NCBI RefSeq assembly: GCF_024494725.1
Contig: NZ_JANHDK010000004.1
Coordinates: 248,001-312,000 of the forward strand
Direction of reading: 5' to 3'
Length of the DNA stretch: 64,000 nt
Origin: Haloplanus ruber
GTDB taxonomy: Archaea > Halobacteriota > Halobacteria > Halobacteriales > Haloferacaceae
The notes under the pieces: generated by a model
The model's database searches: none
Seen by the model: the letters and a program-made list of their open reading frames with translations, nothing else
What the model was told of the DNA's origin: nothing
Part shown: positions 1 to 64,000 of the stretch, piece by piece
How the letters are laid out: every line of letters starts with the position of its first letter
Position numbering within the stretch: the stretch's first letter is position 1
Program-made: the position numbers and the translations under genes

Positions 1-1179
1 GATACGGTGTTCGTCGACGGCGACGGACTCGTCAGGAATCAGACGTGGACCCGCGAGGACTGGAGTGACCACGTCGAGACGTGGTTCGAGGCCGAGCCGC
101 CGACATGGGACCCCGAGACAGTCGCCTTTCGGTCGCTCGAGGAGCAGGTTACGATCGAGGCGATTGAGGACGGGTACGATATCGAGCCGACAAAGTCGAA
201 CGTCCCCGACGGCGGGCGGGGCCCCGGCGTTCGGAAGCTCCGGGAGTTCGTCGAGAAAATTGGCGCCTATCCCGGAAACATTTCCGCGCCGACCGACGCC
301 CGGACCGGAACGAGCCAGCTCTCGCCGTTCCTGCGGTTCGGGTCGCTCTCGGTCCGAGAGGTGTATCAGTACGTTCAGGAAAACGCGCCCGACGGTGCCG
401 GTAAAGAGATGTTCGTCTCGCGGCTGTTCTGGAACAAACATTACCACCAGAAACTCGAGGACTGGAGCGGGTGGATGACTGAGGCGGTCAACCCGGTGAT
501 GCAGGGGACCCGCGAACAGAGTCACGACCCCGAACTGGTCACAGCGTGGAAACGCGGAGAGACGGGCTTCCCGATGGTGGACGCCTCAATGCGGTGTCTC
601 ACCGAGACCGGGTGGCTCAATTTCCGGATGCGCGCGATGTGTGCGAGCGTCTTCGCCGACCTCTTCCAGCAACCCTGGCGCATCGGTGCGGACTTCTACC
701 ACTACCATCTCATCGACTCGGACCCGGCGATCAACTACACGCAGTGGCAGTCACAGGCGGGCACTGTCGGGACGAATCTGATGCGGGTCTACAACCCGAT
801 CAAGCAGGTCCGGGACAACGGCCACGAAGGGGAGTATATCAAACGGTACGTCCCCGAGCTCCGCCCGCTACCCATCGAGCACCTCGACCGGCCCGAGAAG
901 ACGCCGATCCACATCCAAGAGGAGTCCGGCGTCGTCATCGGCGAAGACTACCCGTACCCGGTCGTCGAGTACGAGGCCGCCCGCGAGCGCGCCATGGCGA
1001 AATACGAGCGGCTCAAACCGGATGCGCTCGCCGCGCTAGAGAACCCAGAGATCGCTCGCCGGGCGTCGCTGTCCTCGCGGTCACAACCCCTAGAGAAACG
1101 CGAGCAGTCCTCCAGGACAGATGTCAACGAACAGGCGTCGTTGGCATCGTTTTCGGCGTCCGACGTGGACTCCGACTGA
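1..1179 (+). CDS. Cryptochrome/photolyase family protein, C-terminal part (5' end outside window)
   Basis: This is the C-terminal half of a cryptochrome/photolyase flavoprotein, which repairs UV pyrimidine dimers with light or acts as a blue-light receptor. The reading frame is open to base 1, so the GTG at 7 is not taken as the start; the N-terminal photolyase fold lies outside. Visible family features are the FAD-binding helical domain with GFPMVDASMRCL, TGWLNFRMRAMCAS, the WQSQAGTVGTNLMRVYNP stretch and QVRDNG. After the FAD domain there is a tail of about 50 residues rich in Ser, Gln and Glu, as often seen in cryptochromes. It lies next to a UV endonuclease gene on the other strand, which fits a UV-damage neighbourhood. 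Repair versus signalling cannot be decided from this part. Confidence 0.9.
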   Translation, partial: DTVFVDGDGLVRNQTWTREDWSDHVETWFEAEPPTWDPETVAFRSLEEQVTIEAIEDGYDIEPTKSNVPDGGRGPGVRKLREFVEKIGAYPGNISAPTDARTGTSQLSPFLRFGSLSVREVYQYVQENAPDGAGKEMFVSRLFWNKHYHQKLEDWSGWMTEAVNPVMQGTREQSHDPELVTAWKRGETGFPMVDASMRCLTETGWLNFRMRAMCASVFADLFQQPWRIGADFYHYHLIDSDPAINYTQWQSQAGTVGTNLMRVYNPIKQVRDNGHEGEYIKRYVPELRPLPIEHLDRPEKTPIHIQEESGVVIGEDYPYPVVEYEAARERAMAKYERLKPDALAALENPEIARRASLSSRSQPLEKREQSSRTDVNEQASLASFSASDVDSD

Positions 1180-1267
1180 GTGACGGGGCGTTGCGATTTT
1201 CCCCACAGTGAGTCGACCAAACAGAGTGGGTTCAACTGTTACTCGTAGTTACATCCCCAAAGAAGGT

Positions 1268-1375
1268 ATGCAGTTGTTCATGTATCAACGCGACTTACGG
1301 ACCCCTCATACCATCGAAATCGCAGTCCCGGCAGCCCTCGACGGCGTCGCCGGGTGGACAGAACTGTTGTTGTAG
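1268..1375 (+). pseudogene. Photolyase N-terminal remnant
   Basis: A 35-codon frame starts with MQLFMYQRDLRTPHT and then reads into degraded sequence before a stop at 1373. The opening strongly resembles the first residues of photolyases and cryptochromes (MQLFxxxRDLRTxD, followed by an Ala-rich stretch). No continuation follows in any frame. I read it as the 5' scrap of a second photolyase copy, lying just after the end of the real photolyase gene. Confidence 0.5.
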
Positions 1376-1421
1376 GTGCGACGAGAACTCAACCCATTCT
1401 GCCCATGTGCCACTCTGCTGT

Positions 1422-2315
1422 TTAGTAGTTGTCCCGCACGCCGAACACCGCCTGTTCCTTGCCGTCGGCCTCGATCATCACATCGGAGCGCTCGCGGAGC
1501 CACGTCGGCACGCGCCCCGGGAACTCGGCGTGGGCCTGCGGGCGCGCGTCAGCGCCGTGGAGACGCGCCGACTCGGAGTAGTGCGTCGCTGGGCGGACGT
1601 CGCCCCACGTCTCAGTGGCGAGGTCGAATGCCTCGCGGTAGGTCAGCCCCCGATCGGTGAACGCGTGATGGTGATAGTCGAAGAGCACAGGTACGCCGGT
1701 TCCGCTGAGAGCGTCAACGAGTTCGGGGACGCTCCAGAGGCTCTCCTTGTCGTCGTTCTCAACAGTTAGCCGGGCGCGTGCGCCGGGTGAGAGTGTATCG
1801 ACGGCGTCGCGGAACCGCTCGGCTGTGGCGGCCTTGTCCCCGTAGGTCGCGCCGATGTGGACGTTGATCCCGTAGTATGGAGAGCGGTCGAGCCCTATCA
1901 AGTCGAGCCAGTCGGCGTGGTACTCAACCGCCTCGACCGAGTTCGCGCGGGTATCGGCGCTGTCGCTCGCGAGCCGACACCAGTAGTCCGGGTGGAATGT
2001 CAGGCGCATTCCCTCGCGTTCGATCAACTCGCCACACCGCTCGGCGACCGCGCGGATGGCCTCGTAGTCCGGGAGGTCCGTGAGGTCGAACTGCGAGTTC
2101 CACGGGACGAGCGTCGAGGTACACCGATAGAATCGGATCCCGTGGTCGGCGTTCCACGCGAGAATCTCGTGGAGGTCTTCGACGTTCTGGAGCGCTAATT
2201 CCGAGGCGTACGGCAAGCCTCGCTCCGCGAACGTCGCCTTCCGCATGTCCCGGTTACACCGCAGCGGCGGGTCGCGCTCCCGAAGAGTGTGGTTCATACA
2301 GGGGTAGCCGAGCAT
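1422..2315 (-). CDS. uvsE: UV damage endonuclease UvsE/UvdE
   Basis: This is a UV-damage endonuclease of the TIM-barrel UvdE family, which nicks DNA 5' of pyrimidine dimers and other lesions to start light-independent excision repair. The 297-residue length is normal. The start gives the family opening LGYPCMN directly after Met1. Metal-site motifs are present in the expected order: FHPDYW (107-112), HIG (153-155), ENDDK (186-190), FDYHHH (212-217), HYSES (245-249) and EADGKEQA (282-289), which supplies the conserved Glu and Lys. It converges with the photolyase side of the region, giving one light-dependent and one light-independent UV repair enzyme together. No sign of damage is seen. Confidence 0.93.
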   Translation of the reverse strand: MLGYPCMNHTLRERDPPLRCNRDMRKATFAERGLPYASELALQNVEDLHEILAWNADHGIRFYRCTSTLVPWNSQFDLTDLPDYEAIRAVAERCGELIEREGMRLTFHPDYWCRLASDSADTRANSVEAVEYHADWLDLIGLDRSPYYGINVHIGATYGDKAATAERFRDAVDTLSPGARARLTVENDDKESLWSVPELVDALSGTGVPVLFDYHHHAFTDRGLTYREAFDLATETWGDVRPATHYSESARLHGADARPQAHAEFPGRVPTWLRERSDVMIEADGKEQAVFGVRDNY

Positions 2316-2387
2316 TAAGACTCGTTTGATCTATGACCGCGCGTCGGCTTAACGGGTCGGGCTCCGGCGCGGTCGTGCCGTCGTACG

Positions 2388-2906
2388 CGCCGGAGAGTGA
2401 CCAACGCGACCGTAACTCGAGTACGTCGACCGGCTCGCAAGCTGCTGGTAGTCCACGTCCGGCCGCCGACTCAGCGAGACGTCGTCGACGCCGGCATCCA
2501 TCGCCATCTCGTGGAGAGTTGGGATGATTTCGCTCGTTGAACAGACAACGACGTCCGGATCATGCGGGTCGATTACTCCCTAGACGGCAGTCAGGATATC
2601 CGTTGGCGAGCCGGTGACGGTGTCGCCGGCGATGGACAGCTCACCATCGGTATCGTTGCTCGTCTCGATCACTGGGACGCTGAGCCGGAGCGTCGACAGC
2701 TCACTCGCCGGCGTCGGATTGATGCCGGTCTCCAGACAGTACCGGAACTCTCGCGAGAAGTCGACGTTGAAGCAGGGGAGATCCCCGACTGGATAGTTCG
2801 ACAGCTGGCACACCTGCCGGGCAAGGGTGACGCGGTCGATGTCGCCCAAATCGACCGCCAGAATGGTCTCCTCGTCCCGTCGAAAGCCCGGTCGCCGCGC
2901 AACCAT
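2388..2906 (-). pseudogene. Family B DNA polymerase (PolB2-type) fragment with in-frame stop
   Basis: The minus strand encodes a stretch recognisable as the N-terminal/exonuclease region of a haloarchaeal second family-B DNA polymerase: FRRDEETILAVDLGDIDRVT, then NVDFSREFRYCLETGINPTP, then SPTDILTAV. It then meets a TAG (plus 2580-2582) and continues in the same frame as DPDVVVCSTSEIIPTLHEM and STYSSYGRVGHSPAR. Homology stops abruptly after SPAR near 2388, where the family continues with a YNVPGR-like motif. One nonsense codon (probably Gln CAG to TAG) plus loss of both ends means it is dead. The polymerase domain itself is absent here. Confidence 0.7.
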
Positions 2907-2949
2907 CTCGGGTTTCTGGACGATGGTTTATATTGAATTGGACAATACG

Positions 2950-5139
2950 ATGCATATGAGTGATTTGGGAGAAATCCCTGTTCTCCATGTCGATGATGAG
3001 GAGGACTTTGGGGAGTTAACCGCCGATATGCTTAAGCGCAAAGACGGCAGATTCTCCGTCGAGACGGCGACGAGCGCTAGCGATGGCCTAGATCGACTGG
3101 CCAGCACCGACTACGATTGTATCGTCTCCGACTACGATATGCCCGGGCAGAATGGGATCGAATTCCTCAACACGGTCCGCAAGGAGTACCCGGATCTCCC
3201 GTTTATCTTATACACTGGAAAGGGAAGCGAAGAGATCGCTAGCGAGGCAATCTCTGTGGGCGTCACGGGGTATCTCCAGAAGCAAAGCGGGACTAGTCAG
3301 TACGACGTGTTGGCAAACCGGATCAAGAACGCCGTCGAAAAGTACCGCGCCCAGACCAAACTAGCCGACAGCGAAAAACGTCTCAGTCTATTTTTTGATC
3401 AATCTCCTCTTGGAGTAATCAAGTGGGACGACAACTTCAATATTTCACGAGTGAACAATGCGGCAGAGAGCATACTCGGGTACGACGCAGAGGACCTGAC
3501 CGGGCACTCGTGGGAAAGGATTGTACCGAAGAGCGATCTCGAAGACGTTGACGAGGTCGTCTCGTCACTCCTCCGGGATCAAGGGGGATATTACAGTATC
3601 AACGAGAACGTCCGTGAGAACGGCGAGCACATCATCTGCGAATGGCACAACCGTGTCGTGACCGACGACGCCGGTGAAGTCGTCGCGATCTTCTCTCAGT
3701 TTCAGGATATTACTGAACGCAAAGAGGAGGAACGCAGGAGCGAGCGACGTCGTCATCGGCTTGAGCAGGTGTTCAAGACGGCACCTGCGTGTATCGTCCA
3801 GCTTAACCTGTCCGGCGAGTTTGTTTTCGCCAACGAGCGCGCAGAGGAGGTGCTCGGACTAGACCCCGACAACGTGACCGACCGGAAATACAACGATCCA
3901 GAATGGAACATCAGAGATCTGGACGGTAGTCGAATGCCGGACAATGAATTACCGTTCCGACGGGTCGTTGATACCGGCGAACCTCTCTATGACGTCCGTC
4001 ACACCATCGAATGGCCAGACGGAAGCAAAAAAATAGTCCTAGTAAATGGGGCACCAGTTTTTGACGACGACGGCAACGTCAAGAAGGTCGTCTTTGCCAT
4101 CACAGACGTCACTGAACAAGTTGTCCATGAAAGGCGACTGGAAGCGATCCTCGAGAACACGACGACACCACTGTTTATGAAAAACCGGGATGGAGAGTAC
4201 CTGCTAGTGAACCACGGTTGGAGAGAGCTGTTCGGGCTGAAGGATACAGAAGTACGAGGTCAAACGGACGCCGATCTGTTTCCCACGGAGATGGCGGCGG
4301 AAGTGCGTCGCAACGACCAGAAGGTCATCGAGACTGGTGACCCCGTCCTAAAGGAAGAGCGAATCGTCGTCGGCGGTGAAGAACGTATTTTTCTCTCCTC
4401 GAAGACCCCCGTCTACGATATCGGAAACAAGACCGATCCGGACGATCCCGTAGCCATGTTCGGTGTCGCCAACGATATCACCGAACAGAAGGAACGAGAG
4501 CGTCGTTTACAGCGACAAAACGAACGATTCGATGAACTGGCGAGTGCAATCTCTCACGACCTACAGACACCGCTAGCAACGGCTCGTGGTCAAGCCGAAC
4601 TCGCGATCGAAACCGGCCATACTGAACAGATGAAGCGAGCGTTAGACGCTATTAAGCGGGCCGACGAACTCCGCGAGAACCTAGCTGAGGTGCTCCGGAC
4701 TGGAGAGGTTATCGACGAGACGGAACCAGTCGATATCGAATCGGTCGCGGAGGACGCTTGGAATACAGTCTCGGCAACGGACGATGCCTCTCTTCACGTG
4801 TGTGATGACCTCACTGTCGACGCCGACCACAATGCACTCCAACGACTGCTCGAAAACCTGTTCTCAAACTCTCTTGAACACGGAGGCGACGCTGTCACGG
4901 TTCGAGTCGGCGGAACCGACGACGGATTGTTTATTGAAGATGACGGGCCTGGGATCCCTGAGAACGAGCGGGATCAAGTATTCAGCCTAGGGTATTCAAC
5001 AAAAAGCAGTGGAGACGGAATCGGCTTGGCGAGCATCAGCCAAATCGTCATGTCACATAGATGGAATATCGAGCTCATGGAGAGCCCTGAGGGCGGGGTG
5101 CGGTTCGAGGTCGGCGTCGTCAACTTCATTGCTGAATAG
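2950..5139 (+). CDS. Receiver-PAS-histidine kinase (haloarchaeal sensor kinase)
   Basis: A 729-residue cytoplasmic signalling kinase. From the N-terminus it has a CheY-like receiver (HVDDE at 13-17, phosphoacceptor Asp61 in SDYDMPG, TGKGSEE), three PAS domains each ending in an (D)ITE-type PAC boundary, and a HisKA-type helix with SHDLQTP (His536). A HATPase domain follows with the N box LLENLFSNSLEHG, the G1 box IEDDGPGIP and the G2-like YSTKSSGDGIGL. No membrane segment is seen, so it should sense a soluble or internal signal. The start at 2950 (or 2956) is chosen because the longer frame would run through the polymerase remnant. It is closely similar in plan to the kinase at 9981-12545. 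Its partner is not evident. Confidence 0.88.
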   Translation: MHMSDLGEIPVLHVDDEEDFGELTADMLKRKDGRFSVETATSASDGLDRLASTDYDCIVSDYDMPGQNGIEFLNTVRKEYPDLPFILYTGKGSEEIASEAISVGVTGYLQKQSGTSQYDVLANRIKNAVEKYRAQTKLADSEKRLSLFFDQSPLGVIKWDDNFNISRVNNAAESILGYDAEDLTGHSWERIVPKSDLEDVDEVVSSLLRDQGGYYSINENVRENGEHIICEWHNRVVTDDAGEVVAIFSQFQDITERKEEERRSERRRHRLEQVFKTAPACIVQLNLSGEFVFANERAEEVLGLDPDNVTDRKYNDPEWNIRDLDGSRMPDNELPFRRVVDTGEPLYDVRHTIEWPDGSKKIVLVNGAPVFDDDGNVKKVVFAITDVTEQVVHERRLEAILENTTTPLFMKNRDGEYLLVNHGWRELFGLKDTEVRGQTDADLFPTEMAAEVRRNDQKVIETGDPVLKEERIVVGGEERIFLSSKTPVYDIGNKTDPDDPVAMFGVANDITEQKERERRLQRQNERFDELASAISHDLQTPLATARGQAELAIETGHTEQMKRALDAIKRADELRENLAEVLRTGEVIDETEPVDIESVAEDAWNTVSATDDASLHVCDDLTVDADHNALQRLLENLFSNSLEHGGDAVTVRVGGTDDGLFIEDDGPGIPENERDQVFSLGYSTKSSGDGIGLASISQIVMSHRWNIELMESPEGGVRFEVGVVNFIAE

Positions 5140-5154
5140 ATCCGCTATACTAGG

Positions 5155-5228
5155 CAATCTGAGCGTTTTCAGTCGTGGCCGGCTTGACAGCCAATCTGAG
5201 CGTTTCCAGTCGTGGCCGGCTTGACAGC
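5155..5228. repeat. 37-bp tandem duplication
   Basis: Two head-to-tail copies (5155-5191 and 5192-5228) of a 37-bp unit beginning CAATCTGAGCG and ending GGCTTGACAGC. They differ at one base (GTTTTC versus GTTTCC). The unit length is not a multiple of three, so any gene crossing it is frameshifted by the duplication. It lies just after the kinase stop. Confidence 0.8.
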
Positions 5229-5517
5229 CATTTTTATTCGTCTTCGCTTTTTTCACTACGGCCTCAAGTTGCTCAAGCCGTTTCTTGTGATCCTCAACCC
5301 GGGTCTCCTGTTCGCGGTCAATACTTAACAGCGCCGGCAGTGAGTGACGGAACAGTCTATGCAGCCGGGGGTCACTCTCGTGTATTTCGTCGCTAATTCC
5401 GATACTGAGACCATCCGAGCCGGTGAACCAACCGACGGGTCGATTATTTGCGACAGACAACAGGCACTTCAACAGACGCTTGCCTTGCCGTCGCCGAGAG
5501 TCCGCTTTCGGTCGGTC
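5229..5517 (-). pseudogene. Unrecognised gene fragment
   Basis: The minus strand is open from about 5517 with a plausible charged, partly helical sequence (ANNRPVGWFTGSDGLSIG, then REQETRVEDHKKRLEQLE) up to the 37-bp tandem repeat. There is no ATG start; the only candidate is a TTG at 5472. The open frame continues beyond the repeat into the 3' end of the kinase gene on the other strand, which is not credible as coding. I do not recognise the family. It is best read as a truncated gene remnant with a predicted coiled-coil segment. It accounts for most of the gap between 5140 and 5649; nothing else is seen in that gap. Confidence 0.25.
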
Positions 5518-5649
5518 TCATCTAGGGAATAGAGATACACACGTCGAACGACATTGCATCACCTGATGAAGTTATTGGCACTTCTACGTCAGCAGGGTCG
5601 ATCTTGTCGGATTCATAAAAACTAATTGTCAACCCCCTATTTGCCCCCA

Positions 5650-6468
5650 TTACACTATGGTGAGAATAGCATCTCGAAAAATAAATATTGCAAAAAAGCT
5701 GAAACCTGACGCTAATATCAACGCAAACGTTCCCTGACGGGCTTTCGTCTTCGCGATGTTCTGGGGGTCGCCATCCATCAGCCTCAAATTACCTTCTTCA
5801 GGAGTCATAACCGCATCCGCATCTGTGATCGTTTCCTCCGGTACCGGAGCAGTCTTCCCAATAACTGTGATTTCCTCGCCAACACTGACCGTCCCTTCAG
5901 TTAGATCGACAGGTTTCGTGGAATCGCCTAACGCCAATTTATACGATGTCGGTTCCACCTCAATCCTTTTATCAGCAGTCTGTTCTTTTTTAGTGGAGAG
6001 TGTCTCAGTCGTCGTATTTAGTGATAGATTGTCCTTGCCAGGATCAACAAAAACTTCGCCGCTCCCATCAGAGATAATGAATGAACTGTATTTACTGCCA
6101 GATTCAACGGGTTCGCTATCGTTACTCGGGAGTACTTTCTTAATGTTAACTCCGTACTTTTCGATATTATACTCGTAGGCTACACACTCTTCATTTAGTA
6201 TTGGTGATGTGAACGTATTATCGGGCTGTGTTGGCCGAACACGTCCTCGAATCTGAACCAGTTCTCCGGCTGCAGTAGCCTCATCGATTGCCAGTGTATC
6301 GGTGGTTACTATTTCCCAGAAGTCTTTCATATTTTTGACCCCGATAATTATGCCTTCTCGTGCTGCCAGAGCCGCCATAATCCCACCAAACAGTGTCGGC
6401 CAAAATCCCCACTCAGGCCCAGAACCTCCAGCCAACGGTGTGATCCAGACAAAGTGTTCTACAAACAT
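5650..6468 (-). CDS. GIDE-domain-type membrane protein (E3 ligase-like, no RING)
   Basis: A 272-residue protein with hydrophobic segments near the N-terminus (about 20-45) and at the C-terminus (FALILASGFSFFAIFIF), enclosing a soluble domain. The core resembles the GIDE/MULAN BAM domain described in mitochondrial E3 ligases and in haloarchaeal proteins annotated as E3 ligase-like: GELVQIRGRVRPTQPDNTF, SPILNEECVAYEYNIE, then FIISDGSGEVFVDP. No RING finger follows, so ligase activity is not supported. The role is unknown; membrane stress or protein quality control is a guess. The gene is richer in A+T and in Lys, Ile and Asn codons than its neighbours, suggesting recent acquisition. The start gives a Met just before the hydrophobic segment. 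Confidence 0.65.
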   Translation of the reverse strand: MFVEHFVWITPLAGGSGPEWGFWPTLFGGIMAALAAREGIIIGVKNMKDFWEIVTTDTLAIDEATAAGELVQIRGRVRPTQPDNTFTSPILNEECVAYEYNIEKYGVNIKKVLPSNDSEPVESGSKYSSFIISDGSGEVFVDPGKDNLSLNTTTETLSTKKEQTADKRIEVEPTSYKLALGDSTKPVDLTEGTVSVGEEITVIGKTAPVPEETITDADAVMTPEEGNLRLMDGDPQNIAKTKARQGTFALILASGFSFFAIFIFRDAILTIV

Positions 6469-6693
6469 GTGTTATACATTACAGCCAGTCTAGTGGACAT
6501 ATCGAATATGGACCTGGTTAATTGACAGGTATTCTACTCTTTGGTTGCGTGTTAAGTAATCCCTACAACAGTTCTTAGACGCTAGTGTGCATATTTGTAG
6601 TATAATTGTTGCGGCCTTTGAGCCGAGTAGCTGTTGGATAGAATCTCTGTATTCAGCACGACTGCGGAAGTGTATCACTTACTGAGGATTTCA

Positions 6694-7017
6694 ATGAGGG
6701 CCATCGAATGGGGTGATCAAGGGTTACTCCACGCGGTCCGAGAGTTCAACACCGACAAGGTCCCGAACTGGCGGGATACTTACGATCCAAAGGAGTACGT
6801 GATCGTCAACGACGAGAAGCGTTCACGAGAACGGGTTGCGTTGGCTCACGGGGAGATCAGGTCGTACGATCCGTCGTACTACGAGACGGGGGTCGTCAGA
6901 GCTGTCGAAAGTGTGCTGTCGCCGATGGGCTGGGACGAGTCGGAGATTCGTCGGGAACCCACGGAAACACAGTTGACGACGCTTTCGGCGCTCGACGGAT
7001 CTTTTGATGGACTCTAA
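6694..7017 (+). CDS. Hypothetical protein beside the origin
   Basis: A 107-codon frame starting MRAIEWGDQGLLHAV and ending in ALDGSFDGL. The composition is acidic and haloarchaeal, with motif-like stretches WRDTYDPKEYVIVND and RSYDPSYYETGVVRAVE. I do not recognise a family. The stop lies 7 bp before the inverted repeat at 7024-7061 and the first ORB-like repeat, so it borders the origin. It may be the 3' part of a longer ancestral gene, since the frame is open upstream to 6634. About 225 bp of A+T-rich sequence separate it from the GIDE gene, with no gene seen there. Confidence 0.4.
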   Translation: MRAIEWGDQGLLHAVREFNTDKVPNWRDTYDPKEYVIVNDEKRSRERVALAHGEIRSYDPSYYETGVVRAVESVLSPMGWDESEIRREPTETQLTTLSALDGSFDGL

Positions 7018-7023
7018 CCCGAG

Positions 7024-7061
7024 TTACCCCACAGAGCAGAATATTTCGTTTTGTGGGGTAA
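7024..7061. promoter_or_regulatory. TTACCCCACA / TGTGGGGTAA inverted repeat, copy A
   Basis: Perfect 10-bp arms TTACCCCACA (7024-7033) and TGTGGGGTAA (7052-7061) separated by 18 bp of A+T-rich sequence. The first ORB-like repeat starts 19 bp further on. An equivalent arrangement exists at 13226-13310. The symmetry suggests a protein-binding site rather than a terminator. Confidence 0.75.
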
Positions 7062-7080
7062 TCTTCACAGCCAACCCAAA

Positions 7081-7901
7081 CACACCCCTCTATCGATGTG
7101 TTCGGTCTGACCGCCACTCTGAGCGTGAGCACTCAGAAAGCCCGCCTCCTCGACGTCGTTCGTGAAGCCACCCCGTGTTCAACTGATCGGGTGGCGGGAC
7201 CTGCCACCTCAAGCGGGCGGGAGTGTCAACGTGGAGTCGGTAACATTCCGTACTCTACGTAGTCAACTCGACAGAGATTGGAACGCTGAGACGTGTTTCG
7301 TCGGGGACAGTGGGATGAGTGACACACGCGAGCCCTTTCCGCCGGTCATCGAGAAGACAGACACACCCCTCTATCGATGTGTTCGGCGCATATGCTGACA
7401 GGGAGAGATAGAGGTCACCGAGGACGACCAGACAACTATCAGCTGGAAAACCACCGCCACAAGGCTCGTAGGACGAGGGAACGACAGAATACGGTGCCGC
7501 TCACACACCCCGAATTCTGACGAGAGAGACGGACAGGATCACGGCTCGACTGAACACATCGAACACATCGATAGAGGGGTGTGTGAGTGGCTAGTCTAGA
7601 AAGCTAGAAGAAGAAGGCGAAGCCGGGTTCTCGGTGACGGCGTTTGTGGCTCCCTCCTGCGCGATTTCTGGGGAATCGTGCGTATTTGGTCTCGTGCTTG
7701 CGTCAACGAAGTCTTCTCACCCCCCACCCTCTCGAGGGCGTGAACACATCGATAGAGGGGTGTGTCTGTTCGGTGGTTCGCGTTAACCTTGTGGAACACT
7801 TCGTCAGTCGTTTCCGCTGTCATCGTCGACTTCCAGTCGAAGCCGCGATATTTCCCGGAAGAATCGACTGATTCCACGGATCACACTTCGATAGGGGTGG
7901 G
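7081..7901. repeat. Left ORB-like repeat array of the replication origin
   Basis: Five copies of an element with core CACCCCTCTATCGATGTG. Two read forward (7081-7105 and 7362-7386). Two are inverted, reading GAACACATCGATAGAGGGG (7560-7583 and 7742-7764). A shorter inverted variant, CACTTCGATAGGGGTGGG, lies at 7884-7901, just before the orc1 start. The two forward copies are identical over 25 bp. The G-run at one end and placement around orc1/cdc6 match the general plan of haloarchaeal origin recognition boxes. The roughly 900 bp from 7018 to 7924 hold no convincing gene. Confidence 0.8.
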
Positions 7902-7924
7902 GAAGATTTTTGTCGTCGGACTGT

Positions 7925-9391
7925 ATGGTTCCCGGCATGGGTGCCGAGGATTCCGAGAACTCTTCATTTGATCCTGAGGTGGGGGGAGACGACTCGTCCA
8001 CGGATGACGAGACGACGCAGGTCGATCTCGCGTCGGGTTCCTCAGATTCAGAACCGGATTCTACCACCTCGTCAACCACGGAATCCGACGAGGAGACGTC
8101 CCAGTCCATCGAGGACATGTTACTCGAGTTCGACGAGCAAGAGGGACTGATCCGCGACCGGTCCCTCCTCGACCCGAACTACGTAGTCGAAGAGGACCGG
8201 ATCGTCGGCCGCGACGAACAACTCCAGGAAGTGACGAAGATGCTGCGGGTGGCGCTCGGCGATAACCGCCCGCCGAACCTCTTTCTCTACGGGCCATCCG
8301 GAACGGGCAAGTCCCTTATTACGAAGGCCGTTTGCCACAACATCAGCCGGATCTGTGAGACACGGGACATTCAGTTTGGGACGATCGAGGTCAACTGCCA
8401 AGATCTCGACACACTGGGCGTTGCTGTCTACGAACTGGCGAGCCAGGCCGCTGACGAAGCAGGTGTCGACATTGACGTTCCAAAACACGGCGTCGCGACC
8501 AAGGAAAAGTGGGACGAACTCTATCGAATCGTCAACGAGAACTTCGATTCCGTCGTGTTCGTCCTCGACGAACTCGATATGCTGGTGGGACGTCGTGATA
8601 AACAGGACCCGGCGTTTTCGCGACTGCTCTACCAACTCTCCCGAGCGGGAGCCAACGACGAACTGACCGCCTACATCTCTGTCGTTGCCATCTCGAACGA
8701 CGCTCGTATGATGGAGTCCGTCGGAAGTCGCGCGTTGAGTTCGTTCACTCCCGAGGATGTCCACTTCGACGACTACGATGCGAACCAACTCCAGTCGATT
8801 CTTCGCCGACGGCGGGATGCGTTCCACGACGACGTCTTGGACGGCGACGTGATTCCGCTCGCAGCGGCGTTTGCCGCGCAAACGCACGGCGATGCACGAA
8901 AAGCGATCGACCTGATGCGTGTCGCCGGCGAACTCGCCGAACGCGAAGGTGATGAACGCGTTCGCGAAGAGCACGTGCGTGCAGCGCAAGACAAAGTCGA
9001 GAAAAATCGCGTTCTCGAAGTGGTTCGTGGTATCAGTACACAGAAGAAACTCTGTCTCTACGCGACTGGCGCCGTTGCCGCGGAGACGAATAACGGCACG
9101 GCTCGCAGTACGACCGGCTATCGCGTGTATCAGTTTCTCACCGACTCCATCGACGCCGATCAGTATCACCAGGAGACGTACGTCAACAAAATGAAGGAAT
9201 TAACGACGTACTCGCTGGTCGACTTCGAGCGCCGCAGCCACGGTCCCAGTTCCGGGATGTTCCTTGAGTTCCAGTTCGGCGAACGTCCCGAGACAATTCT
9301 TGAGACGCTTCGCGAGGACTCCCGGATCGATATGGTCTCACAGGAGGAAGTCGAATCGGTTGTGAACGCGCAGATCCGAAACGAGACCTGA
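7925..9391 (+). CDS. orc1: Orc1/Cdc6 replication initiator
   Basis: An archaeal Orc1/Cdc6 AAA+ ATPase that binds origin recognition boxes and loads the replicative helicase. ATG 7925 gives 488 residues; a TTG at 7910 and an ATG at 7937 are alternatives. The Walker A GPSGTGKS is at 123-130, the Walker B VFVLDELDML near 211-220, sensor-1 AISND is present, and the lid and C-terminal winged-helix region are complete (GDARKAIDLMR, then RVYQFL). The first 65 or so residues are an acidic, Ser/Thr/Asp-rich extension not needed for the fold. ORB-like repeats lie on both sides of the gene, so it very likely acts on its own adjacent origin. Several orc1 paralogues are normal in haloarchaea; which replicon this serves cannot be told. 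Confidence 0.95.
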   Translation: MVPGMGAEDSENSSFDPEVGGDDSSTDDETTQVDLASGSSDSEPDSTTSSTTESDEETSQSIEDMLLEFDEQEGLIRDRSLLDPNYVVEEDRIVGRDEQLQEVTKMLRVALGDNRPPNLFLYGPSGTGKSLITKAVCHNISRICETRDIQFGTIEVNCQDLDTLGVAVYELASQAADEAGVDIDVPKHGVATKEKWDELYRIVNENFDSVVFVLDELDMLVGRRDKQDPAFSRLLYQLSRAGANDELTAYISVVAISNDARMMESVGSRALSSFTPEDVHFDDYDANQLQSILRRRRDAFHDDVLDGDVIPLAAAFAAQTHGDARKAIDLMRVAGELAEREGDERVREEHVRAAQDKVEKNRVLEVVRGISTQKKLCLYATGAVAAETNNGTARSTTGYRVYQFLTDSIDADQYHQETYVNKMKELTTYSLVDFERRSHGPSSGMFLEFQFGERPETILETLREDSRIDMVSQEEVESVVNAQIRNET

Positions 9392-9427
9392 GCGCGGACC
9401 GCTCCACGTCCCGTATCGTACGGGCGG

Positions 9428-9758
9428 CACCCCTCTATCGATGTGTATCGGCCGGATGTTACCGCGTCTCATACTGTACCTGTTCCGTGTGTTGCGCTCG
9501 TGAGGCCTGCTGCGTCAGACGCGCGTCACACACCTCTATCGATGTGTATTCGAGCATAGTATCGACTCTCGCGGCAGAAATCGGTGGTCTTGAATCGACC
9601 ACTTTTGCGGATCGATCCGCTGACTGACGGCAGAGCAGCGCCCGTTTCGATGCGCTTCGAACTTGATCATCGTTCGTCTGCTTCGCAGCACACGCACCGC
9701 TATCGATGTGTTGGTCGCGCGCTCTGCTTCCACGCACCCCTCTATCGATGTGTATTCG
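9428..9758 (+). repeat. Right ORB-like repeat array
   Basis: Four forward copies of the origin repeat: 9428-9451 (CACCCCTCTATCGATGTG), 9529-9552 (CACACCTCTATCGATGTG), 9691-9714 (GCACCGCTATCGATGTG, one base shorter) and 9731-9758. Three of the four continue with TATTCG or TATCGG. Apart from the gene remnant on the minus strand, the space 9392-9980 has no gene. Confidence 0.8.
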
Positions 9759-9767
9759 CGAAAATTG

Positions 9768-9925
9768 CGTCGTGGCCTTCGACGGCACGTCGTCCGGGAT
9801 GTCCTCCGGTCGCTCGTCGATATCGTCCCCGTCCGACCTCTCTTCGAGACGGGCCTCGCGAGCTTTGTGTTCTGCCAGCTTCTCGGCGTAGTGTGCCACG
9901 TGCTGGGGTTGGCGAGTCGCCGCTG
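9768..9925 (-). pseudogene. Truncated paralogue of the 12834-13223 protein
   Basis: The minus strand reads PQHVAHYAEKLAEHKAREAR, then ERPEDIPDDVPSKAT. This matches the middle of the protein at 12834-13223 (SPERLEAVAAYAADLAEWK, then DPEDYEDVPTSGAY) in order and spacing. The frame then runs into ORB repeat sequence at 9758 and loses homology, so the 3' third is missing. It is a broken copy of the same family, cut at the repeat array. Confidence 0.55.
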
Positions 9926-9980
9926 AGTGTGTTTTAGAGCGCAGCATCCCTCCTTTCTACGGCACGCTCATCGCGCATGC

Positions 9981-12545
9981 TCAGCACTCTGCAAAGTCGA
10001 CACCGGTAATCTCGAAGCGTGCGCCACCTGCGTCACTGCTGGTCACAGTGATGTCCCAGGCGTGAGCCGCGACGACCCGTTTGACGATATTTAGCCCGAA
10101 GCCGGTGCCGTCGTGGCTCGTGGAATAGCCTATTTCGAAGCAGTTCTCGCGTTCCTCCACAGGAATGCCCACCCCATCATCCTCAATGTAGAATCCGCCG
10201 TCAATATCGCCAACGGTGATCGATACCTCCTCGTCGTTGTGGTCAACCGCGTTCGAAAAGAGATTCTCCAACAGCTGCTTGAGTCGGGCTTTTTCGGCGA
10301 CAACCGTCGCGTCTGTCTTGACCGAAACCGAAACGTCCGGCGGGACGGCCGTCAGTGCACACTCGCCGGCGAGGTCGTCGAGGCTTACTGACGCGGGCTC
10401 CGACCCTGTCTCCCCCTGGCGTGCGAGCGTCAGCAGGTCGTCGAGAAGTTGCTCCATGCGCTCGACCGACCGCCAGCACCGCTCTAGGTGGTCTTCATCG
10501 TCTGTGTCGATCAACTCGAGCGACCCGGACAGCGTATGTAGTGGGTTCTGAATATCGTGGCTGACGACCGAGACGAACTCGTCGAGGCGCTCGTTCTGGC
10601 GCTTGAGCTTGCGCTCGCGTTGTTTGCGGTCCGTGATGTCGCGGAAGTAGCCCTGGTTCAGATACTCGCCGTCGATTTCGACGGTTTGGGCGTTGATTTC
10701 CACGGGAATTTCCTCGCCGTCCGCGTTGAGAACATACACATCCACCTGTTCGCGCAGCGCTTCGGCACGATTGCCTTCGGACGTCACGTGCTCTTCAAAA
10801 ATTCGTGCGTACTCCTCCACCTTCTCGGGGGGATGAAGATCCGTCTGGTGCATGCCGACAATCTCCTCGCGGGGCCGGTCGAGTAACCGTGTCGCCATCT
10901 GGTTTGTCTTCTGTATCTCGCCCGTTTCGGCATTAGCGATGAAGATCGCATCGGGGGCTGTATCGAGAAGTGTCCGGTACCGCTCGGTGGTCTGTTCGAG
11001 ATCCTGTTCGCGTTCCTTACGCTCGGTAATATCTGTGACAACCCCAATATAGCGGGGCGAAAGCCCATTGATATCGGTGAATTCGGCTCGTGCGCGAACC
11101 CACAACAGTCTGTCGTCGGCCGTTCGAATACGGTACTCGGCTTCGAAGGGATCACGCGACGGAAGTGCGTCTTCGATAGCAGCTTCGAGCACTTGGAGAT
11201 CACCTTCATAAACGCGCTTGGTAAAGGCCTCGTAGGTACCCTCAAACGTGCCGGGTTCGAGGTCGAACAGCCGCTCGGTGGATTCGTGCCACACCACTTC
11301 GTCGGTCTCTGGCTCCCATTCCCAGACTCCGGCGTTCGACCCTTCAAGTGCGACTGTCAGTCGCTGGCGTTGCTGTTCAAGCTCCTGCTTGCGTTCTTTG
11401 CGCTCGGTGATGTCTTCTTGATTTCCGAGATACCTGACGATCTGGCCGTCGTCGTCGTAAATCGGAGTGATTGTCAGACGGTTCCAGAACTCTGTTCCGT
11501 CCTTTCTGTCGTTGCGTAGTTCGACACAGACTGATTCTTCGTTATCAACGGCCTCACGGAGGGTTGCAATCTTTTCGGAGTCTGTGTTCTCGCTCTGGAG
11601 GAATCGGCAGTTGCGTCCGAGTGACTCTTCGCGTGAATAGCCGGTCATCTCTTCGAATGCGTCGTTGACATAGGTCAGCGGTTCGTCTGGCTGTGAGGGA
11701 TCGGCTAGGGTAATTGGGATGTTCGCGTCGTCGATAGCTTGCTGGAGGAGGCGAAGTTCCCGCTGGCGGTCCTCCCTGTCTGTGACGTCGTTGATGGCTC
11801 CACGAATCGTCGTCGTGTCTCCGTTGGTTGTCACCGGCCTATAGGTTACATCCAACAACTTTTCTCTCGCATTTGGATGTTTATAGCGGTACGTTCTGCG
11901 TGTCTCCTCGCCCGTCTCGATGGTTTGCTGGATCGTTTGCTTAATGTTCTTCTGGTCGTCTGGATGAAAATGTTGCAAGCTCTCCTTGATGCTGAGGTTC
12001 GCCTGTTCGGGAGCATTCAGTATCTGGCAGGCTCCATCTGTCAGGAGGACTTCCCCAGTATCAGTATCTAGTTCGAAGCCGCCGGTATTGCCGGCAAACT
12101 CCGTTAGTCGCATCAGTTGTTCCTGTCTGTCAGCCCGCTTGGCCTCGCGCCGGGCCTGAATGGCATTCAGAATCCGGTTGGCCAGGAGTTCGTACTTTTC
12201 TGACCCTGAGCCCTTCTGAAGATAGTCTGTTGCGTCTAGAGCGATAGCCTCGCTAGCGACGGCCTCACTGCCCCTACCGGTAAAGAGAATAAACGGAAGA
12301 CTGGGGTACTCCTCTCGGACCGCTCGCAAGAATTCGAGCCCGTCCATACCGGGCATATTGTAATCCGAGACCACACAGTCAGGCGGGCTATCACGAATCT
12401 TCTCCAACCCCTCGTCGGCACTCGTTGCTGTCTCGACAGCGAGTCGGTCATCCTCGCGCTCAAGAAAGGCCCCGGTCAGATCCGTAACCGAGGGCTCGTC
12501 GTCGACATGGAGGACCCGAACCTCGCCTTGAGAGCTGAGTTGCAT
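9981..12545 (-). CDS. Receiver-PAS-LOV-PAS histidine kinase, probable blue-light sensor
   Basis: An 854-residue soluble kinase. The receiver (HVDDE; Asp61 in SDYNMPGMDG) is followed by a PAS domain (about 150-255) and then a domain at about 272-385 with a complete LOV signature: TLADPSQPDEPLTYVNDAF, GRNCRFLQ with Cys313, FWN with Asn355, and GNQEDIT with Gln376. Two further PAS domains follow, then the H box SHDIQNP, the N box LLENLFSNAVDHN and the G boxes IEDDGVGIP and GTGFGLNIV. In known LOV proteins the GRNCRFLQ Cys forms the light-induced flavin adduct, so light sensing is a fair inference. ATG 12545 is chosen because it starts the receiver fold as in the paralogue at 2950. It seems to be the last gene of a three-gene operon. 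Confidence 0.9.
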   Translation of the reverse strand: MQLSSQGEVRVLHVDDEPSVTDLTGAFLEREDDRLAVETATSADEGLEKIRDSPPDCVVSDYNMPGMDGLEFLRAVREEYPSLPFILFTGRGSEAVASEAIALDATDYLQKGSGSEKYELLANRILNAIQARREAKRADRQEQLMRLTEFAGNTGGFELDTDTGEVLLTDGACQILNAPEQANLSIKESLQHFHPDDQKNIKQTIQQTIETGEETRRTYRYKHPNAREKLLDVTYRPVTTNGDTTTIRGAINDVTDREDRQRELRLLQQAIDDANIPITLADPSQPDEPLTYVNDAFEEMTGYSREESLGRNCRFLQSENTDSEKIATLREAVDNEESVCVELRNDRKDGTEFWNRLTITPIYDDDGQIVRYLGNQEDITERKERKQELEQQRQRLTVALEGSNAGVWEWEPETDEVVWHESTERLFDLEPGTFEGTYEAFTKRVYEGDLQVLEAAIEDALPSRDPFEAEYRIRTADDRLLWVRARAEFTDINGLSPRYIGVVTDITERKEREQDLEQTTERYRTLLDTAPDAIFIANAETGEIQKTNQMATRLLDRPREEIVGMHQTDLHPPEKVEEYARIFEEHVTSEGNRAEALREQVDVYVLNADGEEIPVEINAQTVEIDGEYLNQGYFRDITDRKQRERKLKRQNERLDEFVSVVSHDIQNPLHTLSGSLELIDTDDEDHLERCWRSVERMEQLLDDLLTLARQGETGSEPASVSLDDLAGECALTAVPPDVSVSVKTDATVVAEKARLKQLLENLFSNAVDHNDEEVSITVGDIDGGFYIEDDGVGIPVEERENCFEIGYSTSHDGTGFGLNIVKRVVAAHAWDITVTSSDAGGARFEITGVDFAEC

Positions 12546-12546
12546 A

Positions 12547-12804
12547 CTACCTACGTTTGTGACTGTCGTAAAAAAATGGTGCGACAAAATCAGAATTGAA
12601 ACTTGACTCGTAGGCCTGAGCGACCAGCTTGGAGTCACTGACCGAAATAAGCAGCTCCCCGATGCTGACAGTATCATTGCTGAGGATTTCAACAATGCCA
12701 TTCCGGACGAATTCCTCAACGTCGGCTCGTGGTTCACACGATTTCCGAAGACTCGCGAACGCATGTCGAATGCAACGAAGCAGCTCCCGCCTCACCGACT
12801 GCAT
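12547..12804 (-). CDS. Small hypothetical protein upstream of the LOV kinase
   Basis: An 85-codon frame starting MQSVRRELLRCIRHAFASLR and ending FYDSHKRR. It lies 29 bp after the 12834-13223 gene and its stop is 1 bp from the kinase start, spacing typical of an operon. No motif is recognised; the sequence could form helices and a short strand. Codon use is less GC-biased than its neighbours. It may instead be an untranslated leader, so support is mainly positional. Confidence 0.35.
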   Translation of the reverse strand: MQSVRRELLRCIRHAFASLRKSCEPRADVEEFVRNGIVEILSNDTVSIGELLISVSDSKLVAQAYESSFNSDFVAPFFYDSHKRR

Positions 12805-12833
12805 CCGGTGTGCCTCGCAAGGCTACACTGCGA

Positions 12834-13223
12834 TCACTCTCGTGGATTGACCGGCGCAATATACTCGTTTTTCCAGGAATCGCCCTCTCGCCACTGCCAG
12901 TAGAAGTACCGGTACGATTTATCACCGGTTTCCTTCGTCGTTTTCACCGTGATGTACGCGCCGCTCGTCGGGACGTCTTCGTAATCCTCCGGATCCGTCG
13001 AGATCTCACGCTCGGCCAGCTCCTCGAGTTCTTCCCCATCGACCTCTTCCTCGGCCCGTCGGCGTTCGAGTTTTTCCTGCCGCTGTCGACGTTTCCACTC
13101 CGCCAGATCAGCCGCGTACGCCGCGACTGCTTCCAGCCGTTCCGGGGATTGGCTCTCGAGTGGCTCTCGAAGGTACTTCGGCAACTGCGGCGCGGGCGGT
13201 TTCCCTCGATCGTCCCCAGCCAT
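12834..13223 (-). CDS. Conserved haloarchaeal protein (DUF6788-like)
   Basis: A 129-residue, highly charged protein. The first half is a helical, Glu/Arg-rich segment (EAVAAYAADLAEWKRRQ, then RRRAEEEVDGEELEEL). The second half is a small domain with EDVPTSGAYITVKT and YRYFYWQWREGDSWKNEY, which matches my memory of a haloarchaeal family (DUF6788-like) with a YYYWQWREG motif. The function is unknown. Its start codon lies 2 bp from the inverted repeat at 13226-13265, so that element probably contains its promoter or operator. A broken paralogue lies at 9768-9925 next to the origin repeats, suggesting a link with the origin or with mobile replicons. Confidence 0.65.
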   Translation of the reverse strand: MAGDDRGKPPAPQLPKYLREPLESQSPERLEAVAAYAADLAEWKRRQRQEKLERRRAEEEVDGEELEELAEREISTDPEDYEDVPTSGAYITVKTTKETGDKSYRYFYWQWREGDSWKNEYIAPVNPRE

Positions 13224-13225
13224 AG

Positions 13226-13265
13226 TTACCCCACAAACCGCGCATTACATCAATCTGTGGGGTAA
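13226..13265. promoter_or_regulatory. TTACCCCACA / TGTGGGGTAA inverted repeat, copy B
   Basis: Identical 10-bp arms to copy A: TTACCCCACA (13226-13235) and TGTGGGGTAA (13256-13265), with a 20-bp spacer. It lies directly upstream of the 12834-13223 start codon on the minus strand and 19-20 bp before an ORB-like repeat. Confidence 0.75.
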
Positions 13266-13284
13266 TTTTTGTAGCCGGCGACGG

Positions 13285-13310
13285 CCACCCCCCGTTATCG
13301 ATATGTAAAC
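13285..13310 (+). repeat. Outlying ORB-like repeat
   Basis: CACCCCCCGTTATCGATATG is a diverged copy of the origin repeat, about 3.5 kb from the right array. It keeps the C-run and TATCGAT core. Together with inverted repeat B it repeats the layout at 7024-7105. The rest of the gap to 13537 shows no gene. Confidence 0.6.
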
Positions 13311-13537
13311 CACCGGAGAACCCGGAGCGACAGAAACAGCCGCCGTAGTACGTCGGCCCTTCACCGCACTTCGGCGACGGCTGGACCCCCTGTACCGTCC
13401 GCTCGAGGTCGACTTCGGTCGTCTCCCGTGGCTCGTTTAGCGCGAACAGGCAACGAGACGAATATCAGCATGGATCTCTGCCTCAGGTCGGCAACGAAAA
13501 ACGCTCGCTCCGAGACGTCAGCACAGAGCTGACGCCC

Positions 13538-14860
13538 CTACTCCCAGTTGTGAAGCGCGTCGCTGAATATCTCTTCGACGTCCTCTTTCGTCACGGGTCG
13601 TGGGTTACACCGGAGGAGGCGCTGTTGACTCTCAACGGTGCTTTCTGCAAGCCCCCCAACATCATCGGCAGTGATTCCCGCGAGTTCGTTGAGGCCACTC
13701 GGCAGAACGTTGAGGTCACGCTGGAGGCTGACGAACTCCTTGCGGGCCTCGTCGGCAGCCTCGCGCGTGCTCATCCCTGTGGTGTCGGCACCGAGCATCT
13801 TCGCCACCTTTTCGAATCGCGGTGGATCGCTAGCGACGTTGTAGCCGAGTGTGCTCGCGGGAGTGAGCGCGGCAATCGTCTCGCCGTGATAGGTGTGATA
13901 GTTGTTTCCGACCGGATAGGCCATCGCGTGTGCGAGGCTCGCACCCGCGGTGAGTCCGGCGATTGCCCCGAAGAGCGCCCCCTTCAGCATCGCACCTCGT
14001 GCCTCGATGTCGTCGCCGTTGTTGACGACGCGGCGAACGTTCGAGGAGAGCAGTTCGATCGCCTTTTCGCTTAACATCTCCGTGAACCCTGTTCGCCCGG
14101 CGTAGACGGGGCGTTCGGCTGGGTCCTCGGCACGAAGCAGGTCATCGTAGCGATGCGTCGTGTATCCCTCAATCGCGTGACCGAGGGCGTCCATCGCCGT
14201 CTTCGCCGTGAGATCCGGCGGGAGTGTCGTCGTGAGTGTTGGGTCGAGCACCGCGGCATCGGCGCGGACGTGGGGGCTTGAAATCCCCTCCTTGATGTTC
14301 TTCTCCGGGACGGAGAGGATGGCGACGGGGGAAATCTCAGACCCAGTCCCCGCGGTTGTCGGCAGGAGAATCAGCGGCGCTCCCGACTGGGTGAGAGCCT
14401 CACCGGCACCGGTCGGCGCGGCCACGTAGTCGAGTAGTTCGCCCTCGTTCGCGACGACGGCTCGTGTCGCCTTCGCCGTGTCCATGCAACTGCCCCCACC
14501 GAGTCCGAGGTAGAAGTCGTAGCCGGCGTCACCCATCTCCTCACGGACGAACTCGATGCACGCTTCAACAGCGCTAATGCTGGGTTCCCGTTCGGTATTA
14601 GCGAACACATCGACGTCGAATCCGTCGGCGTCGAGTTCGTCGACGATTCGCTCGACGTGACCCAGCGAAACGAGGTTCTCGTCGGTGACGATCAACCCTC
14701 GTTGGTCGCCGGTCGTTCCGAGTTGGTCAAGCTGATAGCCGAGCTCGCCGGCTGCGCCGGCACCGACGCGGATTGCGGGCATCTGCACCTCCCAGACGGT
14801 TTCCGGCGAGAATTCGTGGGGATCCGCTGACACGGAGCGCTCGTAGCTCACAGCCCCCAC
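13538..14860 (-). CDS. Iron-containing alcohol dehydrogenase (4-hydroxybutyrate dehydrogenase-like)
   Basis: A group III Fe-dependent NAD(P) alcohol dehydrogenase of 440 residues, the normal length for the ADHFE1/4-hydroxybutyrate dehydrogenase branch. The NAD-site GGGSCMDTAKA is at 121-131. Metal ligands are Asp224 and His228 (DALGHAIEGY), His311 (LAHAMAYPVG) and His325 (YHTYHGE). The start overlaps the end of the lactonase-like gene by 13 bp, so the two are translated together. A lactonase plus Fe-ADH pair recalls the BlcC-BlcB genes, in which gamma-butyrolactone is opened to 4-hydroxybutyrate and oxidised to succinic semialdehyde. That substrate is inferred; no semialdehyde dehydrogenase gene lies adjacent. 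Confidence 0.85.
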   Translation of the reverse strand: MGAVSYERSVSADPHEFSPETVWEVQMPAIRVGAGAAGELGYQLDQLGTTGDQRGLIVTDENLVSLGHVERIVDELDADGFDVDVFANTEREPSISAVEACIEFVREEMGDAGYDFYLGLGGGSCMDTAKATRAVVANEGELLDYVAAPTGAGEALTQSGAPLILLPTTAGTGSEISPVAILSVPEKNIKEGISSPHVRADAAVLDPTLTTTLPPDLTAKTAMDALGHAIEGYTTHRYDDLLRAEDPAERPVYAGRTGFTEMLSEKAIELLSSNVRRVVNNGDDIEARGAMLKGALFGAIAGLTAGASLAHAMAYPVGNNYHTYHGETIAALTPASTLGYNVASDPPRFEKVAKMLGADTTGMSTREAADEARKEFVSLQRDLNVLPSGLNELAGITADDVGGLAESTVESQQRLLRCNPRPVTKEDVEEIFSDALHNWE

Positions 14861-15654
14861 CCCGGTTGAATCTCCTCGAACTGCTCCGGATCATGCCCGA
14901 GAACGACCTCCGCGTCGTGGCGTCTCTCGATGTCGTGAATTCGATTCATGCTTTCAGCCCACTCCGTTTTCCCCCAGGTGAGGGGACCTCCGAGAGGCGT
15001 CCCGTTCTCGTAGTTTTCGGCCATATACGCCTGATCACCGGTGAATACGACCGTCCCGTCGTCGCCGAGATGGATCACAGAGCCGGTCAGTCCCGGCGTG
15101 TGGCCCGGGAACCGAACGAATTCCAAGTCGGTGAAGTGTTCCTCGCGGTCGCGGTGCAGTACCTGCCAGTTGAGGTCGTGATCGAAGTCTTCGAGGACGT
15201 ACGCGCTGCTGCCCTCCTCGGTTTTTGCGCTGTAGTATGCGAACTTCAATTCCTCCTCGTGGACGTATACCGGCGTGTCGGTGCCAGCAAAGAACTCCAG
15301 CCCTCCAGCATGGTCGAGGTGGAGGTGACTCTGGAACACCGCATCGATGTCGCTGATCGAATACCCTGCTGCCTCCAAGTCGTCGTCAAGTCTGTGCTCG
15401 CTGGCATCGTGCGGATAGAACGCCTGAACGAGCCCTTCGGGCCAGTAGCCGTCGGCTGCATCGTGGTGGGAGCCGGTGTCCCACAGAATCGTCGCTTCGG
15501 GGTGATCGATGACGAGATTCCAGACTGGGATTTCCTCATATTCCGTGTCCGGATTCGGCTCCTCGTGTGAGCCAATCGTATTCGCCTCCATCATGTAGTT
15601 CATGTCGCAGTACAGCCCACCGCGGTCGATGACGCGTACCTCTGCGTCTACCAT
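14848..15654 (-). CDS. Metallo-beta-lactamase-fold lactonase (AHL/gamma-butyrolactone lactonase family)
   Basis: A 268-residue dinuclear zinc hydrolase. HLHLDHAGG (110-118) is the signature of the N-acyl-homoserine lactonase branch (AiiA, AttM/BlcC). The remaining ligands follow at His185 (PGHTPG), Asp207 (TGDQA) and His254 (LGHDP). It opens a lactone ring in the cytoplasm. Its gene overlaps the following Fe-ADH, which favours a metabolic lactone such as gamma-butyrolactone over quorum quenching. ATG 15654 gives the typical length; upstream is a TATA-like A+T stretch (about 15660-15690). True substrate unknown. Confidence 0.82.
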   Translation of the reverse strand: MVDAEVRVIDRGGLYCDMNYMMEANTIGSHEEPNPDTEYEEIPVWNLVIDHPEATILWDTGSHHDAADGYWPEGLVQAFYPHDASEHRLDDDLEAAGYSISDIDAVFQSHLHLDHAGGLEFFAGTDTPVYVHEEELKFAYYSAKTEEGSSAYVLEDFDHDLNWQVLHRDREEHFTDLEFVRFPGHTPGLTGSVIHLGDDGTVVFTGDQAYMAENYENGTPLGGPLTWGKTEWAESMNRIHDIERRHDAEVVLGHDPEQFEEIQPGWGL

Positions 15655-16028
15655 GCACCGATATTTTCCATGAGATTGTATTAAAAGATCACTGGGTTTC
15701 CGCTAGCTGTTGCTCGATTAGCGACTCGTCGGCCACAGTGATATACTATTTATACAATTAGCGGGAGTTACCACAGATCAGTACACACGGACCACTTTCC
15801 CGTTCTGTGCTCGCAAGAGCGTTCAGCGCGGCTGCAACGGTACTCGCGGGGACCACCGACAGAACTCACACAACCAGCTACCGCTACGGGGCTAGCGAGA
15901 GCGGTACTGCGGAGGAGTTTTCTGCGGGTTGGGGATGGTTGTATTGCAGGCCACAGGCGAGTTAGTGTTAAAATTCGTACATAACATTTCTCAACACCGG
16001 GAGTACTCTCACACCTATATATCCAGAA
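15655..16028. other. Intergenic region between divergent operons
   Basis: About 370 bp with no convincing gene on either strand. It carries A+T-rich patches near 15660-15690 and 15740-15765 that could serve the lactonase promoter. Confidence 0.5.
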
Positions 16029-16042
16029 CGCGAAATTTCGCG
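16029..16042. promoter_or_regulatory. 14-bp palindrome downstream of a TATA box
   Basis: CGCGAAATTTCGCG is a perfect palindrome, 6-7 bp after a TATA-like CCTATATATCC (16013-16023) and about 140 bp before the ABC permease start. Position relative to the TATA element suggests a repressor site for the ABC operon. Confidence 0.5.
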
Positions 16043-16181
16043 GTTTTGTTATTATGAGTGACCCTCTATCCCTACTGTCTCGTCGCGATTGACGAGGACA
16101 GAGGTCGCATGCGAAGACGGATCGAAAGCGACTCCGCGTCCAAGAGCAGGACTTTTCTGACGGCTTGCTGTCCCTCCATCC

Positions 16182-17063
16182 ATGCGGTGGTCCCCGCTTG
16201 CACGCAGCGAATCCCGGACAGTCCTCACCTCCAAGGGGGCGTGGATACTCGCTTCTCTCGTCGTCCTCTGGGGGTTCCGACCGACCTATGCAGGATGGGA
16301 CGCGGTCGGACGAAATATCACCGTCGGGTACATCCAGATCGGCGTCGATCTGTTCCTCCCGATCGGTGCCCTTCTCGTGTCGTACCAGTCGCTCATCGGC
16401 GAACGAACCACGGGCAGTATCAAGTTCCTCCTCGGGTTGCCACTGACGCGGACGCAGATCCTACTCGGGAAGGCGAGTGGGCGCTTCGTGGGCGTCGGGG
16501 CGGCCATCGTCGCGGCAGCGCTCGCTCTCGCTGGCATCGGCCTCGTCGAACACGGCCCGTTCGGTCTGCTTCCCTTCCTCGGGACGCTCGTCGCGACACT
16601 GTTACTCGCCAGTGCGATGGTCGCCGTCGGTGTGCTCGTCTCGACGGTCACCCGACGAACGGTGACTGCCGCGACGGGGGTCTTCGCGTACCTCCTCGTG
16701 ACGCTGTTCTGGACGCAGATCGTCACGTCGGTCTACACCGCGATCACCGGCGTTCCGGTCGACCCGTACGAAGCTCCGGCGAGTGGGCCGCTCTTTCTCG
16801 CGCTCAGACTGACTCCCGACGGCGCGTACAACGTCCTGACGAACTGGCTTCTCGACGTCGGCAACTCGGCGGAGCTGTTCCACATCGTCGCCACCAAACT
16901 CGCGCCGGGAGTCTCCGTGAACGCCTTCGTCGTCGAGGCAGCGTTCGACGGCGGCGGCCCGTGGTATCTCCATCCCGCACTGAGCGTGGTCGTCCTCCTC
17001 GTCTGGGTGGGGGTGCCGATGGCCCTCGCCCGCCGTATCTTCACCGAGGGTGACGCACTATGA
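16182..17063 (+). CDS. ABC-2 type transporter permease
   Basis: A 293-residue membrane protein of the ABC-2/NosY-like class with six likely transmembrane helices (about 22-40, 55-75, 105-130, 140-165, 175-200 and 265-285). The family motif GERTTGSIKFLLGLPLTRTQ after helix 2 is clear. It forms an exporter with the ATPase encoded by the next gene, overlapping by 4 bp (ATGA). The lipoprotein gene follows, making a three-gene operon. The cargo is unknown. Confidence 0.85.
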   Translation: MRWSPLARSESRTVLTSKGAWILASLVVLWGFRPTYAGWDAVGRNITVGYIQIGVDLFLPIGALLVSYQSLIGERTTGSIKFLLGLPLTRTQILLGKASGRFVGVGAAIVAAALALAGIGLVEHGPFGLLPFLGTLVATLLLASAMVAVGVLVSTVTRRTVTAATGVFAYLLVTLFWTQIVTSVYTAITGVPVDPYEAPASGPLFLALRLTPDGAYNVLTNWLLDVGNSAELFHIVATKLAPGVSVNAFVVEAAFDGGGPWYLHPALSVVVLLVWVGVPMALARRIFTEGDAL

Positions 17064-17815
17064 GTTCGTCAGCGCCCGCAATCGAAGCCGACGCGGTAAC
17101 AAAGGAGTACGGCGACGTTCGCGCCGTCGACAGCCTCGATCTCGTGGTTGAGCGCGGCGAAACGTACGGCTTTCTCGGTCCGAACGGCGCCGGCAAATCG
17201 ACCACGATCGGACTGTTACTCGACTATCTTCGACCGACTTCGGGGACGGTCCGCGTCCTCGGGAAGGATCCACGACGCGACGTCGTCGAGGTTCACGACC
17301 GAGTCGGGGTGCTTCCGGATCGATTCGGCCTCTACGAGGACCGATCCGCACGTCAGCACGTCTCGTTCGTCGCGGAGGCGAAACGCGTCGACGATGCTCC
17401 GGAATCACTCCTCGAACGCGTTGGACTCGGAGATGCCGTCGACGACGACGCGGGTGACTTCTCCAGTGGGATGGAGCAACGCTTGGCGCTCGCGATGGCA
17501 CTCGTCGGCGACCCCGAACTGCTCATTCTCGACGAACCGTTCAGCGGTCTCGACCCACACGGGGTCCGGCGCGTGCGGGACATCGTCCACGAGGAGACCC
17601 AGCGTGGCGCGACGGTGTTTTTCTCCAGTCACGTGCTCGGCCAGGTCGAACTGGTCTGTGATCGGATCGGCGTCCTTCACGAGGGGCGGTTAGTCGCCGA
17701 GGGAACGCTCGACGAACTCCGAGACCGGACCGCGTCACCCGACGACGCGACGGTGGAAGACGTCTTCGTCGAACTCACTGACGCCCGTGTCGACGACGGT
17801 GGTGAGCGCCGGTGA
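17060..17815 (+). CDS. ABC transporter ATP-binding protein
   Basis: A 251-residue ATPase partner of the permease before it. The Walker A GPNGAGKST starts at residue 40, the degenerate signature is FSSGMEQRLALA, and the Walker B/D-loop is LLILDEPFSGLDP, followed by the switch His (FFSSHVLGQ). The degenerate signature (FSSGM instead of LSGGQ) is common in ABC-2 exporters. The stop overlaps the GTG start of the lipoprotein gene. The role is energy supply for efflux or for assembly of a membrane factor. Confidence 0.92.
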   Translation: MSSSAPAIEADAVTKEYGDVRAVDSLDLVVERGETYGFLGPNGAGKSTTIGLLLDYLRPTSGTVRVLGKDPRRDVVEVHDRVGVLPDRFGLYEDRSARQHVSFVAEAKRVDDAPESLLERVGLGDAVDDDAGDFSSGMEQRLALAMALVGDPELLILDEPFSGLDPHGVRRVRDIVHEETQRGATVFFSSHVLGQVELVCDRIGVLHEGRLVAEGTLDELRDRTASPDDATVEDVFVELTDARVDDGGERR

Positions 17816-18393
17816 AGCGCCGAACGTTCCTGACGGCGAGTGCGCTGTCGGTCGCGAGTCTCTCCGGCTGTCTCGGTGATGCCGAATATCGAATCACCAA
17901 CACGGCTGCAGAGACGTCTCTGCCCCCGATATCGCTGTCAGTAGACCTCCCGGTCGCTGACGCGACGATCGAACACCCGGCCGCGCTCACGCTCACGCTG
18001 GAGAACACGGTCGACGACCCGCTTCGAATCCGTAGCTACGGCGTCTGGCCATTCGGCGTGCTCGCACTCGCCCCCTCGCCGACGCCCGGCGAAGACACGC
18101 TGAAGCCGACTCTGTTCTCCCCGTCGTACGAAACGACCGACCGCGTAGAAGTATCCCGTGGTGGATCGTCGTTGTCGTTGGATGGGACGCCGATAACCCG
18201 GCTGCTCGCCCCCGGTGAGCGTGTCAGCAGACGATACGAACTTCGCGGTGACGACCTCCCAGGTTCGGGGACGTACTACGTCGTCCAAAACTTCGACCGA
18301 CGAGCCTCACGCTACTCTGCGGGTGACGACTGGAAACCCCTCGAATACCGGATCCGTCTCAGTATCGAGGAAAAACGGCGATTGTCGATATAA
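17812..18393 (+). CDS. Tat-type lipoprotein of the ABC operon
   Basis: A 193-residue secreted protein starting from GTG with KRRTFLTASALSVASLSGC, a twin-arginine signal joined to a lipobox Cys, the usual form of haloarchaeal lipoproteins. The mature part is a beta-rich domain (LTLTLENTVDDPLRIRSYG, then a YVVQNFD stretch) suggestive of an immunoglobulin-like fold. The GTG overlaps the ATPase stop, so it belongs to the ABC operon and probably works at the outer face of the membrane with the transporter. No precise family is recognised. Confidence 0.75.
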   Translation: MKRRTFLTASALSVASLSGCLGDAEYRITNTAAETSLPPISLSVDLPVADATIEHPAALTLTLENTVDDPLRIRSYGVWPFGVLALAPSPTPGEDTLKPTLFSPSYETTDRVEVSRGGSSLSLDGTPITRLLAPGERVSRRYELRGDDLPGSGTYYVVQNFDRRASRYSAGDDWKPLEYRIRLSIEEKRRLSI

Positions 18394-18551
18394 GCGGCAC
18401 TTCGATACAGGCTCTACGCCGACCCCGAATGCTTTCATCTCGTCTACTCGATTTCGCAATCGAGCGATAGGGACGTCGATGGGTGGGCGGAAGTTGCATC
18501 TACCGTGTCCGCGCGCGGTCTTAATGTGGACTCGGCGCGTATTCTGTGCCG

Positions 18552-19166
18552 ATGGATGTACTCTCAGCAGCGGGGCGTCAGAAACGAGACGATCGCGACG
18601 ACGGTGACTTCTACGACCGGCCACGGTACGTCACTCACGCCGACGATGCGTTCTGCCAGCGGTTGACGACGCTCTACGACGAACTCATGGCCCCCGGCGA
18701 CCGCGTTTTCGACGCGATGGGCAGTTGGGTCTCTCATCTCCCGGCGGCGGACCTCGACTACGTGATCGGCCACGGCCTCAACGCAGACGAACTCGCCGCG
18801 AACGACCGCTACGACGAGTGGTTCGTGCAAGATTTTAACGAGGACCAGTCACTGCCGCTCGGTGACGAGGCCGTCGATATCGTCTGCTGTGCCCTTTCGG
18901 TGCAGTATCTGCAGTACCCCGAGGCGATCTGTTCGGAGTTCGACCGTGTTCTCGACGACGATGGGGCGGTCGTCGTGAGCTTCACGAATCGAATGTTTCC
19001 GAGAAAAGCAATCAGGGCGTGGCGGAGCGCGTCGATGGCCGAGCGGTCGGACTTGGTCGCGTCGTATCTACGGGCTGGTGGGCTGACGGTAACGGATCGA
19101 ATCGCCGAAGATGGAGCCACCGATCCGTTCTACGCCGCTGTCGGGCGCTCTGGGACGACTCACTAG
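18552..19166 (+). CDS. SAM-dependent methyltransferase (class I, type 11)
   Basis: A 204-residue protein of the Rossmann methyltransferase class. The SAM-binding region is DRVFDAMGSWVSHLP, then VIGHGLNADEL and an acidic loop; the post-II segment is AVDIVCCALSVQYLQYP and the later strand is DDGAVVVSF. The glycine-rich loop is a GSW variant. ATG 18552 is preferred to the GTG at 18546; the T/A-rich GTCTTAATG near 18520 fits a promoter for a nearly leaderless message. The substrate is unknown. It stands alone between the ABC operon and a small membrane protein. Confidence 0.75.
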   Translation: MDVLSAAGRQKRDDRDDGDFYDRPRYVTHADDAFCQRLTTLYDELMAPGDRVFDAMGSWVSHLPAADLDYVIGHGLNADELAANDRYDEWFVQDFNEDQSLPLGDEAVDIVCCALSVQYLQYPEAICSEFDRVLDDDGAVVVSFTNRMFPRKAIRAWRSASMAERSDLVASYLRAGGLTVTDRIAEDGATDPFYAAVGRSGTTH

Positions 19167-19280
19167 CCGACACAACCCGCCAAAGTCGCAGCGAACGGGG
19201 CGGGCTACACCGAGTGCGTATCATCCCAATTCGAAGCGCTGTCCGACTCGCTTTTGTCCGTCGATTCCCTGTAGGTGGAT

Positions 19281-19451
19281 ATGAACCCGACAGCGGTACT
19301 CCACATGACTGCCGCGGTACTGGTCGGCGCAGGCCTGTTCCTGTCCGGCAGGGTGCTTACTATTGTACTCATCGGACTCGGGGTGGCGGCATTCGTCGCT
19401 GGCATCGTCCTCGCCCGGCGCGGCGACTCCGATACCCCCGATGGGACGTAA
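19281..19451 (+). CDS. Small membrane protein, two helices
   Basis: A 56-codon gene: MNPTAVLHMTAAVLVGAG, then VLTIVLIGLGVAAFVAGIVL, ending in a polar RRGDSDTPDGT tail. Two hydrophobic helices are joined by a short SGR turn. Haloarchaeal genomes carry many such two-helix proteins of unknown role. The start follows a GTGGAT stretch 4 bp upstream. The acidic tail and strong codon bias support coding. Confidence 0.55.
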   Translation: MNPTAVLHMTAAVLVGAGLFLSGRVLTIVLIGLGVAAFVAGIVLARRGDSDTPDGT

Positions 19452-20224
19452 TTCCTTCCAACTGTTGTAGCGTTCGACAAAGTCGCCGCACGTATCCACC
19501 CGTCCGGTCGCCTCTTGGAGTGTCCTATGCGTTTGGGTCGGGGTCCGCGACGCGGGTACTATTGCCAACGGGTTTGCCGTCCCGTCAGGACCCTCCGCGA
19601 CGTCGAGTTCAAATTGATCCGTCACCGGCGTGTTCGCCGCGAATGTAACTGAGGGTAGCGGTGGGCCTATGTGCCGAGCGTCAAACGTATTTGGAAATTG
19701 TCTTGTTCGGCAATTCATATTTGCATAATATGTCTACCGGCGTGAGTAAATCTCCGTGTGGCATACCGATATCGAAGTCCGAAACGGTAACACGCCGCCC
19801 GCGTCCGCGGTATCTGCTCGACGAACTGTTCTCGCGGAGCCAAGACGGAAGTATTGGGATTAGCGCCCGTAATCTCGCTGAATGAGCACGTGGAGTGAAC
19901 GGTTCGTGTCTGGACCGGCATTATTGACGAGAGCGTCCTTCCACCCGCCAATTAAAACGGAGCGAGCCTGGTGACGGCGTACAGCCGATATCGGGCGCCG
20001 TTGAACTGGATCACGGCTCCGTCTACCGTCCCGTGCTCTGGGTAGCTACCGGACGCGGGCCGTAAGTCGGTCGTTTATACCCCCCGTGATCAACGAACTG
20101 ACCGATTTGGCTCCTTATTTATAAAAATACGACACTATATTAGAAACTGATATTTCTGCCACGCAGAGACGGCTCTCAAGCCCATCTGTCCCCACACGCG
20201 ACGGCCCGCGGGCACGGCATTTAT
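19452..20224. other. Gene-poor region with possible debris
   Basis: Nearly 800 bp without a convincing gene. On the minus strand 19475-19650 reads as a plausible acidic protein fragment (FELDVAEGPDGTANPLA, then TCGDFVERYNSWKEL) but has no start, motif or continuation. Around 20105-20160 the sequence is A+T-rich (TTATTTATAAAAATACG). A TATA-like GCATTTATG near 20218-20226 suits the rdfA promoter. Confidence 0.35.
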
Positions 20225-20251
20225 GTGCTACAACCGTCCTACTCACAGGCA

Positions 20252-20881
20252 ATGACCAACGACGACTCCAACCCACAACGAACGTCGAGTAAGGTGGCGC
20301 AGTTGCTCGACGAGTACGACCTCGGTGACTCGTTTGGTGACGAACTCGAACGGCTGTGGACCGCCGACGACGACCGCCGCAAGAGTCTCCGCGATCTCGC
20401 GGAACTCTTCAACCAACGGCTACTAGGGAGTGCCCTGCGGGCGACCGGCACGTCGACCGTCGACGGAGAGATCGACAACCTCTATCGTCTCCTCACTGAC
20501 GACGACGTGAGCAGTGGGATGCGGACGGAAGCGCAGGCGCGTCTCGAGCGCGAGGGCGTCGACGTTGTCCAACTCGAGCGGGATTTCGTCTCCTACCAGG
20601 CTATCCGCTCGTACCTGACCGAGTATCGCGACGCCGAGTACGAAGGCCCGTCGGAGAGTGAGCGGACCGACTCGGTGCTGGACACCATCCAAAATCTCCG
20701 CGCACGGCTGCGGACGATCACAGAGAGCAGTTTAGACCGTCTCCGGTCGACCGGCCGTATCACGCTCGGCAACTTTCGTCTGTTCGTCGACGTCAGTGTC
20801 CTCTGCGAAGACTGTGGGTCTCAGTATGGCGTCATCGACTTGCTGGAACGTGGCGGTTGTGACTGCGAGCCAGACGACTAG
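20252..20881 (+). CDS. rdfA: Rod-determining factor RdfA
   Basis: A 209-residue protein matching RdfA, a haloarchaeal factor needed to make rod-shaped cells in Haloferax. Recognised features are the N-terminal SSKVAQLLDEYDL, the DLAELFNQRLL helix, the WTADDDRRKSLRDLAE segment, and a C-terminal LCEDCGSQYGVIDLLERGGCDC, which looks like a small zinc site. ATG 20252 lies about 30 bp from a TATA-like element, as in leaderless haloarchaeal genes. It converges with the SMC-like gene, and the two stop codons share the palindrome CTAG (20878-20881). The pairing of rdfA with this SMC-like gene is a recurrent haloarchaeal arrangement. Confidence 0.88.
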   Translation: MTNDDSNPQRTSSKVAQLLDEYDLGDSFGDELERLWTADDDRRKSLRDLAELFNQRLLGSALRATGTSTVDGEIDNLYRLLTDDDVSSGMRTEAQARLEREGVDVVQLERDFVSYQAIRSYLTEYRDAEYEGPSESERTDSVLDTIQNLRARLRTITESSLDRLRSTGRITLGNFRLFVDVSVLCEDCGSQYGVIDLLERGGCDCEPDD

Positions 20882-22812
20882 ATGTCCGTCACGCGGGTGT
20901 ACGTCTCGTCGAGGGCCTGTGCGTCCTCGGGCAACAGGGCGACGACGAGGAATTCGGCGTAGTCGGCGATGTAGTCGATCAGATCAGCGATACGGGCGGA
21001 GTCGATGGCCTCCAATGAGTCCAGAAGCATGAACGGGACCATCTCATACACCTCGTGGACGAGATAGCCCGCGAGGGTGAACACGAGGCCGGTCACCTCG
21101 CGTTCACTCTCCGAGAGGTGATCGATGGTGTCCTCGAACGTCGCTCCCGTGTCGGTGCTCCGAACGATGTGGAGTTCGAACTGGGTCCTCTCGACGTGCC
21201 GTCGACCCTCTCGAACCGTCCGTTCGACCCGCTCGATCCAGATACGTTCGAGGTTCTCGTAGCCGAGGATGTCGAGGACGGTCGCCATGTGTTCGTTGAA
21301 CTGCTCGACGGCGGTCGCTTCGATCTGATCGATGCGGGTTCGGAGATTCCGCAGTTCCTCGGTGAGTTCCTCGCGCTGGGTGTGTAGCTGACTCTCCTCG
21401 GTCAACTGTTCCTCGATCGAACTGATCTGGTCTACCACGTCGTCGAGATCGGATTCCAGCCGTCCCAGTTCGAATTCTAGCTGGTTCGCTTCCTTATGCA
21501 GGTCGAGAATGTCTCCGAAGTCGTCGGATTCCAGCGTCTCGATCTCAGCTTCGAGCGTCTCGATTTCCGCGCTCAGTTCCTCGCGCTGGCTGCGCAGACG
21601 CTCGATCTGTGTCTCACGGTCCTCGATTTCGTCCGCGATGTCGGATAGCTTCCGATCGATCGACTCCCGACGATTCTGGTGTTCCCGATACGTCTCTCGC
21701 TTCTCTTTCAACTGACTCAACTCCGATTCGACCGACCGGATCGCTTCGAGTTTCTCCTGGCGAATCGCTCGCAGTTGGTCGAGCGTGTCGGTGACCTGTT
21801 CCTGTTTCACGCTGGACCCACAGGTCCAGCACACCACCGTCTGGTCGACGAGTGTGTCCGTCACCGAACCGGTGTCGTCGTCCAGATGTGTCGCGACCGA
21901 GCCAGATTCGTCGAGTTGCTCCTCGTTGAACTGGATGACTGCTTGGAGGTCGCTCACCTCTCGTTCGAACTGCTCTTTTCGTTCGCGAAGCCGGGAAATT
22001 TCGTCGTCGAGTTCGTGGTGTTCGCCCATGGGCGCATCGGGGAGGCCGTCACGCTCGGCTTCGAGTTCTCGCTGTTCGGCCGTGAGCGACTCGAGACTCT
22101 CCTGCTGCAGATCGATATCCGACCGGATCTGTTCCAGTGATGAGCGCTTTTCCCGAAGTTCGTCGAGACGCGATTCGAGTTCCCGTTTCTCCTCACGCGT
22201 CTCGTCGACGTCGGCGTCCAGTGCTTCGATGTCCGCCTCCGTCGTCGCCAGTTCTTCCCGCTTTTCTTCGATGTCGCTTTCGAGGCGGGTCCGTTCCTGC
22301 TCAAGCTTTGGGAGCTTGGGCTTCAGTTCGTCGAGTTCGTCGAGTTCGTCGTCGATTTGGCTCCGCTCCCGTTCGAGCTGTTGGATCTCCGTTCGGATCG
22401 CCTCGGTGTCGACCGGTCGCATGATGAGTTCGCGCAGGTCGCCGCTTCTGGCAACGGTGCGCCGAGCCTCGTTCGACTCCAGCAAGAACGCAAAGAGATC
22501 GGCGAACTCGGGGTCGTCGAGAAATGGCTCGCCGCCAGTCGTCACGGTCCCGTTCGTCCGCGTGAACGTTCGGACGTAGCGTTCGTCGCCGACGGTGAGT
22601 TCGACACGGCCCTCGTCGGCGTCAGCTTTGAGAGACGCGTCGTCGCTGCCTGTTACCGCCATGATCGAGTGGAGCAACGAGGTTCGATTCGTCGCGTTGC
22701 GGCCAGCTAGAATCGTGATCCCGGGTGCAAACTCGACTGTCGTCTCGTCGATGCCGCCGACGTTCCGCACTTCCAGTTTGGCGGAATCCCCGAGCAGTTC
22801 TGGGTCCATCAT
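20878..22812 (-). CDS. Archaea-specific SMC-related protein
   Basis: A 644-residue SMC/Rad50-like ATPase. The N-terminal nucleotide site is AGRNATNRTSLLHS, where the usual Lys of Walker A is Arg, a feature I recall as normal for this haloarchaeal SMC-like family. A long coiled coil (about 130-520) is broken by CWTCGSS, a zinc-hook-like CxxC. The C-terminal domain carries LSESEREVTGLVF (signature region) and VPFMLLDSLEAID, which holds the Walker B/D-loop. Likely roles are chromosome structure or morphology together with RdfA; this is inference from pairing. Start at 22812 or the next Met at 22809. Confidence 0.85.
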   Translation of the reverse strand: MMDPELLGDSAKLEVRNVGGIDETTVEFAPGITILAGRNATNRTSLLHSIMAVTGSDDASLKADADEGRVELTVGDERYVRTFTRTNGTVTTGGEPFLDDPEFADLFAFLLESNEARRTVARSGDLRELIMRPVDTEAIRTEIQQLERERSQIDDELDELDELKPKLPKLEQERTRLESDIEEKREELATTEADIEALDADVDETREEKRELESRLDELREKRSSLEQIRSDIDLQQESLESLTAEQRELEAERDGLPDAPMGEHHELDDEISRLRERKEQFEREVSDLQAVIQFNEEQLDESGSVATHLDDDTGSVTDTLVDQTVVCWTCGSSVKQEQVTDTLDQLRAIRQEKLEAIRSVESELSQLKEKRETYREHQNRRESIDRKLSDIADEIEDRETQIERLRSQREELSAEIETLEAEIETLESDDFGDILDLHKEANQLEFELGRLESDLDDVVDQISSIEEQLTEESQLHTQREELTEELRNLRTRIDQIEATAVEQFNEHMATVLDILGYENLERIWIERVERTVREGRRHVERTQFELHIVRSTDTGATFEDTIDHLSESEREVTGLVFTLAGYLVHEVYEMVPFMLLDSLEAIDSARIADLIDYIADYAEFLVVALLPEDAQALDETYTRVTDI

Positions 22813-22875
22813 GGCTGTGCCTCGCCCTGTTGCAACAAAAGCATTGTTGTGAGAACGCCTGCTCGCCGTGATTAA

Positions 22876-22897
22876 ATAACAATCATATGGATGTTAT
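22876..22897. promoter_or_regulatory. ATAACA-N10-TGTTAT palindrome, site 1
   Basis: Perfect 6-bp arms with a 10-bp spacer containing a central ATAT. It lies between the SMC-like gene and the IclR gene at 23156, about 64 bp upstream of the former and 260 bp upstream of the latter. Two more sites with the same layout lie at 42980 and 48045. Confidence 0.65.
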
Positions 22898-23106
22898 CGA
22901 AAATACTGTTGACCGAGAACCTCCGACTGTGAATGTGTCCTATTCCCTGACACCACTGATCGTGTGTTCCTATTTCGAAAACAGAGTGAGAGTCCCGCAT
23001 TCGACTGCGTCGCGAACGCGACCCCTGAAATATCCGGTCCGATTCGTGGGTGACTGTGTCGCCTCGTCTCGTCTCGCTTGGTGATTGAGTGGCACTAGCA
23101 TAATTC

Positions 23107-23124
23107 CGTTTAATATATGCAAAC
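23107..23124 (+). promoter_or_regulatory. TATA-containing promoter of the first IclR gene
   Basis: CGTTTAATATATGCAAAC lies 32 bp upstream of the IclR start and contains a good archaeal TATA box. The same 18 bases occur at 43084-43101 in front of decayed sequence. Confidence 0.7.
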
Positions 23125-23155
23125 GACTAAGTGGCTTGCGTGTGTGCGTGACGGT

Positions 23156-23974
23156 ATGCCAACCGAGCCGCTCCCGGACGAATCGCCGCGGACGCTGAAG
23201 ACGGTGGAGCGCACTGCCAAGATCATCAACGCACTCGAAACGCTCGATGGCGGCGGCGTCACCGAACTGGCCGACTCCCTCGACATGTCCAAGAGCTCGG
23301 TATATCACTACTTGGCCACACTCCGGCAGGAGGAGTTTGTCGTCAAAAACGGAGACGAGTACGAACTCGGCTTGCAGTTGTTGCTCGTCGGCGAGTACGT
23401 CAGGAACCACAACCTGTTGTACCGATACGGCAGAGAGGAAGTGGAGGAACTCGCCGACGAAACGGGCGAGTACGCCAATCTGTTTACCGAAGAACACGGA
23501 AAAGGAATCAACCTGTACAAGGCTCGCGGTAGCGATGCCGTTGGAACCGGCTACCAGACGGACAAACTCCAACAGCCCGACGACCTCCACTGCACGGCGA
23601 CCGGGAAGGCGATTTTAGCGTTCCTCTCGGACGAACGCGTCCACAAGATCCTCGATCAGCACGGCCTCCCTCGACGCACGGACAGCACCATCACCGACCG
23701 TGACACGCTCTTCGACCGACTTGAGACCGTCCAAGAACGGGGCTACGCCTACAACGACGGGGAGGAAGTCGAAGGACTCCGTGCCGTCGGCGCACCGGTC
23801 ATCGACCGCGACGGCAACGTCCTCGGCTCGCTGAGCGTCGCCGGGCCGACGAGTCGGATGAAAGGCGAACGGTTCTCCGAGGAGCTTCCGGAACTGGTCC
23901 AGCGCACGGCGAACGTCATCGAGGTCAACATCAATATGGCGACCCACGATACCGACCCCACCCACCGCGGATGA
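23156..23974 (+). CDS. IclR family transcriptional regulator (purine island, left)
   Basis: A 272-residue IclR regulator. The N-terminal winged helix (about 15-75: TLKTVERTAKIINALETLDG, then SKSSVYHYLATL) binds DNA; the C-terminal effector domain has the family pattern TGYANLFTEEHGKG-like, LHCTATGKAILAFL and GLRAVGAPVID. The start is placed after the TATA element at 23107-23124; an earlier ATG at 23117 lies inside the TATA box. It is next to the amidohydrolase and allantoinase-like genes, so a role in controlling purine ring opening in response to a metabolite is likely. Confidence 0.9.
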   Translation: MPTEPLPDESPRTLKTVERTAKIINALETLDGGGVTELADSLDMSKSSVYHYLATLRQEEFVVKNGDEYELGLQLLLVGEYVRNHNLLYRYGREEVEELADETGEYANLFTEEHGKGINLYKARGSDAVGTGYQTDKLQQPDDLHCTATGKAILAFLSDERVHKILDQHGLPRRTDSTITDRDTLFDRLETVQERGYAYNDGEEVEGLRAVGAPVIDRDGNVLGSLSVAGPTSRMKGERFSEELPELVQRTANVIEVNINMATHDTDPTHRG

Positions 23975-24051
23975 CCGTCTGGTCGGCCCCGATTCGGGGG
24001 GCGCTTACGCTCGTTCGTCATTATCAAACAGACTGACTGCGGCGGAGCGCA

Positions 24052-25326
24052 TCAGTCACGCGCCAGATTCACCAGCCCTGCGGTCAGCACCCGTGTCGCT
24101 GTCGCACAACTGTCCCAATCCGTCCACTCGAGAGGACTATGAGAGAACCCACCGTGAGATGGCGCGAACAGCATCCCCGTCTCCGTGACGCTTGCAACGT
24201 GCATGGTGTCGTGACCGGCGCCGGAGTGCAGTTCCAGTGAGGTGGTGTCGACGGTCGACACGGCGCGTTCGAGCGCGGTCGTACACCGATCGCTCATCTC
24301 GCTCGGAGCGATGTCGTACGGGCGTTCGAACGCCGTCTCGACGCCACGCTCGGCTTCGAGGTTGACGAGGCGGTCCCGGACACGGTCGACGATTCGCTCC
24401 ATCGACTCGTAGCGAACGTCGCGGACGTCGATGCCGAGTTCGACCCGTCCCGGGACGACGTTGATCGCGTTCGGTGCGACGTCGAGGTGTCCGACCGTCC
24501 CGACGACGGTATCGCCGCTCTCGGCGACGATGTCGTTCGTCGCGTCCTCGACTTCGAGGACGAGTTCGCTCGCGGCGGCCAGCGCGTCCGTTCGATCCGC
24601 CATCGACGTACCGCCCGAGTGGTCGGCTTCACCGTCAATTTCGACCGCACAGCGGATCGTCCCCGTGATAGCCGAGACGATGCCGACAGCCGCGCCCGCG
24701 TCTCGCAGACGCTTGCCCTGTTCGACGTGGAGTTCGAGCCACGAATCCCACGCGCTCGCGTCGAGACGGCCGGTCCCCCGAAACCCGATGTCGGAGAGCG
24801 CCGTGTCGAGAGTCACGCCGTCGTCGTCTTCGAGGGACAGAGCATCCTCGACGGTCCGCTGTCCACTCGCCACGGACGACCCGAGGACGCCGTTGGAGAA
24901 CCGCGAGCCCTCCTCTTCGGTGAAACAGACGACGTCGATCGGTCGACCGACGTCGACGTCAGCTTCCTGGAGCGCCCGCACCGCCTCCAGGCCGCTGTAC
25001 ACGCCGAGGACGCCGTCGAAGATGCCGCCTTCGGGCACCGAGTCGAGGTGGCTCCCACACGCCACGGGTCGTGCAGTCTGATCGGCGCCGTCGGGCACCC
25101 ACCGACCGGTGATGTTGCCGACGGCATCGACTTGCACCTCGAGGCCGGCGGCGTCGAGTCGGTCGACCAGATACTCCCGCGCACGTCGATTCGCGTCCGT
25201 CCCGGGCAGGACCGTTCGGCCGTGGCCGCGATCCGTCGGAATAGCGCCGAACTCCGCGTTTGTCGTGATGTCGTCGCGGAGGCGCTCCTCGCTTACACAT
25301 CGCTGTACGGACTCCGTGGTGCTCAT
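24052..25326 (-). CDS. M20 family amidohydrolase (allantoate amidohydrolase / N-carbamoyl-amino-acid hydrolase)
   Basis: A 424-residue zinc or manganese amidohydrolase of the AllC/hydantoin-utilisation branch. It splits allantoate or N-carbamoyl amino acids, releasing ammonia and CO2. Metal-site motifs are GSHLDSVPEGGIFDGVLGV, the catalytic EEEGSRF, HVEQGK, and the C-terminal SGAGHDTMHVA and GGFSHSP. It follows from the hydantoinase-type allantoinase encoded upstream on the same strand, with DUF3830 between, so allantoin to allantoate to ureidoglycolate is the natural reading. A decayed copy of its first 40 residues exists at 43379-43645. Allantoate versus carbamoyl amino acid cannot be settled by eye. 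Confidence 0.88.
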   Translation of the reverse strand: MSTTESVQRCVSEERLRDDITTNAEFGAIPTDRGHGRTVLPGTDANRRAREYLVDRLDAAGLEVQVDAVGNITGRWVPDGADQTARPVACGSHLDSVPEGGIFDGVLGVYSGLEAVRALQEADVDVGRPIDVVCFTEEEGSRFSNGVLGSSVASGQRTVEDALSLEDDDGVTLDTALSDIGFRGTGRLDASAWDSWLELHVEQGKRLRDAGAAVGIVSAITGTIRCAVEIDGEADHSGGTSMADRTDALAAASELVLEVEDATNDIVAESGDTVVGTVGHLDVAPNAINVVPGRVELGIDVRDVRYESMERIVDRVRDRLVNLEAERGVETAFERPYDIAPSEMSDRCTTALERAVSTVDTTSLELHSGAGHDTMHVASVTETGMLFAPSHGGFSHSPLEWTDWDSCATATRVLTAGLVNLARD

Positions 25327-25438
25327 GCTCTACCCCACTTTGCAGCCGACCCAATGTTAATATACCGGCGTGTCAGCCGATTCGCGGGCTACACCTGCGG
25401 TTCCTCGAATCGGTGCGGAAAAATCGGGTGCGAGTTCG

Positions 25439-25855
25439 CTACCGTTCTCGGATGACGATGTCCTTCGCGCCGCTTTGCAGCGTCTCCTCCTCCAGTTCGC
25501 GAAGCTCTTCCCGCGACGCGTCCAGGCGCGCCACGTGGTTGCCGGCGAGTTCGCCCGCGGGACTCTTGAAGCACGTCGGGCCGCAGGGGACGAGAATTTC
25601 CTGTTCGTTCCGGTAGCCCGGATAGAGCAGGATGTCGCCCCGCGAGGGGTAGACCGTGTGGTTCTCGCGTGGAATCTCCGGGAGGTCGACCTCGTCGATG
25701 TTGACCCACGTTGCGTGTCCGCTCCACCGAACGTGCATCAACTCCGATTCGAGCGGGAGAAGGTCCCGGAGCGCTTCGACCGACTGAGGCGCCTCGTCCT
25801 CGAGCAGGTCGGCTACGAACACCTGTCCGTCGATGTCGAACTCTAACTGCGTCAC
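25439..25855 (-). CDS. DUF3830 family protein (cyclophilin-like fold)
   Basis: A 138-residue protein recognised as DUF3830, a family with a cyclophilin-like barrel often found next to hydantoinase and M20 amidohydrolase genes. Visible features are EALRDLLPLESELMHVRWSG, NHTVYPSRGDILLYPG and EILVPCGPTCFKSPAG with two Cys. It lies between the amidohydrolase and the allantoinase-like gene on one strand. Its activity is unknown; a role in handling a ring-opened ureide is inferred from context. Confidence 0.75.
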   Translation of the reverse strand: MTQLEFDIDGQVFVADLLEDEAPQSVEALRDLLPLESELMHVRWSGHATWVNIDEVDLPEIPRENHTVYPSRGDILLYPGYRNEQEILVPCGPTCFKSPAGELAGNHVARLDASREELRELEEETLQSGAKDIVIRER

Positions 25856-25982
25856 GACCGTCGCAACGACGGCGCGTCGAATAAAAGTTCCGTCGCGACC
25901 CGTATGCGTTGTCGGGAGTCAGTATCCGTGGGTCGGTGAGACGGTCTAGCGACTCCCCGGCACACGGTTGCCACGGCCCGTA

Positions 25983-27356
25983 TCAGCGCCAGTCGGGCAC
26001 GCGCCGACGCAGGAACTCGCCGTGGCCCGGGTCAGCGACGACGTCGCCGTCGGCGGCCACGAGCGTCCCGCGTACGAATGTCCGTTTCACCCGTCCCGTC
26101 ACCGTCCGATCCTCGTACACCGAGTAGTCCGCGTTCGAGTGGTTGCGCCCTGCCGTGATGCGGTATGTCTCGTCGGGATCGAAGACGACGAGATCGGCGT
26201 CGGCGCCGGGTTCGATCCGTCCCTTTTGCGGCAGGCCGAACGTCTGTGCCGGATTACGGCACATGAGTCGGACGAGCGCTGGATACGAGAGGCCCCGCCC
26301 GTTGACGGCCACGTCGTGAAACACGGGGAGGCTCGTCTGGAGGCTGTTGATCCCGAAGGCGCTCTCCCACCACGGTCCGGCCTCCTTCTCCTCGCTGGGC
26401 AGGGGAACGTGATCCGTCGAGACGACCGAGAGCGTCCCGTCACGGAGTCGGTCGAAGAGCGCGTCCACGTCCCGGGACGTCCGGAGCGGCGGGGACATGA
26501 TCGCTCGATTGCCGAGCCGTTCGTAGGTGTCGGCGGTAAGCGCGGTGTAGTGCGTACACGTCTCCGCCCGGACGTTCGAGCCGTCGGTTCGCACGGCGGC
26601 GATGGCCTCTGCTGCCGCTTCCGACGTGGTGTGGACGCCGTAGTACTTCGCGTCGGCCGCGGCGGCGAGGCGAGCGACCGATCCGGCCGCCATCGCCTCG
26701 GCGTAGTCCGGCCGTGACCGGGGATAGGCCGTCGCTGACTCCCCGTCGGGCGCCGCTTTCACCGCGTCCGTCCGGGACGCACAGACGGCGTAGTCCTCGG
26801 TGTGGACCATCCCGACGGCCCCGAGGTCGGCGAGTTGCCGGAACACCTCCCCGATGAAGCCGTTTGACAGTCGGATATCGTCGGTCGTGAACATCTTGAA
26901 CGACGTGATTCCGTCGTCGACGAGCGCCGGCAGTTCCTCCAACACCGCGGGCGTCTCCTGTGTGATGACTGGATGAACCCCGCAGTCGACGACCGGTTCG
27001 GCCCCCTGTCGATGCCGCTCGACCGCGCCGGCGAGTGTTCCCTCATCGTCCCACTCCCCATCGTCCCAGCCCTGCCAGGCGAACGTCAGGAGACTGGTGA
27101 CGCCACCGGCCGCGGCTGCGGCCGTGCCGGTCGCGTAGGTGTCGATGGAGTTGTAGCCAGCGAGGTGTGTGTGTGGGTCGACCACGCCGGGGAGGACGAG
27201 ATTGCCGTCCACGTCGATCCGTTCCTCGGCAGCCGGAAACGCACGCTCGTCGCCCACGCCGACGATGGTGCCGTCGTCGATGGCGACCGCACCCTCGAAC
27301 GTCGCGTCGGCGGTGACGACTGTCCCACCGGTAAGGACCGTATCGATCTGTGCCAT
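25983..27356 (-). CDS. Allantoinase/dihydropyrimidinase-type cyclic amidohydrolase, copy 1
   Basis: A 457-residue cyclic amidohydrolase of the hydantoinase/allantoinase group, which hydrolyses ring amides. Binuclear metal features are VDPHTHL, the carboxylated Lys in SFKMF, MVHTED, YYGVHTTS and VVSTDHVPL. Near the purine genes, allantoin is the likeliest substrate, but D-hydantoinases and dihydropyrimidinases share these motifs. A clear paralogue lies at 45347-46735. The minus-strand set of this gene, DUF3830 and the amidohydrolase is probably one transcription unit. The divergent gene at 27561 encodes OHCU decarboxylase. Confidence 0.88.
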   Translation of the reverse strand: MAQIDTVLTGGTVVTADATFEGAVAIDDGTIVGVGDERAFPAAEERIDVDGNLVLPGVVDPHTHLAGYNSIDTYATGTAAAAAGGVTSLLTFAWQGWDDGEWDDEGTLAGAVERHRQGAEPVVDCGVHPVITQETPAVLEELPALVDDGITSFKMFTTDDIRLSNGFIGEVFRQLADLGAVGMVHTEDYAVCASRTDAVKAAPDGESATAYPRSRPDYAEAMAAGSVARLAAAADAKYYGVHTTSEAAAEAIAAVRTDGSNVRAETCTHYTALTADTYERLGNRAIMSPPLRTSRDVDALFDRLRDGTLSVVSTDHVPLPSEEKEAGPWWESAFGINSLQTSLPVFHDVAVNGRGLSYPALVRLMCRNPAQTFGLPQKGRIEPGADADLVVFDPDETYRITAGRNHSNADYSVYEDRTVTGRVKRTFVRGTLVAADGDVVADPGHGEFLRRRVPDWR

Positions 27357-27560
27357 CGATTACCCGCCCCGCCTCTCGGCCACGGCCACCGTGCCGTCGC
27401 GTCGTTTCACGTCGGTCTCCGTGCTGAACATACGCTCGGCTACTCGGGGACCGTTCTTAACCCTTGCTCCGTGCTCGATGGCGAGGTCACGGACCGCGTG
27501 GGTTCGGCTCTTGGCCCGAAGGTGCATTTAAGTGACGGGCGGACCGACGACAGAGAGACG

Positions 27561-28064
27561 ATGAGTGACCGTACGCTAGCGACGTTGAACCAGGCCGACA
27601 GGGAGGAGTTCGTCGAGCACCTCGGCGGCGTGTACGAACACTCCCCGTGGGTAGCCGAGAGAGCGTGGGACGACCGCCCCTTCGAGTCCGTCGACGACCT
27701 CCACGCGTCGATGAAACGCGTCGTCGAGGACGCCGACCGGGAGCGACGACTCGAACTCCTCCGAGCGCATCCGGACCTCGGCGAGCAAACCGAGATGACG
27801 GATGCCTCCGTCGAGGAACAGGCCTCCGCCGGTCTCGATCAGTTGACCCCGGAACAGTACGAGGCGTTCCAGCGACTGAACGAGCGGTATCGCGACGCCT
27901 TCGGGTTCCCGTTCATCATGGCGGTTCGGGACGAGTCGCCCGACGCGATTAGGGAGGCGATGGAAGAGCGGGTCGAACACTCCCGGACCGAGGAGTTCCG
28001 GACCGCCATCGACGAAGTACACACCATCGCCCGCCTGCGACTCGACGAGCGGTTGGATCCGTGA
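27561..28064 (+). CDS. uraD: OHCU decarboxylase (2-oxo-4-hydroxy-4-carboxy-5-ureidoimidazoline decarboxylase)
   Basis: A 167-residue helical enzyme for the last step of urate breakdown, turning OHCU into S-allantoin. The catalytic HPDLG (His70) lies where the family has HP(D/E)L. NQADREEFVEHLGGVYEHSPW at the N-terminus and FGFPFIMAVR in the second half are also typical. ATG 27561 follows the divergent promoter space. The next genes are urate oxidase and HIU hydrolase, so all three steps from urate to allantoin are together in pathway-linked order. Confidence 0.93.
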   Translation: MSDRTLATLNQADREEFVEHLGGVYEHSPWVAERAWDDRPFESVDDLHASMKRVVEDADRERRLELLRAHPDLGEQTEMTDASVEEQASAGLDQLTPEQYEAFQRLNERYRDAFGFPFIMAVRDESPDAIREAMEERVEHSRTEEFRTAIDEVHTIARLRLDERLDP

Positions 28065-28223
28065 CGCCCTCGAATCGTGTCGCACCAGTAACAAAAGAAT
28101 TTTAACTCAGCGTCCGGACCGGACTGGTAGACGGTAACAGGCACGGCAAGCTAGATGCTGCGCCCCGGCGCACAGCGATCACTGCACGCGGTGGCAGGGA
28201 TAATCGACGAAACCAACCAATCC

Positions 28224-29195
28224 ATGACCGACGACAACTCACGAGAGACGGACGAACGGACGATGAACTACGGCAAGAAGCACGTCAATGTCTACCGGAC
28301 GTACGCAACGCCGCTAACGGGCCTTCGCGAGATTCCCGAATCGGAGTTCACCGGCAAGCCGAACACGCTCCTCGGGATGGAAGTGCGTACTCAGGTCGAG
28401 GGCGAGAAGTTCCTCCCCTCGTTCCGCGACGGCGACAACTCCAATGTCGTCGCGACCGACTCGATGAAGAACTTCATCTTGCATCACGCCGGCGATTACG
28501 ACGGCGCCACCGTCGAGGGCTTTCTCCACTACGTCGGCTCGGAGTTTCTCGACACCTACGACCAGATGGAGGCCGTCCGCATGTCCGCCGACGAACTTCA
28601 GTTCGACGAGCGGCCCGTTCCTGACGGCGAGGGCGGCTTCGAGCCGAGCGATGTGGTGTTCCGCGTCTCCGACAACGAGTCGGCGTTCGGGGAGTACTAC
28701 CTCAAACGCGAGGATGGCGACGTCGTCATCGAGGACCAACGAAGCGGGGTCACGGACATCGAACTCGTGAAAGTCAAGGACAACTCCTTCGTGGGCTACG
28801 TTCAGGACGAGTACACCACGCTGCCGGAACGAGAGAACCGGACGCTGTACATCGGTCTCGACATCTTCTGGACGTACGACGACCCCGAGACGGCGCTCGG
28901 TGACGACCCCGAGGAGTACGTCCCGGCCGAACAGGTGCGGGACATCGCGCAGGTGGTCTTCCACGAGCAGGACGTCAACTCGATTCAGGACCTCGTCTAT
29001 CAGATCGGGCTCCGGGTCCTCGAACGCTTCCCGCAGCTAGCCGAGGTGAACTTCGAGTCCCGGAACCAGACGTGGCTGGGCGTGCGTAAAGACGACTTGG
29101 AGGGCGACGCGAAGGTGCTGCGCGAGCCACCTCGCCCGACGGGGTTCCAGCGGTTCTCGATGGACCACAGCGACCTCGAGGGGGAAGCGGAGTGA
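28224..29195 (+). CDS. Urate oxidase (factor-independent urate hydroxylase)
   Basis: A 323-residue uricase, which oxidises urate with O2 to 5-hydroxyisourate and needs no cofactor. The two T-fold repeats are recognisable: MNYGKKHVNVYRTYATP with the catalytic-site Lys, NVVATDSMKNFILHH with the conserved Thr, and a C-terminal NQTWLGVRKDD. The start at 28224 (MTDDNSRETDE) adds a short acidic leader before the fold; an upstream Met at 28155 is less likely. Its stop overlaps the GTG start of HIU hydrolase. Oxygen dependence fits an aerobic haloarchaeon. Confidence 0.95.
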   Translation: MTDDNSRETDERTMNYGKKHVNVYRTYATPLTGLREIPESEFTGKPNTLLGMEVRTQVEGEKFLPSFRDGDNSNVVATDSMKNFILHHAGDYDGATVEGFLHYVGSEFLDTYDQMEAVRMSADELQFDERPVPDGEGGFEPSDVVFRVSDNESAFGEYYLKREDGDVVIEDQRSGVTDIELVKVKDNSFVGYVQDEYTTLPERENRTLYIGLDIFWTYDDPETALGDDPEEYVPAEQVRDIAQVVFHEQDVNSIQDLVYQIGLRVLERFPQLAEVNFESRNQTWLGVRKDDLEGDAKVLREPPRPTGFQRFSMDHSDLEGEAE

Positions 29196-29539
29196 CCGCT
29201 GGCCTGACCACGCACGTGCTCGATACGAGCCGCGAGGGGCCGGCGGAGGGCGTCGAGGTGACGCTGTTCCGACTCGAAGACGGTGACCGCGAACGGCTCA
29301 CCGCGGCGACGACGAACCCCGACGGCCGGGTCGACGAGCCGTTGCTCGGTGTCGACGACATCGAGGCCGGCACCTTCGAACTCGTCTTCGAGGTGGGAGA
29401 CTACTACCGCGAACGCTCCGCCGAATCGACGTTCCTCGACGAGGTGCCCGTGCGGTTCGTCATCGACGATCCGACCGAACATTACCACGTTCCCCTGTTG
29501 CTCTCCCCTGGCAGCTACACCACGTACCGGGGGAGCTGA
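29192..29539 (+). CDS. 5-hydroxyisourate hydrolase (transthyretin-related)
   Basis: A 115-residue transthyretin-related enzyme that hydrolyses 5-hydroxyisourate to OHCU. The N-terminal LTTHVLDTSREGPAEGV carries the active-site His, YHVPLLLSPGSY a second His, and the last four residues are the diagnostic YRGS. It starts at GTG 29192 within the uricase stop region, so the two are translated as a unit. Length is normal for the family. It links uricase to OHCU decarboxylase. Confidence 0.95.
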   Translation: MTAGLTTHVLDTSREGPAEGVEVTLFRLEDGDRERLTAATTNPDGRVDEPLLGVDDIEAGTFELVFEVGDYYRERSAESTFLDEVPVRFVIDDPTEHYHVPLLLSPGSYTTYRGS

Positions 29540-29679
29540 GCCCACCACCCAACCCACGCCCGTCGTCCCCGCCTGTACGATCACCGACGCGCCAGGCCTA
29601 TTTCTGTCCCATCGTGTTGAACGATGCACTAAACGATAGAAGATTTTAATTACTAGTAGCCACACTGGTATGCCGAGAC

Positions 29680-31050
29680 ATGCCTAACAGCCCAGACGAG
29701 GGAATCGATCTCGCATACGGCTTGGAAGAGAAGCCACCGTTGACGAAATCGTTCCTGCTTGCACTCCAACACGTATCGGTCATGATCGTTCCCTCGACGG
29801 CCGTCGCGTTCATCGTCGCGGGGGCCGCGGGGGTCAGCGCCGCGGACACGACGTTCCTGGTCCAGATGGTCATCCTCTTCGCGGGGGTGGCGACCGTCGT
29901 CCAGGCCTACACCGTCGGCCCCGTCGGCGCGAAACTCCCAATCGTGATGGGGACGAGTTTCGCCTTCGTCGGCGCGATGTCCTCGATTGGCGCAAGCTCG
30001 GGGCTTGACGTCGTGTTCGGCTCCATCGTCGCCGCGGCGGTCTTCGTTCCGTTCCTGCTCGGCTGGCAGTTCAAGCGCCTCCAGTCCTTTTTCCCGCCGC
30101 TCGTCACGGGACTCATCGTCGTCATCATCGGGCTGTACCTCGTCCCGGTCGGCATCCAGTACGCCGCCGGCGGCGTCGGCGCCGAGAACTTCGGCTCGCT
30201 GCAGAACCTCGGGCTCGCGGGACTGGTCCTGTCCATCGCCGTCCTGTTCAACCTGCTCTTGAGCGGGGTCTGGCGGATGTTGAGCGTCATCATCGGCATC
30301 AGTGTGGGCTACGTCGTCGCCATCGCGTTCGGCGTCGTCGACTTCACTCCGTTCTACGAAGCGGCGTGGATCGCGGTGCCGACTCCCGGCCGCTTCGGAT
30401 TCAGCTTCGAGGTAATCCCGCTGTTGACCTTCGCGTTCCTGTTTTTGGTTTCGGGCATGGAAACCATCGGTGACATGTCCGGGATCACTGCCGCCGAGGG
30501 TCGCAACCCGACCGAAGAGGAGTTCCGCGGCGGTATCTTCGCCGACGGGTTCATCAGCGCCCTCGGCGCCGTCTTCGGCTCGTTCCCCCAGACGTCGTTC
30601 TCCCAGAACGTCGGCATCATCAATTTCACGGGCGTGATGAGCCGCCACATCGTCGGCATCGGCGGCGGCATCCTGATCGTCCTCGGACTGGTCCCGAAAA
30701 TCGGCGCCATTGTGACGACGATTCCCTCGGCTGTCTTCGGTGGCGCCGTGCTGATCATGGTCGGGATGGTGGCCGCCAGCGGGATGCGGCTGCTATTCTT
30801 GAACATCGAGATGAATCGTCGAAACATGGTCATCATCGCTACGTCGCTCGGCCTCGGCCTCGGCGTTGCGACGGTCCCGAACGCGCTCTCCGGCCTGCCG
30901 GCCGGCGCACAGACGTTCTTCGGCGAACCGGTCATCGTCACCGGCCTCATCGCGCTCGGGTTGAACACGGTCGTCCCCGGCGAGTCGAGCCCACTGTTCG
31001 ACAAGTCAGAGGCTGTCCCGCCAATCTCCGAACCGATCGACGACGACTGA
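29680..31050 (+). CDS. NCS2 family uracil-xanthine/urate permease
   Basis: A 456-residue membrane transporter of the nucleobase:cation symporter-2 family with about 13-14 helices. Recognised segments are LALQHVSVMIVPSTAVAF in helix 1, the IVMGTSFAFVGAM loop, GMETIGDMSGITAAEGR after helix 8, and the NCS2 signature region FPQTSFSQNVGIINFTGVMSR. The FSQNVG motif is close to that of xanthine and urate permeases. It follows uricase and HIU hydrolase on the same strand, so urate or xanthine uptake is likely. A TATA-like TTTTAATTA lies 35 bp upstream. Confidence 0.92.
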   Translation: MPNSPDEGIDLAYGLEEKPPLTKSFLLALQHVSVMIVPSTAVAFIVAGAAGVSAADTTFLVQMVILFAGVATVVQAYTVGPVGAKLPIVMGTSFAFVGAMSSIGASSGLDVVFGSIVAAAVFVPFLLGWQFKRLQSFFPPLVTGLIVVIIGLYLVPVGIQYAAGGVGAENFGSLQNLGLAGLVLSIAVLFNLLLSGVWRMLSVIIGISVGYVVAIAFGVVDFTPFYEAAWIAVPTPGRFGFSFEVIPLLTFAFLFLVSGMETIGDMSGITAAEGRNPTEEEFRGGIFADGFISALGAVFGSFPQTSFSQNVGIINFTGVMSRHIVGIGGGILIVLGLVPKIGAIVTTIPSAVFGGAVLIMVGMVAASGMRLLFLNIEMNRRNMVIIATSLGLGLGVATVPNALSGLPAGAQTFFGEPVIVTGLIALGLNTVVPGESSPLFDKSEAVPPISEPIDDD

Positions 31051-31195
31051 GTTTCGGTCGGCGCCGTGCCCCACCGAACGGCCCTCTCCCCTACGTTCGG
31101 CCTTCTTGGGCCGCCTGCTCCCGATCTGCCGTCTCAGCCCCCGACTCGACTCTCACGGGGGAACGTTTTTACTCGCGACTGTCCTCGAATACTGT

Positions 31196-32530
31196 ATGTT
31201 ACTGACCGGGACAGTCGTTGCAGACTCGGAGACGGTGATCGACGACGGGGCCGTCGTCGTTTCCGGCTCGCGGATCGAGGCGGTGGGCGAGCGGTCCGTG
31301 ATCGAGCCACAGTTCTCTGACCACGAACACCAGTCCTACGACGTCCTGTTGCCGGGACTCGTCGGCGGCCACATCCACTCCGTCCAGAGCCTCGGGCGCG
31401 GCATCGCCGACGACACCGAACTGCTGGACTGGCTGTTCGACTACATTCTCCCCATGGAGGCCTCACTCTCGGCGAGCGAGATGGAGATTGCGGCGAAGCT
31501 GGGCTATCTGGAGATGATCGAGAGCGGGACGACGACGTGTATCGATCACCTCTCGGTCGCCCACGCCGACGAGGCCTTCGAGGCCGCCGGTGAAATCGGC
31601 ATTCGCGGCGTCCTCGGCAAGGTCCTGATGGATCAGCGCTCACCCGACGACCTTCTCGAGGACACACAGGCGGCCCTCGACGAGTCCGAACGCCTCATTC
31701 GGCAGTACCACGGGTCGTTCGACGACCGGATCCGGTACGCCGTGACGCCGCGGTTCGCCGTCTCCTGTTCCGAGGAGTGTCTCCGCGGCGCCCGCGAACT
31801 GGCCGATGCGTACGACGGGGTTCGGATCCACACGCACGCAAGCGAGAACCAGAGCGAAATCGAGACGGTGAAAGCGGACACCGGGATGCGCAACATCCAC
31901 TGGCTCGACGAAGTCGGCCTCACCGGTGAGGACGTGGTGCTGGCACACTGCGTGTGGACCGACGAGAGCGAGCGCGAGGTGCTCGCCGAGACGGGCACGC
32001 ACGTCACGCACTGCCCGTCCTCGAACATGAAACTCGCGAGCGGGGTCGCACCAGTCTGGGACTACCTCGACCGCGGTATCAACGTCGCCCTCGGCAACGA
32101 CGGGCCGCCGTGTAACAACACGCTCGACGCGTTCACCGAGATGCGCCAGGCTAGTCTCCTCCAGAAGGTCGATCAGTTGGACCCAACCGCGACCCCAGCG
32201 AGCGACATCTTCGAGATGGCGACGATCAACGGTGCGCGCGCCGCTGGCTTCGACGAACTCGGCGCGATCCGAGAGGGCTGGCGTGCCGACATCGTGGGCC
32301 TCGATACGGATCTCACGCGTGCGACCCCACTTCACGACGTGCTCTCGCACTTGGTGTTTGCCGCCCACGGCGACGACGTGCGGTTCACGATGGTGGACGG
32401 CACTGTCCTGCAGGAGCACGGCGAAGTGACTGCCATCGACGCCGAGGCGGTTCGTCGGGACGCGTCGGCGGTTGGCCTCGACATGGACCTGACGGAGGAA
32501 CGGCGGTCCGCACAGCGACGGAAGCCCTGA
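31196..32530 (+). CDS. Amidohydrolase, guanine/8-oxoguanine deaminase type (TrzA/AtzB family), copy 1
   Basis: A 444-residue mononuclear-metal deaminase. Metal ligands are in GGHIHSVQSLGRG, HTHASENQ, LAHCVWTDE and GNDGPPCNN, the pattern of the TrzA/guanine deaminase group. The ring region after the first His pair (ADDTELLDWLFDYILPMEA) resembles guanine and 8-oxoguanine deaminases. Between a xanthine/urate permease and a purine permease, guanine to xanthine deamination is the best guess. ATG 31196 fits the conserved N-terminal strand; a TATA-like ACGTTTTTAC lies about 20 bp upstream. Confidence 0.85.
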   Translation: MLLTGTVVADSETVIDDGAVVVSGSRIEAVGERSVIEPQFSDHEHQSYDVLLPGLVGGHIHSVQSLGRGIADDTELLDWLFDYILPMEASLSASEMEIAAKLGYLEMIESGTTTCIDHLSVAHADEAFEAAGEIGIRGVLGKVLMDQRSPDDLLEDTQAALDESERLIRQYHGSFDDRIRYAVTPRFAVSCSEECLRGARELADAYDGVRIHTHASENQSEIETVKADTGMRNIHWLDEVGLTGEDVVLAHCVWTDESEREVLAETGTHVTHCPSSNMKLASGVAPVWDYLDRGINVALGNDGPPCNNTLDAFTEMRQASLLQKVDQLDPTATPASDIFEMATINGARAAGFDELGAIREGWRADIVGLDTDLTRATPLHDVLSHLVFAAHGDDVRFTMVDGTVLQEHGEVTAIDAEAVRRDASAVGLDMDLTEERRSAQRRKP

Positions 32531-32675
32531 CGCCGTCGCGAGCGGCAGTCTTCTGTGGCGTCGCTCGGGTGCGCAGTCACCGCTCGCCGGACTGAGTGCT
32601 CTTTTCCCGACAGTCGGTCGTCGCCGACCACACGAATGAAAAACTTTTTTATATTGGTGCGAGACGGTGACATGG

Positions 32676-34070
32676 ATGTCAGACACTAGCAGGAGCCAGT
32701 CACGCGTAGCGTCGTTCTTCGAATTCGACAAACACGACACGGACGCGAAAACGGAGGTCGTCGCGGGGATTACGACGTTCCTCACGATGTCGTACATCAT
32801 CGTCGTGAACCCCGCCATCCTGTCGGCGGCGATCTCCATCGAGGGCTACTCCGATGGGCAGGTGTTCCAGATGCTCGCCATTACGACGATTCTGGCCGCC
32901 GCCGTCGGATCGATGGTGATGGCGCTGTACGCGAATCGACCGTTCGGCCTCGCTCCCGGCATGGGGTTGAACGCGTACTTCGCGTTCACCGTCGTCATCG
33001 CGCTCGGCATCCCGTGGCAGACCGCGCTCGCGGCGGTGTTCGTCGAGGGAATCGTCTTCATCGCCATGTCCAGCGTCGGTGCGCGACGGTACATCATCGA
33101 GTTCTTCCCGGAGCCAGTGAAGTTCGCCGTCGGCGCCGGCATCGGCCTGTTCCTGCTGTTGCTCGGTCTCATCGAAATCAACGTCGCCGTCGCGGACGAG
33201 GCGACGCTGGTCTCGCTCGGCAGCGTTGCCTCGGATCCGGTTGCCCTGCTGGCGCTCGCCGGACTCGCGTTCACCATCGTCCTCTACGCAAAGGGGGTTA
33301 CCGGCTCCATCATCACCGGTATCCTCGCGACGGCGGCCGCCGGCTGGGCGCTGACCCTCGCCGGCGTCGTCGACGGGGGTGTGCTCACTCCCGGCGGTCT
33401 CCCCCCGGTCAACTACGATATCACGCCGCTGGTCGGGGCGTTCGTCAGCGGCTTCCAGAACATCGAACCGGTGTCGTTCCTGATCGTCGTGCTCACCTTC
33501 TTTTTCGTCGACTTCTTCGACACCGCCGGGACGCTCATTGGCGTCTCACAGTTCGGTGACTTCCTCGACGAGGACGGCAACCTCCCCGAGATGGAGAAGC
33601 CGCTGATGGCCGACGCCATCGCGACGACGTTCGGCGCTATCGTCGGCACGACCACCGTGACCACCTACGTTGAGAGTTCGACCGGCGTCGAAGAGGGCGG
33701 CCGGACGGGACTGACCGCGCTCGTCGTCGCGCTGTTGTTCTTGGCCTCGCTCGTCCTCGTCCCGGTGGTCGCGGCCATCCCGACGTACGCCTCCTACCTC
33801 GGCCTCGTCCTCGTCGGCCTCATCATGCTCCAAGGTGTCACCGACATCCAGTGGGACGACGCCGAGTGGCTCATCCCGGGTGGCCTCACCATCGTCATGA
33901 TGCCCCTCACGGCCTCTATCGCCAACGGCATCGCCGCTGGGATCATCAGCTACCCCATCGTCAGGGCCGCACAGGGTGAGTACCGGTCCGTCCACGTCGC
34001 TCAGTGGGTGCTTGCGGCGTCGTTCGTGCTCTACTTCTACGTCACCGCCGGCGGCGTGATGGGCGGCTGA
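32676..34070 (+). CDS. AzgA/PbuG-type adenine/guanine/hypoxanthine permease
   Basis: A 464-residue member of the AzgA branch of purine transporters. The N-terminal FFEFDKHDTDAKTEVVAGIT and TTFLTMSYIIVVNPAIL are diagnostic, as are LAPGMGLNAYFAFTVV, VDFFDTAGTLIGV and TTVTTYVESSTGVEEGGRTG. It imports adenine, guanine or hypoxanthine by proton symport. The start is ATG 32676, just after a TATA-like TTTTTTATATTGG. It lies between a guanine-type deaminase and an MFS gene upstream of adenine deaminase, giving uptake and deamination side by side. Confidence 0.93.
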   Translation: MSDTSRSQSRVASFFEFDKHDTDAKTEVVAGITTFLTMSYIIVVNPAILSAAISIEGYSDGQVFQMLAITTILAAAVGSMVMALYANRPFGLAPGMGLNAYFAFTVVIALGIPWQTALAAVFVEGIVFIAMSSVGARRYIIEFFPEPVKFAVGAGIGLFLLLLGLIEINVAVADEATLVSLGSVASDPVALLALAGLAFTIVLYAKGVTGSIITGILATAAAGWALTLAGVVDGGVLTPGGLPPVNYDITPLVGAFVSGFQNIEPVSFLIVVLTFFFVDFFDTAGTLIGVSQFGDFLDEDGNLPEMEKPLMADAIATTFGAIVGTTTVTTYVESSTGVEEGGRTGLTALVVALLFLASLVLVPVVAAIPTYASYLGLVLVGLIMLQGVTDIQWDDAEWLIPGGLTIVMMPLTASIANGIAAGIISYPIVRAAQGEYRSVHVAQWVLAASFVLYFYVTAGGVMGG

Positions 34071-34191
34071 GACAGGGGTGATTCCGTGTCTCGCTACGCT
34101 GTGGGATCGGGGGTAACCGCGCCGCAGCCCGCCTCGTTCCCACGATACGAGGCTTTTTGTCCACGGGGCTGGACGCACGAGAAGAACGCAC

Positions 34192-35421
34192 ATGTCCGTA
34201 GAGCAGCGTGTCGAGGTGCCCTGGTCGTCCACCGTCTTTCAGACGATACTCGCCTGTTCGCTCGTCGGTATCATGGGCGTCCCCCTCGTCAGTCCTATCC
34301 TGCCGGCGCTCCGGACCGTGTTCGGCATCTCCGACACGCAAGCGGGGCTCATCATCACGGTCTACACGCTCCCGGGTGTGTTCCTCACGCCGGTTATCGG
34401 CCTGCTCTCGGATCACTTCGGCCGACGACCCGTCGTCTTACCGCTCCTCTTTCTGTTTGGCTTGGCTGGCGCGGCCATCGGCTTCGCTCCGGCCTTCGAA
34501 CTCGTGTTGCTCCTCCGCCTCCTGCAAGGAATCGGCGCGAGCGGCCTGATGGTGTTGGCAATCACCCTCATCGGTGACTTCTACGACGGCGCCCAGCGCC
34601 ACGCGGTCATCGGCGTCAACGGCAGCGCCATCGGCATCGGCGCGGCAACGTACCCGCTGATCGGCGGCACCCTCGCGTCGGTCAGCTGGAACGTCCCCTT
34701 CGCGTTCTTCGGCGTCAGCCTCGTCGTCGGCGTCGTCGCGCTGTTCACCCTCTCGGAGCCGTCAATCGACGAGCCGCCGTCGTTTCGCGCGTACGCGAAC
34801 CGACTGGCCTCCGCGGCGTTCGTCCCCGAGGCACTCGGGCTCTGGGTTGCGGCCTTCTTCACCTTCTTTCTCTTCTACGGTGGCGTCCTCACGGCGCTCT
34901 CGCTCCTGTTGAGCGACGTACACGGGCTCACGCCCGGCGAAATCGGGCTGCTGTTCAGCATGGTCTCGCTCGCGAACGCGACTATGGCGTCACAGTACAG
35001 CCGGGTGGCGGGGTATCTCCCCGCGAGACAGCTCGTCGCGCTCGGATTCGTCGGGTTCGGTGTCAGTCTGCTCGGCGTCTGGGCCGCCGCGACACCGGTC
35101 GCCATCGGCGCGATGCTCGTCTGTTTCGGCCTCGGCTTCGGCGTCGTGATGCCCTCGCTCGACACCACGACGGCCGGACTCGTCTCCGGCCAACTGCGAG
35201 CGAGTATGCTCGGCGTGCTGACGAGCATGCTCTGGTTAGGGCAGACTGTCGGCCCCGTCGTGTTCACCGGCGTCGCCCAGAACGCGTTCGACAGCACCGT
35301 CGCCGGCTACCGGTTTCTGTTACTGTTCTGGGGCGCTGGCGCAGTCCTCGGCGGGCTGACTGTCTTCGCCTATCTGGCGTGCAGAACCGGAGCATCAGCC
35401 TCGCACTCCGACGCGTCTTGA
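34192..35421 (+). CDS. Major facilitator superfamily transporter
   Basis: A 409-residue twelve-helix MFS protein. The loop 2-3 motif LLSDHFGRRPVVLPLLF and the helix 4 motif LLRLLQGIGASGLMVLAI are typical of drug-efflux or small-solute antiporters. It lies between the AzgA-type permease and adenine deaminase, all on the plus strand, so a purine-related cargo or efflux of a product is possible. The substrate cannot be read from the sequence. Confidence 0.87.
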   Translation: MSVEQRVEVPWSSTVFQTILACSLVGIMGVPLVSPILPALRTVFGISDTQAGLIITVYTLPGVFLTPVIGLLSDHFGRRPVVLPLLFLFGLAGAAIGFAPAFELVLLLRLLQGIGASGLMVLAITLIGDFYDGAQRHAVIGVNGSAIGIGAATYPLIGGTLASVSWNVPFAFFGVSLVVGVVALFTLSEPSIDEPPSFRAYANRLASAAFVPEALGLWVAAFFTFFLFYGGVLTALSLLLSDVHGLTPGEIGLLFSMVSLANATMASQYSRVAGYLPARQLVALGFVGFGVSLLGVWAAATPVAIGAMLVCFGLGFGVVMPSLDTTTAGLVSGQLRASMLGVLTSMLWLGQTVGPVVFTGVAQNAFDSTVAGYRFLLLFWGAGAVLGGLTVFAYLACRTGASASHSDAS

Positions 35422-35612
35422 GTGCCGACCGGCGGTGTCCCCGCGTGACCCCTCCATCGGTGCACTCGCGCCGGGGCAAACTACTTTCTCCCTCCGCCGA
35501 CTGGCAGTGTGCATGTGGCACTCGAACACACGATCCGAGTCGGCCGTGCCCGCGCCTGACCGACCGCGGCCAAGCCGTGGAACCGACGTCTCCGTGGCTC
35601 TCCCTCGTATCC

Positions 35613-37277
35613 ATGACTGATCCCGTCGACACACTCGTTCGCGGCACACTAGTAAACGTCCACACTGGGACGCTCGAGGACGGTGCCGTCGCCATCGACG
35701 ACGGCGAAATCGTCGCACTGGCGGAGCGCCCGGCCGAGCGTACCCTCGATGCCGGCTACGTCACCCCTGGTCTCATCGACGCGCACATGCACGTCGAGTC
35801 GAGTATGGTGACGTTGCCGGAGTACGGCGACGCCGTCCTGCCCCGTGGCGTGACGAGCGTCGTTCACGACCCACACGAAATCGCGAACGTGTTGGGGGCG
35901 GCCGGCGTTCGCGCCGTCGTCGCGGACGCGACGAACACGCCGCTGAAGGCCAGGTTTACCGTTCCGTCCAGCGTTCCGGCGTCCGCCCTGCAGGACGCGG
36001 GGGCGACGGTCGACGCGGCGACCGTGGCGTCGCTGCTCGACCTCGATCCCGTCGTCGCGTTGGGCGAGGTGATGGACATCCCGGGACTGCTCGCCGGCGA
36101 CGACGAGGTACACGCGAAGATTGCGGCCGCCCGGGAGCGTGGCCTTACCGTCGACGGCCACATGCCCGGCGTCGACGGCGCGGCCCTCCACGAGGCGGCC
36201 CGATATCTCGACACCGACCACGAGAGCATCACGCTCGCCGAAGCGCGGGCGCGAGCGACGCTCGGTATCCGGGTCTACCTGCGCGAGGGCTCGTCGAGTC
36301 GGAACCTCGCCGATCTCCTGCCGCTGGTCGACACGGTCGACACCCGCCGGCTCTCGCTCTGTACCGACGACCGGGAGGTAGTCGACCTCGTCGATCACGG
36401 CGGCGTCGACTTCGCGGTCCGGAAAGCCATCGACGAGGGCGCCGATCCCGTTGACGCTGTGCAGATGGCGACGCTCAACACCGCCGAGAGCTACGACCTG
36501 CCGTTCGGCCGGCTCAAACCCGGTGCCCCGGCCGACCTCGTGTTGCTCGACGACCTGGAGTCGTGGACGGTTGCGGGCGTGATGGTCGACGGCGAACTGG
36601 ACCCCACGGCGGATGCGCGGACCGAGACCACGAACCTGGCGACCGACACCGTCCAGTTCGATCCGGTTTCGGGCGCCGACCTCGCCATCGAGGCCCCCGA
36701 AGACGCCGGACACACGGCCCGAGTCCGTGTCGTCGACGCCGTCGGGGGACTCCAGACCGATCCCATGGAGGCCACCGTTCCGGCTGACGCAGGCGTACTG
36801 ACTCCGCCGGTGGACGAGGATATCGTCTCGCTGGCCGTCATCGAGCGTCACGGGCGGGACGGTGGCATCGGTCGAGGGTTCGCCCACGGTCTCGGCCTGC
36901 GCCGTGGTGCCGTCGGCTCCACCGTCGCTCACGACGCCCACAACTGCGTGGTCGCCGGCGCGAGCCACGACGCCATGGCTCGCGTGGCCAACCACCTCCG
37001 CGACGTCGGTGGCGGTATCGCCGCCGTCGATCCGGACTCCTCCGAGATGGCGGTGCTCCCACTGCCGGTCGCGGGGCTCATGTCCGACGAACCCCTTGAG
37101 ACGGTGTACGAGGAGTACAAACGCGTCGAGTCGCTCGCGACCGACCTCGGGTTGGTCGAGGCCGGCCTGATGGAACTGTCCTTCCTCGCGCTAGAGGTCA
37201 TCCCGACCTACCGCCTGACGAACAGAGGGCTGGTCGACGTCGAAGCGGGCGAACACGTCGACGTGGTGCTGTCCTGA
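35613..37277 (+). CDS. ade: Adenine deaminase
   Basis: A 554-residue adenine deaminase of the Ade type, converting adenine to hypoxanthine plus ammonia. The N-terminal PGLIDAHMHVESSMVTLPEYGDAVLPRG-like region (read in two parts: DAHMHVESS and GVTSVVHDPHEIANV) is the family hallmark, and the C-terminal third has GRGFAHGLGLRRGAVGST and HDAHNCVVAGAS, also Ade-specific. ATG 35613 removes an unlikely N-terminal extension. It supplies hypoxanthine to the xanthine dehydrogenase encoded convergently downstream. Confidence 0.95.
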   Translation: MTDPVDTLVRGTLVNVHTGTLEDGAVAIDDGEIVALAERPAERTLDAGYVTPGLIDAHMHVESSMVTLPEYGDAVLPRGVTSVVHDPHEIANVLGAAGVRAVVADATNTPLKARFTVPSSVPASALQDAGATVDAATVASLLDLDPVVALGEVMDIPGLLAGDDEVHAKIAAARERGLTVDGHMPGVDGAALHEAARYLDTDHESITLAEARARATLGIRVYLREGSSSRNLADLLPLVDTVDTRRLSLCTDDREVVDLVDHGGVDFAVRKAIDEGADPVDAVQMATLNTAESYDLPFGRLKPGAPADLVLLDDLESWTVAGVMVDGELDPTADARTETTNLATDTVQFDPVSGADLAIEAPEDAGHTARVRVVDAVGGLQTDPMEATVPADAGVLTPPVDEDIVSLAVIERHGRDGGIGRGFAHGLGLRRGAVGSTVAHDAHNCVVAGASHDAMARVANHLRDVGGGIAAVDPDSSEMAVLPLPVAGLMSDEPLETVYEEYKRVESLATDLGLVEAGLMELSFLALEVIPTYRLTNRGLVDVEAGEHVDVVLS

Positions 37278-37358
37278 CCGTCACTCGGTGGTGGCGCGCT
37301 CCGACGCGGTCGGCGAGTCGACGCGACGGATCGGCGGAAACGGCACCCGCGAGCCGTC

Positions 37359-39812
37359 TCAGTCGTCGTCGAGCGCCGCCTTGATCTTCTCCGGGGTGAT
37401 CGGCAGGTCGCCGATTCGGACGCCGACGGCGCGGCGAACGGCGTTGCTCAGCGCCGGCGGGACTCCGTTGACCGGAATCTCGGCGACCGATTTCGCGCCG
37501 AAGGGCCCGGTCGGCTCGTGGGTTTCGACGATGATCGAGTTCATCGGGGGCTGGTCAGCCGTGGTAGGCATGTCGTAGTCCCGGAAGCCGAGTGTCTCCG
37601 GCTGGCCCTCCTCGTCGAAGATGATGCCGTCGCCGGTCGCCAACTCGTAGCTCATGTGCATCGCTCCCTCGACTTGCCCCTCCACAAGGTCGGGGTTGAG
37701 GGCGACGCCACAGTCGACGGCGTACACCATGTTGTGAATCTCGAACTCGCCGGTCTCCTCGTTGACGGTCACGTCGACGAACTGCGCGCCGAACGGCGGC
37801 GGCGACTCCTCCGTACAGTGGCTCGCGTCGCCCATGACGTGGGCGCGAACCTCGTCGCCGTACATCGACTCGTAGCCGATCTCTTCGAGCGAGACCGACT
37901 CGCCGGTGACCTCCGAGACGACCGCCTCCTCCTCGACGGTGAACGCCGATTCCGGTTCGTCGAGCATCCGCGAGGCGAACTCGAAGAGCATCCCGCGGGC
38001 GTCTTCGGCGGCCTTCTTGACCGCCTGCCCGGTGATGTACGTCGTTGAGGAGGCGTACGCGCCGTGGTCGAACGGCGAGATATCGGTGTCCGACGGTTGC
38101 ACGAGCACGTCCGCTGGGGGCACGCCGAGCACCTCGGCCGCGATCTGGGCCATCACGGTGTCGGCCCCCGGCCCGATGTCGACGGCGCCGGTCTGGAGGA
38201 TGAACGAGCCATCCTCGTTCATCTTGATGTGGGCCGCACCGAGTTCGTCGCCGGGAACGCCGCTGCTCTGGATGGTGAGCGCCATGCCACAGGCCCGATG
38301 GAGGTGGTCCGCGTCGGGCTGTTCGATGTCGTCCCAGCCGATTGCCGCGCGCCCCTCGGCGATGCACTCGCCGAGACCACACGAGCGGATGCGCCGCCCG
38401 TACTCCTTGTCTTTGAGGATGCCGGACGCCACGTCGAGGTCGCCCTCCGAGATCACGTTCCGCGAGCGAAGCTCGATGGGATCGAGATCGAGTTCGTGGG
38501 CGATTTCGTCCATGTGTCCCTCGACGGCGAGATGGCCTTGCGGGGCGCCGTAGCCACGGAAGGCACCCGCGACCGGCAGGTTGGTGTGGACGGCGGTCGC
38601 CTCGAAGCGGATGTTCGGCGTGTGCGTGTACAGCGGCAGCGGCTTCTTGCCGACGGCGCTCGAGACGGTCATCCCGTGGGGTCCGTACGCCCCCGAGTTC
38701 GTGACGGCGTCCATATCCAGCGCCCGGAGGTTGCCGTCGTCGGTCACGACGCTGCGGAGCGTGACGCGGGCGGGTCGACGGTTACGGACCGCGTGGAACT
38801 GCTCGCGACGCGTCGTCTCGACCATCACCGGCCGGTCGGCGGCCTCCGCGAGCGCCATCGCAATCGGCTCGGTGTGCATCCCCTGTTTCGAGCCGAATCC
38901 GGCGCCGATCCGCGGTTTCGACACCTGAATGTCCTTGACCGGCACGTCAAAGAGATGCGACAGCTGTCGACGCGTATGGTAGGGAACTTGCGTGCTGGAG
39001 ATGAGGTGATGCCGGTTGTCCTCGTCGCGGTGGGCGATGGTCGTGTGCGGTTCGGGCACGCAGTGGGACTGATAGGGCGTCTCCCACTCCGTCTCGATCA
39101 CGGTCAGGTCGTCACGCTCCTCGGCCTCGGCGAAGGCGGCGTCGACGTCACCGATTTCGCCAGACACGTTGGCCTCGACGTTTCGCTCGTAGTCTGCGCC
39201 GGGCTGGTGATTTTCCACCTCGTCGGGGTCGTGGATCTGGGGCGCCTCGGGGTTCGTCGCCTCGGCGGTGTCGAAGACGGCGTCGTACTCCTCGTAGCTC
39301 ACGTCGAGTTTTCGCGCGGCCTTGCTCGCGGTGTCCTTGTCCTCGGCGACGACGGCGGCGATGGGGTCGCCGACGAAGCGCACCGTCCGGCGAAGCACCC
39401 GGAGGTCCCACGGCGAGGGCTCGGGGTAGGACTGGCCGGCGGAGGTGTAGGGCTTGTTCGGGACTTCGGGGGAGTCCGGCGTGACGACGGCGTAGACGTC
39501 GTCCATCGCTGCCGCGGCGCTCGTGTCGATATCGGTCACGACACCGTGTGCGATGTCCGAGCGGACGATTTTCGCCTCGGCGAGGTTCGGGAACTCACGG
39601 GCGTAGTCGGCCGCGTACTTCGCCTCGCCGGTGACGATCTTTTTCGCGTCGTCTTTCTCCTCACGATGTGAGACCACTCGGCGCTCGGTCGGCTCCTTCC
39701 GGTTGTTCGGCGCCTCGTCCCACTCGACCGGGTTGGCCTCCTCGACCTTCGAGGAGTCCGCGGTCCGCTCTTCCTCCGTCTCGTCGGTGTTCGGCTCGTT
39801 TGTCTTGCTCAT
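37359..39812 (-). CDS. Xanthine dehydrogenase-type molybdopterin-binding large subunit
   Basis: An 817-residue molybdenum hydroxylase catalytic subunit. Recognised features are EAKYAADYAREFPNL near the start, GAGFGSKQGM, AFRGYGAPQGHLAVEGHMDE, the cofactor loop DIGPGADTVMAQIAAEVLG, and GPFGAKSVAE near the C-terminus with the catalytic Glu. It oxidises hypoxanthine or xanthine, inferred from the purine setting. The first 60 or so residues are an acidic, Glu/Asn-rich leader. ATG 39812 overlaps the small subunit stop by 4 bp. No FAD-domain protein or XdhC-type maturation factor is seen in the window, so this resembles two-subunit aldehyde or isoquinoline oxidoreductases in layout. Confidence 0.9.
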   Translation of the reverse strand: MSKTNEPNTDETEEERTADSSKVEEANPVEWDEAPNNRKEPTERRVVSHREEKDDAKKIVTGEAKYAADYAREFPNLAEAKIVRSDIAHGVVTDIDTSAAAAMDDVYAVVTPDSPEVPNKPYTSAGQSYPEPSPWDLRVLRRTVRFVGDPIAAVVAEDKDTASKAARKLDVSYEEYDAVFDTAEATNPEAPQIHDPDEVENHQPGADYERNVEANVSGEIGDVDAAFAEAEERDDLTVIETEWETPYQSHCVPEPHTTIAHRDEDNRHHLISSTQVPYHTRRQLSHLFDVPVKDIQVSKPRIGAGFGSKQGMHTEPIAMALAEAADRPVMVETTRREQFHAVRNRRPARVTLRSVVTDDGNLRALDMDAVTNSGAYGPHGMTVSSAVGKKPLPLYTHTPNIRFEATAVHTNLPVAGAFRGYGAPQGHLAVEGHMDEIAHELDLDPIELRSRNVISEGDLDVASGILKDKEYGRRIRSCGLGECIAEGRAAIGWDDIEQPDADHLHRACGMALTIQSSGVPGDELGAAHIKMNEDGSFILQTGAVDIGPGADTVMAQIAAEVLGVPPADVLVQPSDTDISPFDHGAYASSTTYITGQAVKKAAEDARGMLFEFASRMLDEPESAFTVEEEAVVSEVTGESVSLEEIGYESMYGDEVRAHVMGDASHCTEESPPPFGAQFVDVTVNEETGEFEIHNMVYAVDCGVALNPDLVEGQVEGAMHMSYELATGDGIIFDEEGQPETLGFRDYDMPTTADQPPMNSIIVETHEPTGPFGAKSVAEIPVNGVPPALSNAVRRAVGVRIGDLPITPEKIKAALDDD

Positions 39813-40357
39813 TTGCCACACCCTCCGTCGGGATAGCCACAGCCACACCCGGCGTCGTCGCCATCGGGATAGCCGCCGTCGGCCGCCACGTCCGCCTCGC
39901 CGGACATCCGAGTCGAGGCGTCCTGTACGGCGTCGATAATCTTTTCGTAGCCGGTGCACCGACAGAGGTTCTCCGAGAGGGCGTCACGAATCTCGGCCTC
40001 GTCGGGGTTCGGCGTCTCTTCTAGCAACACCTTCGAACGCATGATCATACCCGGGATACAGAACCCACATTGAAGCGCGGCGTTGTCGACGAACGCCGAC
40101 TGCACCGGACCTAGGTCGTCCTGCGTACCCAGGCTCTCGATAGTCTCGACGTCCGCGCCCTCGAGTTGGCTTGCTGGCCGAATGCAAGACTTGACCGGTT
40201 CGCCGTCGACGATGACGGTGCAGAACCCACAGTTACCGGTGTCACAGCCGCGTTTCGCGCCGGCATACCCGTTGTCCCGGAGGACGTCAAGTAGGGTGTC
40301 CGAGCGCGCGGCTTCAAACGTTACGTCGTCGTCGTTCAGCGTGAGATCAATTTCCAT
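39809..40357 (-). CDS. Xanthine dehydrogenase-type 2Fe-2S small subunit
   Basis: A 182-residue iron-sulfur subunit with the plant-type cluster CDTGNCGFCTVIVDG and the helical second cluster QCGFCIPGMIM and NLCRCTGYEKI. It passes electrons from the molybdenum subunit translated next (4-bp overlap). Met at 40357 starts the beta-strand MEIDLTLND; 40369 is an alternative in-frame Met. An unusual Gly/Cys-rich tail (DAGCGCGYPDGGCGK) follows the normal end of the fold and could bind metal or an electron partner. A divergent promoter region lies upstream. Confidence 0.92.
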   Translation of the reverse strand: MEIDLTLNDDDVTFEAARSDTLLDVLRDNGYAGAKRGCDTGNCGFCTVIVDGEPVKSCIRPASQLEGADVETIESLGTQDDLGPVQSAFVDNAALQCGFCIPGMIMRSKVLLEETPNPDEAEIRDALSENLCRCTGYEKIIDAVQDASTRMSGEADVAADGGYPDGDDAGCGCGYPDGGCGK

Positions 40358-40369
40358 ACGTATCTCCAT

Positions 40370-40742
40370 CGACTGTCGATCGTGAAGTCGGTCCACACGT
40401 GTCGGGAGAGAGGTCGCGTCGCCGCTGCCCGCGGGGTTGGCAGCCGCCCCGATCTCCCGATGTCTGGTATGTCACGGCCTCGCATAGAATGTGTAGTAGA
40501 GGAGCAGTTAAAATTTTCCATGACTGATCCGTCGATGTGGGAGACGCGTCGAAGTCCGTCGCCCGTCCGAGCGACGTCGACGGCGCCCTTACGTGCCGGT
40601 CGGTGACAGGTGGACGCGGAGATTTATGAGGTGACGTGACAAACCGACTGCGCATGGCACTCGTGCAATCGAGCCGATGGCGCGACTCGGCCGGCGGCCG
40701 GGCGCCCGTCGGAGTCGGGAAACGTCGGACCGATCCAGGCAC
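40370..40742. other. Divergent promoter region, xanthine dehydrogenase and deaminase
   Basis: About 370 bp between the divergent small subunit and amidohydrolase genes, with no gene seen. An A+T-rich CAGTTAAAATTTTCC at 40505-40519 could be a promoter. None of the palindromes listed elsewhere occurs here. Confidence 0.4.
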
Positions 40743-42161
40743 ATGACGGACGTACTGATTACCGGCGGAATAGTCCTCACACAGAACCGGGAGCGAGAGG
40801 TCATCGAAGACGGCGCAGTCGCCGTCGAGGGCGACCGAATCTCGGCAGTCGGGTCGGCCGCGCGTCTGAAGACGGAGACGGACCCGAACCGGATCGTCGA
40901 CGCCGACGGTGGAGTGGTGATTCCCGGTCTGATAAACGCACACACCCACGTCTCCGACATCTTCCTCCGCGGTGCGTTCGAGGGCGACCGGGGGCTGTAC
41001 GACTGGCTGTTCAACGTGAAACAGCCCGCTCTCTCCGTGATGGACGCCGACGAACACGCGCTCGCGGCCCGACTGTACTGCGCCGAGGCGATTCGATCGG
41101 GAACGACCACGTTCGTCGAGAACGCGACGGCCCTCGACTGGACCGACCTCGATCCGACACGCCGGAAACTCGCGGTCTACGACAATCTTGGCGTCCGGAA
41201 CGTCTACGGCGCCGGACTCAGGGATCGTTCGCCCGACGCGGCGTTCAGGCGCCTGTTCGAGGAGCTCACCGACGCCGGTGGCGGGTCCGTTCACCCGGGA
41301 CCGGGCGCACTCGTCGTCGACACCGAGGACGGATTAGCGGACGTCGAGTCACTCATCGAGACGTATCACGAGTCGGACGGTCGGCAGTCGGTCTGGCCGG
41401 CCCCGGCGACGCTCGCGACGACCACACCCGATATGCTCCGCGGGGCGTACCGTCTCGCCGAGGAGTACGACGTGATGACGACGGCCCACGTTGCCGAGGC
41501 GGAAGCCGAGGCCGAGGAACGCGGCGCCGTCTCTAGCATCGAGTATCTCCGTAACGTTGGCTATCTGGGTGAGCGCGCGCTGCTCGGTCACTGCGTCCAG
41601 ACGAACGCCCGTGACGTGCGGCTACTCGCGCAGACGAACACGCCGGTCGTCCACAACTTTCGGGCGAATATGCGACTCGCGACCGGTTTCGCGCCCGTCG
41701 TCGAGATGCTCGGTCGCGGCGTCACCGTGAGCATCGGAACGGACAACACGATCCTGAACGACACGGTCAATCCCCTCTCGGACGCCCGCGCCGTCGCGAC
41801 GGCACACAAGGGCTACCACCGCGACTCCGGCGTCATCCCTCCACAGACGGCCTTCGATATGGTGACGCGGGACGCCGCCGCGGCTATCGGACGCGACGAC
41901 GACCTCGGGTCGCTGGAACCGGGCACGCAGGCCGACCTCGCGGTTATCGACCTCGACCGACCACACCTCACGCCCGCCCCTGATCCAGTCCACGCCCTCG
42001 TCTACGGCCTCCAGGGCAACGAAGTCGAAACGGTCCTCTGTGCGGGCGAGGTACTGATGGACGACCGTGAACTGTGCACGCTGGACGAACCCCTTCCGGA
42101 TCTCCTCTCGGCGGCCGAACGCACGGCTGCCGATATCGTCCAACGGGCAAAGATCGAGTGA
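40743..42161 (+). CDS. Amidohydrolase, TrzA/SsnA-type deaminase, copy 2
   Basis: A 472-residue mononuclear-metal amidohydrolase. Ligand motifs are INAHTHVSDIFLRG, TTAHVAEAEAEAEE, LLGHCVQTN and SIGTDNTILND. It is more diverged from guanine deaminase than the 31196-32530 protein and could act on guanine, cytosine, S-adenosylhomocysteine or another aminated ring. Its position divergent from xanthine dehydrogenase suggests guanine to xanthine. ATG 40743 starts the beta-strand MTDVLITGG; the upstream open frame is ignored. Confidence 0.82.
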   Translation: MTDVLITGGIVLTQNREREVIEDGAVAVEGDRISAVGSAARLKTETDPNRIVDADGGVVIPGLINAHTHVSDIFLRGAFEGDRGLYDWLFNVKQPALSVMDADEHALAARLYCAEAIRSGTTTFVENATALDWTDLDPTRRKLAVYDNLGVRNVYGAGLRDRSPDAAFRRLFEELTDAGGGSVHPGPGALVVDTEDGLADVESLIETYHESDGRQSVWPAPATLATTTPDMLRGAYRLAEEYDVMTTAHVAEAEAEAEERGAVSSIEYLRNVGYLGERALLGHCVQTNARDVRLLAQTNTPVVHNFRANMRLATGFAPVVEMLGRGVTVSIGTDNTILNDTVNPLSDARAVATAHKGYHRDSGVIPPQTAFDMVTRDAAAAIGRDDDLGSLEPGTQADLAVIDLDRPHLTPAPDPVHALVYGLQGNEVETVLCAGEVLMDDRELCTLDEPLPDLLSAAERTAADIVQRAKIE

Positions 42162-42206
42162 GCGGGGACGGGAACTCCGCTCGTGGGCCATCCTCCTGCC
42201 GCCTCC

Positions 42207-42653
42207 TCACTCGGCGGCGATACCCATGTCGACGAGGTCCTGTAGTACGTCTCGCGCGTGCCCATCAGGGTCGACGCCGCGGTAGACACGCTTCACCTCA
42301 CCGTCGGCAAGTGCGTACGTGACGCGGTCAGCGGCCCCGCCTTCGACCGGGACGCCGAACGCGGCCGCAACCTCGCCGTCGGGGTCGGCGAGGAGGTCGA
42401 CGCCGAGGTCGTATTTCTCTCGGAAGGCGGCGTGACTCTCGGTGTCGTCGGTCGAGACGCCGTAGACGGCGACGCCGGCGTCGCGATACGTCGCCAGTTC
42501 CGTGTCGAACTCCTCGGCCTCGACCGTACACCCCGGCGTGTCGTCGCGCGGGTAGAAATAGAGGATTGTCGGCTCGGCGAAGGTGAGCGTCACCGTATCG
42601 CCACTGTGGTCGGCCGCCGTTACCTCGGGTGCATCGTCACCTGTGTCGAGCAT
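42207..42653 (-). CDS. bcp: Peroxiredoxin, BCP type
   Basis: A thiol peroxidase of 148 residues from Met 42653. YFYPRDDTPGCTVEAEEF carries the peroxidatic Cys; the second Cys that many BCP proteins have five residues later is Glu here, so it should be a 1-Cys enzyme. The start at 42653 is favoured over 42674 because a TATA-like CAATATCTAAAT (minus strand, about 42680-42690) lies 25-28 bp upstream, the normal leaderless spacing. It may protect against peroxide made by urate oxidase and molybdenum hydroxylase nearby; that link is inference. Confidence 0.9.
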   Translation of the reverse strand: MLDTGDDAPEVTAADHSGDTVTLTFAEPTILYFYPRDDTPGCTVEAEEFDTELATYRDAGVAVYGVSTDDTESHAAFREKYDLGVDLLADPDGEVAAAFGVPVEGGAADRVTYALADGEVKRVYRGVDPDGHARDVLQDLVDMGIAAE

Positions 42654-42979
42654 ACGCTCCACGTCAGCCGACAACGATTTAGATATTGCCCTTCGGCGCC
42701 ACGCCGATCGGCGTGGCGTTCCCGTCAGCCGTCGTGACTCCGAGTGCCCCGCACCGGTAGCCGTCCAACACCCCTCATTCGTCGCGTTCGAACGGTGGCA
42801 ACCTACCGAAAACGGTCGTTCGACCCCGACACGTCACCGTTGCGTGCGGCGTCGAAGATGTATTCGCCGTATCATTACGGTTTCATTTCGCAAACGCTTG
42901 GAGTGCGGCGATCGGAACGATGGGGGTGTCCCCTACAGGTTGCGCTCTCGGCTCTCAACCACCCCCACAGCCGATCAAA

Positions 42980-43001
42980 ATAACAAGCATATCTTTGTTA
43001 G
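42980..43001. promoter_or_regulatory. ATAACA-N10-TGTTAG near-palindrome, site 2
   Basis: ATAACA (42980-42985), ten bases with a central ATAT, then TGTTAG (42996-43001): one mismatch from the perfect sites at 22876 and 48045. It stands about 80 bp before the orphan promoter element. Confidence 0.6.
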
Positions 43002-43083
43002 TATTTTGGCACCAGTCGGCTCGCTATCCGATCGAACTGATCGTCGACATCAGGGGACACGAGGGCGATGGCGCATCCGTATG

Positions 43084-43101
43084 CGTTTAATATATGCAAA
43101 C
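43084..43101 (+). promoter_or_regulatory. Orphan copy of the IclR promoter element
   Basis: The 18 bases CGTTTAATATATGCAAAC are identical to the promoter of the IclR gene at 23156, but no gene follows here. Confidence 0.6.
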
Positions 43102-43378
43102 AGGCTCCGACCGCTTTCGCGGTCCCCCGCGTCCACGAATCATCATCCTAGCTGGTCGAACGTTGGGGTTCGATTCTACAAGGACGATCTGTCGGACTCC
43201 GATCGCAAAGTTGTTTATCGCACGCGCCATGCATCAGACTGTCCGGTGCGTAGCGTCTTCAGAACGAGCGTCGAAACCGTTCGTTTCCGCGACTCCGTCT
43301 CCCCTTCGGGGATCGGTCGTCTGTCGTGATCCACCGCTACGTCCATCCGGACGGGCGTCTGACCCCGTCCCGACCGCT

Positions 43379-43645
43379 TCAGATGACAGCACCGGCACGA
43401 TGGCCGGTCGGATCGTGGCGTCGGGCGCCCGGGTGCCTTCTTCCGTCTCTAGTCGGTGCCGAACACGACCGGCGTCGGTATCCGTCGGTTCGTGTCCGGG
43501 CCGATTCAGTACCGTGTTCCTCGTCAGTCGGACTGGCGCCGAACTCCGCGTCCGTCGTGGTTCTCGCGAAGACGCGTTTCGCTAACGCGGCGGATGTACG
43601 GGATCTATAGCACTCACGCCCTCTCATCACTTGAGGCCGCTCCAA
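43379..43645 (-). pseudogene. Amidohydrolase (AllC-like) N-terminal remnant
   Basis: The minus strand reads TTTDAEFGASPTDEEHGTES, ending in a TDGYRR match. This aligns with the N-terminus of the functional amidohydrolase at 25326 (ITTNAEFGAIPTDRGHGRTV, then TDANRR). At DNA level GCGCCGAACTCCGCGT is identical in both. After about 40 residues the similarity is lost and the rest of the gene is missing, so it is a dead copy. The conserved core is about 43478-43593. Confidence 0.7.
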
Positions 43646-43841
43646 TGTTACGCGTGAGTCGGACGTCGTCCCGACGCGCTGAAGTAGCGGACCCGTCCGT
43701 TGGCCTCGCCGCGTTCACTCCCCGGACAGTGGCGGTACGCGCCGGCGACCACGGCCCCAGTGACCGGACGATGACGTCGCTTGGCGTCGCCGACCGATCC
43801 CGACGTGGAAGGGACTGCGACGTTTCACCGACTCCTTCGCC

Positions 43842-45203
43842 TCAATCACCTTCGACGGTCGGTGCACTTTGTGTCGTTAGCGAGCGAATCACGTATTCGT
43901 TGAACTTCGCCTTCGAGAGTACGGTGTAAGCGACGAACGCGGCTGGCAGTCCGATAACCCACGAGAGATCCAGAATCGGGAGGCTAACCACCACGCCGAG
44001 CAGCGTACTGACCATCCCCGTCGCAGAGAATCCCCGGAAGAACCAGAACTTCGACTCGTCAGTTCGGTCATACAGCGCTTCGATATCGGTGTCGCGCTCC
44101 CTGATGATCCAGTAGTCCGCGAGCAGGACTCCGACGATGGGCCCAAGGAACGCCGCGTAGATCTGGATGAACGTCGAGAACAGCGCGCTCGTGAACAGCA
44201 TCCAGGGGAACGAGAGGAACGACAGCACCGTCGTTATCACGAGACCCTGCTTCCAACTGACGCCGAGCGAATCTTGGAACACGTGGGTCGGCGGCAGGAG
44301 GTTGTTCACGAGGTTGGTCGAAATCTGTGCCAGGATCGCGAACAGCAGCATTGCCGCGCCGAGGGCCGGACTGGGGGCGACCGCCATGATCGCCTCGACC
44401 GGATTCGTGATCCCGGTCGTGACGCTGAACAGCAGCCCGATCAGTAGCATGAAGAGATACGCTGGGACGAGACCCAGCAGGTTACCAACTGCTAGGTTCA
44501 CCGCGCCCCGTTCCGTATCGAGGTGGCGTGTGATGTCTGAGATATTCAGTGCAGCGGTGATGAGCTGCCCGCCGACCGCGGCAATGAACCCGATGAACGG
44601 AAGCCCCCACGATCCGGGGTGGTTGATGGGTTCCGACGGGATGGTCTGCGTAGACAACACGACGTACCCCGTGTACGCCAGCAGAACGACGATCACGCCG
44701 GCCGAAATGGCGTCGAACCATTTGATCGAGTCGATCCCGTACCACGCGAGCGCCAGGTTCAGTATCCCGAACAGCACGAAGTACACCTGTAGATTCCCGA
44801 AGCCCCACAGCGTTGTGGTAATCGTGTTGATCGCGAGCGCTCCGATCCAGTTTCCGATCCCGAGGTAGATAATCGCGGGCACTGCCCGGAGGTAGTTGGG
44901 GATGGTCGACCCACGGACCCCGAACGCAGAACGCGTCTGTACGGCGAACGGGACGCCCTCCTCGAACCCGGGGAACCCATTGAGGAAAAAGAGCAACCCC
45001 AGAATGATTGTCCCGATCAGGGAGGCGACGATCACCTGTATGAGGTTGAGTTCGCCCTGTGGGTGGATGGCGAAAAACGCCACCGCCATTGACTGGACGA
45101 CGATGACGGCCGCCCACCAGAGTGGAACGTACTGGGATAGCTTCATCGATCGGTCGTCGATCGATGTCGGAGTCAGGTCTTCTGCAGCCGATTCTTCACC
45201 CAT
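43842..45203 (-). CDS. NCS1 family permease (allantoin/cytosine/purine type)
   Basis: A 453-residue twelve-helix transporter of the nucleobase:cation symporter-1 family. Recognised features are the N-terminal SMKLSQYVPLWWAAVIVVQSMA, FAVQTRSAFGVRGSTIPNYL in the helix 2-3 region, WFDAISAGVIVVLLA, and GPIVGVLLADYWIIRERD, which is typical for NCS1. ATG 45203 is used; an upstream Met at 45248 would add a non-hydrophobic leader. It is divergent from the allantoinase-like copy 2, so allantoin or hydantoin is a likely cargo. A putative operator lies between them. Confidence 0.9.
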   Translation of the reverse strand: MGEESAAEDLTPTSIDDRSMKLSQYVPLWWAAVIVVQSMAVAFFAIHPQGELNLIQVIVASLIGTIILGLLFFLNGFPGFEEGVPFAVQTRSAFGVRGSTIPNYLRAVPAIIYLGIGNWIGALAINTITTTLWGFGNLQVYFVLFGILNLALAWYGIDSIKWFDAISAGVIVVLLAYTGYVVLSTQTIPSEPINHPGSWGLPFIGFIAAVGGQLITAALNISDITRHLDTERGAVNLAVGNLLGLVPAYLFMLLIGLLFSVTTGITNPVEAIMAVAPSPALGAAMLLFAILAQISTNLVNNLLPPTHVFQDSLGVSWKQGLVITTVLSFLSFPWMLFTSALFSTFIQIYAAFLGPIVGVLLADYWIIRERDTDIEALYDRTDESKFWFFRGFSATGMVSTLLGVVVSLPILDLSWVIGLPAAFVAYTVLSKAKFNEYVIRSLTTQSAPTVEGD

Positions 45204-45276
45204 GTCTCTGCTCCTGGAGTGATGCTGGCATGTCTCCAGTTCCCACACGATTATGACGAATGTTAAATGTATGGGT

Positions 45277-45312
45277 CTATTGTATATTTTACATCAGGTG
45301 TGTGGACAATAG
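45277..45312. promoter_or_regulatory. CTATTGT/ACAATAG inverted repeat in divergent promoter
   Basis: CTATTGT (45277-45283) and ACAATAG (45306-45312) form perfect 7-bp arms around a TATA-like ATATTTTA. The right half, GTGTGGACAATAG, closely matches 47027-47039 upstream of the IclR gene at 47236. It lies 35 bp before the allantoinase copy 2 start. Confidence 0.6.
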
Positions 45313-45346
45313 TCACAGTTAAGATGGCGGCAACACGAGGAAGCGT

Positions 45347-46735
45347 ATGACCGTAGACTTGGTCATAGCCAATGGCACAGTGGTAACAGCAGACCGAACG
45401 CTCGAGGCGAGCCTCGCGGTCGACGACGGGAAGATTGCCGCCGTCGGGGATCGGGAGAGTATGGCCGACGCCGACGAGGTGGTAGACGCCTCAGGGCAGT
45501 TGGTGATGCCCGGTGTCGTCGACCCCCACGTCCACATCGACGGCTACCTCTCGAACGACTCGTACGAGACAGGGACGAGTGCGGCCGCGCTGGGTGGGGT
45601 GACCTCGTGTGTCAACTTCGCGTGGGAGGCGTGGATCGGTGACCTCAGCATCTGGGACGAGGAAGGCACGTTGCTGGAGGCCGTGGAGCGACAGAAGCGC
45701 AAGGGCGAGGATTCGCTGATCGACTTCGGACTCCACGGCGTCATCACGCGTGAGGATCCGACCGTCTTCGACGAACTGGATGCAGTGGTCGACGAAGGTG
45801 TCACCTCGATCAAGATGTTCACGGCCTACGAAATCGGCCTCTCAAACGGGTTCATGAACCACGTCTTCGAGGAGGTTGCCGCCCGCAACGCCGTCGCGGT
45901 ACTCCACACGGAGGATGCGTCCGTCTGCAACCAGCTGACCGAACGGCTCAAGGCTGCGGGCGAGAGCCATCCGCGCGAGTATCCTCGTGCCCGCCCGGAC
46001 TACGCGGAGGCGATGGCCGCCGAGGACGCCGTCCGAATGGCACAGGAAGCCGGTGCCAAGTATTACGGCATCCACACTACCTGTGCGAAAGCCGCCGACG
46101 TGCTTGCTGACTTCCAGACCGACGGGAGCGAAGTTCGCGGGGAGACGTGCACGCACTACACGGCCCTAGACGAGTCCGCCTACGAGACGCAGGGTACGCT
46201 GGCGATTCAGGCACCGCCGCTCCGAACGCCTGCGGATCGGGACGCGATGTTCGCGCACCTCCATGATGGTGCACTGAGCGTCGTCTCGACCGACCACGTC
46301 GCCTTCCGCCGCGCCGACAAGGAGGTCGAACACTGGTGGGACAGCTCCTTCGGGGTCAACGGACTACAGACGAGCCTCCCAGTGTTTCACGACGAGGCGG
46401 TCAACGAGCGCGGGTTCTCGTACCCGTTCCTCGTGCGGGTGATGTGTGCGAATCCTGCGCGGACGTTCGGTCTCCCCGGGAAGGGTACGCTCGAACCCGG
46501 CACCGACGCTGACATCGTGGTCTTCGACCCAGACGAGGAGTACACGATCACCGCGGCCGACAACGCCTCGGTCGCCGACTACTCCGTGTACGAGGGGCGG
46601 GAGGTCACCGGCCGCGTGAAGAAGACGTTCCTGCGCGGCGAACTGATCGCGGACGACGGCGATGTCGTCGGCGAACCCGGGTACGGTGAGTACGTCCACC
46701 GGGAGCGGCCCGACTGGTCGCCGAATCGGCAGTGA
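45347..46735 (+). CDS. Allantoinase/dihydropyrimidinase-type cyclic amidohydrolase, copy 2
   Basis: A 462-residue paralogue of the 25983-27356 enzyme, alike along the whole length, with VVDPHVHID, the carboxylated Lys in SIKMF, LHTEDASVC, YYGIHTTC and VVSTDHVAF. It hydrolyses a cyclic amide such as allantoin, hydantoin or dihydropyrimidine. The first metal pair is HVH here versus HTH in copy 1. Divergent from an NCS1 permease and followed by an IclR gene, it looks like a self-contained uptake-hydrolysis-control module. A T-run at 46797-46804 could end transcription. Confidence 0.88.
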   Translation: MTVDLVIANGTVVTADRTLEASLAVDDGKIAAVGDRESMADADEVVDASGQLVMPGVVDPHVHIDGYLSNDSYETGTSAAALGGVTSCVNFAWEAWIGDLSIWDEEGTLLEAVERQKRKGEDSLIDFGLHGVITREDPTVFDELDAVVDEGVTSIKMFTAYEIGLSNGFMNHVFEEVAARNAVAVLHTEDASVCNQLTERLKAAGESHPREYPRARPDYAEAMAAEDAVRMAQEAGAKYYGIHTTCAKAADVLADFQTDGSEVRGETCTHYTALDESAYETQGTLAIQAPPLRTPADRDAMFAHLHDGALSVVSTDHVAFRRADKEVEHWWDSSFGVNGLQTSLPVFHDEAVNERGFSYPFLVRVMCANPARTFGLPGKGTLEPGTDADIVVFDPDEEYTITAADNASVADYSVYEGREVTGRVKKTFLRGELIADDGDVVGEPGYGEYVHRERPDWSPNRQ

Positions 46736-47024
46736 ACCGGGACAGCAGGCTGAGTGGCGTCACGTAGTCTGACGGGTTGCGTGTCAGTACGGTGCTCTTT
46801 TTTATCGAAGGCGTCGGTCGACGACTCCATCCCGGTCACGGCCGATCCGCCGAACGGAATGCGGTCGGTCCGCTGTCGCCGGGACGCTCCTACGAGCGTC
46901 GTTCACACGACCCGAACGCCTCTCGCTCCGTCCGCCTGGCACCCTTCGCTTGTTCGTCCGACGACCACGGCCCAGGCCACCGATTTATCCGACAGCGCTC
47001 GTCACGTGAGTGGCGCCCTTCACG
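46736..47024. other. Intergenic region before the second IclR gene
   Basis: No gene is seen in either strand between the allantoinase stop and the IclR regulatory sites. A run of T at 46797-46804 may act as a terminator. Confidence 0.4.
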
Positions 47025-47195
47025 ATGTGTGAACAATAGACGGCTCGAACTGTATCGTCGAGCCACTGTGCACACGGTATGAGTCGAGCGCGGTGCCGGA
47101 AGCCTACAGATGACCCAAAATCATTCCTGCAAGTAATATATCTCTCTAAAAATGATGAAATAAACGCGGAACAGCCCCGACTGTAGTTCACACAT
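47025..47195. promoter_or_regulatory. Inverted ATGTGTGAAC pair upstream of the second IclR gene
   Basis: ATGTGTGAACAATAG (47025-47039) and its inverted partner GTTCACACAT (47186-47195) share ten bases in opposite orientation. A diverged form of the first copy stands in the divergent promoter at 45298-45312. An A+T-rich AAGTAATATATCTC (about 47131-47145) may be the TATA region. These may be IclR binding sites. Confidence 0.5.
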
Positions 47196-47235
47196 ACCGA
47201 ACAACTATGTGTGTACGTTCCAATCAGCGTTCACG

Positions 47236-48048
47236 ATGAACGACACCCAAGCGCGCCCGGTCAAGACGACGCAAACGTCGATTCGGATCGGACGAGCGAT
47301 TCAGCGTCGGGACGGGGCGACGCTAACCGAACTGTCGGAGGCTCTAGACTTGGCGAAAAGTACCGTCCACAACCATCTGGCGACGCTCGTCGAAGAGGGA
47401 TTACTGGTCGAGGAAGGGGGCCAGTACTACATTGGGCTCCGATTTCTGGAGTTCGGCGAACACGCCCGAAACCGACGGGAGCACTACACCCCGGCGAAAC
47501 TCCAGGTGTACCGACTGGCAGAGTCGACGAACGAGGAGGCAAACTTCGCCGTCGCGGAGAACGGATACATGTACTCCCTCGAGTACGTCATGGGTGACGC
47601 GAACCCGAACAACCCGGCTGTCGGGAGTACGTTTCTGAGCGTCGGGAGCAAGTTCCGGATGCACAACTCCGCCCCTGGCAAGGCCGTTCTCTCGGCACTG
47701 CCGACCCATCGCGTCGAGTCGATTCTCGACCGGCGCGGACTTCCGGCGACGACAGAGAACACCATCACTGACCGGGAGACACTGCTCGAAGAACTCGAAA
47801 CCGTCCGCGAACAGGGGTACGCCACGAACGACGAGGAACTGGAGGTCGGATTCCGGTCCATCGCCGCGCCCGTCACCCTAGACGACGGAACGGTGTTGGG
47901 CGGCTTGTCTATCGGTGGCCCGGCGTACCGCTTCGAACTCGATGACGCATCCGGTGGCCGATCCGTCGATACCCTCCGGAAGGCGGTTGCGGACGTCGAA
48001 CGCGAAATTGGCCGGATGGCGAATGTGGACGACGACTCCAAAGAATAA
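47236..48048 (+). CDS. IclR family transcriptional regulator (purine island, right)
   Basis: A 270-residue IclR regulator: winged helix at about 10-70 (TQTSIRIGRAIQRRDG, then AKSTVHNHLATLVEEG), then an effector domain with MHNSAPGKAVLSALP and GFRSIAAPVTLDDG. The start is ATG 47236 (MNDTQARPVKTT), matching the N-terminus of the third IclR (NPVKTTRT). It follows the NCS1/allantoinase module and likely controls it. The stop codon lies inside the palindrome at 48045-48066. Confidence 0.9.
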   Translation: MNDTQARPVKTTQTSIRIGRAIQRRDGATLTELSEALDLAKSTVHNHLATLVEEGLLVEEGGQYYIGLRFLEFGEHARNRREHYTPAKLQVYRLAESTNEEANFAVAENGYMYSLEYVMGDANPNNPAVGSTFLSVGSKFRMHNSAPGKAVLSALPTHRVESILDRRGLPATTENTITDRETLLEELETVREQGYATNDEELEVGFRSIAAPVTLDDGTVLGGLSIGGPAYRFELDDASGGRSVDTLRKAVADVEREIGRMANVDDDSKE

Positions 48049-48066
48049 CAACTATATGTCTGTTAT
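48045..48066. promoter_or_regulatory. ATAACA-N10-TGTTAT palindrome, site 3
   Basis: Perfect arms ATAACA (48045-48050) and TGTTAT (48061-48066), extendable to seven bases each side, with ATAT in the spacer. It overlaps the TAA stop of the IclR gene. Confidence 0.65.
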
Positions 48067-48097
48067 TTCTGCAGACGTATCCGAGTCGACTAGCGGC

Positions 48098-48172
48098 GGC
48101 CGGTTTCCCGTTCGGCCGTCGGCGTCGGAGGCCGGTTTCCCGTTCGGCCGTCGGCGTCGGAGGCCGGTTTCC
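48098..48172. repeat. 32-bp tandem repeat, about 2.3 copies
   Basis: A 32-bp unit starting GGCCGGTTTCCCGTTCGGCC begins at 48098, 48130 and (partial, 11 bases) 48162. Full copies appear identical. It lies in the 450-bp space between the IclR gene and the SDR gene, which otherwise shows no gene. Confidence 0.8.
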
Positions 48173-48500
48173 GATATAGAAACGTCGGCACGAACCCGCA
48201 TCGCGGTACCATTCGCCGGTAGACTGAGGGGCGATTTGGTGGCTGCGCCGAGAACTAAACTGCCCGGTACACAGCGCTTACTGGTGGGTGAGCCACGCCC
48301 CACAGATGCCTCCCAGACGGAGTCGGCCGCCTGTCGTGACCCGGCGCGACGCCAAGTCGGAGTGGGGTCGGTCGCTCGATGTTCCGTGGCTCCGCTGTTG
48401 TCACACCTGATGCCGGTATCTCCCGAGAGCGAGAGTCGAACGACGGCCGCCCAGGATGGGTGGCCGAGGATTTATGAGCGTCCGACGTGAGCCATCGCGC

Positions 48501-49283
48501 ATGTCAGTCTTAGATTCGTTTCGGCTCGACGGTGAGACGGCGCTCGTAACCGGTGCCGGACGTGGCCTCGGTCAGCGGATGGCGACGGGTCTCGCGGAGG
48601 CCGGTGCCGACGTCGCCATCGCCGATGTCGATGCTGATACCGGGACCGAGACGGCGGCGACCATCGCCGAGGACACCGGCGCGGAGACGACGTTCGTCCG
48701 GGCGGACGTCACCAGCGAGGACGACGTCGAGGCGATGATCGATCAGGTCGAGTCGGACCTTGGACCGGTCGACGTCCTCGTCAACAACGCCGGCATCGTC
48801 GAGAACGCGCCGGCGGAGGAGATGACCCTCGACCAGTGGGAACGGGTGGTCGACGTGAACTTGACCGGCGTGTTTTGCTGTGCTAAACACGTCGGCGCAC
48901 GACTGCTCGACCGGGGTGCGGAGGGGTCGATCATCAATATCGCCTCGATGTCGGGACATATCGCCAATCACCCCCAGCCACAGGCTGGGTACAACGCCTC
49001 GAAGTCCGGTGTCGCCGGCCTCACCCGATCGTTGGCCTCGGAGTGGGCGACGGCGGACATCCGGGTCAACGCCATCGCGCCCGGATACATGCGAACGGAC
49101 ATGGTCGATAACACGCTCGCCGAGGATCCGGAGATGGAAGAGACGTGGCTGGCAGACACGCCGATGGGTCGGCTCGGTCGGCCGGCGGAGCTCAAACCCG
49201 TCGCGGTGTTCCTCGCATCGGACGCCTCCTCCTATATGACCGGGGAAGTCGTCTTCGTGGACGGCGGGTTCACCGTTCGGTGA
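48501..49283 (+). CDS. Short-chain dehydrogenase/reductase
   Basis: A 260-residue classical SDR. TGAGRGLGQRMA binds the NAD(P) cofactor, DVLVNNAGIVENAP is the NNAG motif, Ser lies in NIASMSG, and YNASKSG gives the catalytic Tyr and Lys. It ends in FVDGGFTVR. The branch resembles gluconate 5-dehydrogenase and polyol or sugar dehydrogenases. ATG 48501 is used. It converges with a sorbitol-type Zn dehydrogenase, which suggests polyol or sugar interconversion. Exact substrate unknown. Confidence 0.88.
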   Translation: MSVLDSFRLDGETALVTGAGRGLGQRMATGLAEAGADVAIADVDADTGTETAATIAEDTGAETTFVRADVTSEDDVEAMIDQVESDLGPVDVLVNNAGIVENAPAEEMTLDQWERVVDVNLTGVFCCAKHVGARLLDRGAEGSIINIASMSGHIANHPQPQAGYNASKSGVAGLTRSLASEWATADIRVNAIAPGYMRTDMVDNTLAEDPEMEETWLADTPMGRLGRPAELKPVAVFLASDASSYMTGEVVFVDGGFTVR

Positions 49284-50315
49284 TCAGTCGCCGACGGTGA
49301 TCATCCCCTTGACGAGCGAGGGGTCGTCCGTCCGCTCGAAGGCCGCAGTCACTTCCGAGAGGGGCATCTCGAAGTCGATGATTCCCTCGACGTCGACGTC
49401 GCCGCTCGCTAGGAGGTCTATGGCTGCGGGGTAGGTGTTCCGGAAGCGAAAGGAGCCGTGGACGTCGAGTTCGCCGTTGATGATGTCGTGGGTGTCGAGC
49501 GGAATCTCTCCCTCGCCGGCGAGGCCGACGAGGGCGACCGAGCCACCCTGGCGAACGACTTCGGTGGTCGACCGGATGGCGGCAGCGGCACCCGACGCTT
49601 CGATGGCCACGTCAACACCGTCGTCGCGGGTGAGGTCGGCCACCCGCTCGGCCAGGTCTTCTTGGGACGGATCGACGGTGGCGTCGGCGCCCCGTTCCCT
49701 CGCCCGGTCGAGTTTCTCCGGGACGACGTCGCTGAGGATGATCTGGGAGGCGCCGGCGACGCGGGCGGCCTCCATAGCGAGCATCCCAATCGGTCCGCCG
49801 CCCGTGATGAGGACGGTGTCGCCGACGCCGACGTTTCCGCGGCGGGCAGCGTGGAGGCCGACGCTCAGGGGTTCACAGAGTGCGCCCGCCTGCGTCGACA
49901 CGTTCTCGGGGAGTGGATAGGCGAACTCGGCCGGCCAAGCGACGTACTCGGTGAACGCCCCGTCGACCGGTGGTGTCGCCATGAATCGAACGTCGGGACA
50001 GAGGTTGTACTCCCCTCGCCGGCAGGCGTCGCACTCAAAACAGGGGACCCCGGGTTCGAGCGCGACCCGATCCCCGACGGCCACGTCCTCAACGTCAGCC
50101 CCGACGGCGACAATCTCGCCCGCGCTCTCGTGGCCGAGGACGAGGGGGTTCTCGACGACGAAGTCACCGATACGGCCGTGACGATAGTAGTGGACGTCGG
50201 ACCCGCAGATCCCGACCCGTCCCACGGCAACGAGTACGTCGGTGGGTCCGGGGTCCGGACGAGAGCGTTCCTCGAACTCGAACGTCTCCGGCTCGGTCAG
50301 CACGGCGCTTTGCAT
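49284..50315 (-). CDS. Zinc-dependent dehydrogenase, sorbitol/xylitol dehydrogenase type
   Basis: A 343-residue medium-chain dehydrogenase. GICGSDVHYYRHGRIGDFVV and LGHESAGEIVAVG match the polyol dehydrogenase group; catalytic zinc ligands are this Cys, the His of GHES and the Glu after it. The structural zinc loop is CFECDACRRGEYNLC. The Rossmann motif GGGPIGMLA and the Asp of LSDVVPEK suggest NAD. It oxidises a polyol or reduces a ketose. Start at Met 50315. It is divergent from the PfkB kinase gene, with a short shared promoter space. Confidence 0.88.
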   Translation of the reverse strand: MQSAVLTEPETFEFEERSRPDPGPTDVLVAVGRVGICGSDVHYYRHGRIGDFVVENPLVLGHESAGEIVAVGADVEDVAVGDRVALEPGVPCFECDACRRGEYNLCPDVRFMATPPVDGAFTEYVAWPAEFAYPLPENVSTQAGALCEPLSVGLHAARRGNVGVGDTVLITGGGPIGMLAMEAARVAGASQIILSDVVPEKLDRARERGADATVDPSQEDLAERVADLTRDDGVDVAIEASGAAAAIRSTTEVVRQGGSVALVGLAGEGEIPLDTHDIINGELDVHGSFRFRNTYPAAIDLLASGDVDVEGIIDFEMPLSEVTAAFERTDDPSLVKGMITVGD

Positions 50316-50397
50316 ACCCGGACTCACGCGAATGACCCACTAAAGCGTTACCCGAGGACAATCCCTATTACCGAGGCCCGCACAGAGGGGAGCACCG

Positions 50398-51531
50398 ATG
50401 AGTCAGGAATCGACCCTCGACAAGGCGACTCGCGACGCCGTGGCGGCCTGTCGGCGCGAACTGCCGGCGTCGGTACGGGCGCCCCGAACGGTCCTCGGGT
50501 TCGACGGCTTCGTCGACAACGTCCGGCGGGTGGTCGACGAGCGCACCACCGCCGAATCGTTCGAACCGATGACGGAACTCGGGGCGTTCGGCGAGCGTAT
50601 CGCGGCGTCGGCCGACGACCGGAGTTCCATCACCGTGGAGTGGACACGCGAGGGTACCCGAACCGGCGGCCTCACCTGTCACTTGGCGCGTGCCTTCATC
50701 GGCCTCGACGCCAGCCCCGTGATGATCGGGGCGTACGGGGCGCCGGAACTTGACGTGTTCGCCGACGAGTTCGCGGCGGCGACCCGCCACTCGTTCGGGG
50801 CTCCAAACTACACCGAGGCCGTGGAGTTCGACGACGGCAAACTCCTCGTCACGGAGACGGGGGCGACGCGGACGCTGGACTGGGAGACGCTCACCGACGC
50901 GGTCGGGGTCGAGACGCTCGCTGACGCGCTCGACGGCGCCGACGCGTTCGGCATCGGTTACTGGGTGGTCATTCCCGAACTCCCGTCGATACTGACCGGA
51001 CTCAGGGAGGCGGTGTGGCCGACGCTCGCGGACCCGCCGGAAACGGTGCTTTTGGACCCCGGCGACGTTCGCCAACTCTCCGACGACGTCCTCGCCGAGG
51101 GAATCGACCCGATACGGGCGTTCGCGGACGTCGCGCCCGTGACACTGAGTGCGAACCGCGCGGAGATGCAGCGGCTCGCAGCGCGCTTCGAGGCGCCGCC
51201 GTCGCTGTCGGCGGCCGCCACGGCGGTCCGGGACGGCCTCGGCCTGCACCGTGCCGTTGCCCACGCTGACGACGTCTCCGTCGCTGCCGGCCCCGACGGC
51301 CTCACGTCGGTGGCCGTCCCCACCGTCGACGACCCGGAACTGACGACCAGTGCGGGCGACCACTTCAACGTCGGCCTGCTGCTCGGCCTTGCGGCCGGCC
51401 TCTCGGATCCGGCGGCCGTCTGTCTGGGCAACGTCGTCGCCGGACACTTCGTCCGGCACGGTGCGCCGCCGGCCGAGGCGGACCTCCGAGCGTTCCTCGA
51501 CGGCTATCTCGACGCCTTCTCCGACCGGTGA
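50398..51531 (+). CDS. PfkB family carbohydrate kinase
   Basis: A 377-residue ribokinase-fold kinase. The N-terminal VLGFDGFVDNV is the sugar-binding strand, GLTCHLARAFIGLDASPVM corresponds to the GG-containing motif 1, and TTSAGDHFNVGLLLGLAAG is motif 2 with the catalytic Asp. In motif 2 the usual GAGD reads SAGD. The sequence is distant from fructokinase and ribokinase, so the sugar is not known. It is followed 38 bp later by a DhnA-type aldolase, a pairing that implies phosphorylation then cleavage of a ketose or keto-acid. Confidence 0.8.
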   Translation: MSQESTLDKATRDAVAACRRELPASVRAPRTVLGFDGFVDNVRRVVDERTTAESFEPMTELGAFGERIAASADDRSSITVEWTREGTRTGGLTCHLARAFIGLDASPVMIGAYGAPELDVFADEFAAATRHSFGAPNYTEAVEFDDGKLLVTETGATRTLDWETLTDAVGVETLADALDGADAFGIGYWVVIPELPSILTGLREAVWPTLADPPETVLLDPGDVRQLSDDVLAEGIDPIRAFADVAPVTLSANRAEMQRLAARFEAPPSLSAAATAVRDGLGLHRAVAHADDVSVAAGPDGLTSVAVPTVDDPELTTSAGDHFNVGLLLGLAAGLSDPAAVCLGNVVAGHFVRHGAPPAEADLRAFLDGYLDAFSDR

Positions 51532-51569
51532 ATTTTACACCCCAGTCTCCGAGGTAGGGACGAAGTCGC

Positions 51570-52391
51570 ATGACTGATACATACGACCTCCTCGACACGC
51601 GGTCGGGAAACGCCGTCGTCGTCGCCCTGGACCACGGTCTCAACATGGGCTCGGTCGATGGGTTCAAACGGCCCGAATCGACGCTTCGGGCCGTCTTGGC
51701 GGGCGACCCGGACGGCGTCCTCGTCGGCCCACACTTCGCCCGACGGTTCGCCGACACGCTCGACTCGTCGGGTGTCGATGTCCTGCTCACCGCCGATGCG
51801 GCGCTGTTCTCGGCACGCCCTGGCGCCCGGACGGGCGAGGACATCTGGACGCCGGCCTTCTCGACGTCGTTCCTCCGAGAGTTCGACCCGAAGGGTATCA
51901 AGGTAGCGCTCGTGTTCGGCCGCGACGACCCGCGGGTGTTCGAACGCAACGTCGCCTACGTCTGTGAACTGGCGGAGCAACTCCACGACACGGATATTCC
52001 CCTCGTCGTCGAGCCGGTGATGTGGGGCCGCCACGTCCCGGACGACAGGAGTACCGACCCGGAACTGGTGGGGAACGCGAGCCGCCTCGCCTGGGAGTAC
52101 GGCGCCGACGTGCTCAAGATTCCGTACACCGGCGACCGGGAGACGTTCGAAGCCATCGTCGACGCCGCACCAGTGCCGGTCACCATCCTCGGTGGTCCCT
52201 CCTCAGGAAGTCCCGAGTCGATGCTGGACACGGTGTCCGCGGCCGTCGCGGCGGGCGCCCGTGGGCCTATCATCGGACGATCCATCTGGCAGACGCCCGA
52301 CCCGGAGCGGGTCGTCACCGCACTCGGTGCCGTCGTCCACGAGAACGCCGCTCCGGCGGACGCCTGGCAGGACGCCGCGGACGGCGGATAG
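51570..52391 (+). CDS. Class I aldolase, DhnA/LacD type
   Basis: A 273-residue Schiff-base aldolase of the DeoC/LacD/DhnA class. The N-terminal VVALDHGLNMG and the central VEPVMWG are typical; DVLKIPYTGD carries the likely Schiff-base Lys, and ILGGPSSGSPE and GPIIGRSIWQ form the phosphate site at the C-terminal end of the barrel. It should cleave the phosphorylated product of the preceding kinase to two three-carbon units. Sub-families include fructose bisphosphate, tagatose bisphosphate, autoinducer-2 and sulfosugar aldolases, and I cannot pick one. Confidence 0.82.
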   Translation: MTDTYDLLDTRSGNAVVVALDHGLNMGSVDGFKRPESTLRAVLAGDPDGVLVGPHFARRFADTLDSSGVDVLLTADAALFSARPGARTGEDIWTPAFSTSFLREFDPKGIKVALVFGRDDPRVFERNVAYVCELAEQLHDTDIPLVVEPVMWGRHVPDDRSTDPELVGNASRLAWEYGADVLKIPYTGDRETFEAIVDAAPVPVTILGGPSSGSPESMLDTVSAAVAAGARGPIIGRSIWQTPDPERVVTALGAVVHENAAPADAWQDAADGG

Positions 52392-52594
52392 CGAGCGTGA
52401 CGACAGGTGAGCCACTTCCACGGTGTCGCCGGGGGCACGACCGTTCGAACGTCACTCGGTCCGTGTCTCCGTGGCGTCGGTGGCCGCTCTGTTTTGCCCT
52501 GCTAAACAACGCCGTCCAGTATCGCACGCGGATACCCCGTCGCACCTCCGAAATCATCATTAACGTTCACGCTAGATCCGCGACTGCGAACAGC

Positions 52595-52611
52595 GTTTAG
52601 AAATACTAAAC
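52595..52611. promoter_or_regulatory. GTTTAG-N5-CTAAAC palindrome, site 1
   Basis: GTTTAGAAATACTAAAC is a perfect 6-5-6 palindrome overlapping the stop codon (TAG on the minus strand, 52606-52608) of the third IclR gene. The same type of site lies upstream of that gene at 53404. Confidence 0.6.
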
Positions 52612-53373
52612 CTCGGCGTCACGGAGGTGCTGTGTCAGTCGCTCCGCGGCGCTGATGGCGAGGCCCGGGATGTCCTGTTGGAACGTCTTCCCGCGCATGT
52701 GTTCGTCGATGCCTAGGACGCCGACGGCGCCCCGGACGGTCCCCGATAGGACGATGGGGACGGCGATACCCTGGACTCCGGCGTACAGTTCGCCCCGGTC
52801 GTAGGCGAGTCCCTCGTCGCGCACGTGTTCGAGTTCCCGACTGAGGGGTTCGGTGTCGGTGATGGTGTGGTCCGTCCGCTCGACCGGATCGGCGATATCG
52901 ATGGCGTCGGACGCATCGAGACTGTCGTGGTTGGCGAGCACCGCCTTCCCGGCCGCCGAACAGTGAAGCGGGAGGGTGTCGCCGGCGACACCGTCCGGGC
53001 CTGCGTACTTCTCACCCTGTTCGCTGTGGACGAGTACCGCCTGGTGTTCCTCCCGTGCCACCAGGTTGATTCGCTGCCCCGTGGCCTCGGCGAGTTCCAC
53101 GAGGGCGTCCCTCGGAACCGTCGCGAGTCGCGTCCGCTCCGTCGCCCGCCGCCCCGGGTACAGAAATCGGAGGCCGACGTGGTAGCTATCCCCGTCCTTG
53201 GTCACGTACCCGCTCTCACGGAGGGTGGCGAGGTGGTTGTGGACGGTGCCTTTCGTGAACGGCGTGGCCGCCGCCAGTTCCGTCACCGATGCCCCGTCGT
53301 GAGCCACGAGCATCTCGACGATGCGGAGGGTCGTCCGTGTCGTCTTGACCGGGTTGCGGGCGTTGACGTCCAT
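52606..53373 (-). CDS. IclR family transcriptional regulator (sugar region)
   Basis: A 255-residue IclR regulator with the winged helix near 8-65 (KTTRTTLRIVEMLVAHDG, then TKGTVHNHLATLRESG) and an effector domain carrying LHCSAAGKAVLAN and GVQGIAVPIVLSG. The arrangement LHCSAAGKA matches the family. It comes after the galactonate-dehydratase homologue on the same strand and probably controls the sugar operon. Two GTTTA-type palindromes flank it, one 30 bp before its start and one on its stop codon. Confidence 0.9.
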   Translation of the reverse strand: MDVNARNPVKTTRTTLRIVEMLVAHDGASVTELAAATPFTKGTVHNHLATLRESGYVTKDGDSYHVGLRFLYPGRRATERTRLATVPRDALVELAEATGQRINLVAREEHQAVLVHSEQGEKYAGPDGVAGDTLPLHCSAAGKAVLANHDSLDASDAIDIADPVERTDHTITDTEPLSRELEHVRDEGLAYDRGELYAGVQGIAVPIVLSGTVRGAVGVLGIDEHMRGKTFQQDIPGLAISAAERLTQHLRDAEV

Positions 53374-53403
53374 GTCCCCTTCTCCGTGCTTCTCTCACTA
53401 ATC

Positions 53404-53420
53404 GTTTAGCATCAGTAAAC
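53404..53420. promoter_or_regulatory. GTTTAG-N5-GTAAAC palindrome, site 2
   Basis: GTTTAGCATCAGTAAAC has 5-of-6 matching arms and the same spacing as the site at 52595. It lies between the dehydratase homologue stop and the IclR start, 31 bp from the latter, in operator position. Confidence 0.6.
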
Positions 53421-53423
53421 CCG

Positions 53424-54575
53424 CTACCACTCGGCGACGCTGCCGTCCTCGTGGTGCCAGAGCGGTGTCTGCCACCGGATCTCTTTTTCCGACTGCTCCC
53501 GGACGTAGGACTCGTCGACGTCGATTCCGAGTCCCGGCTCGGTGGGCGGTTCGAGGTTGCCGTCGTCGTACTCGAAGACGGTTGGATCTTCGAGATACCG
53601 GAGGTGTTCGTTGCCCTCCAGTTCGTGGACGCCGATACTCTGCTCTTGGAGAACCGCGTTCGGGGTGCTGAAGTCGATCTGAAGACACGCGGCGAGTGAT
53701 ATCGGGCCGACGGGGCATTTCGGCATCACGTCGACGTCGTACGCCTCAGCCATGGCGGCAATCTTCTTCACCTCGGAGATACCGCCTGCGTGGGTGATGT
53801 CGGGCTGGACGATGGCGACGGCGTCGTTGCCGAGGACGCGCTTGAAGTCCCAGCGCGTGTACATCCGCTGGCCCGTCGCCATGGGAGCGCCGACCGTCGG
53901 CGACAGTCGTTCGAGCGATTCGTTCTGGTCGGGCAAGACGGGTTCCTCGAGAAATCGGACGCCGTACGGTTCGAGCACGCTTGCGAGGCGAGGGAGACGT
54001 CCCTTGCTGATGCGCCCCCGGCAGTCGACGGCGATGTCGGCCTCGTCGCCGACGGCATCGTCGACTGCCGCGACGCGATCCCTGGCGATTTCGACGACTT
54101 CCTCGCTGTTCCGTGTGTGTGAGCGCGCGGTCATCGTCAGCTTGACCACCGAGTAGCCGTCGTCGACGGCGCGTTCGGCGTCTGCGGCCACCTCTCCCGG
54201 CTGATCACCGCCGACCCACTGGTAGAGCGGGATTCGGTCCCGTGCCCGTCCGCCGAGTAACTGGTAGACCGGAACCCCCAGTTGCTGGCCCTTGATGTCC
54301 CAGAGTGCTTGGTCGATGCCCGCGATGGCGCTCGAAAGAATGGGGCCACCACGGTAGTGACCGCCACGATAACAGCGCTGCCAGTGGCGCTCGATTTCCA
54401 TCGGGTCGTTGCCGAGGAGGAAGTCCTCGACCAGTTCGCTGACCGCCGCCCGAACCGTCCGGGTACGGCCCTCGAGGGCTGGCTCTCCCCATCCCACCGT
54501 CCCGTCGCTGGTCGTCAGCTTCAGAAACAACCACCGCGGCGGGACGGAGAACAGTTCGTAGCCGGTCACGTGCAT
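53424..54575 (-). CDS. Galactonate-dehydratase-like enolase superfamily protein with altered active site
   Basis: A 383-residue enolase-superfamily protein that follows E. coli galactonate dehydratase (DgoD) almost along its whole length, including YRGGPILSSAIAGIDQALWD, NAVLQEQSIGVHE and the C-terminal HHEDGSVAEW. By alignment from memory, Asp184, Glu210 and Glu311 are kept. The third metal ligand Glu is Gln236 (ATGQRMYTRWDF), the acid His after the first ligand is Arg186 (VDCRGR), and the other His is Lys286 (MPKCPVGP). Thus galactonate dehydration as in DgoD is doubtful; a new acid-sugar reaction is possible. Start Met 54575 matches the DgoD N-terminus. It is in the ABC importer operon. Confidence 0.85.
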   Translation of the reverse strand: MHVTGYELFSVPPRWLFLKLTTSDGTVGWGEPALEGRTRTVRAAVSELVEDFLLGNDPMEIERHWQRCYRGGHYRGGPILSSAIAGIDQALWDIKGQQLGVPVYQLLGGRARDRIPLYQWVGGDQPGEVAADAERAVDDGYSVVKLTMTARSHTRNSEEVVEIARDRVAAVDDAVGDEADIAVDCRGRISKGRLPRLASVLEPYGVRFLEEPVLPDQNESLERLSPTVGAPMATGQRMYTRWDFKRVLGNDAVAIVQPDITHAGGISEVKKIAAMAEAYDVDVMPKCPVGPISLAACLQIDFSTPNAVLQEQSIGVHELEGNEHLRYLEDPTVFEYDDGNLEPPTEPGLGIDVDESYVREQSEKEIRWQTPLWHHEDGSVAEW

Positions 54576-54632
54576 ACTCCTATCCTTCGACAATAGAGAC
54601 TTATACGTATCGCCGGGAGTCGTGTGCGTCGG

Positions 54633-55661
54633 TTACTCCGTCGAAGGAGGGGTCGCCGCCATGCCCGCCTCCGCTGCCCGCCCCGCCGCTTGGAGCGCGT
54701 CGATCATGCTGTCCGCGTCCGCGATGCCCTCGCCCGCGATGTCGAACGCGGTGCCGTGCATGGTGCTCGTCCGGATGATGGGGAGGCCGATGGTCATGTT
54801 GACGCCTGCAACCCCGCCGCTTGGCAACACACCGTGGATGTAGACGGGGATGTGCCCCTGGTCGTGGTACATCGCGACGACGCCGTCGAACCGGCCGACG
54901 GCAGCTTGGTTGAAGATGTTGTCCGGCGCCCAGGGTCCCGATGCATCGATCCCTGTCTCCTGGGCCTGCTCGACCGCCGGTGTGATCTCTTCTTTGTCTT
55001 CGGTGCCGAGGACGCCGTCCTCACCGGCGTGGGGGTTCAGCCCACAGACGGCAATCGAGGGGTCCTCGATGCCCAAATCACGGAGGCCCTCGTCGGTCAC
55101 CTCGATGGTTTCGAGGACACGCTCCGTCGAGATGGTGTCGATAGCCTCCTGCAGCGACATGTGGACGGTGACGTGGGTGACGTGTAGTCCGTCCTGGATC
55201 AGAAGCATCGAGTACTCGTCGGTGTCGGTCCGGTCGGCGAGTAGGTTCGTATGCCCCGCGTATTCGCTCCCCCCCAGTTCGAGTGCCTTCTTGTTTATCG
55301 GCGCGTTACACATGGCGTCGATGTCGCCCGCAAGCGCGAGTTCGATACCGCGCTCGACGTACTCGAGGCTCGCCTGGCCGTAGTCGCCCCGGTGTTCACC
55401 GCGGGCCACCTCGTCGACGTTGTCGAAGTCGACGACGTCGAGGGTTCCGTCCTCGTAGTCGGCGTCGCCGACGGCGTCGACCCCCCGAATCGAGAGGTCG
55501 CTGTCACAGGCCGCGACGGCGCTTTGCATCACGTCCACGTCTCCGAGGACGACCATCCGAACGTCGTCACACACCTGCGAGTAGGCCGTGACGATGATCT
55601 CACTCCCGATGCCTGCCGGATCCCCCATAGTTACACCTACGATTGGTCGGGTCGCTTGCAT
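54633..55661 (-). CDS. PdxA family dehydrogenase (4-phosphoerythronate/threonate type likely)
   Basis: A 342-residue PdxA-family NAD-dependent dehydrogenase/decarboxylase. GVTMGDPAGIGSEI opens the protein, and metal His residues lie in YAGHTNLLAD, THVTVHMS and MYHDQGHIP. True PdxA works in pyridoxal phosphate synthesis, but archaea make PLP by PdxST. In bacteria PdxA2 enzymes oxidise D-threonate or D-erythronate 4-phosphate. In an operon with a sugar importer and a sugar-acid dehydratase homologue, the catabolic role is more likely. The kinase usually beside PdxA2 (DUF1537) is not seen here. Confidence 0.85.
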   Translation of the reverse strand: MQATRPIVGVTMGDPAGIGSEIIVTAYSQVCDDVRMVVLGDVDVMQSAVAACDSDLSIRGVDAVGDADYEDGTLDVVDFDNVDEVARGEHRGDYGQASLEYVERGIELALAGDIDAMCNAPINKKALELGGSEYAGHTNLLADRTDTDEYSMLLIQDGLHVTHVTVHMSLQEAIDTISTERVLETIEVTDEGLRDLGIEDPSIAVCGLNPHAGEDGVLGTEDKEEITPAVEQAQETGIDASGPWAPDNIFNQAAVGRFDGVVAMYHDQGHIPVYIHGVLPSGGVAGVNMTIGLPIIRTSTMHGTAFDIAGEGIADADSMIDALQAAGRAAEAGMAATPPSTE

Positions 55662-55725
55662 CGAGTGCCGATTCCACCCACACTCAAATCAACTTTGCTA
55701 TCGTGGGGATCCAGCGGTCGCGACG

Positions 55726-56919
55726 CTACGTGTTGACGACGCCGTCGCCGCCGTCGCCGTGGGTCACCTGTCGCGCCTCGGCGGGGTCGGCGAGGTTGCG
55801 CGACTCGACTGTCGTCCCCTCCTCGTCGAAGATGTACAGCGCCTTGCGCGGGAACGAGAAGTGAACGCTGGTCCCGGATTCGGGCTCGAACCCGGGCGAG
55901 ACGCGCGCCGTCCACGTCCGGGACCCGACGTCGAAATACAGGAGATTATCGCTTCCGAGTGGTTCGACCACGTCGACGGTTGTCGTGTGGTGTTGGCCCT
56001 CGAACGCCGCTGCCTCGGCGCGCAGCACGACGTCTTCCGGGCGAACACCGACGGTTACCCGGTCGCCCACCTCGATCGGGAGGTCGGCGTTCGTGTCCCC
56101 CGTCGCGTCGAGGTCGTACGTAAAGGCGTCACTCGTGACGGATTCCAGGACCGTCTGCCCGTCGCGACGGACGGCCTCTGCCTCGACGGTGTTCATCGAT
56201 GGACTCCCGATGAAGCCGGCGACGAACTGGTTGGCGGGATGGTTGTACACCTCGTTCGGTTCGCCGATCTGCTGGAGGGTGCCGTCGTTCATCACTGCGA
56301 TGCGGTCGCCCATCGTCATCGCCTCCTCCTGATCGTGCGTGACGTAGATGGAGGTGACACCCAACTGCTCTTGGATGCGGGAAATCTCCGTCCGCATCTG
56401 CTTGCGAAGCTTCGCGTCGAGGTTCGAGAGCGGTTCGTCGAACAGGAACGCCTCCGGGTCGCGGACGATTGCCCGCCCGAGGGCGACGCGCTGCTGTTGG
56501 CCGCCGGACAGCGACTTGGGTTTTTTGTCCAGGAGTTCGCCAATCTCCAGCAGGCTGGCCACGTCCTCGACCCGTTCCTCGATGTCGGCGTCCGAGAGAT
56601 CGGTGGAGAGTCGGAGTCCGAAGCCGATGTTCTCCCGCACGTTCATGTGGGGGTAGAGCGCGTAGTTCTGAAACACCATCGCGATATCCCGCTCGCGCGG
56701 TTCGAGGTTGTTCACGCGAGTCGTCCCGATCGAGATATCGCCGCCCGTCGGGTCTTCGAGGCCCGCGATCATACGGAGCGTCGTCGACTTCCCACATCCT
56801 GACGGGCCGACGAGGACGAGGAACTCCTCGTCCTCGATTTCGAGAGACAGATCGTTGACCGCGACGATGCTACCGTTGTTGAACGCCTTGCTCACGTGAT
56901 TGAGTGCGATTTGTGCCAT
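55726..56919 (-). CDS. ABC sugar importer ATP-binding protein (MalK/UgpC/MsmX type)
   Basis: A 397-residue ATPase with GPSGCGKSTT (Walker A), QNYALYPHMNV (Q loop), LSGGQQQRVALGRA (signature), FLFDEPLSNLDA (Walker B) and YVTHDQ (switch His), followed by the C-terminal TOBE/OB regulatory domain typical of MalK-like proteins. The canonical full motifs indicate an active importer ATPase. It energises the two permeases translated before it in the same operon. Confidence 0.95.
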   Translation of the reverse strand: MAQIALNHVSKAFNNGSIVAVNDLSLEIEDEEFLVLVGPSGCGKSTTLRMIAGLEDPTGGDISIGTTRVNNLEPRERDIAMVFQNYALYPHMNVRENIGFGLRLSTDLSDADIEERVEDVASLLEIGELLDKKPKSLSGGQQQRVALGRAIVRDPEAFLFDEPLSNLDAKLRKQMRTEISRIQEQLGVTSIYVTHDQEEAMTMGDRIAVMNDGTLQQIGEPNEVYNHPANQFVAGFIGSPSMNTVEAEAVRRDGQTVLESVTSDAFTYDLDATGDTNADLPIEVGDRVTVGVRPEDVVLRAEAAAFEGQHHTTTVDVVEPLGSDNLLYFDVGSRTWTARVSPGFEPESGTSVHFSFPRKALYIFDEEGTTVESRNLADPAEARQVTHGDGGDGVVNT

Positions 56920-56986
56920 GGTTACTGTCGAGAATACGGTTGTCGGTGATCGATACGAGAAGCGGGGGAGCCTCGAGGCGAACGGG

Positions 56987-57838
56987 TCATTCCTTGACCG
57001 CCCCCATCGTCAGGCCGCTAACGAGGTGTCGCTTGACGATAACGCCGAAGGTGACCATCGGCAGGAGGATGACGACGCCGGTCGCCATCACGCGACCCCA
57101 CAGCGTCCCGGTCTGGGTGACCAGTTGCGACGCCGCGATGGGCATCGTCTGTGTGGCGTTGCTGGTGAAGATCAGCGCGAAGATGAAGTCGTTCCACGAA
57201 AAGACGATGGCGATGATGGCAGTGGCGCCCATCCCTGGCCACACGAGCGGGAGGGACACCTTTCGGAACGCTTCCCACTTGGTCGCGCCGTCGATACGGG
57301 CAGCCTCCTCCAAGGCCTCGGGCACCTCGTCGAAGAACGAGCGCATCAACCAGATGGCAAAGGGAAGGTTGAACGTCGTGTGGGCGATGATGAGGCCGAG
57401 GTGTGTGTTTAGCAGGTTCAGGTAGCTGTAGAGGTAAAACAGCGGGATGACGACGACGACGATGGGGGCCATCCGGGTGCTGATGATCCAGAACGCCAGG
57501 TGTTTTTTGCCCCGGAGGTCGAGCCGCGAGAGACCATAGCCGCCGACGGTGCCGAGACTGACCGAGAGCACCGCCGTGCCGAGCGCGACGATGATGCTGT
57601 TGATGAGGAACGGCGTCACCGGGTTCGAACCCATAAACATGTCCACGTAGTACTGGAGCGTGGGGTCGAAGAATATCGTCGGCGGGAATTCGAACATCGA
57701 GCGCCGGATCTTCAGCGAGGAGATGGCCATCCAGAACAAGGGCAGGAGCGTCCAGATGGCCACCACTCCGAGGAAGGCGTACGGGCCGTACCGTCTGACC
57801 GGCCCCGGGAGTCCTGACGATGCCGTCGACTTACTCAT
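56987..57838 (-). CDS. ABC sugar importer permease, MalG type
   Basis: A 283-residue inner-membrane permease with six helices. The EAA loop is EAARIDGATKWEAFRKVSLP, the contact site for the ATPase. The N-terminal FLGVVAIWTLLPLFWMAISSLK is the first helix region of MalG/UgpE-type subunits. Its start overlaps the preceding permease gene by 8 bp. It imports a sugar or polyol delivered by the binding protein encoded upstream. Confidence 0.92.
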   Translation of the reverse strand: MSKSTASSGLPGPVRRYGPYAFLGVVAIWTLLPLFWMAISSLKIRRSMFEFPPTIFFDPTLQYYVDMFMGSNPVTPFLINSIIVALGTAVLSVSLGTVGGYGLSRLDLRGKKHLAFWIISTRMAPIVVVVIPLFYLYSYLNLLNTHLGLIIAHTTFNLPFAIWLMRSFFDEVPEALEEAARIDGATKWEAFRKVSLPLVWPGMGATAIIAIVFSWNDFIFALIFTSNATQTMPIAASQLVTQTGTLWGRVMATGVVILLPMVTFGVIVKRHLVSGLTMGAVKE

Positions 57839-58787
57839 CGCCGGCGCCCCCCATAATCGTCTCGACGAACATGAGACCCATCAGGATGGTGACGATGAGC
57901 AACACCAACCCCGTTGCGGAGCCGTAGCCCAGGTTGAAGAATCGGAGCGCCCGCTCGTAGACGTAGAGGCCAATTACCTTCGTCGAGCTGGAAGGCCCCC
58001 CACCCGTCGTGATGAACACCTTTGCGAAGTAGCGCATCAGGTCCATCGACCGCAACAGGAGGGCGATGGCGATGGCCGGCTTCAACAGTGGAAGAGTCAC
58101 GTGGCGGAACTGGGTAATCCCCGTCGCGCCATCGACGCTCGCGGCCTCGTAGAGATGCTGTGGGATGCTCTTGACCCGAGCCAGGATGATCAGGACGACA
58201 AGCGGTGTCCACTGCCACGTGTCCATGATGATGATGGACACGAGCGCGCTCGTCGAATTGGCGAGTATTGGCTGGTCTACAAACAGCCCCACCTGGTTCA
58301 ACATGTACGTATAGAGGCCGAAGGAGGGATCGAGGAGGAACTGCCAGAGCAGACCCACGACCACCGGCGCGATCATCATCGGCATGATGATGATGCTCGT
58401 CAGGAGATTCTCGCCCCGCGACACGCGGTGGAGCATTACGGCGATGAGAATCCCGAGGCCGAGTTGCAGACCCAGCGATCCCGCCACGTAAAATAGGGTT
58501 ACCCGCCACGAGTTCCAGAAGTTCCCGTCCGCGGCCATCTGCGTGTAGTTCCCGAAGCCGAGGAAGATCACCTCGTTGACCGGCGTGAAGTTCACCTCGT
58601 GGAACGACAGGTAGATCATCACCACCAACGGGATGATACTGAGTACCGCGAGGGTTGCGATGCTCGGGAGGAGCAGTAACATCTCGAACGAAATCGGCAC
58701 CGAATCGAGTACCGACTGGTCCGTCTCCTCGGGCTCGCCACCGACGTACGCGTCTGTTGGCATCGTATTCGTTTGTTGTCCGGTCAT
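57831..58787 (-). CDS. ABC sugar importer permease, MalF/UgpA type
   Basis: A 318-residue permease with six helices after a short polar N-terminus. The EAA loop reads YEAASVDGATGITQFRHVTL. The helix region LLPSIATLAVLSIIPLVVMIYL and LGFGNYTQMAADGNFWNS match the MalF/UgpA class. It pairs with the MalG-type subunit. It starts 73 bp after the binding-protein stop; together they form the core of a carbohydrate uptake operon. Confidence 0.92.
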   Translation of the reverse strand: MTGQQTNTMPTDAYVGGEPEETDQSVLDSVPISFEMLLLLPSIATLAVLSIIPLVVMIYLSFHEVNFTPVNEVIFLGFGNYTQMAADGNFWNSWRVTLFYVAGSLGLQLGLGILIAVMLHRVSRGENLLTSIIIMPMMIAPVVVGLLWQFLLDPSFGLYTYMLNQVGLFVDQPILANSTSALVSIIIMDTWQWTPLVVLIILARVKSIPQHLYEAASVDGATGITQFRHVTLPLLKPAIAIALLLRSMDLMRYFAKVFITTGGGPSSSTKVIGLYVYERALRFFNLGYGSATGLVLLIVTILMGLMFVETIMGGAGDE

Positions 58788-58860
58788 CGAGTGTCAGTCT
58801 CCCATGGCGAGACACATTAAAAAGAACAGTATTGATAGTTTTGGTTAGCCGGCCATCCCG

Positions 58861-60297
58861 TTACAGGATGTTCGAGAAGCCGTCGGCGCACGCCTGCATC
58901 GTGTCTGCCGCCGGCTGGTCACCGGAGACCATCGCTGAACCTTCGGTGTAGATGACCTGTTCTAGCTGGAGCCAGTCCGGGTGGTGGGGGCGCTGTCCGA
59001 TGTTGTCCAAGTCCCACCCCTCGACGATCGGTGGGGAGACGTTCGGATACTCGCTTTCGCCTGCCGTTTGATCGCTGGCAGCCTGCACGTCGTCGCGGTC
59101 GTACACCGACTGACGGGTCGGCGTGCCGCCAACCTCGGAGAGCAGTCGGTACTGAATCTCTTCGGAGGTCGTCCACTCGATGAACTGCCAGGCGGCTTTC
59201 TTTTTCTCCGGCGTCGTGTGCGCGTTGATCCCGATGCTGCTCCCACCGTAGTGGGCCTGGACGTTCCGGTTCTCCGCCGGTCCCGACGGGGCCAGCGTCC
59301 ACCGAACCGTGTCCGCGATTTCGCTCGACTCGGGGTCAGCGAAGAGACCGCTGTTCTCGTGCCACTGTGGCGACATCGCCATCTCACCGTTGGCAAACGC
59401 CTGTGCGACGCCACCCCAGTCCCACGTCGTGCTGGCAGGATGAGCGACGTCGTTGACCAGTTCTTGATAGAACTCGGCTGCCTGCATGGAGGCGTCGTCG
59501 GTGAACCCGGCGGAGATGTCGTCAGGGAGGATCGGGTCCTTGCCGTCGAACCCTTCCAGTTGTGTGCCGCCGAAGGACCACTGGATCATCTCGAACTCGT
59601 TGGCCAGCGATTGGTGTTGGGCAGCCATGTGGCCGGTTCCGTACGGAACCATGTCGTCCGGGACATTCTCGGTGATCCACCGGGCGACTTCCATATACTG
59701 CGACCACGTCATGTCGGGGTTCGGTTCGGCCTCGAATCCCAGGTCGCTGGTCGCCTGGTCACCGTACTCGTCGAACACGTCCTGACGGTATGCCAGGAGA
59801 ATCGTCGGACAGTCGTAGGGGAGGCCCCGGATCGTTCCGTCGTCCTCGAACTCCGAGCACGCGACGCGGTGGATTTCGATGTGATCCTCGTAGTCGTAGT
59901 CGTTTTGCTCGATATAGCCGTTCAGCGGTTCGAGGTCGGTGTAGTACGGCGCCCCGATGTTGTACGGATCGACGTACGCGACGTCGTAGTTGGCCGACTG
60001 GCTCGTCAGGTCGTTCGCAAGCTGTTCGGTGTAGTTCAGCAGAGGCGAAAGGGTGAACTCAACTTCGATACCGGTCTCCTCCGTGAACTCTCCCACGATG
60101 GACTGCAGCGCCTCGCTCGGTGCCGTCGATTCCGTGATGAACTGGATGCTATCTGCCGCTTCGACGTCGTCACCGGGAGGCGTGCCGTCGCTACCGCCGC
60201 CGCCGCCACCACCCGAACAGCCCGCGAGAGCCGTGACGGTGGCTGCGGCACCTGTCGCCCGAAGAAATCTACGCCTGTCAATAGTCTTCCGTGACAT
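58861..60297 (-). CDS. Extracellular sugar-binding lipoprotein (ABC importer)
   Basis: A 478-residue substrate-binding protein of the carbohydrate (family 1) type. The N-terminus has a twin-arginine signal and lipobox (DRRRFLRATG, then ALAGCSGGGG) and a Gly/Ser/Asp linker, the haloarchaeal way of anchoring binding proteins. The mature part shows GIEVEFTLSPLLNYTEQLA, DVAYVDPYNIG and GVAQAFANGEMAMSP, typical strands and hinge of the family. Met 60297 is chosen since upstream Mets precede no signal. It is divergent from the FGGY kinase. The ligand is unknown. Confidence 0.9.
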   Translation of the reverse strand: MSRKTIDRRRFLRATGAAATVTALAGCSGGGGGGGSDGTPPGDDVEAADSIQFITESTAPSEALQSIVGEFTEETGIEVEFTLSPLLNYTEQLANDLTSQSANYDVAYVDPYNIGAPYYTDLEPLNGYIEQNDYDYEDHIEIHRVACSEFEDDGTIRGLPYDCPTILLAYRQDVFDEYGDQATSDLGFEAEPNPDMTWSQYMEVARWITENVPDDMVPYGTGHMAAQHQSLANEFEMIQWSFGGTQLEGFDGKDPILPDDISAGFTDDASMQAAEFYQELVNDVAHPASTTWDWGGVAQAFANGEMAMSPQWHENSGLFADPESSEIADTVRWTLAPSGPAENRNVQAHYGGSSIGINAHTTPEKKKAAWQFIEWTTSEEIQYRLLSEVGGTPTRQSVYDRDDVQAASDQTAGESEYPNVSPPIVEGWDLDNIGQRPHHPDWLQLEQVIYTEGSAMVSGDQPAADTMQACADGFSNIL

Positions 60298-60407
60298 GTC
60301 TTTGCACAATTTACCATCATCATACATAATTATTTTCCTAGCTGAACGGGCGTCGGCGTCGGCTGTCGGCGTGAGGCTTATCTGCACCCTCTGTCCTATC
60401 TCGTAGC

Positions 60408-61889
60408 ATGACAAATCACGTCGCAATCGACGTGGGGTCCAACGGCGGCACCATCTGGGTTGGGCGACGCGACGGCGACAGCCTCGACGTCGGGGAGGTG
60501 TATCGGTTCGACAACGGTCCCGTCGAGCGAGACGGGCGGTACGTCTGGGCCATCGACCAACTCCTCGACGAAATCGAGACGGGACTTCTCGCGGCCGAAC
60601 GGGAGTACGGCCCCCTCTCTACCCTCGCCGTCGAGACGACTGGCCTCGATTTCACATTCTTCCGCGATGGGGAGCCGATGCGTGATCCGTACTTCTACCG
60701 CGATCCGTCGGTCACGTCGACGCTCGACGACCTCCTCGAACGCGTCGGGAAACGCGAGATATTCGACCAGACGGGTATCAACCACTGGAACGTTCCCAAC
60801 TCGCTGTGGCAGTATCACTACCAGACCCACGCCTCGCCGGAGATTGTCCAATCGGCGGAGACACTGGTGATGCTCCCACAGGTGCTCACGCACGCGATGG
60901 GAGGGAGCGTCAACCCCGACAAATCGATCGCTTCGACGGCACAGATGTTCGATATCGAGTCCGAGACGTGGGCAACGGATCTCCTCGAGACACTCGACCT
61001 CCGAACTGACCTCCTACCGAACCTCGAGGAACCCGGCACGAAGGTGGGCACACTCGACGAGTCGTTCGCACCTGGCCTCGACAGTCGGCCGGATATCCTC
61101 CTGACGGCCACCCACGACACGGCGTGTGCCGTCGCGGCGACGCCGTTCGGTGCCGGCGATCGGACCTTTCTGAGCACCGGGTCGTGGTTCATCGTTGGCA
61201 TCGAACTCGACGCTCCCCGCGTGACCGACGAAGCCTTCGCCGTCGAAGCGTCCAACGAGTACGGTGCCGAGGGGACGACCCGGTTTCTGAAGAACGTCAC
61301 CGGGTTCAACCTCCTCGAATACGCCCGCGAGAAGTGGCGCGAAGAGGGGAACCCCCACGAGTACGACGTCATCTTCTCGGAGATGGCCGACACCGACCCC
61401 TTCGGCCCGCTCATCGACCCGGACGCCGACCTGTTCATGGCCGGGACACTGGAGGGCGACATCGTCGAGAAGATCGGCCAGTACTGCCGGGAGACCGGAC
61501 AGGCCGTCCCGGAAGGGGTCGGAGAGATAACCCGGTGTCTGCTCGAAAGTCTCGCGGCGAAGACGGCGTACGCCCTCTCGCAGCTCCAAGGGGCCGCCGA
61601 CGTCGAGAGTGACCAGTTGAACGCCGTCGGCGGCGGGGTCAGAAACGAGCCGTTCCTCCGGATGCTGGCGGGAGCGACCGGCCTTCCGGTCGTTGCCGGC
61701 CCGGTCGAGGCGACGTCGCTCGGGAACCTCCTCGTACAGATGAACGCCACCGACACGATCACCGACCTCGCGGAGGGGCGGCGGCTGCTCCGCGAGACGG
61801 CCGATCTCACGGCGTACGAACCCGCCGACCGCGACGCGTGGGCCGAAACCGTCGACCGGATGGCGACGCTCGCCGACCGAGTGGGGTAG
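60408..61889 (+). CDS. FGGY family kinase, rhamnulokinase-like
   Basis: A 493-residue FGGY carbohydrate kinase. The N-terminal AIDVGSNGGTIWVGR is the phosphate loop; VETTGLDFTFFRDGEPMRDP and YRDPSV match the rhamnulokinase branch, as do GKREIFDQTGINHWNVPNSL and FLSTGSWFIVGIEL. The C-terminal GGGVRNEPFLRMLAG is the adenosine site. It phosphorylates a ketose, probably a deoxy-ketohexose or pentulose. It starts a plus-strand set with an aldo/keto reductase and a class II aldolase, matching a kinase-aldolase-aldehyde reductase logic. No isomerase is seen in the window. Confidence 0.87.
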   Translation: MTNHVAIDVGSNGGTIWVGRRDGDSLDVGEVYRFDNGPVERDGRYVWAIDQLLDEIETGLLAAEREYGPLSTLAVETTGLDFTFFRDGEPMRDPYFYRDPSVTSTLDDLLERVGKREIFDQTGINHWNVPNSLWQYHYQTHASPEIVQSAETLVMLPQVLTHAMGGSVNPDKSIASTAQMFDIESETWATDLLETLDLRTDLLPNLEEPGTKVGTLDESFAPGLDSRPDILLTATHDTACAVAATPFGAGDRTFLSTGSWFIVGIELDAPRVTDEAFAVEASNEYGAEGTTRFLKNVTGFNLLEYAREKWREEGNPHEYDVIFSEMADTDPFGPLIDPDADLFMAGTLEGDIVEKIGQYCRETGQAVPEGVGEITRCLLESLAAKTAYALSQLQGAADVESDQLNAVGGGVRNEPFLRMLAGATGLPVVAGPVEATSLGNLLVQMNATDTITDLAEGRRLLRETADLTAYEPADRDAWAETVDRMATLADRVG

Positions 61890-61920
61890 TTTTACCTCCG
61901 AAGCCGCCACAACGTGATTC

Positions 61921-62931
61921 ATGGACTGGGTACCCCTCGGACGGACGGGGACGATGGTCACGGAACTGCCCTTCGGCACGTGGCGATTCGGCCGCGAGAC
62001 AGACGAAGGCTCCGTCGAAATCGACGAAACGCGGGCGTACGAACTTCTCGATGCCTACGAGGCCCACGGCGGTCGGTTTATTGACACCGCGGACATGTAC
62101 GGCGGGGGAAAGAGCGAGAGGTGGATCGGCAACTGGCTCGCCGACCGCGACCGGGAGGACTTCGTCGTCGCCTCGAAGATATACTGGCCGACCCGTGACG
62201 ATCCGAACGGTCGAGGGTTGGGCCGAAAACACCTCCGGCGGCAGGTCGACGCGATTCTCGACCGCCTGGGGACGGACTACGTGGACCTGCTGTACGTCCA
62301 CCGCTGGGACGACGAAACGCCCGTCGAGGAGTTCATGCGGACGCTCGACGGCTTCGTCGACTCCGGCCGAGTCCACCATCTCGGCGCCTCGACGCTCTGG
62401 CCCAACGCCTGGAAGGTCGTCCGCGCGAACGCCGTCGCGGACAGACGGGGCTACGAACCGTTCACCGTCGTCCAGCCCCGGTACAACCTCGTCAACCGGG
62501 AAATCGAGGGACCGTTCCTGGAGATGTGCGAGAGCGAGGACCTCGGCGTCGTGCCGTGGAGCCCACTCGGGGAGGGGTTCCTGACCGGCAAGTACGACCG
62601 GGACGACGTCTCGAACGCCGATTCCCGAGCGGCCGAGGACGACAGCTTCGAATCGAAGTATCTCACCGACGAGAACTTCGCCGTCCTCGACACCCTCCAA
62701 GAGGTAGCCTCCGAGGTCGACGCCACCCCCGCACAGGTCGCGCTCGCGTGGCTCCTGCACCACGATCAGGTCGTGGGACCCATCGTCGGCGCCCGAACCG
62801 TCGACCAACTGGAGGAGAACCTCGGTGCCGTCGACGTCTCCCTCTCGGACGACCAGTTCGAGCGTCTCGCCGCCGCCAAGTCCGGCCCGTTCCCGGACAT
62901 CGTCGACTCGCCGGCCCGGGGCGATCGGTAA
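61921..62931 (+). CDS. Aldo/keto reductase
   Basis: A 336-residue NADPH-dependent aldo/keto reductase of the YghZ/Tas-like group. The complete catalytic tetrad is present: Asp55 and Tyr60 (FIDTADMYGGGKSE), Lys86 (VVASKIYWP) and His127 (LLYVHRWD). The C-terminal cofactor site is VGPIVGARTVDQLEENLGAV. Between a rhamnulokinase-like kinase and a class II aldolase it could reduce lactaldehyde or glycolaldehyde released by the aldolase, or act on a sugar. It starts 31 bp after the kinase stop. Confidence 0.9.
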   Translation: MDWVPLGRTGTMVTELPFGTWRFGRETDEGSVEIDETRAYELLDAYEAHGGRFIDTADMYGGGKSERWIGNWLADRDREDFVVASKIYWPTRDDPNGRGLGRKHLRRQVDAILDRLGTDYVDLLYVHRWDDETPVEEFMRTLDGFVDSGRVHHLGASTLWPNAWKVVRANAVADRRGYEPFTVVQPRYNLVNREIEGPFLEMCESEDLGVVPWSPLGEGFLTGKYDRDDVSNADSRAAEDDSFESKYLTDENFAVLDTLQEVASEVDATPAQVALAWLLHHDQVVGPIVGARTVDQLEENLGAVDVSLSDDQFERLAAAKSGPFPDIVDSPARGDR

Positions 62932-63048
62932 CCCCAGCAGTTATTAGCGGGGGGCGTCACGGCCTTCTCGGGAACTCGTCACACGCCGGTCTCTCGGCCG
63001 GCGTCGTGACGTTACACCGACGACGTGCGGAAACATACGGAGCTAACG

Positions 63049-64000
63049 ATGTCACATCAGTCCAGTCTCGACGCAAAGCGACACGCGATAAGTGTGTTCG
63101 GGCGACGGATGCTCGAACAGGGTCTCACGAAAGGTACCGGCGGGAACATCAGCGCCCGCGAGGGAGATACGATCGCCATCAGCCCCTCCGGGATGCCGTA
63201 CGACGAGATCGATCCCGAAGACGTTCCGACAATCGATCTACAGGGCGATCACGTCTCGGGTGATCGCGTCCCCTCCAGCGAACGCCGGATGCACGCGACG
63301 ATCCTCCGCGAACGCGAGGACGTGGGGGCCGTCGTTCACACCCACTCGCCGTACGCGACGACCTTCGCCAGTCTCGACGAGTCCGTTCGCCCGTCACATT
63401 ACCTCATCGCCTTCGTCGGCGACGAGATTCCCGTCTCGGGGTACGCCACCTACGGGACCGCCGACCTCGCCGAGTTGGCCATCGATGCCCTCGGCGACGA
63501 GTACGACGCCTGCCTGTTGCGAAACCACGGGACTATCGCCGTCGGCGACACCGTCGAGGCGGCGTTCGAGCGCGCACTGATGGTGGAGTACTGTGCGCGA
63601 ATCCACTACCAGGCACGGAACATCGGCGAACCGACGCTGCTCCCCGACGAGGAGATCGGTCGCCTCCGTGAGATGTTCGAGAGCTACGGCCAGAGCAGCC
63701 AAGACGAGGTCGACCCGGTCGCCCCCGCTCCCGACGCCGACGAGTTGGCCGACGGGCGGGACGCGGTCGCCACCCTCGGTGTCGAGATGCTCGAACAGGG
63801 GCTTACGAAGGGGACCGGCGGCAACGTCAGCGCGCGCGACGGCGACAGAGTCGCGATCAACCCCTCGGGAGTCCCCTACGGCGAGGTCACCCCCGAGACG
63901 GTCCCGCTGGTCGACTTGGAGGGCGAACAGGTCGCGGGCGAACTCGCGGCATCGAGCGAGACGCCGATGCATACGATGATCTACCGCGAGCGCGACGATG
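63049..64000 (+). CDS. Tandem class II aldolase/AraD-like protein (3' end outside window)
   Basis: A class II aldolase of the fuculose-1-phosphate/rhamnulose-1-phosphate/AraD type with two copies of the domain in one chain. ATG 63049 gives 317 residues before the window ends. Domain 1 (about 8-215) has GTGGNISARE, the catalytic Glu78 (SSERRMHATILRERE), zinc ligands His97 and His99 (VVHTHSPYAT) and His160 (LLRNHGTIAVG). A 20-residue acidic linker leads to domain 2 (from about 235) with LTKGTGGNVSARDGD and SSETPMHTMIYRERD. Single-domain aldolases are about 215 residues, so this is a fusion or internal duplication. It completes the kinase-reductase-aldolase set. Confidence 0.88.
   Translation, partial: MSHQSSLDAKRHAISVFGRRMLEQGLTKGTGGNISAREGDTIAISPSGMPYDEIDPEDVPTIDLQGDHVSGDRVPSSERRMHATILREREDVGAVVHTHSPYATTFASLDESVRPSHYLIAFVGDEIPVSGYATYGTADLAELAIDALGDEYDACLLRNHGTIAVGDTVEAAFERALMVEYCARIHYQARNIGEPTLLPDEEIGRLREMFESYGQSSQDEVDPVAPAPDADELADGRDAVATLGVEMLEQGLTKGTGGNVSARDGDRVAINPSGVPYGEVTPETVPLVDLEGEQVAGELAASSETPMHTMIYRERDD

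Follow-up and report, generated by a model that had tools for sequence, protein, structure and literature searches.

The region 7080-9760 of the analysed window is very probably an orc1/cdc6-dependent replication origin of the extrachromosomal (plasmid or minichromosome) type, organised as a replicator-initiator cassette. Judged by its sequence, the locus is a member of a horizontally shared orc1/cdc6 replicator-initiator family whose loci sit mainly on plasmids and whose initiators and ORBs diverge together. The window is the whole 64-kb stretch of DNA that was analysed, equal to C4:248001-312000 in a genome of 3.28 Mb and 9 contigs. This kind of origin is already known, and the locus adds a further member to it.

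Polar repeats around one orc1 gene

Nine copies of the core CCTCTATCGATGTG were found around one orc1 gene in the window; seven are exact, one has a single mismatch (9697, forward strand) and one has two (7884, reverse strand). Five copies lie to the left of the gene, two forward and three inverted, and four lie to the right, all forward, so that the scan confirmed the count and layout given in the initial annotation (Table 1). The right-hand boxes form a cluster at 9432-9752, directly downstream of the initiator gene. Allowing up to three mismatches, 16 matches were obtained in the 64-kb window versus 5.6 expected. Copies with zero to two mismatches cluster around orc1, and elsewhere in the window there is one more two-mismatch match, at 18398. 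Throughout the genome, nine places match with at most one mismatch, eight at the orc1 locus and one at C4:32196, and a reversed-pattern control gave no match at this threshold in the nine contigs. Most boxes end in GGGG(TG)n, with a G run shorter than in most boxes of the genome's own Orc1 paralogs. The ATCGAT palindrome beside the G run had been singled out as special, but it looks ordinary for this group.

Table 1. Features of the orc1 locus, in window coordinates
Feature	Position	Strand	Basis
Imperfect palindrome, 19-nt arms, between upstream ORF and ORB field	7024..7061	.	Terminator-like; matched in locus L088
ORB F1 core, exact	7087..7100	+	Window scan
ORB F2 core, exact; fewest mismatches among the five upstream ORBs	7368..7381	+	Window scan, 35-locus comparison
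R1 composite element, kept in clades A and B	7552..7617	+	Locus comparison
Composite part: half-site GAACACATC	7552-7560	+	Locus comparison
Composite part: ORB R1 (core 7564-7577)	7561-7585		
ORB R1 core, exact, inside composite element	7564-7577	-	Window scan
Composite part: GT repeat	7580-7589	+	Locus comparison
Composite part: CTAG	7591/7596/7604	+	Locus comparison
Composite part: purine tract AGAAGAAGAAGG	7606-7617	+	Locus comparison
Conserved C-run immediately before ORB R2	7720..7729	+	Locus comparison
ORB R2 core, exact	7745..7758	-	Window scan
Conserved half-site GAACACTTCGTC without G run	7794..7805	+	Locus comparison
ORB R3, conserved weak copy, two mismatches, adjoins orc1 promoter	7884..7897	-	Scan, 35-locus comparison
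Conserved A/T block AAGATTTTT, candidate orc1 promoter	7903..7911	+	Conservation; function inferred
orc1/cdc6 initiator gene; 484 aa counted from ATG, frame open from TTG 7910	7937..9391	+	ORF, profile matches
Downstream ORB D1 core, exact	9432..9445	+	Window scan
Downstream ORB D2 core, exact	9533..9546	+	Window scan
Downstream ORB D3 core, one mismatch	9697..9710	+	Window scan
Downstream ORB D4 core, exact	9739..9752	+	Window scan
Small protein, 129 aa, origin-linked family	12834..13223	-	Homologue distribution

The gene directly adjacent to the ORB field encodes an Orc1/Cdc6 protein (TIGR02928, 428 bits; Cdc6_lid and Cdc6_C domains) and is one of eight Cdc6_lid genes in the genome. Its closest relative, 95% identical, lies on plasmid pCBA1112-01 of Haloplanus rubicundus. 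Because the annotation of the Haloplanus rubicundus gene begins at the matching codon, ATG 7937 is probably the start codon rather than TTG 7910. An acidic N-terminal extension of about 57 residues precedes the SIEDML block; its length varies in clade A, the relatives that share this box, a similar one is found in clade C, and it is short in clade B. The presence of the extension, reported in the initial annotation, was thus verified, but it is not unusual, since clade A relatives and clade C also have one. A sequence search identified the AAA+ plus winged-helix initiators 2v1u (E 1.7e-48) and 2qby (E 1.4e-46). Foldseek gave the same best matches from a weak AlphaFold2 model (mean pLDDT 53), which was used solely for the order of helices and strands in the winged-helix domain.

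Linkage of box and initiator across genomes

The host's family was surveyed in 119 genomes, a close (clade A) Orc1 being defined by an identity of 73% or more; 18 genomes carry such a protein, one of them broken. At least two exact boxes are present in all 18, versus 4 of the 101 genomes without a close Orc1 (Fisher p 8e-18, the genomes being treated as if not kin). Among the box-bearing genomes without a close Orc1, the assembly of G041 is fragmented, and the boxes of G059 occur singly on two contigs. Of the 126 exact boxes, 98 are at most 2.5 kb from a close orc1; the figure rises to 102 with a circular contig C2 in G081, as boxes at both of its ends suggest. The remaining 24 are mostly singletons, fragmented-assembly pieces or relics. 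The repeat is mostly found beside close Orc1 homologues rather than scattered away from orc1 genes, the outcome that the initial annotation had named as refuting. One relic (G090) retains the downstream array and, of the Orc1, no more than the final 42 residues. Another (G088) has kept the upstream field and composite element; next to them comes an Orc1 of 46% identity that has six to seven boxes itself. In G114 orc1 is broken. In L202 (3100-6500), the orphaned upstream half adjoins an origin of another Orc1 family that is complete, a possible snapshot of initiator replacement.

Co-divergence and layout in sister clades

A scan of the genome collection yielded 79 loci. Clade A carries the box of the window, the Orc1 of sister clade B is 67-70% identical and accompanied by the box CCCCTATCGATTTG, and clade C, about 55% identical to clade B, has the box TTTACACATCGATGACGGGGGG (L091, L092). 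A quick tree of 55 proteins, with long branches among paralogs, recovered A, B and C as groups, each split off by a single branch, and mixed host families; next to C stands L095, a paralog from the same genome as the window with TTACAACTCGACAACGGGGGG-like boxes. Altogether, five of the seven other Orc1 loci in this genome have clearly different boxes, and none were found at the other two. At L095 4625-4914 (C4 near 54 kb), five ORB copies stand in a 66-base tandem array downstream of the Orc1.

Boxes specific to this Orc1 are the best reading because box, layout and gene travel together across genera, because the box shifts with the initiator in sister clades, and because the other Orc1 genes of the genome have other boxes or none. 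The initial proposal of an origin with Orc1-specific boxes thus appears well founded in the linkage across genera and the co-divergence of the clades.

The order of two forward copies, three inverted copies, gene and forward copies is the same across genera, and neighbour genes vary between plasmids. At one mismatch or less, 57 anchored clade A loci, the window and three plasmid loci included, have 115 forward and 131 inverted boxes upstream, 152 forward and 4 inverted downstream, one within the gene and 29 in other parts of the stretches. The other three of the 60 clade A loci were not counted (L083 was not entered; L085 and L087 could not be anchored). The corresponding values for 23 clade B loci are 51 and 56 upstream, 0 and 60 downstream, and 9 elsewhere. 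Thus, the orientation of the downstream array is fixed within a clade and opposite between clades, although the loci are related and these counts are interdependent. Such an opposite array in a sister clade was not met in the papers searched.

The chances are about even that the origin consists of the upstream field only, and that the downstream array is an Orc1-titrating sink that comes and goes. A basal group of clade A (L055-L057) has upstream boxes but none downstream within 900 bases, and this, the differing array orientation in clades A and B and the oriC2D precedent discussed below are consistent with a sink. On the other hand, an orientation nearly fixed per clade would be needless for pure titration, even if the relatedness of the loci weakens this point.

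Comparison of 57 A and 26 B proteins (L052 and L055-L058 excluded from A) revealed 59 of 430 compared positions to be fixed differently. Eight fall in the 19 residues 437-455 (p 0.0018) and none in 416-436 (p 0.04), both regions having been picked after the fact. The low-confidence model predicts that residues 420-434 form a helix and 437-456 a strand pair (same numbering), which we take to be the recognition helix and the wing. Fixed differences are enriched in the predicted wing (p 0.002, region picked after the fact), and the core ATCGAT and the predicted recognition-helix region are unchanged between clades A and B. Clades A, B and C represent a large natural series in which initiator and box change jointly, with ATCGAT and the putative recognition-helix region constant between A and B, and this should make origin specificity directly testable by swaps.

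Upstream anatomy and the R1 composite element

The inner anatomy was compared across 35 clade A loci that have two forward and three inverted boxes upstream. In these, mismatches average 0.17, 0.06, 0.40, 0.14 and 1.29 for F1, F2, R1, R2 and R3, respectively. The promoter-proximal R3 is consistently weakened (CACTTCGAT) and is followed by the conserved A/T block, a candidate BRE/TATA element; a conserved weak ORB beside the orc1 promoter was not met in the papers searched. The AT content of the upstream segments is 46-51% versus 41% in the flanks. A sharp AT-rich unwinding block was not found in the window copy, and the AT-richest 40-nt stretch of the window (60%) lies left of F1.

ORB R1 is embedded in a composite of conserved sub-elements. 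Its tandem half-site passes a strict pattern at 34 of 59 loci, with several of the 25 failures differing by one or two bases. CTAG is missing from some clade A composites (e.g. several Halorubrum loci) and the purine tract stays. In clade A the longest purine run of the upstream region comes after the first inverted box at 41 of 60 loci, starting 17-34 nt beyond the box core in 35 of these. The longest run in clade B comes after the second inverted box (19 of 26 loci; 25-33 nt in 18). The runs average 15.9 (A) and 18.3 nt (B), compared with 8.8 and 9.1 for control runs. The tract has the form GAA/GAGAA, and a G-G spacing of 3 accounts for 51% (A) and 43% (B) versus 16% after shuffling, counting only tracts after the box and dropping the others. 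A strict trio repeat was rejected, as spacing 3 dominates but spacings of 2 are frequent. The tract was likewise rejected as a general haloarchaeal feature, five other origins of the same genome being without it (longest purine or pyrimidine runs 8-13). Its polarity is presumably opposite to that of the bacterial DnaA-trio.

In the article texts searched, no account was met of an ORB that is followed by a GT repeat, CTAG and a purine tract of the GAA type. It is rather unlikely that the R1 composite is a dedicated strand-opening or helicase-loading element, in which Orc1 on R1 would extend along, or pass MCM to, a defined purine strand. If true, the composite would follow in archaea the same logic as the box-plus-trio system of bacteria, and would take the place of a plain AT-rich element in replicons that are GC-rich and high-salt. 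It provides a concrete candidate for the opening element otherwise missing from haloarchaeal origins of this family.

Replicon context

This Orc1 is encoded by the sole Cdc6_lid gene of the replicon in 9 of 11 complete plasmids. Plasmid boxes are mostly confined to the orc1 locus, with single strays in NC_012030, NC_007427 and CP100457. Box pairs far from the sole Orc1 were observed in NZ_CP040638 (63748/63784) and EU080937 (138709/138829). GC skew was tried as support and discarded. Among the nine single-Orc1 plasmids of the 11 (W02 and W06, with more than one Orc1, were excluded), the locus lies within 4% of an extremum in five (W03, W04, W09, W10, W11), with mixed polarity (three maxima, two minima), W10 and W11 having very similar box positions; on contig C4 there is no extremum near the locus. 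A virus as carrier was also rejected, three viral contigs having one box each and none a relative of the Orc1; at locus L199 the box sits inside a reading frame.

The 360-kb contig C4 carries three Orc1 genes, i.e. two further Orc1/ORB sets, so the set in the window may be idle in this strain. It is possible, though on the improbable side, that the locus does belong to the origin family but lies dormant or is decaying here, and that another C4 set fires. The three Orc1 genes on one contig and the relics elsewhere (G090, G088 and the broken orc1 of G114) point in that direction, whereas the gene is open and intact, the layout complete and seven boxes exact.

Neighbouring genes

The 129-aa protein has no Pfam or NCBIfam match. 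All five of its homologues in the same genome are on C4, at most 6 kb from one of the three Orc1 genes. Of 13 complete plasmids, 10 encode at least one member of the family, mostly no farther than 2.5 kb from an Orc1, and members are found near orc1 at 21 of 64 clade A, 15 of 26 clade B and 3 of 4 clade C loci. The distribution suggests that the protein is possibly an origin companion; no account of a small origin-linked protein beside orc1 was found in the article texts searched. Between the downstream ORB array and this gene lie about 3 kb (9778-12835) with a 927-aa PAS/receiver sensor histidine kinase, a segment that the Haloplanus rubicundus plasmid is without. An ORF at 9459-9947 (reverse strand) overlaps the downstream boxes. 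Over part of its length it is similar to relatives of the 129-aa protein family from L009 and L120, so it is perhaps a gene remnant; when it was compared directly with the 129-aa protein itself, no real match was obtained. The upstream ORF at 6634-7017 (forward strand) corresponds to the end of a gene for a type B DNA polymerase (NF004418 positions 649-715 of 717), and some related origins have an annotated polymerase gene nearby.

ParA genes near orc1 in some relatives and the many boxes outside the presumed core replicator would fit partition (centromere-like) or regulatory sites of another plasmid protein that flank orc1 by chance, but this is highly improbable, as the box changes along with the Orc1 clade, shows the polar palindrome-plus-G structure of ORBs and is retained next to differing neighbour genes.

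Proposed mechanism

For the preferred reading, an Orc1-dependent origin, we infer the following mode of action. The encoded Orc1 would bind its own ORBs (GAACACATCGATAGAGGGGTGTG) with polarity, and the inverted boxes F1/F2 versus R1/R2 would mark the replicator. Opening and MCM loading would take place between F2 and R2, with the R1 composite as the most likely site. R3, the weakened box by the promoter, could allow autoregulation of orc1 by its product. The downstream array may titrate Orc1 and hold firing down, for which oriC2D of Haloarcula hispanica is a precedent. The lack of a clear AT-rich unwinding element in this copy, the weak and mixed GC-skew signal, the two further Orc1/ORB sets on C4, the short G run of the box (GGGG) and the ORBs that lie far from any orc1 count against the origin reading.

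Comparison with known systems

The main text of Wu et al. 2012 (PMC3528665), as far as it was covered, describes ORBs that are specific to a family, some cdc6 genes flanked by ORBs at both ends, and mobility of such pairs. Its Table 1 lists pL131 with one Cdc6, which is origin-associated; pL131 of Natronomonas pharaonis carries the same locus and family and was among the plasmids compared here. The origins of that study are alike in having a gene flanked by inverted ORBs with a G-string and a box that is specific to the Orc/Cdc6 family and mobile between replicons. They differ in that the box sequence and inner anatomy are absent from the main text searched. No account of the box letters or of archaeal trio-like elements was found in the article texts searched; the box logo may already be in print.

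In the parts covered of Wu et al. (PMC3936714), a downstream ORB cluster negatively controls oriC2 of Haloarcula hispanica, and each replicon needs one active origin/cdc6 pairing. The oriC2-cdc6E locus with oriC2D likewise has ORBs on both sides of the initiator gene and a downstream cluster, with 11 downstream ORBs versus four here; it was judged a different origin by name only. The Orc1-ORB complexes of Aeropyrum pernix and Saccharolobus solfataricus (2v1u, 2qby) contain the same AAA+ plus winged-helix type of initiator. The likeness noted is that of the proteins, which differ in the haloarchaeal acidic N-terminus. The Sulfolobus ucm, according to the part of the source covered (PMC12141716), indicates that a motif between ORBs can be essential. 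The DnaA-trio consensus 3'-GAT-5' given in the covered part of PMC10721633 is not matched by the GAA/GAGAA tract with its mixed period of 3 and 2, but the bacterial BUS/DnaA-trio system described there shares with the R1 composite the arrangement of initiator box, spacer and one-strand trinucleotide-rich tract.

Follow-up and report, generated by a model that had tools for sequence, protein, structure and literature searches.

Within the window, by which we mean the whole 64,000-nucleotide stretch of DNA analysed here, lies a gene whose product resembles the D-galactonate dehydratase DgoD and carries other residues at three places of the active site. The locus raises the question of whether this protein still dehydrates galactonate, has acquired another reaction or has lost catalysis. 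From the nearest relatives and the gene content we read the host as a haloarchaeon. In E. coli numbering, we take Asp183, Glu209 and Glu235 to be the metal ligands of DgoD, His185 its acid/base residue and His285-Asp258 its catalytic dyad. Reactions in the enolase superfamily follow a general scheme of acid/base catalysis with Mg2+ (PMC9795676).

The DgoD homologue and its active site

The open reading frame coincided exactly with positions 53424-54575 of the minus strand, which the original prediction had left unnamed, and stop codons interrupt the plus strand across the interval. The product matched the NCBIfam model PRK14017/NF010624 "galactonate dehydratase" over its full length with 540.6 bits (cutoff 311), which bears out the predicted similarity to DgoD from end to end. 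It contained both enolase-superfamily domains, MR_MLE_N and MR_MLE_C (Pfam PF02746 and PF13378), and reached 60% to haloarchaeal DgoD. Canonical DgoD was absent from the host genome, where the next best relative was 35% identical. The closest solved structure was the Ralstonia pickettii enzyme 3rr1 (3rra with Mg2+). An AlphaFold model built with 59 family sequences had a pLDDT of 91.6 and superposed on 3rr1/3rra with a TM of 0.92-0.94; a capping domain and a barrel are predicted (Foldseek TM 0.92), and we regard the fold as a confident prediction.

In its active-site series the window protein reads D184-R186-E210-Q236-D259-K286-E311, whereas canonical DgoD reads D-H-E-E-D-H-E. In the alignment with 3rr1/3rra, which had no gap near these sites, R186 and K286 each faced a His and Q236 a Glu; D184 matched an Asp, and E210 and E311 each matched a Glu. 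The six residues of the original prediction, three replaced and three kept, were thus all correct, and neither His nor Glu appeared at positions 186, 236 or 286. Of the metal-ligand set, Asp184 and Glu210 are retained and the third acidic ligand is Gln236; the catalytic His185 has become Arg186, and in the place of the His285-Asp258 dyad stands Lys286 with Asp259 kept. The capping-domain residues are also like those of DgoD, and W15 and E31 are retained. Misalignment was ruled out by phmmer, MAFFT and the structure model, all sites being ungapped.

His, Glu and His occupy positions 186, 236 and 286 in each of 125 full-length canonical homologues, but this set was picked by these very positions, and the informative point is how common the type is. 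Canonical DgoD has 104 positions with at least 95% conservation, and the window protein differs at 10 of them. Seven of these 10 lie no more than two residues from the active site, taken as nine positions (7/26 near vs 3/78 far; p = 0.002 by Fisher's test), and with R186, Q236 and K286 left out the clustering gave p = 0.046. Around the pocket F73H, A143V, A284M and I309L were also found. Since the deviations cluster near active-site positions, the pocket has changed beyond the three named residues.

A second species of the same genus, G396, carries an orthologue that is 97% identical and lies in a syntenic cluster, and all seven active-site codons are the same in both. The pairwise dN/dS between the two was 0.061, the lowest of 11 cluster genes (the other ten, 0.090-0.235). 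Together with a clade of homologues with replaced residues, this bears out that the gene is intact and that the change evolved. The original prediction had drawn that conclusion from the replacements being full codons; the conclusion stands, but the argument was weak by itself and needed the orthologue. A sequencing error or a decaying pseudogene was ruled out by the identical codons in G396, the dN/dS of 0.06, the lack of stops and the pLDDT of 91.6. We consider the chance that misalignment, sequencing error or pseudogene formation explains the site to be negligible. Close orthologues beyond G396 were not found in 391 genomes of the class, 392 of the order and 170 of the family.

The gene neighbourhood in the window

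The gene belongs to a minus-strand operon with the order solute-binding protein, two permeases, ATPase, PdxA-type dehydrogenase, DgoD homologue and IclR regulator (Table 1). PdxA2 and D-threonate 4-phosphate dehydrogenase are among the nearest solved relatives of the dehydrogenase. Upstream of the operon and on the opposite strand lie an FGGY kinase, an aldo/keto reductase and a class II aldolase. The orthologue of this aldolase narrowly exceeded the NCBIfam model for ribulose-1-phosphate aldolase (304.5 bits, cutoff 300) and also passed that for L-fuculose-phosphate aldolase, PRK06833; ribulose-1-phosphate aldolase is a characterised haloarchaeal enzyme (PMC9700705). SDR and MDR genes are present in the window as well.

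Table 1. Features at and around the DgoD homologue, in window positions
Feature	Position	Strand	Remarks
Prokaryotic ketohexokinase (PfkB-like)	50398..51531	plus	
DeoC/LacD-family aldolase	51570..52391	plus	
IclR-type regulator	52606..53373	minus	last gene of the minus-strand run
DgoD homologue	53424..54575	minus	383 aa; D184 R186 E210 Q236 D259 K286 E311
Codon AAA, Lys286 (His285 of DgoD)	53718..53720	minus	by alignment; same codon in G396
Codon CAG, Gln236 (third metal-ligand Glu of DgoD)	53868..53870	minus	by alignment; same codon in G396
Codon CGG, Arg186 (His185, E. coli DgoD numbering)	54018..54020	minus	by alignment; same codon in G396
PdxA-family dehydrogenase	54633..55661	minus	57 bp upstream of the DgoD homologue
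ABC transporter ATPase (UgpC/MalK type)	55726..56919	minus	
ABC transporter permease	56987..57838	minus	by gene order and homology to permeases in related clusters
ABC transporter permease	57831..58787	minus	by gene order and homology to permeases in related clusters
Solute-binding protein	58861..60426	minus	start codon uncertain
FGGY kinase, rhamnulokinase-like	60375..61886	plus	by G396 orthologue; stop-to-stop frame, start not set
Aldo/keto reductase	61918..62928	plus	open frame, start not set
Class II aldolase, FucA/ribulose-1-phosphate-aldolase type	63010..63999	plus	by orthologue; reaches the window edge

The genes that link DgoD to its pathway, galactose dehydrogenase, KDG kinase and aldolase, were not recognised here, and the gene is instead accompanied by the FGGY kinase, the class II aldolase and PdxA. 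No kinase of the De Ley-Doudoroff pathway adjoins the gene, unlike DgoD, and the window cluster held no recognisable 2-keto-3-deoxy-sugar kinase or KDG/KDPG-type aldolase. Likewise, no homologue of the PfkB kinase of three canonical loci (L088, L093, L095) was recognised there. Downstream of the operon, the ketohexokinase and the DeoC/LacD-family aldolase stand next to each other and are likely a cleavage pair of the fructose-1-phosphate type.

Relatives with Arg or Ser at position 186

We read 198 homologues at the same columns and used the 177 above the score cut for the counts; the survey is a sample rather than a complete count: the search covered 392 genomes at the level of the order and 170 at that of the family, and part of the matches were read residue by residue. 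The canonical series was by far the commonest (128 of the 198 homologues), and 11 had D-H-D-E-D-H-E. The equivalent of His185 was replaced in 35 distinct homologues, all haloarchaeal, by Arg in 31 and by Ser in 4. None of 41 bacterial homologues had such a replacement, all being canonical, in a search that included 398 genomes from the phylum of Paenibacillus. D-R-E-E-D-N-D was found in 10 sequences from one other haloarchaeal family (f7), D-R-E-E-V-N-D in 4, D-R-E-E-D-H-A/S in 6, D-R-E-Q-S-H-A in 4 and D-S-E-E-D-H-G in 4. The window type, D-R-E-Q-D-K-E, occurred twice and D-R-E-Q-A-K-E once; four singletons make up the rest. We define the R/S186 group by Arg or Ser at 186 together with the loss of Ile309, and the window protein, with R186 and L309, belongs to it. 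Most members keep the full D/E/E metal set, and positions 259, 286 and 311 vary, leaving the metal ligands D184 and E210 as the only common catalytic residues. The search for homologues with the same Arg/Gln/Lys triad, proposed in the original prediction, found it in two species of one genus and in the less securely related L106 from another genus. Restriction of the triad to a single genome was thereby ruled out, by G396 and less securely by L106, the only relative with the triad outside the genus, which has lost D259 and K145.

In the trees, two sub-clades of these R/S186 proteins were strongly supported, an ND clade with Asn286 and Asp311 and an FG clade beside FGGY kinases. The three proteins with the triad grouped weakly with each other and with FG when the active-site columns were left out and long branches removed; L106 and the window gene also grouped weakly once these columns were removed. 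Trees without the active-site columns needed 2-5 changes, depending on the long branches. A single clade of all R/S186 members was not rejected by the AU test (p = 0.737), nor, with it, a single origin.

The FG proteins (L129, L130, L150, L116, L163, L197 and others) resemble the window protein in Arg or Ser at 186, F73H or F73Y and a replaced I309, but have His286, Ala, Ser or Gly at 311 and mostly Glu236, where the window protein has Lys286, Glu311 and Gln236. Their loci, like the window, contain a class II aldolase, an IclR gene and often an FGGY kinase or PdxA; single or fused class II aldolases, a 2-hydroxyacid dehydrogenase and GlpA/GlpB recur beside the FGGY kinase, and PdxA sometimes. 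Canonical haloarchaeal loci often have a different SDR or a PfkB kinase. A class II aldolase lay near 16 of 18 FG and triad loci vs none of 9 canonical haloarchaeal loci (p about 1e-5), and an FGGY kinase near 14 of 18 vs none of 9 (p about 1.5e-4), values that overstate the contrast because the 18 loci are mutually related; after collapse to distinct clusters, the aldolase was found in 9 of 11 vs 0 of 9 (p = 3e-4). At L140, of the kinase, aldolase and PdxA set only a class II aldolase is beside the DgoD homologue, together with an IclR gene, and an IclR-type gene is near almost every R/S186 member. That the branch is wider than the window group and has other gene neighbours, a point absent from the original prediction, argues against a simple change of substrate within the galactose pathway. 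As a side observation, two R186-type homologues adjoin a fused double aldolase with two Aldolase_II domains per chain (L150:6488-7861, L139:17309-18661). Three genomes have adjacent genes for an FGGY kinase and a PdxA-type dehydrogenase (L150:2204-4860, L139:4636-7371, L216:11890-14556), possibly a sugar-acid kinase and an oxidative decarboxylase giving DHAP.

The ND proteins (D-R-E-E-D/V-N-D) share with the window protein Arg186 in place of His and a nearby IclR regulator and ABC transporter. They differ in keeping Glu236, in Asn286 and Asp311, and in their setting among chitinases, GH3, a PIG-L deacetylase, a glucose dehydrogenase and a SelA-like protein. Chitin/GlcNAc clusters with an R186/N286/D311 homologue were observed in two haloarchaeal families (L141, L142, L143, L217, L209, L210, L219). 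A chitinase cluster of Natrarchaeobius has been described with a protein labelled GAD (galactonate dehydratase) and no pathway step given (PMC12343721); it is probably an ND-type protein, the two being equated by their matching cluster make-up. The putative dehydratase 2poz of Mesorhizobium loti, from the same superfamily, has Ser at the His185 position, and this site therefore varies elsewhere too; it is 33% identical to the window protein and, unlike it, keeps His and Glu at 286 and 236. Misannotation of enolase-superfamily proteins that lack functional residues is recognised as a class of its own, "MFR" (PMC2781113), and the type of event is thus already known. For the haloarchaeal R/S186 branch or the Arg/Gln/Lys site, we found no published account in a literature search confined largely to openly accessible papers.

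Possible roles of the altered protein

We know of no activity, substrate or structure for any R186 member. With a probability of roughly 0.55, we favour the reading that the window protein is a functional, selectively maintained and re-specialised offshoot of the DgoD family, with a rebuilt active site and changed chemistry, and no longer a D-galactonate dehydratase. Since both His and one carboxylate ligand are lost, no 2-keto-3-deoxy-sugar genes were recognised and selection is strong, we infer that galactonate dehydration is gone and that another catalytic role persists. The residue sets conserved in each sub-clade favour new or changed catalysis over random decay. Judged by its neighbours, which need not share a pathway with it, the protein would act upstream of a kinase/aldolase route that yields DHAP. 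An imported sugar or sugar derivative would undergo the altered chemistry and enter this route, where the FGGY kinase and the FucA/RhaD-type aldolase would produce dihydroxyacetone phosphate; if the intermediate were an acid, the PdxA-type oxidative decarboxylase would also take part. As to the substrate class, our guess is a compound derived from a ketose or polyol. We would further guess that Lys286, still next to Asp259, is the likeliest proton-transfer residue, and that Arg186 holds the substrate anion or replaces charge of the weakened metal site.

The main rival is a pseudoenzyme that has lost catalysis and retains the DgoD fold to bind a sugar ligand or a partner, in regulation or assembly. 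Arg186 and Lys286 would then neutralise the carboxylates that formerly held Mg2+; positive charges indeed occupy the place of the dication, and both His were lost together with one of three metal ligands. The IclR-type regulator beside nearly every member also fits, as does the variability at 259, 286 and 311, which is expected under relaxed catalytic constraint and leaves no common catalytic residue beyond D184/E210. However, position-specific residue sets are conserved within the sub-clades, most members have the complete metal set, the window protein keeps D184, E210, D259, E311, W15 and E31, and very strong purifying selection acts over its whole length. We hold a pseudoenzyme to be unlikely, yet worth serious consideration. 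Improbable in our view is that the protein is still an acid-sugar dehydratase of the galactonate type, perhaps for another aldonate, with Lys286-Asp259 as base, Arg186 as acid and an Asp/Glu/Gln metal site. Its closeness to haloarchaeal DgoD and to the PRK14017 model, the retained Asp259 and Glu311, and the adjoining PdxA, which suggests acid-sugar flux, are in its favour, but the cluster has no recognised kinase or aldolase for a 2-keto-3-deoxy sugar, the residues at 259, 286 and 311 are lost in many related members, and the neighbours look more like those of ketose-phosphate than of 2-keto-3-deoxy chemistry.

Beyond the favoured reading of a re-specialised protein, the R/S186 group might perform at least one new enolase-superfamily reaction that dispenses with the His acid/base pair and, in the window group, also with the third carboxylate ligand; this is a speculative proposal that we rate as rather doubtful. 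Members of the chitin branch could act, for example, on amino-sugar acids, and those of the FGGY/aldolase branch on a derivative of a ketose or pentose. The proteins would fill steps of the clusters for which no other enzyme was recognised. One guess is an aldose-ketose isomerase, as no isomerase was recognised in the clusters.

All 11 R/S186-type proteins that were scored passed the PRK14017 model and are therefore expected to carry the name galactonate dehydratase in databases. They are likely drawn into reconstructions of the De Ley-Doudoroff pathway despite their missing catalytic residues. In addition, they point to unassigned steps both in the breakdown of chitin/GlcNAc by haloarchaea and in pathways with FGGY kinases and class II aldolases; another FucA homologue has been noted as a hint at pentose or nucleoside routes yet to be discovered (PMC9700705). 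Within a single enolase-superfamily family, the branch offers a series of naturally occurring active-site replacements.

Other departures from the canonical series were observed with His186 kept. A divergent homologue of the same genus (L086:9335-10486, genome G367) has Gly236, Ser259, Gln311 and, in the cap, W15L, possibly a separate loss. Two homologues (L099:8039-9163, L100:7964-9091) have Asn286 with Gln or Pro at 311, a further independent departure. In the D-H-D-E-D-H-E proteins (L103, L104, L112-L115, L124, L126, L128, L153, L223), which form a well-supported haloarchaeal clade, Glu210 is replaced by Asp and both catalytic His are kept.
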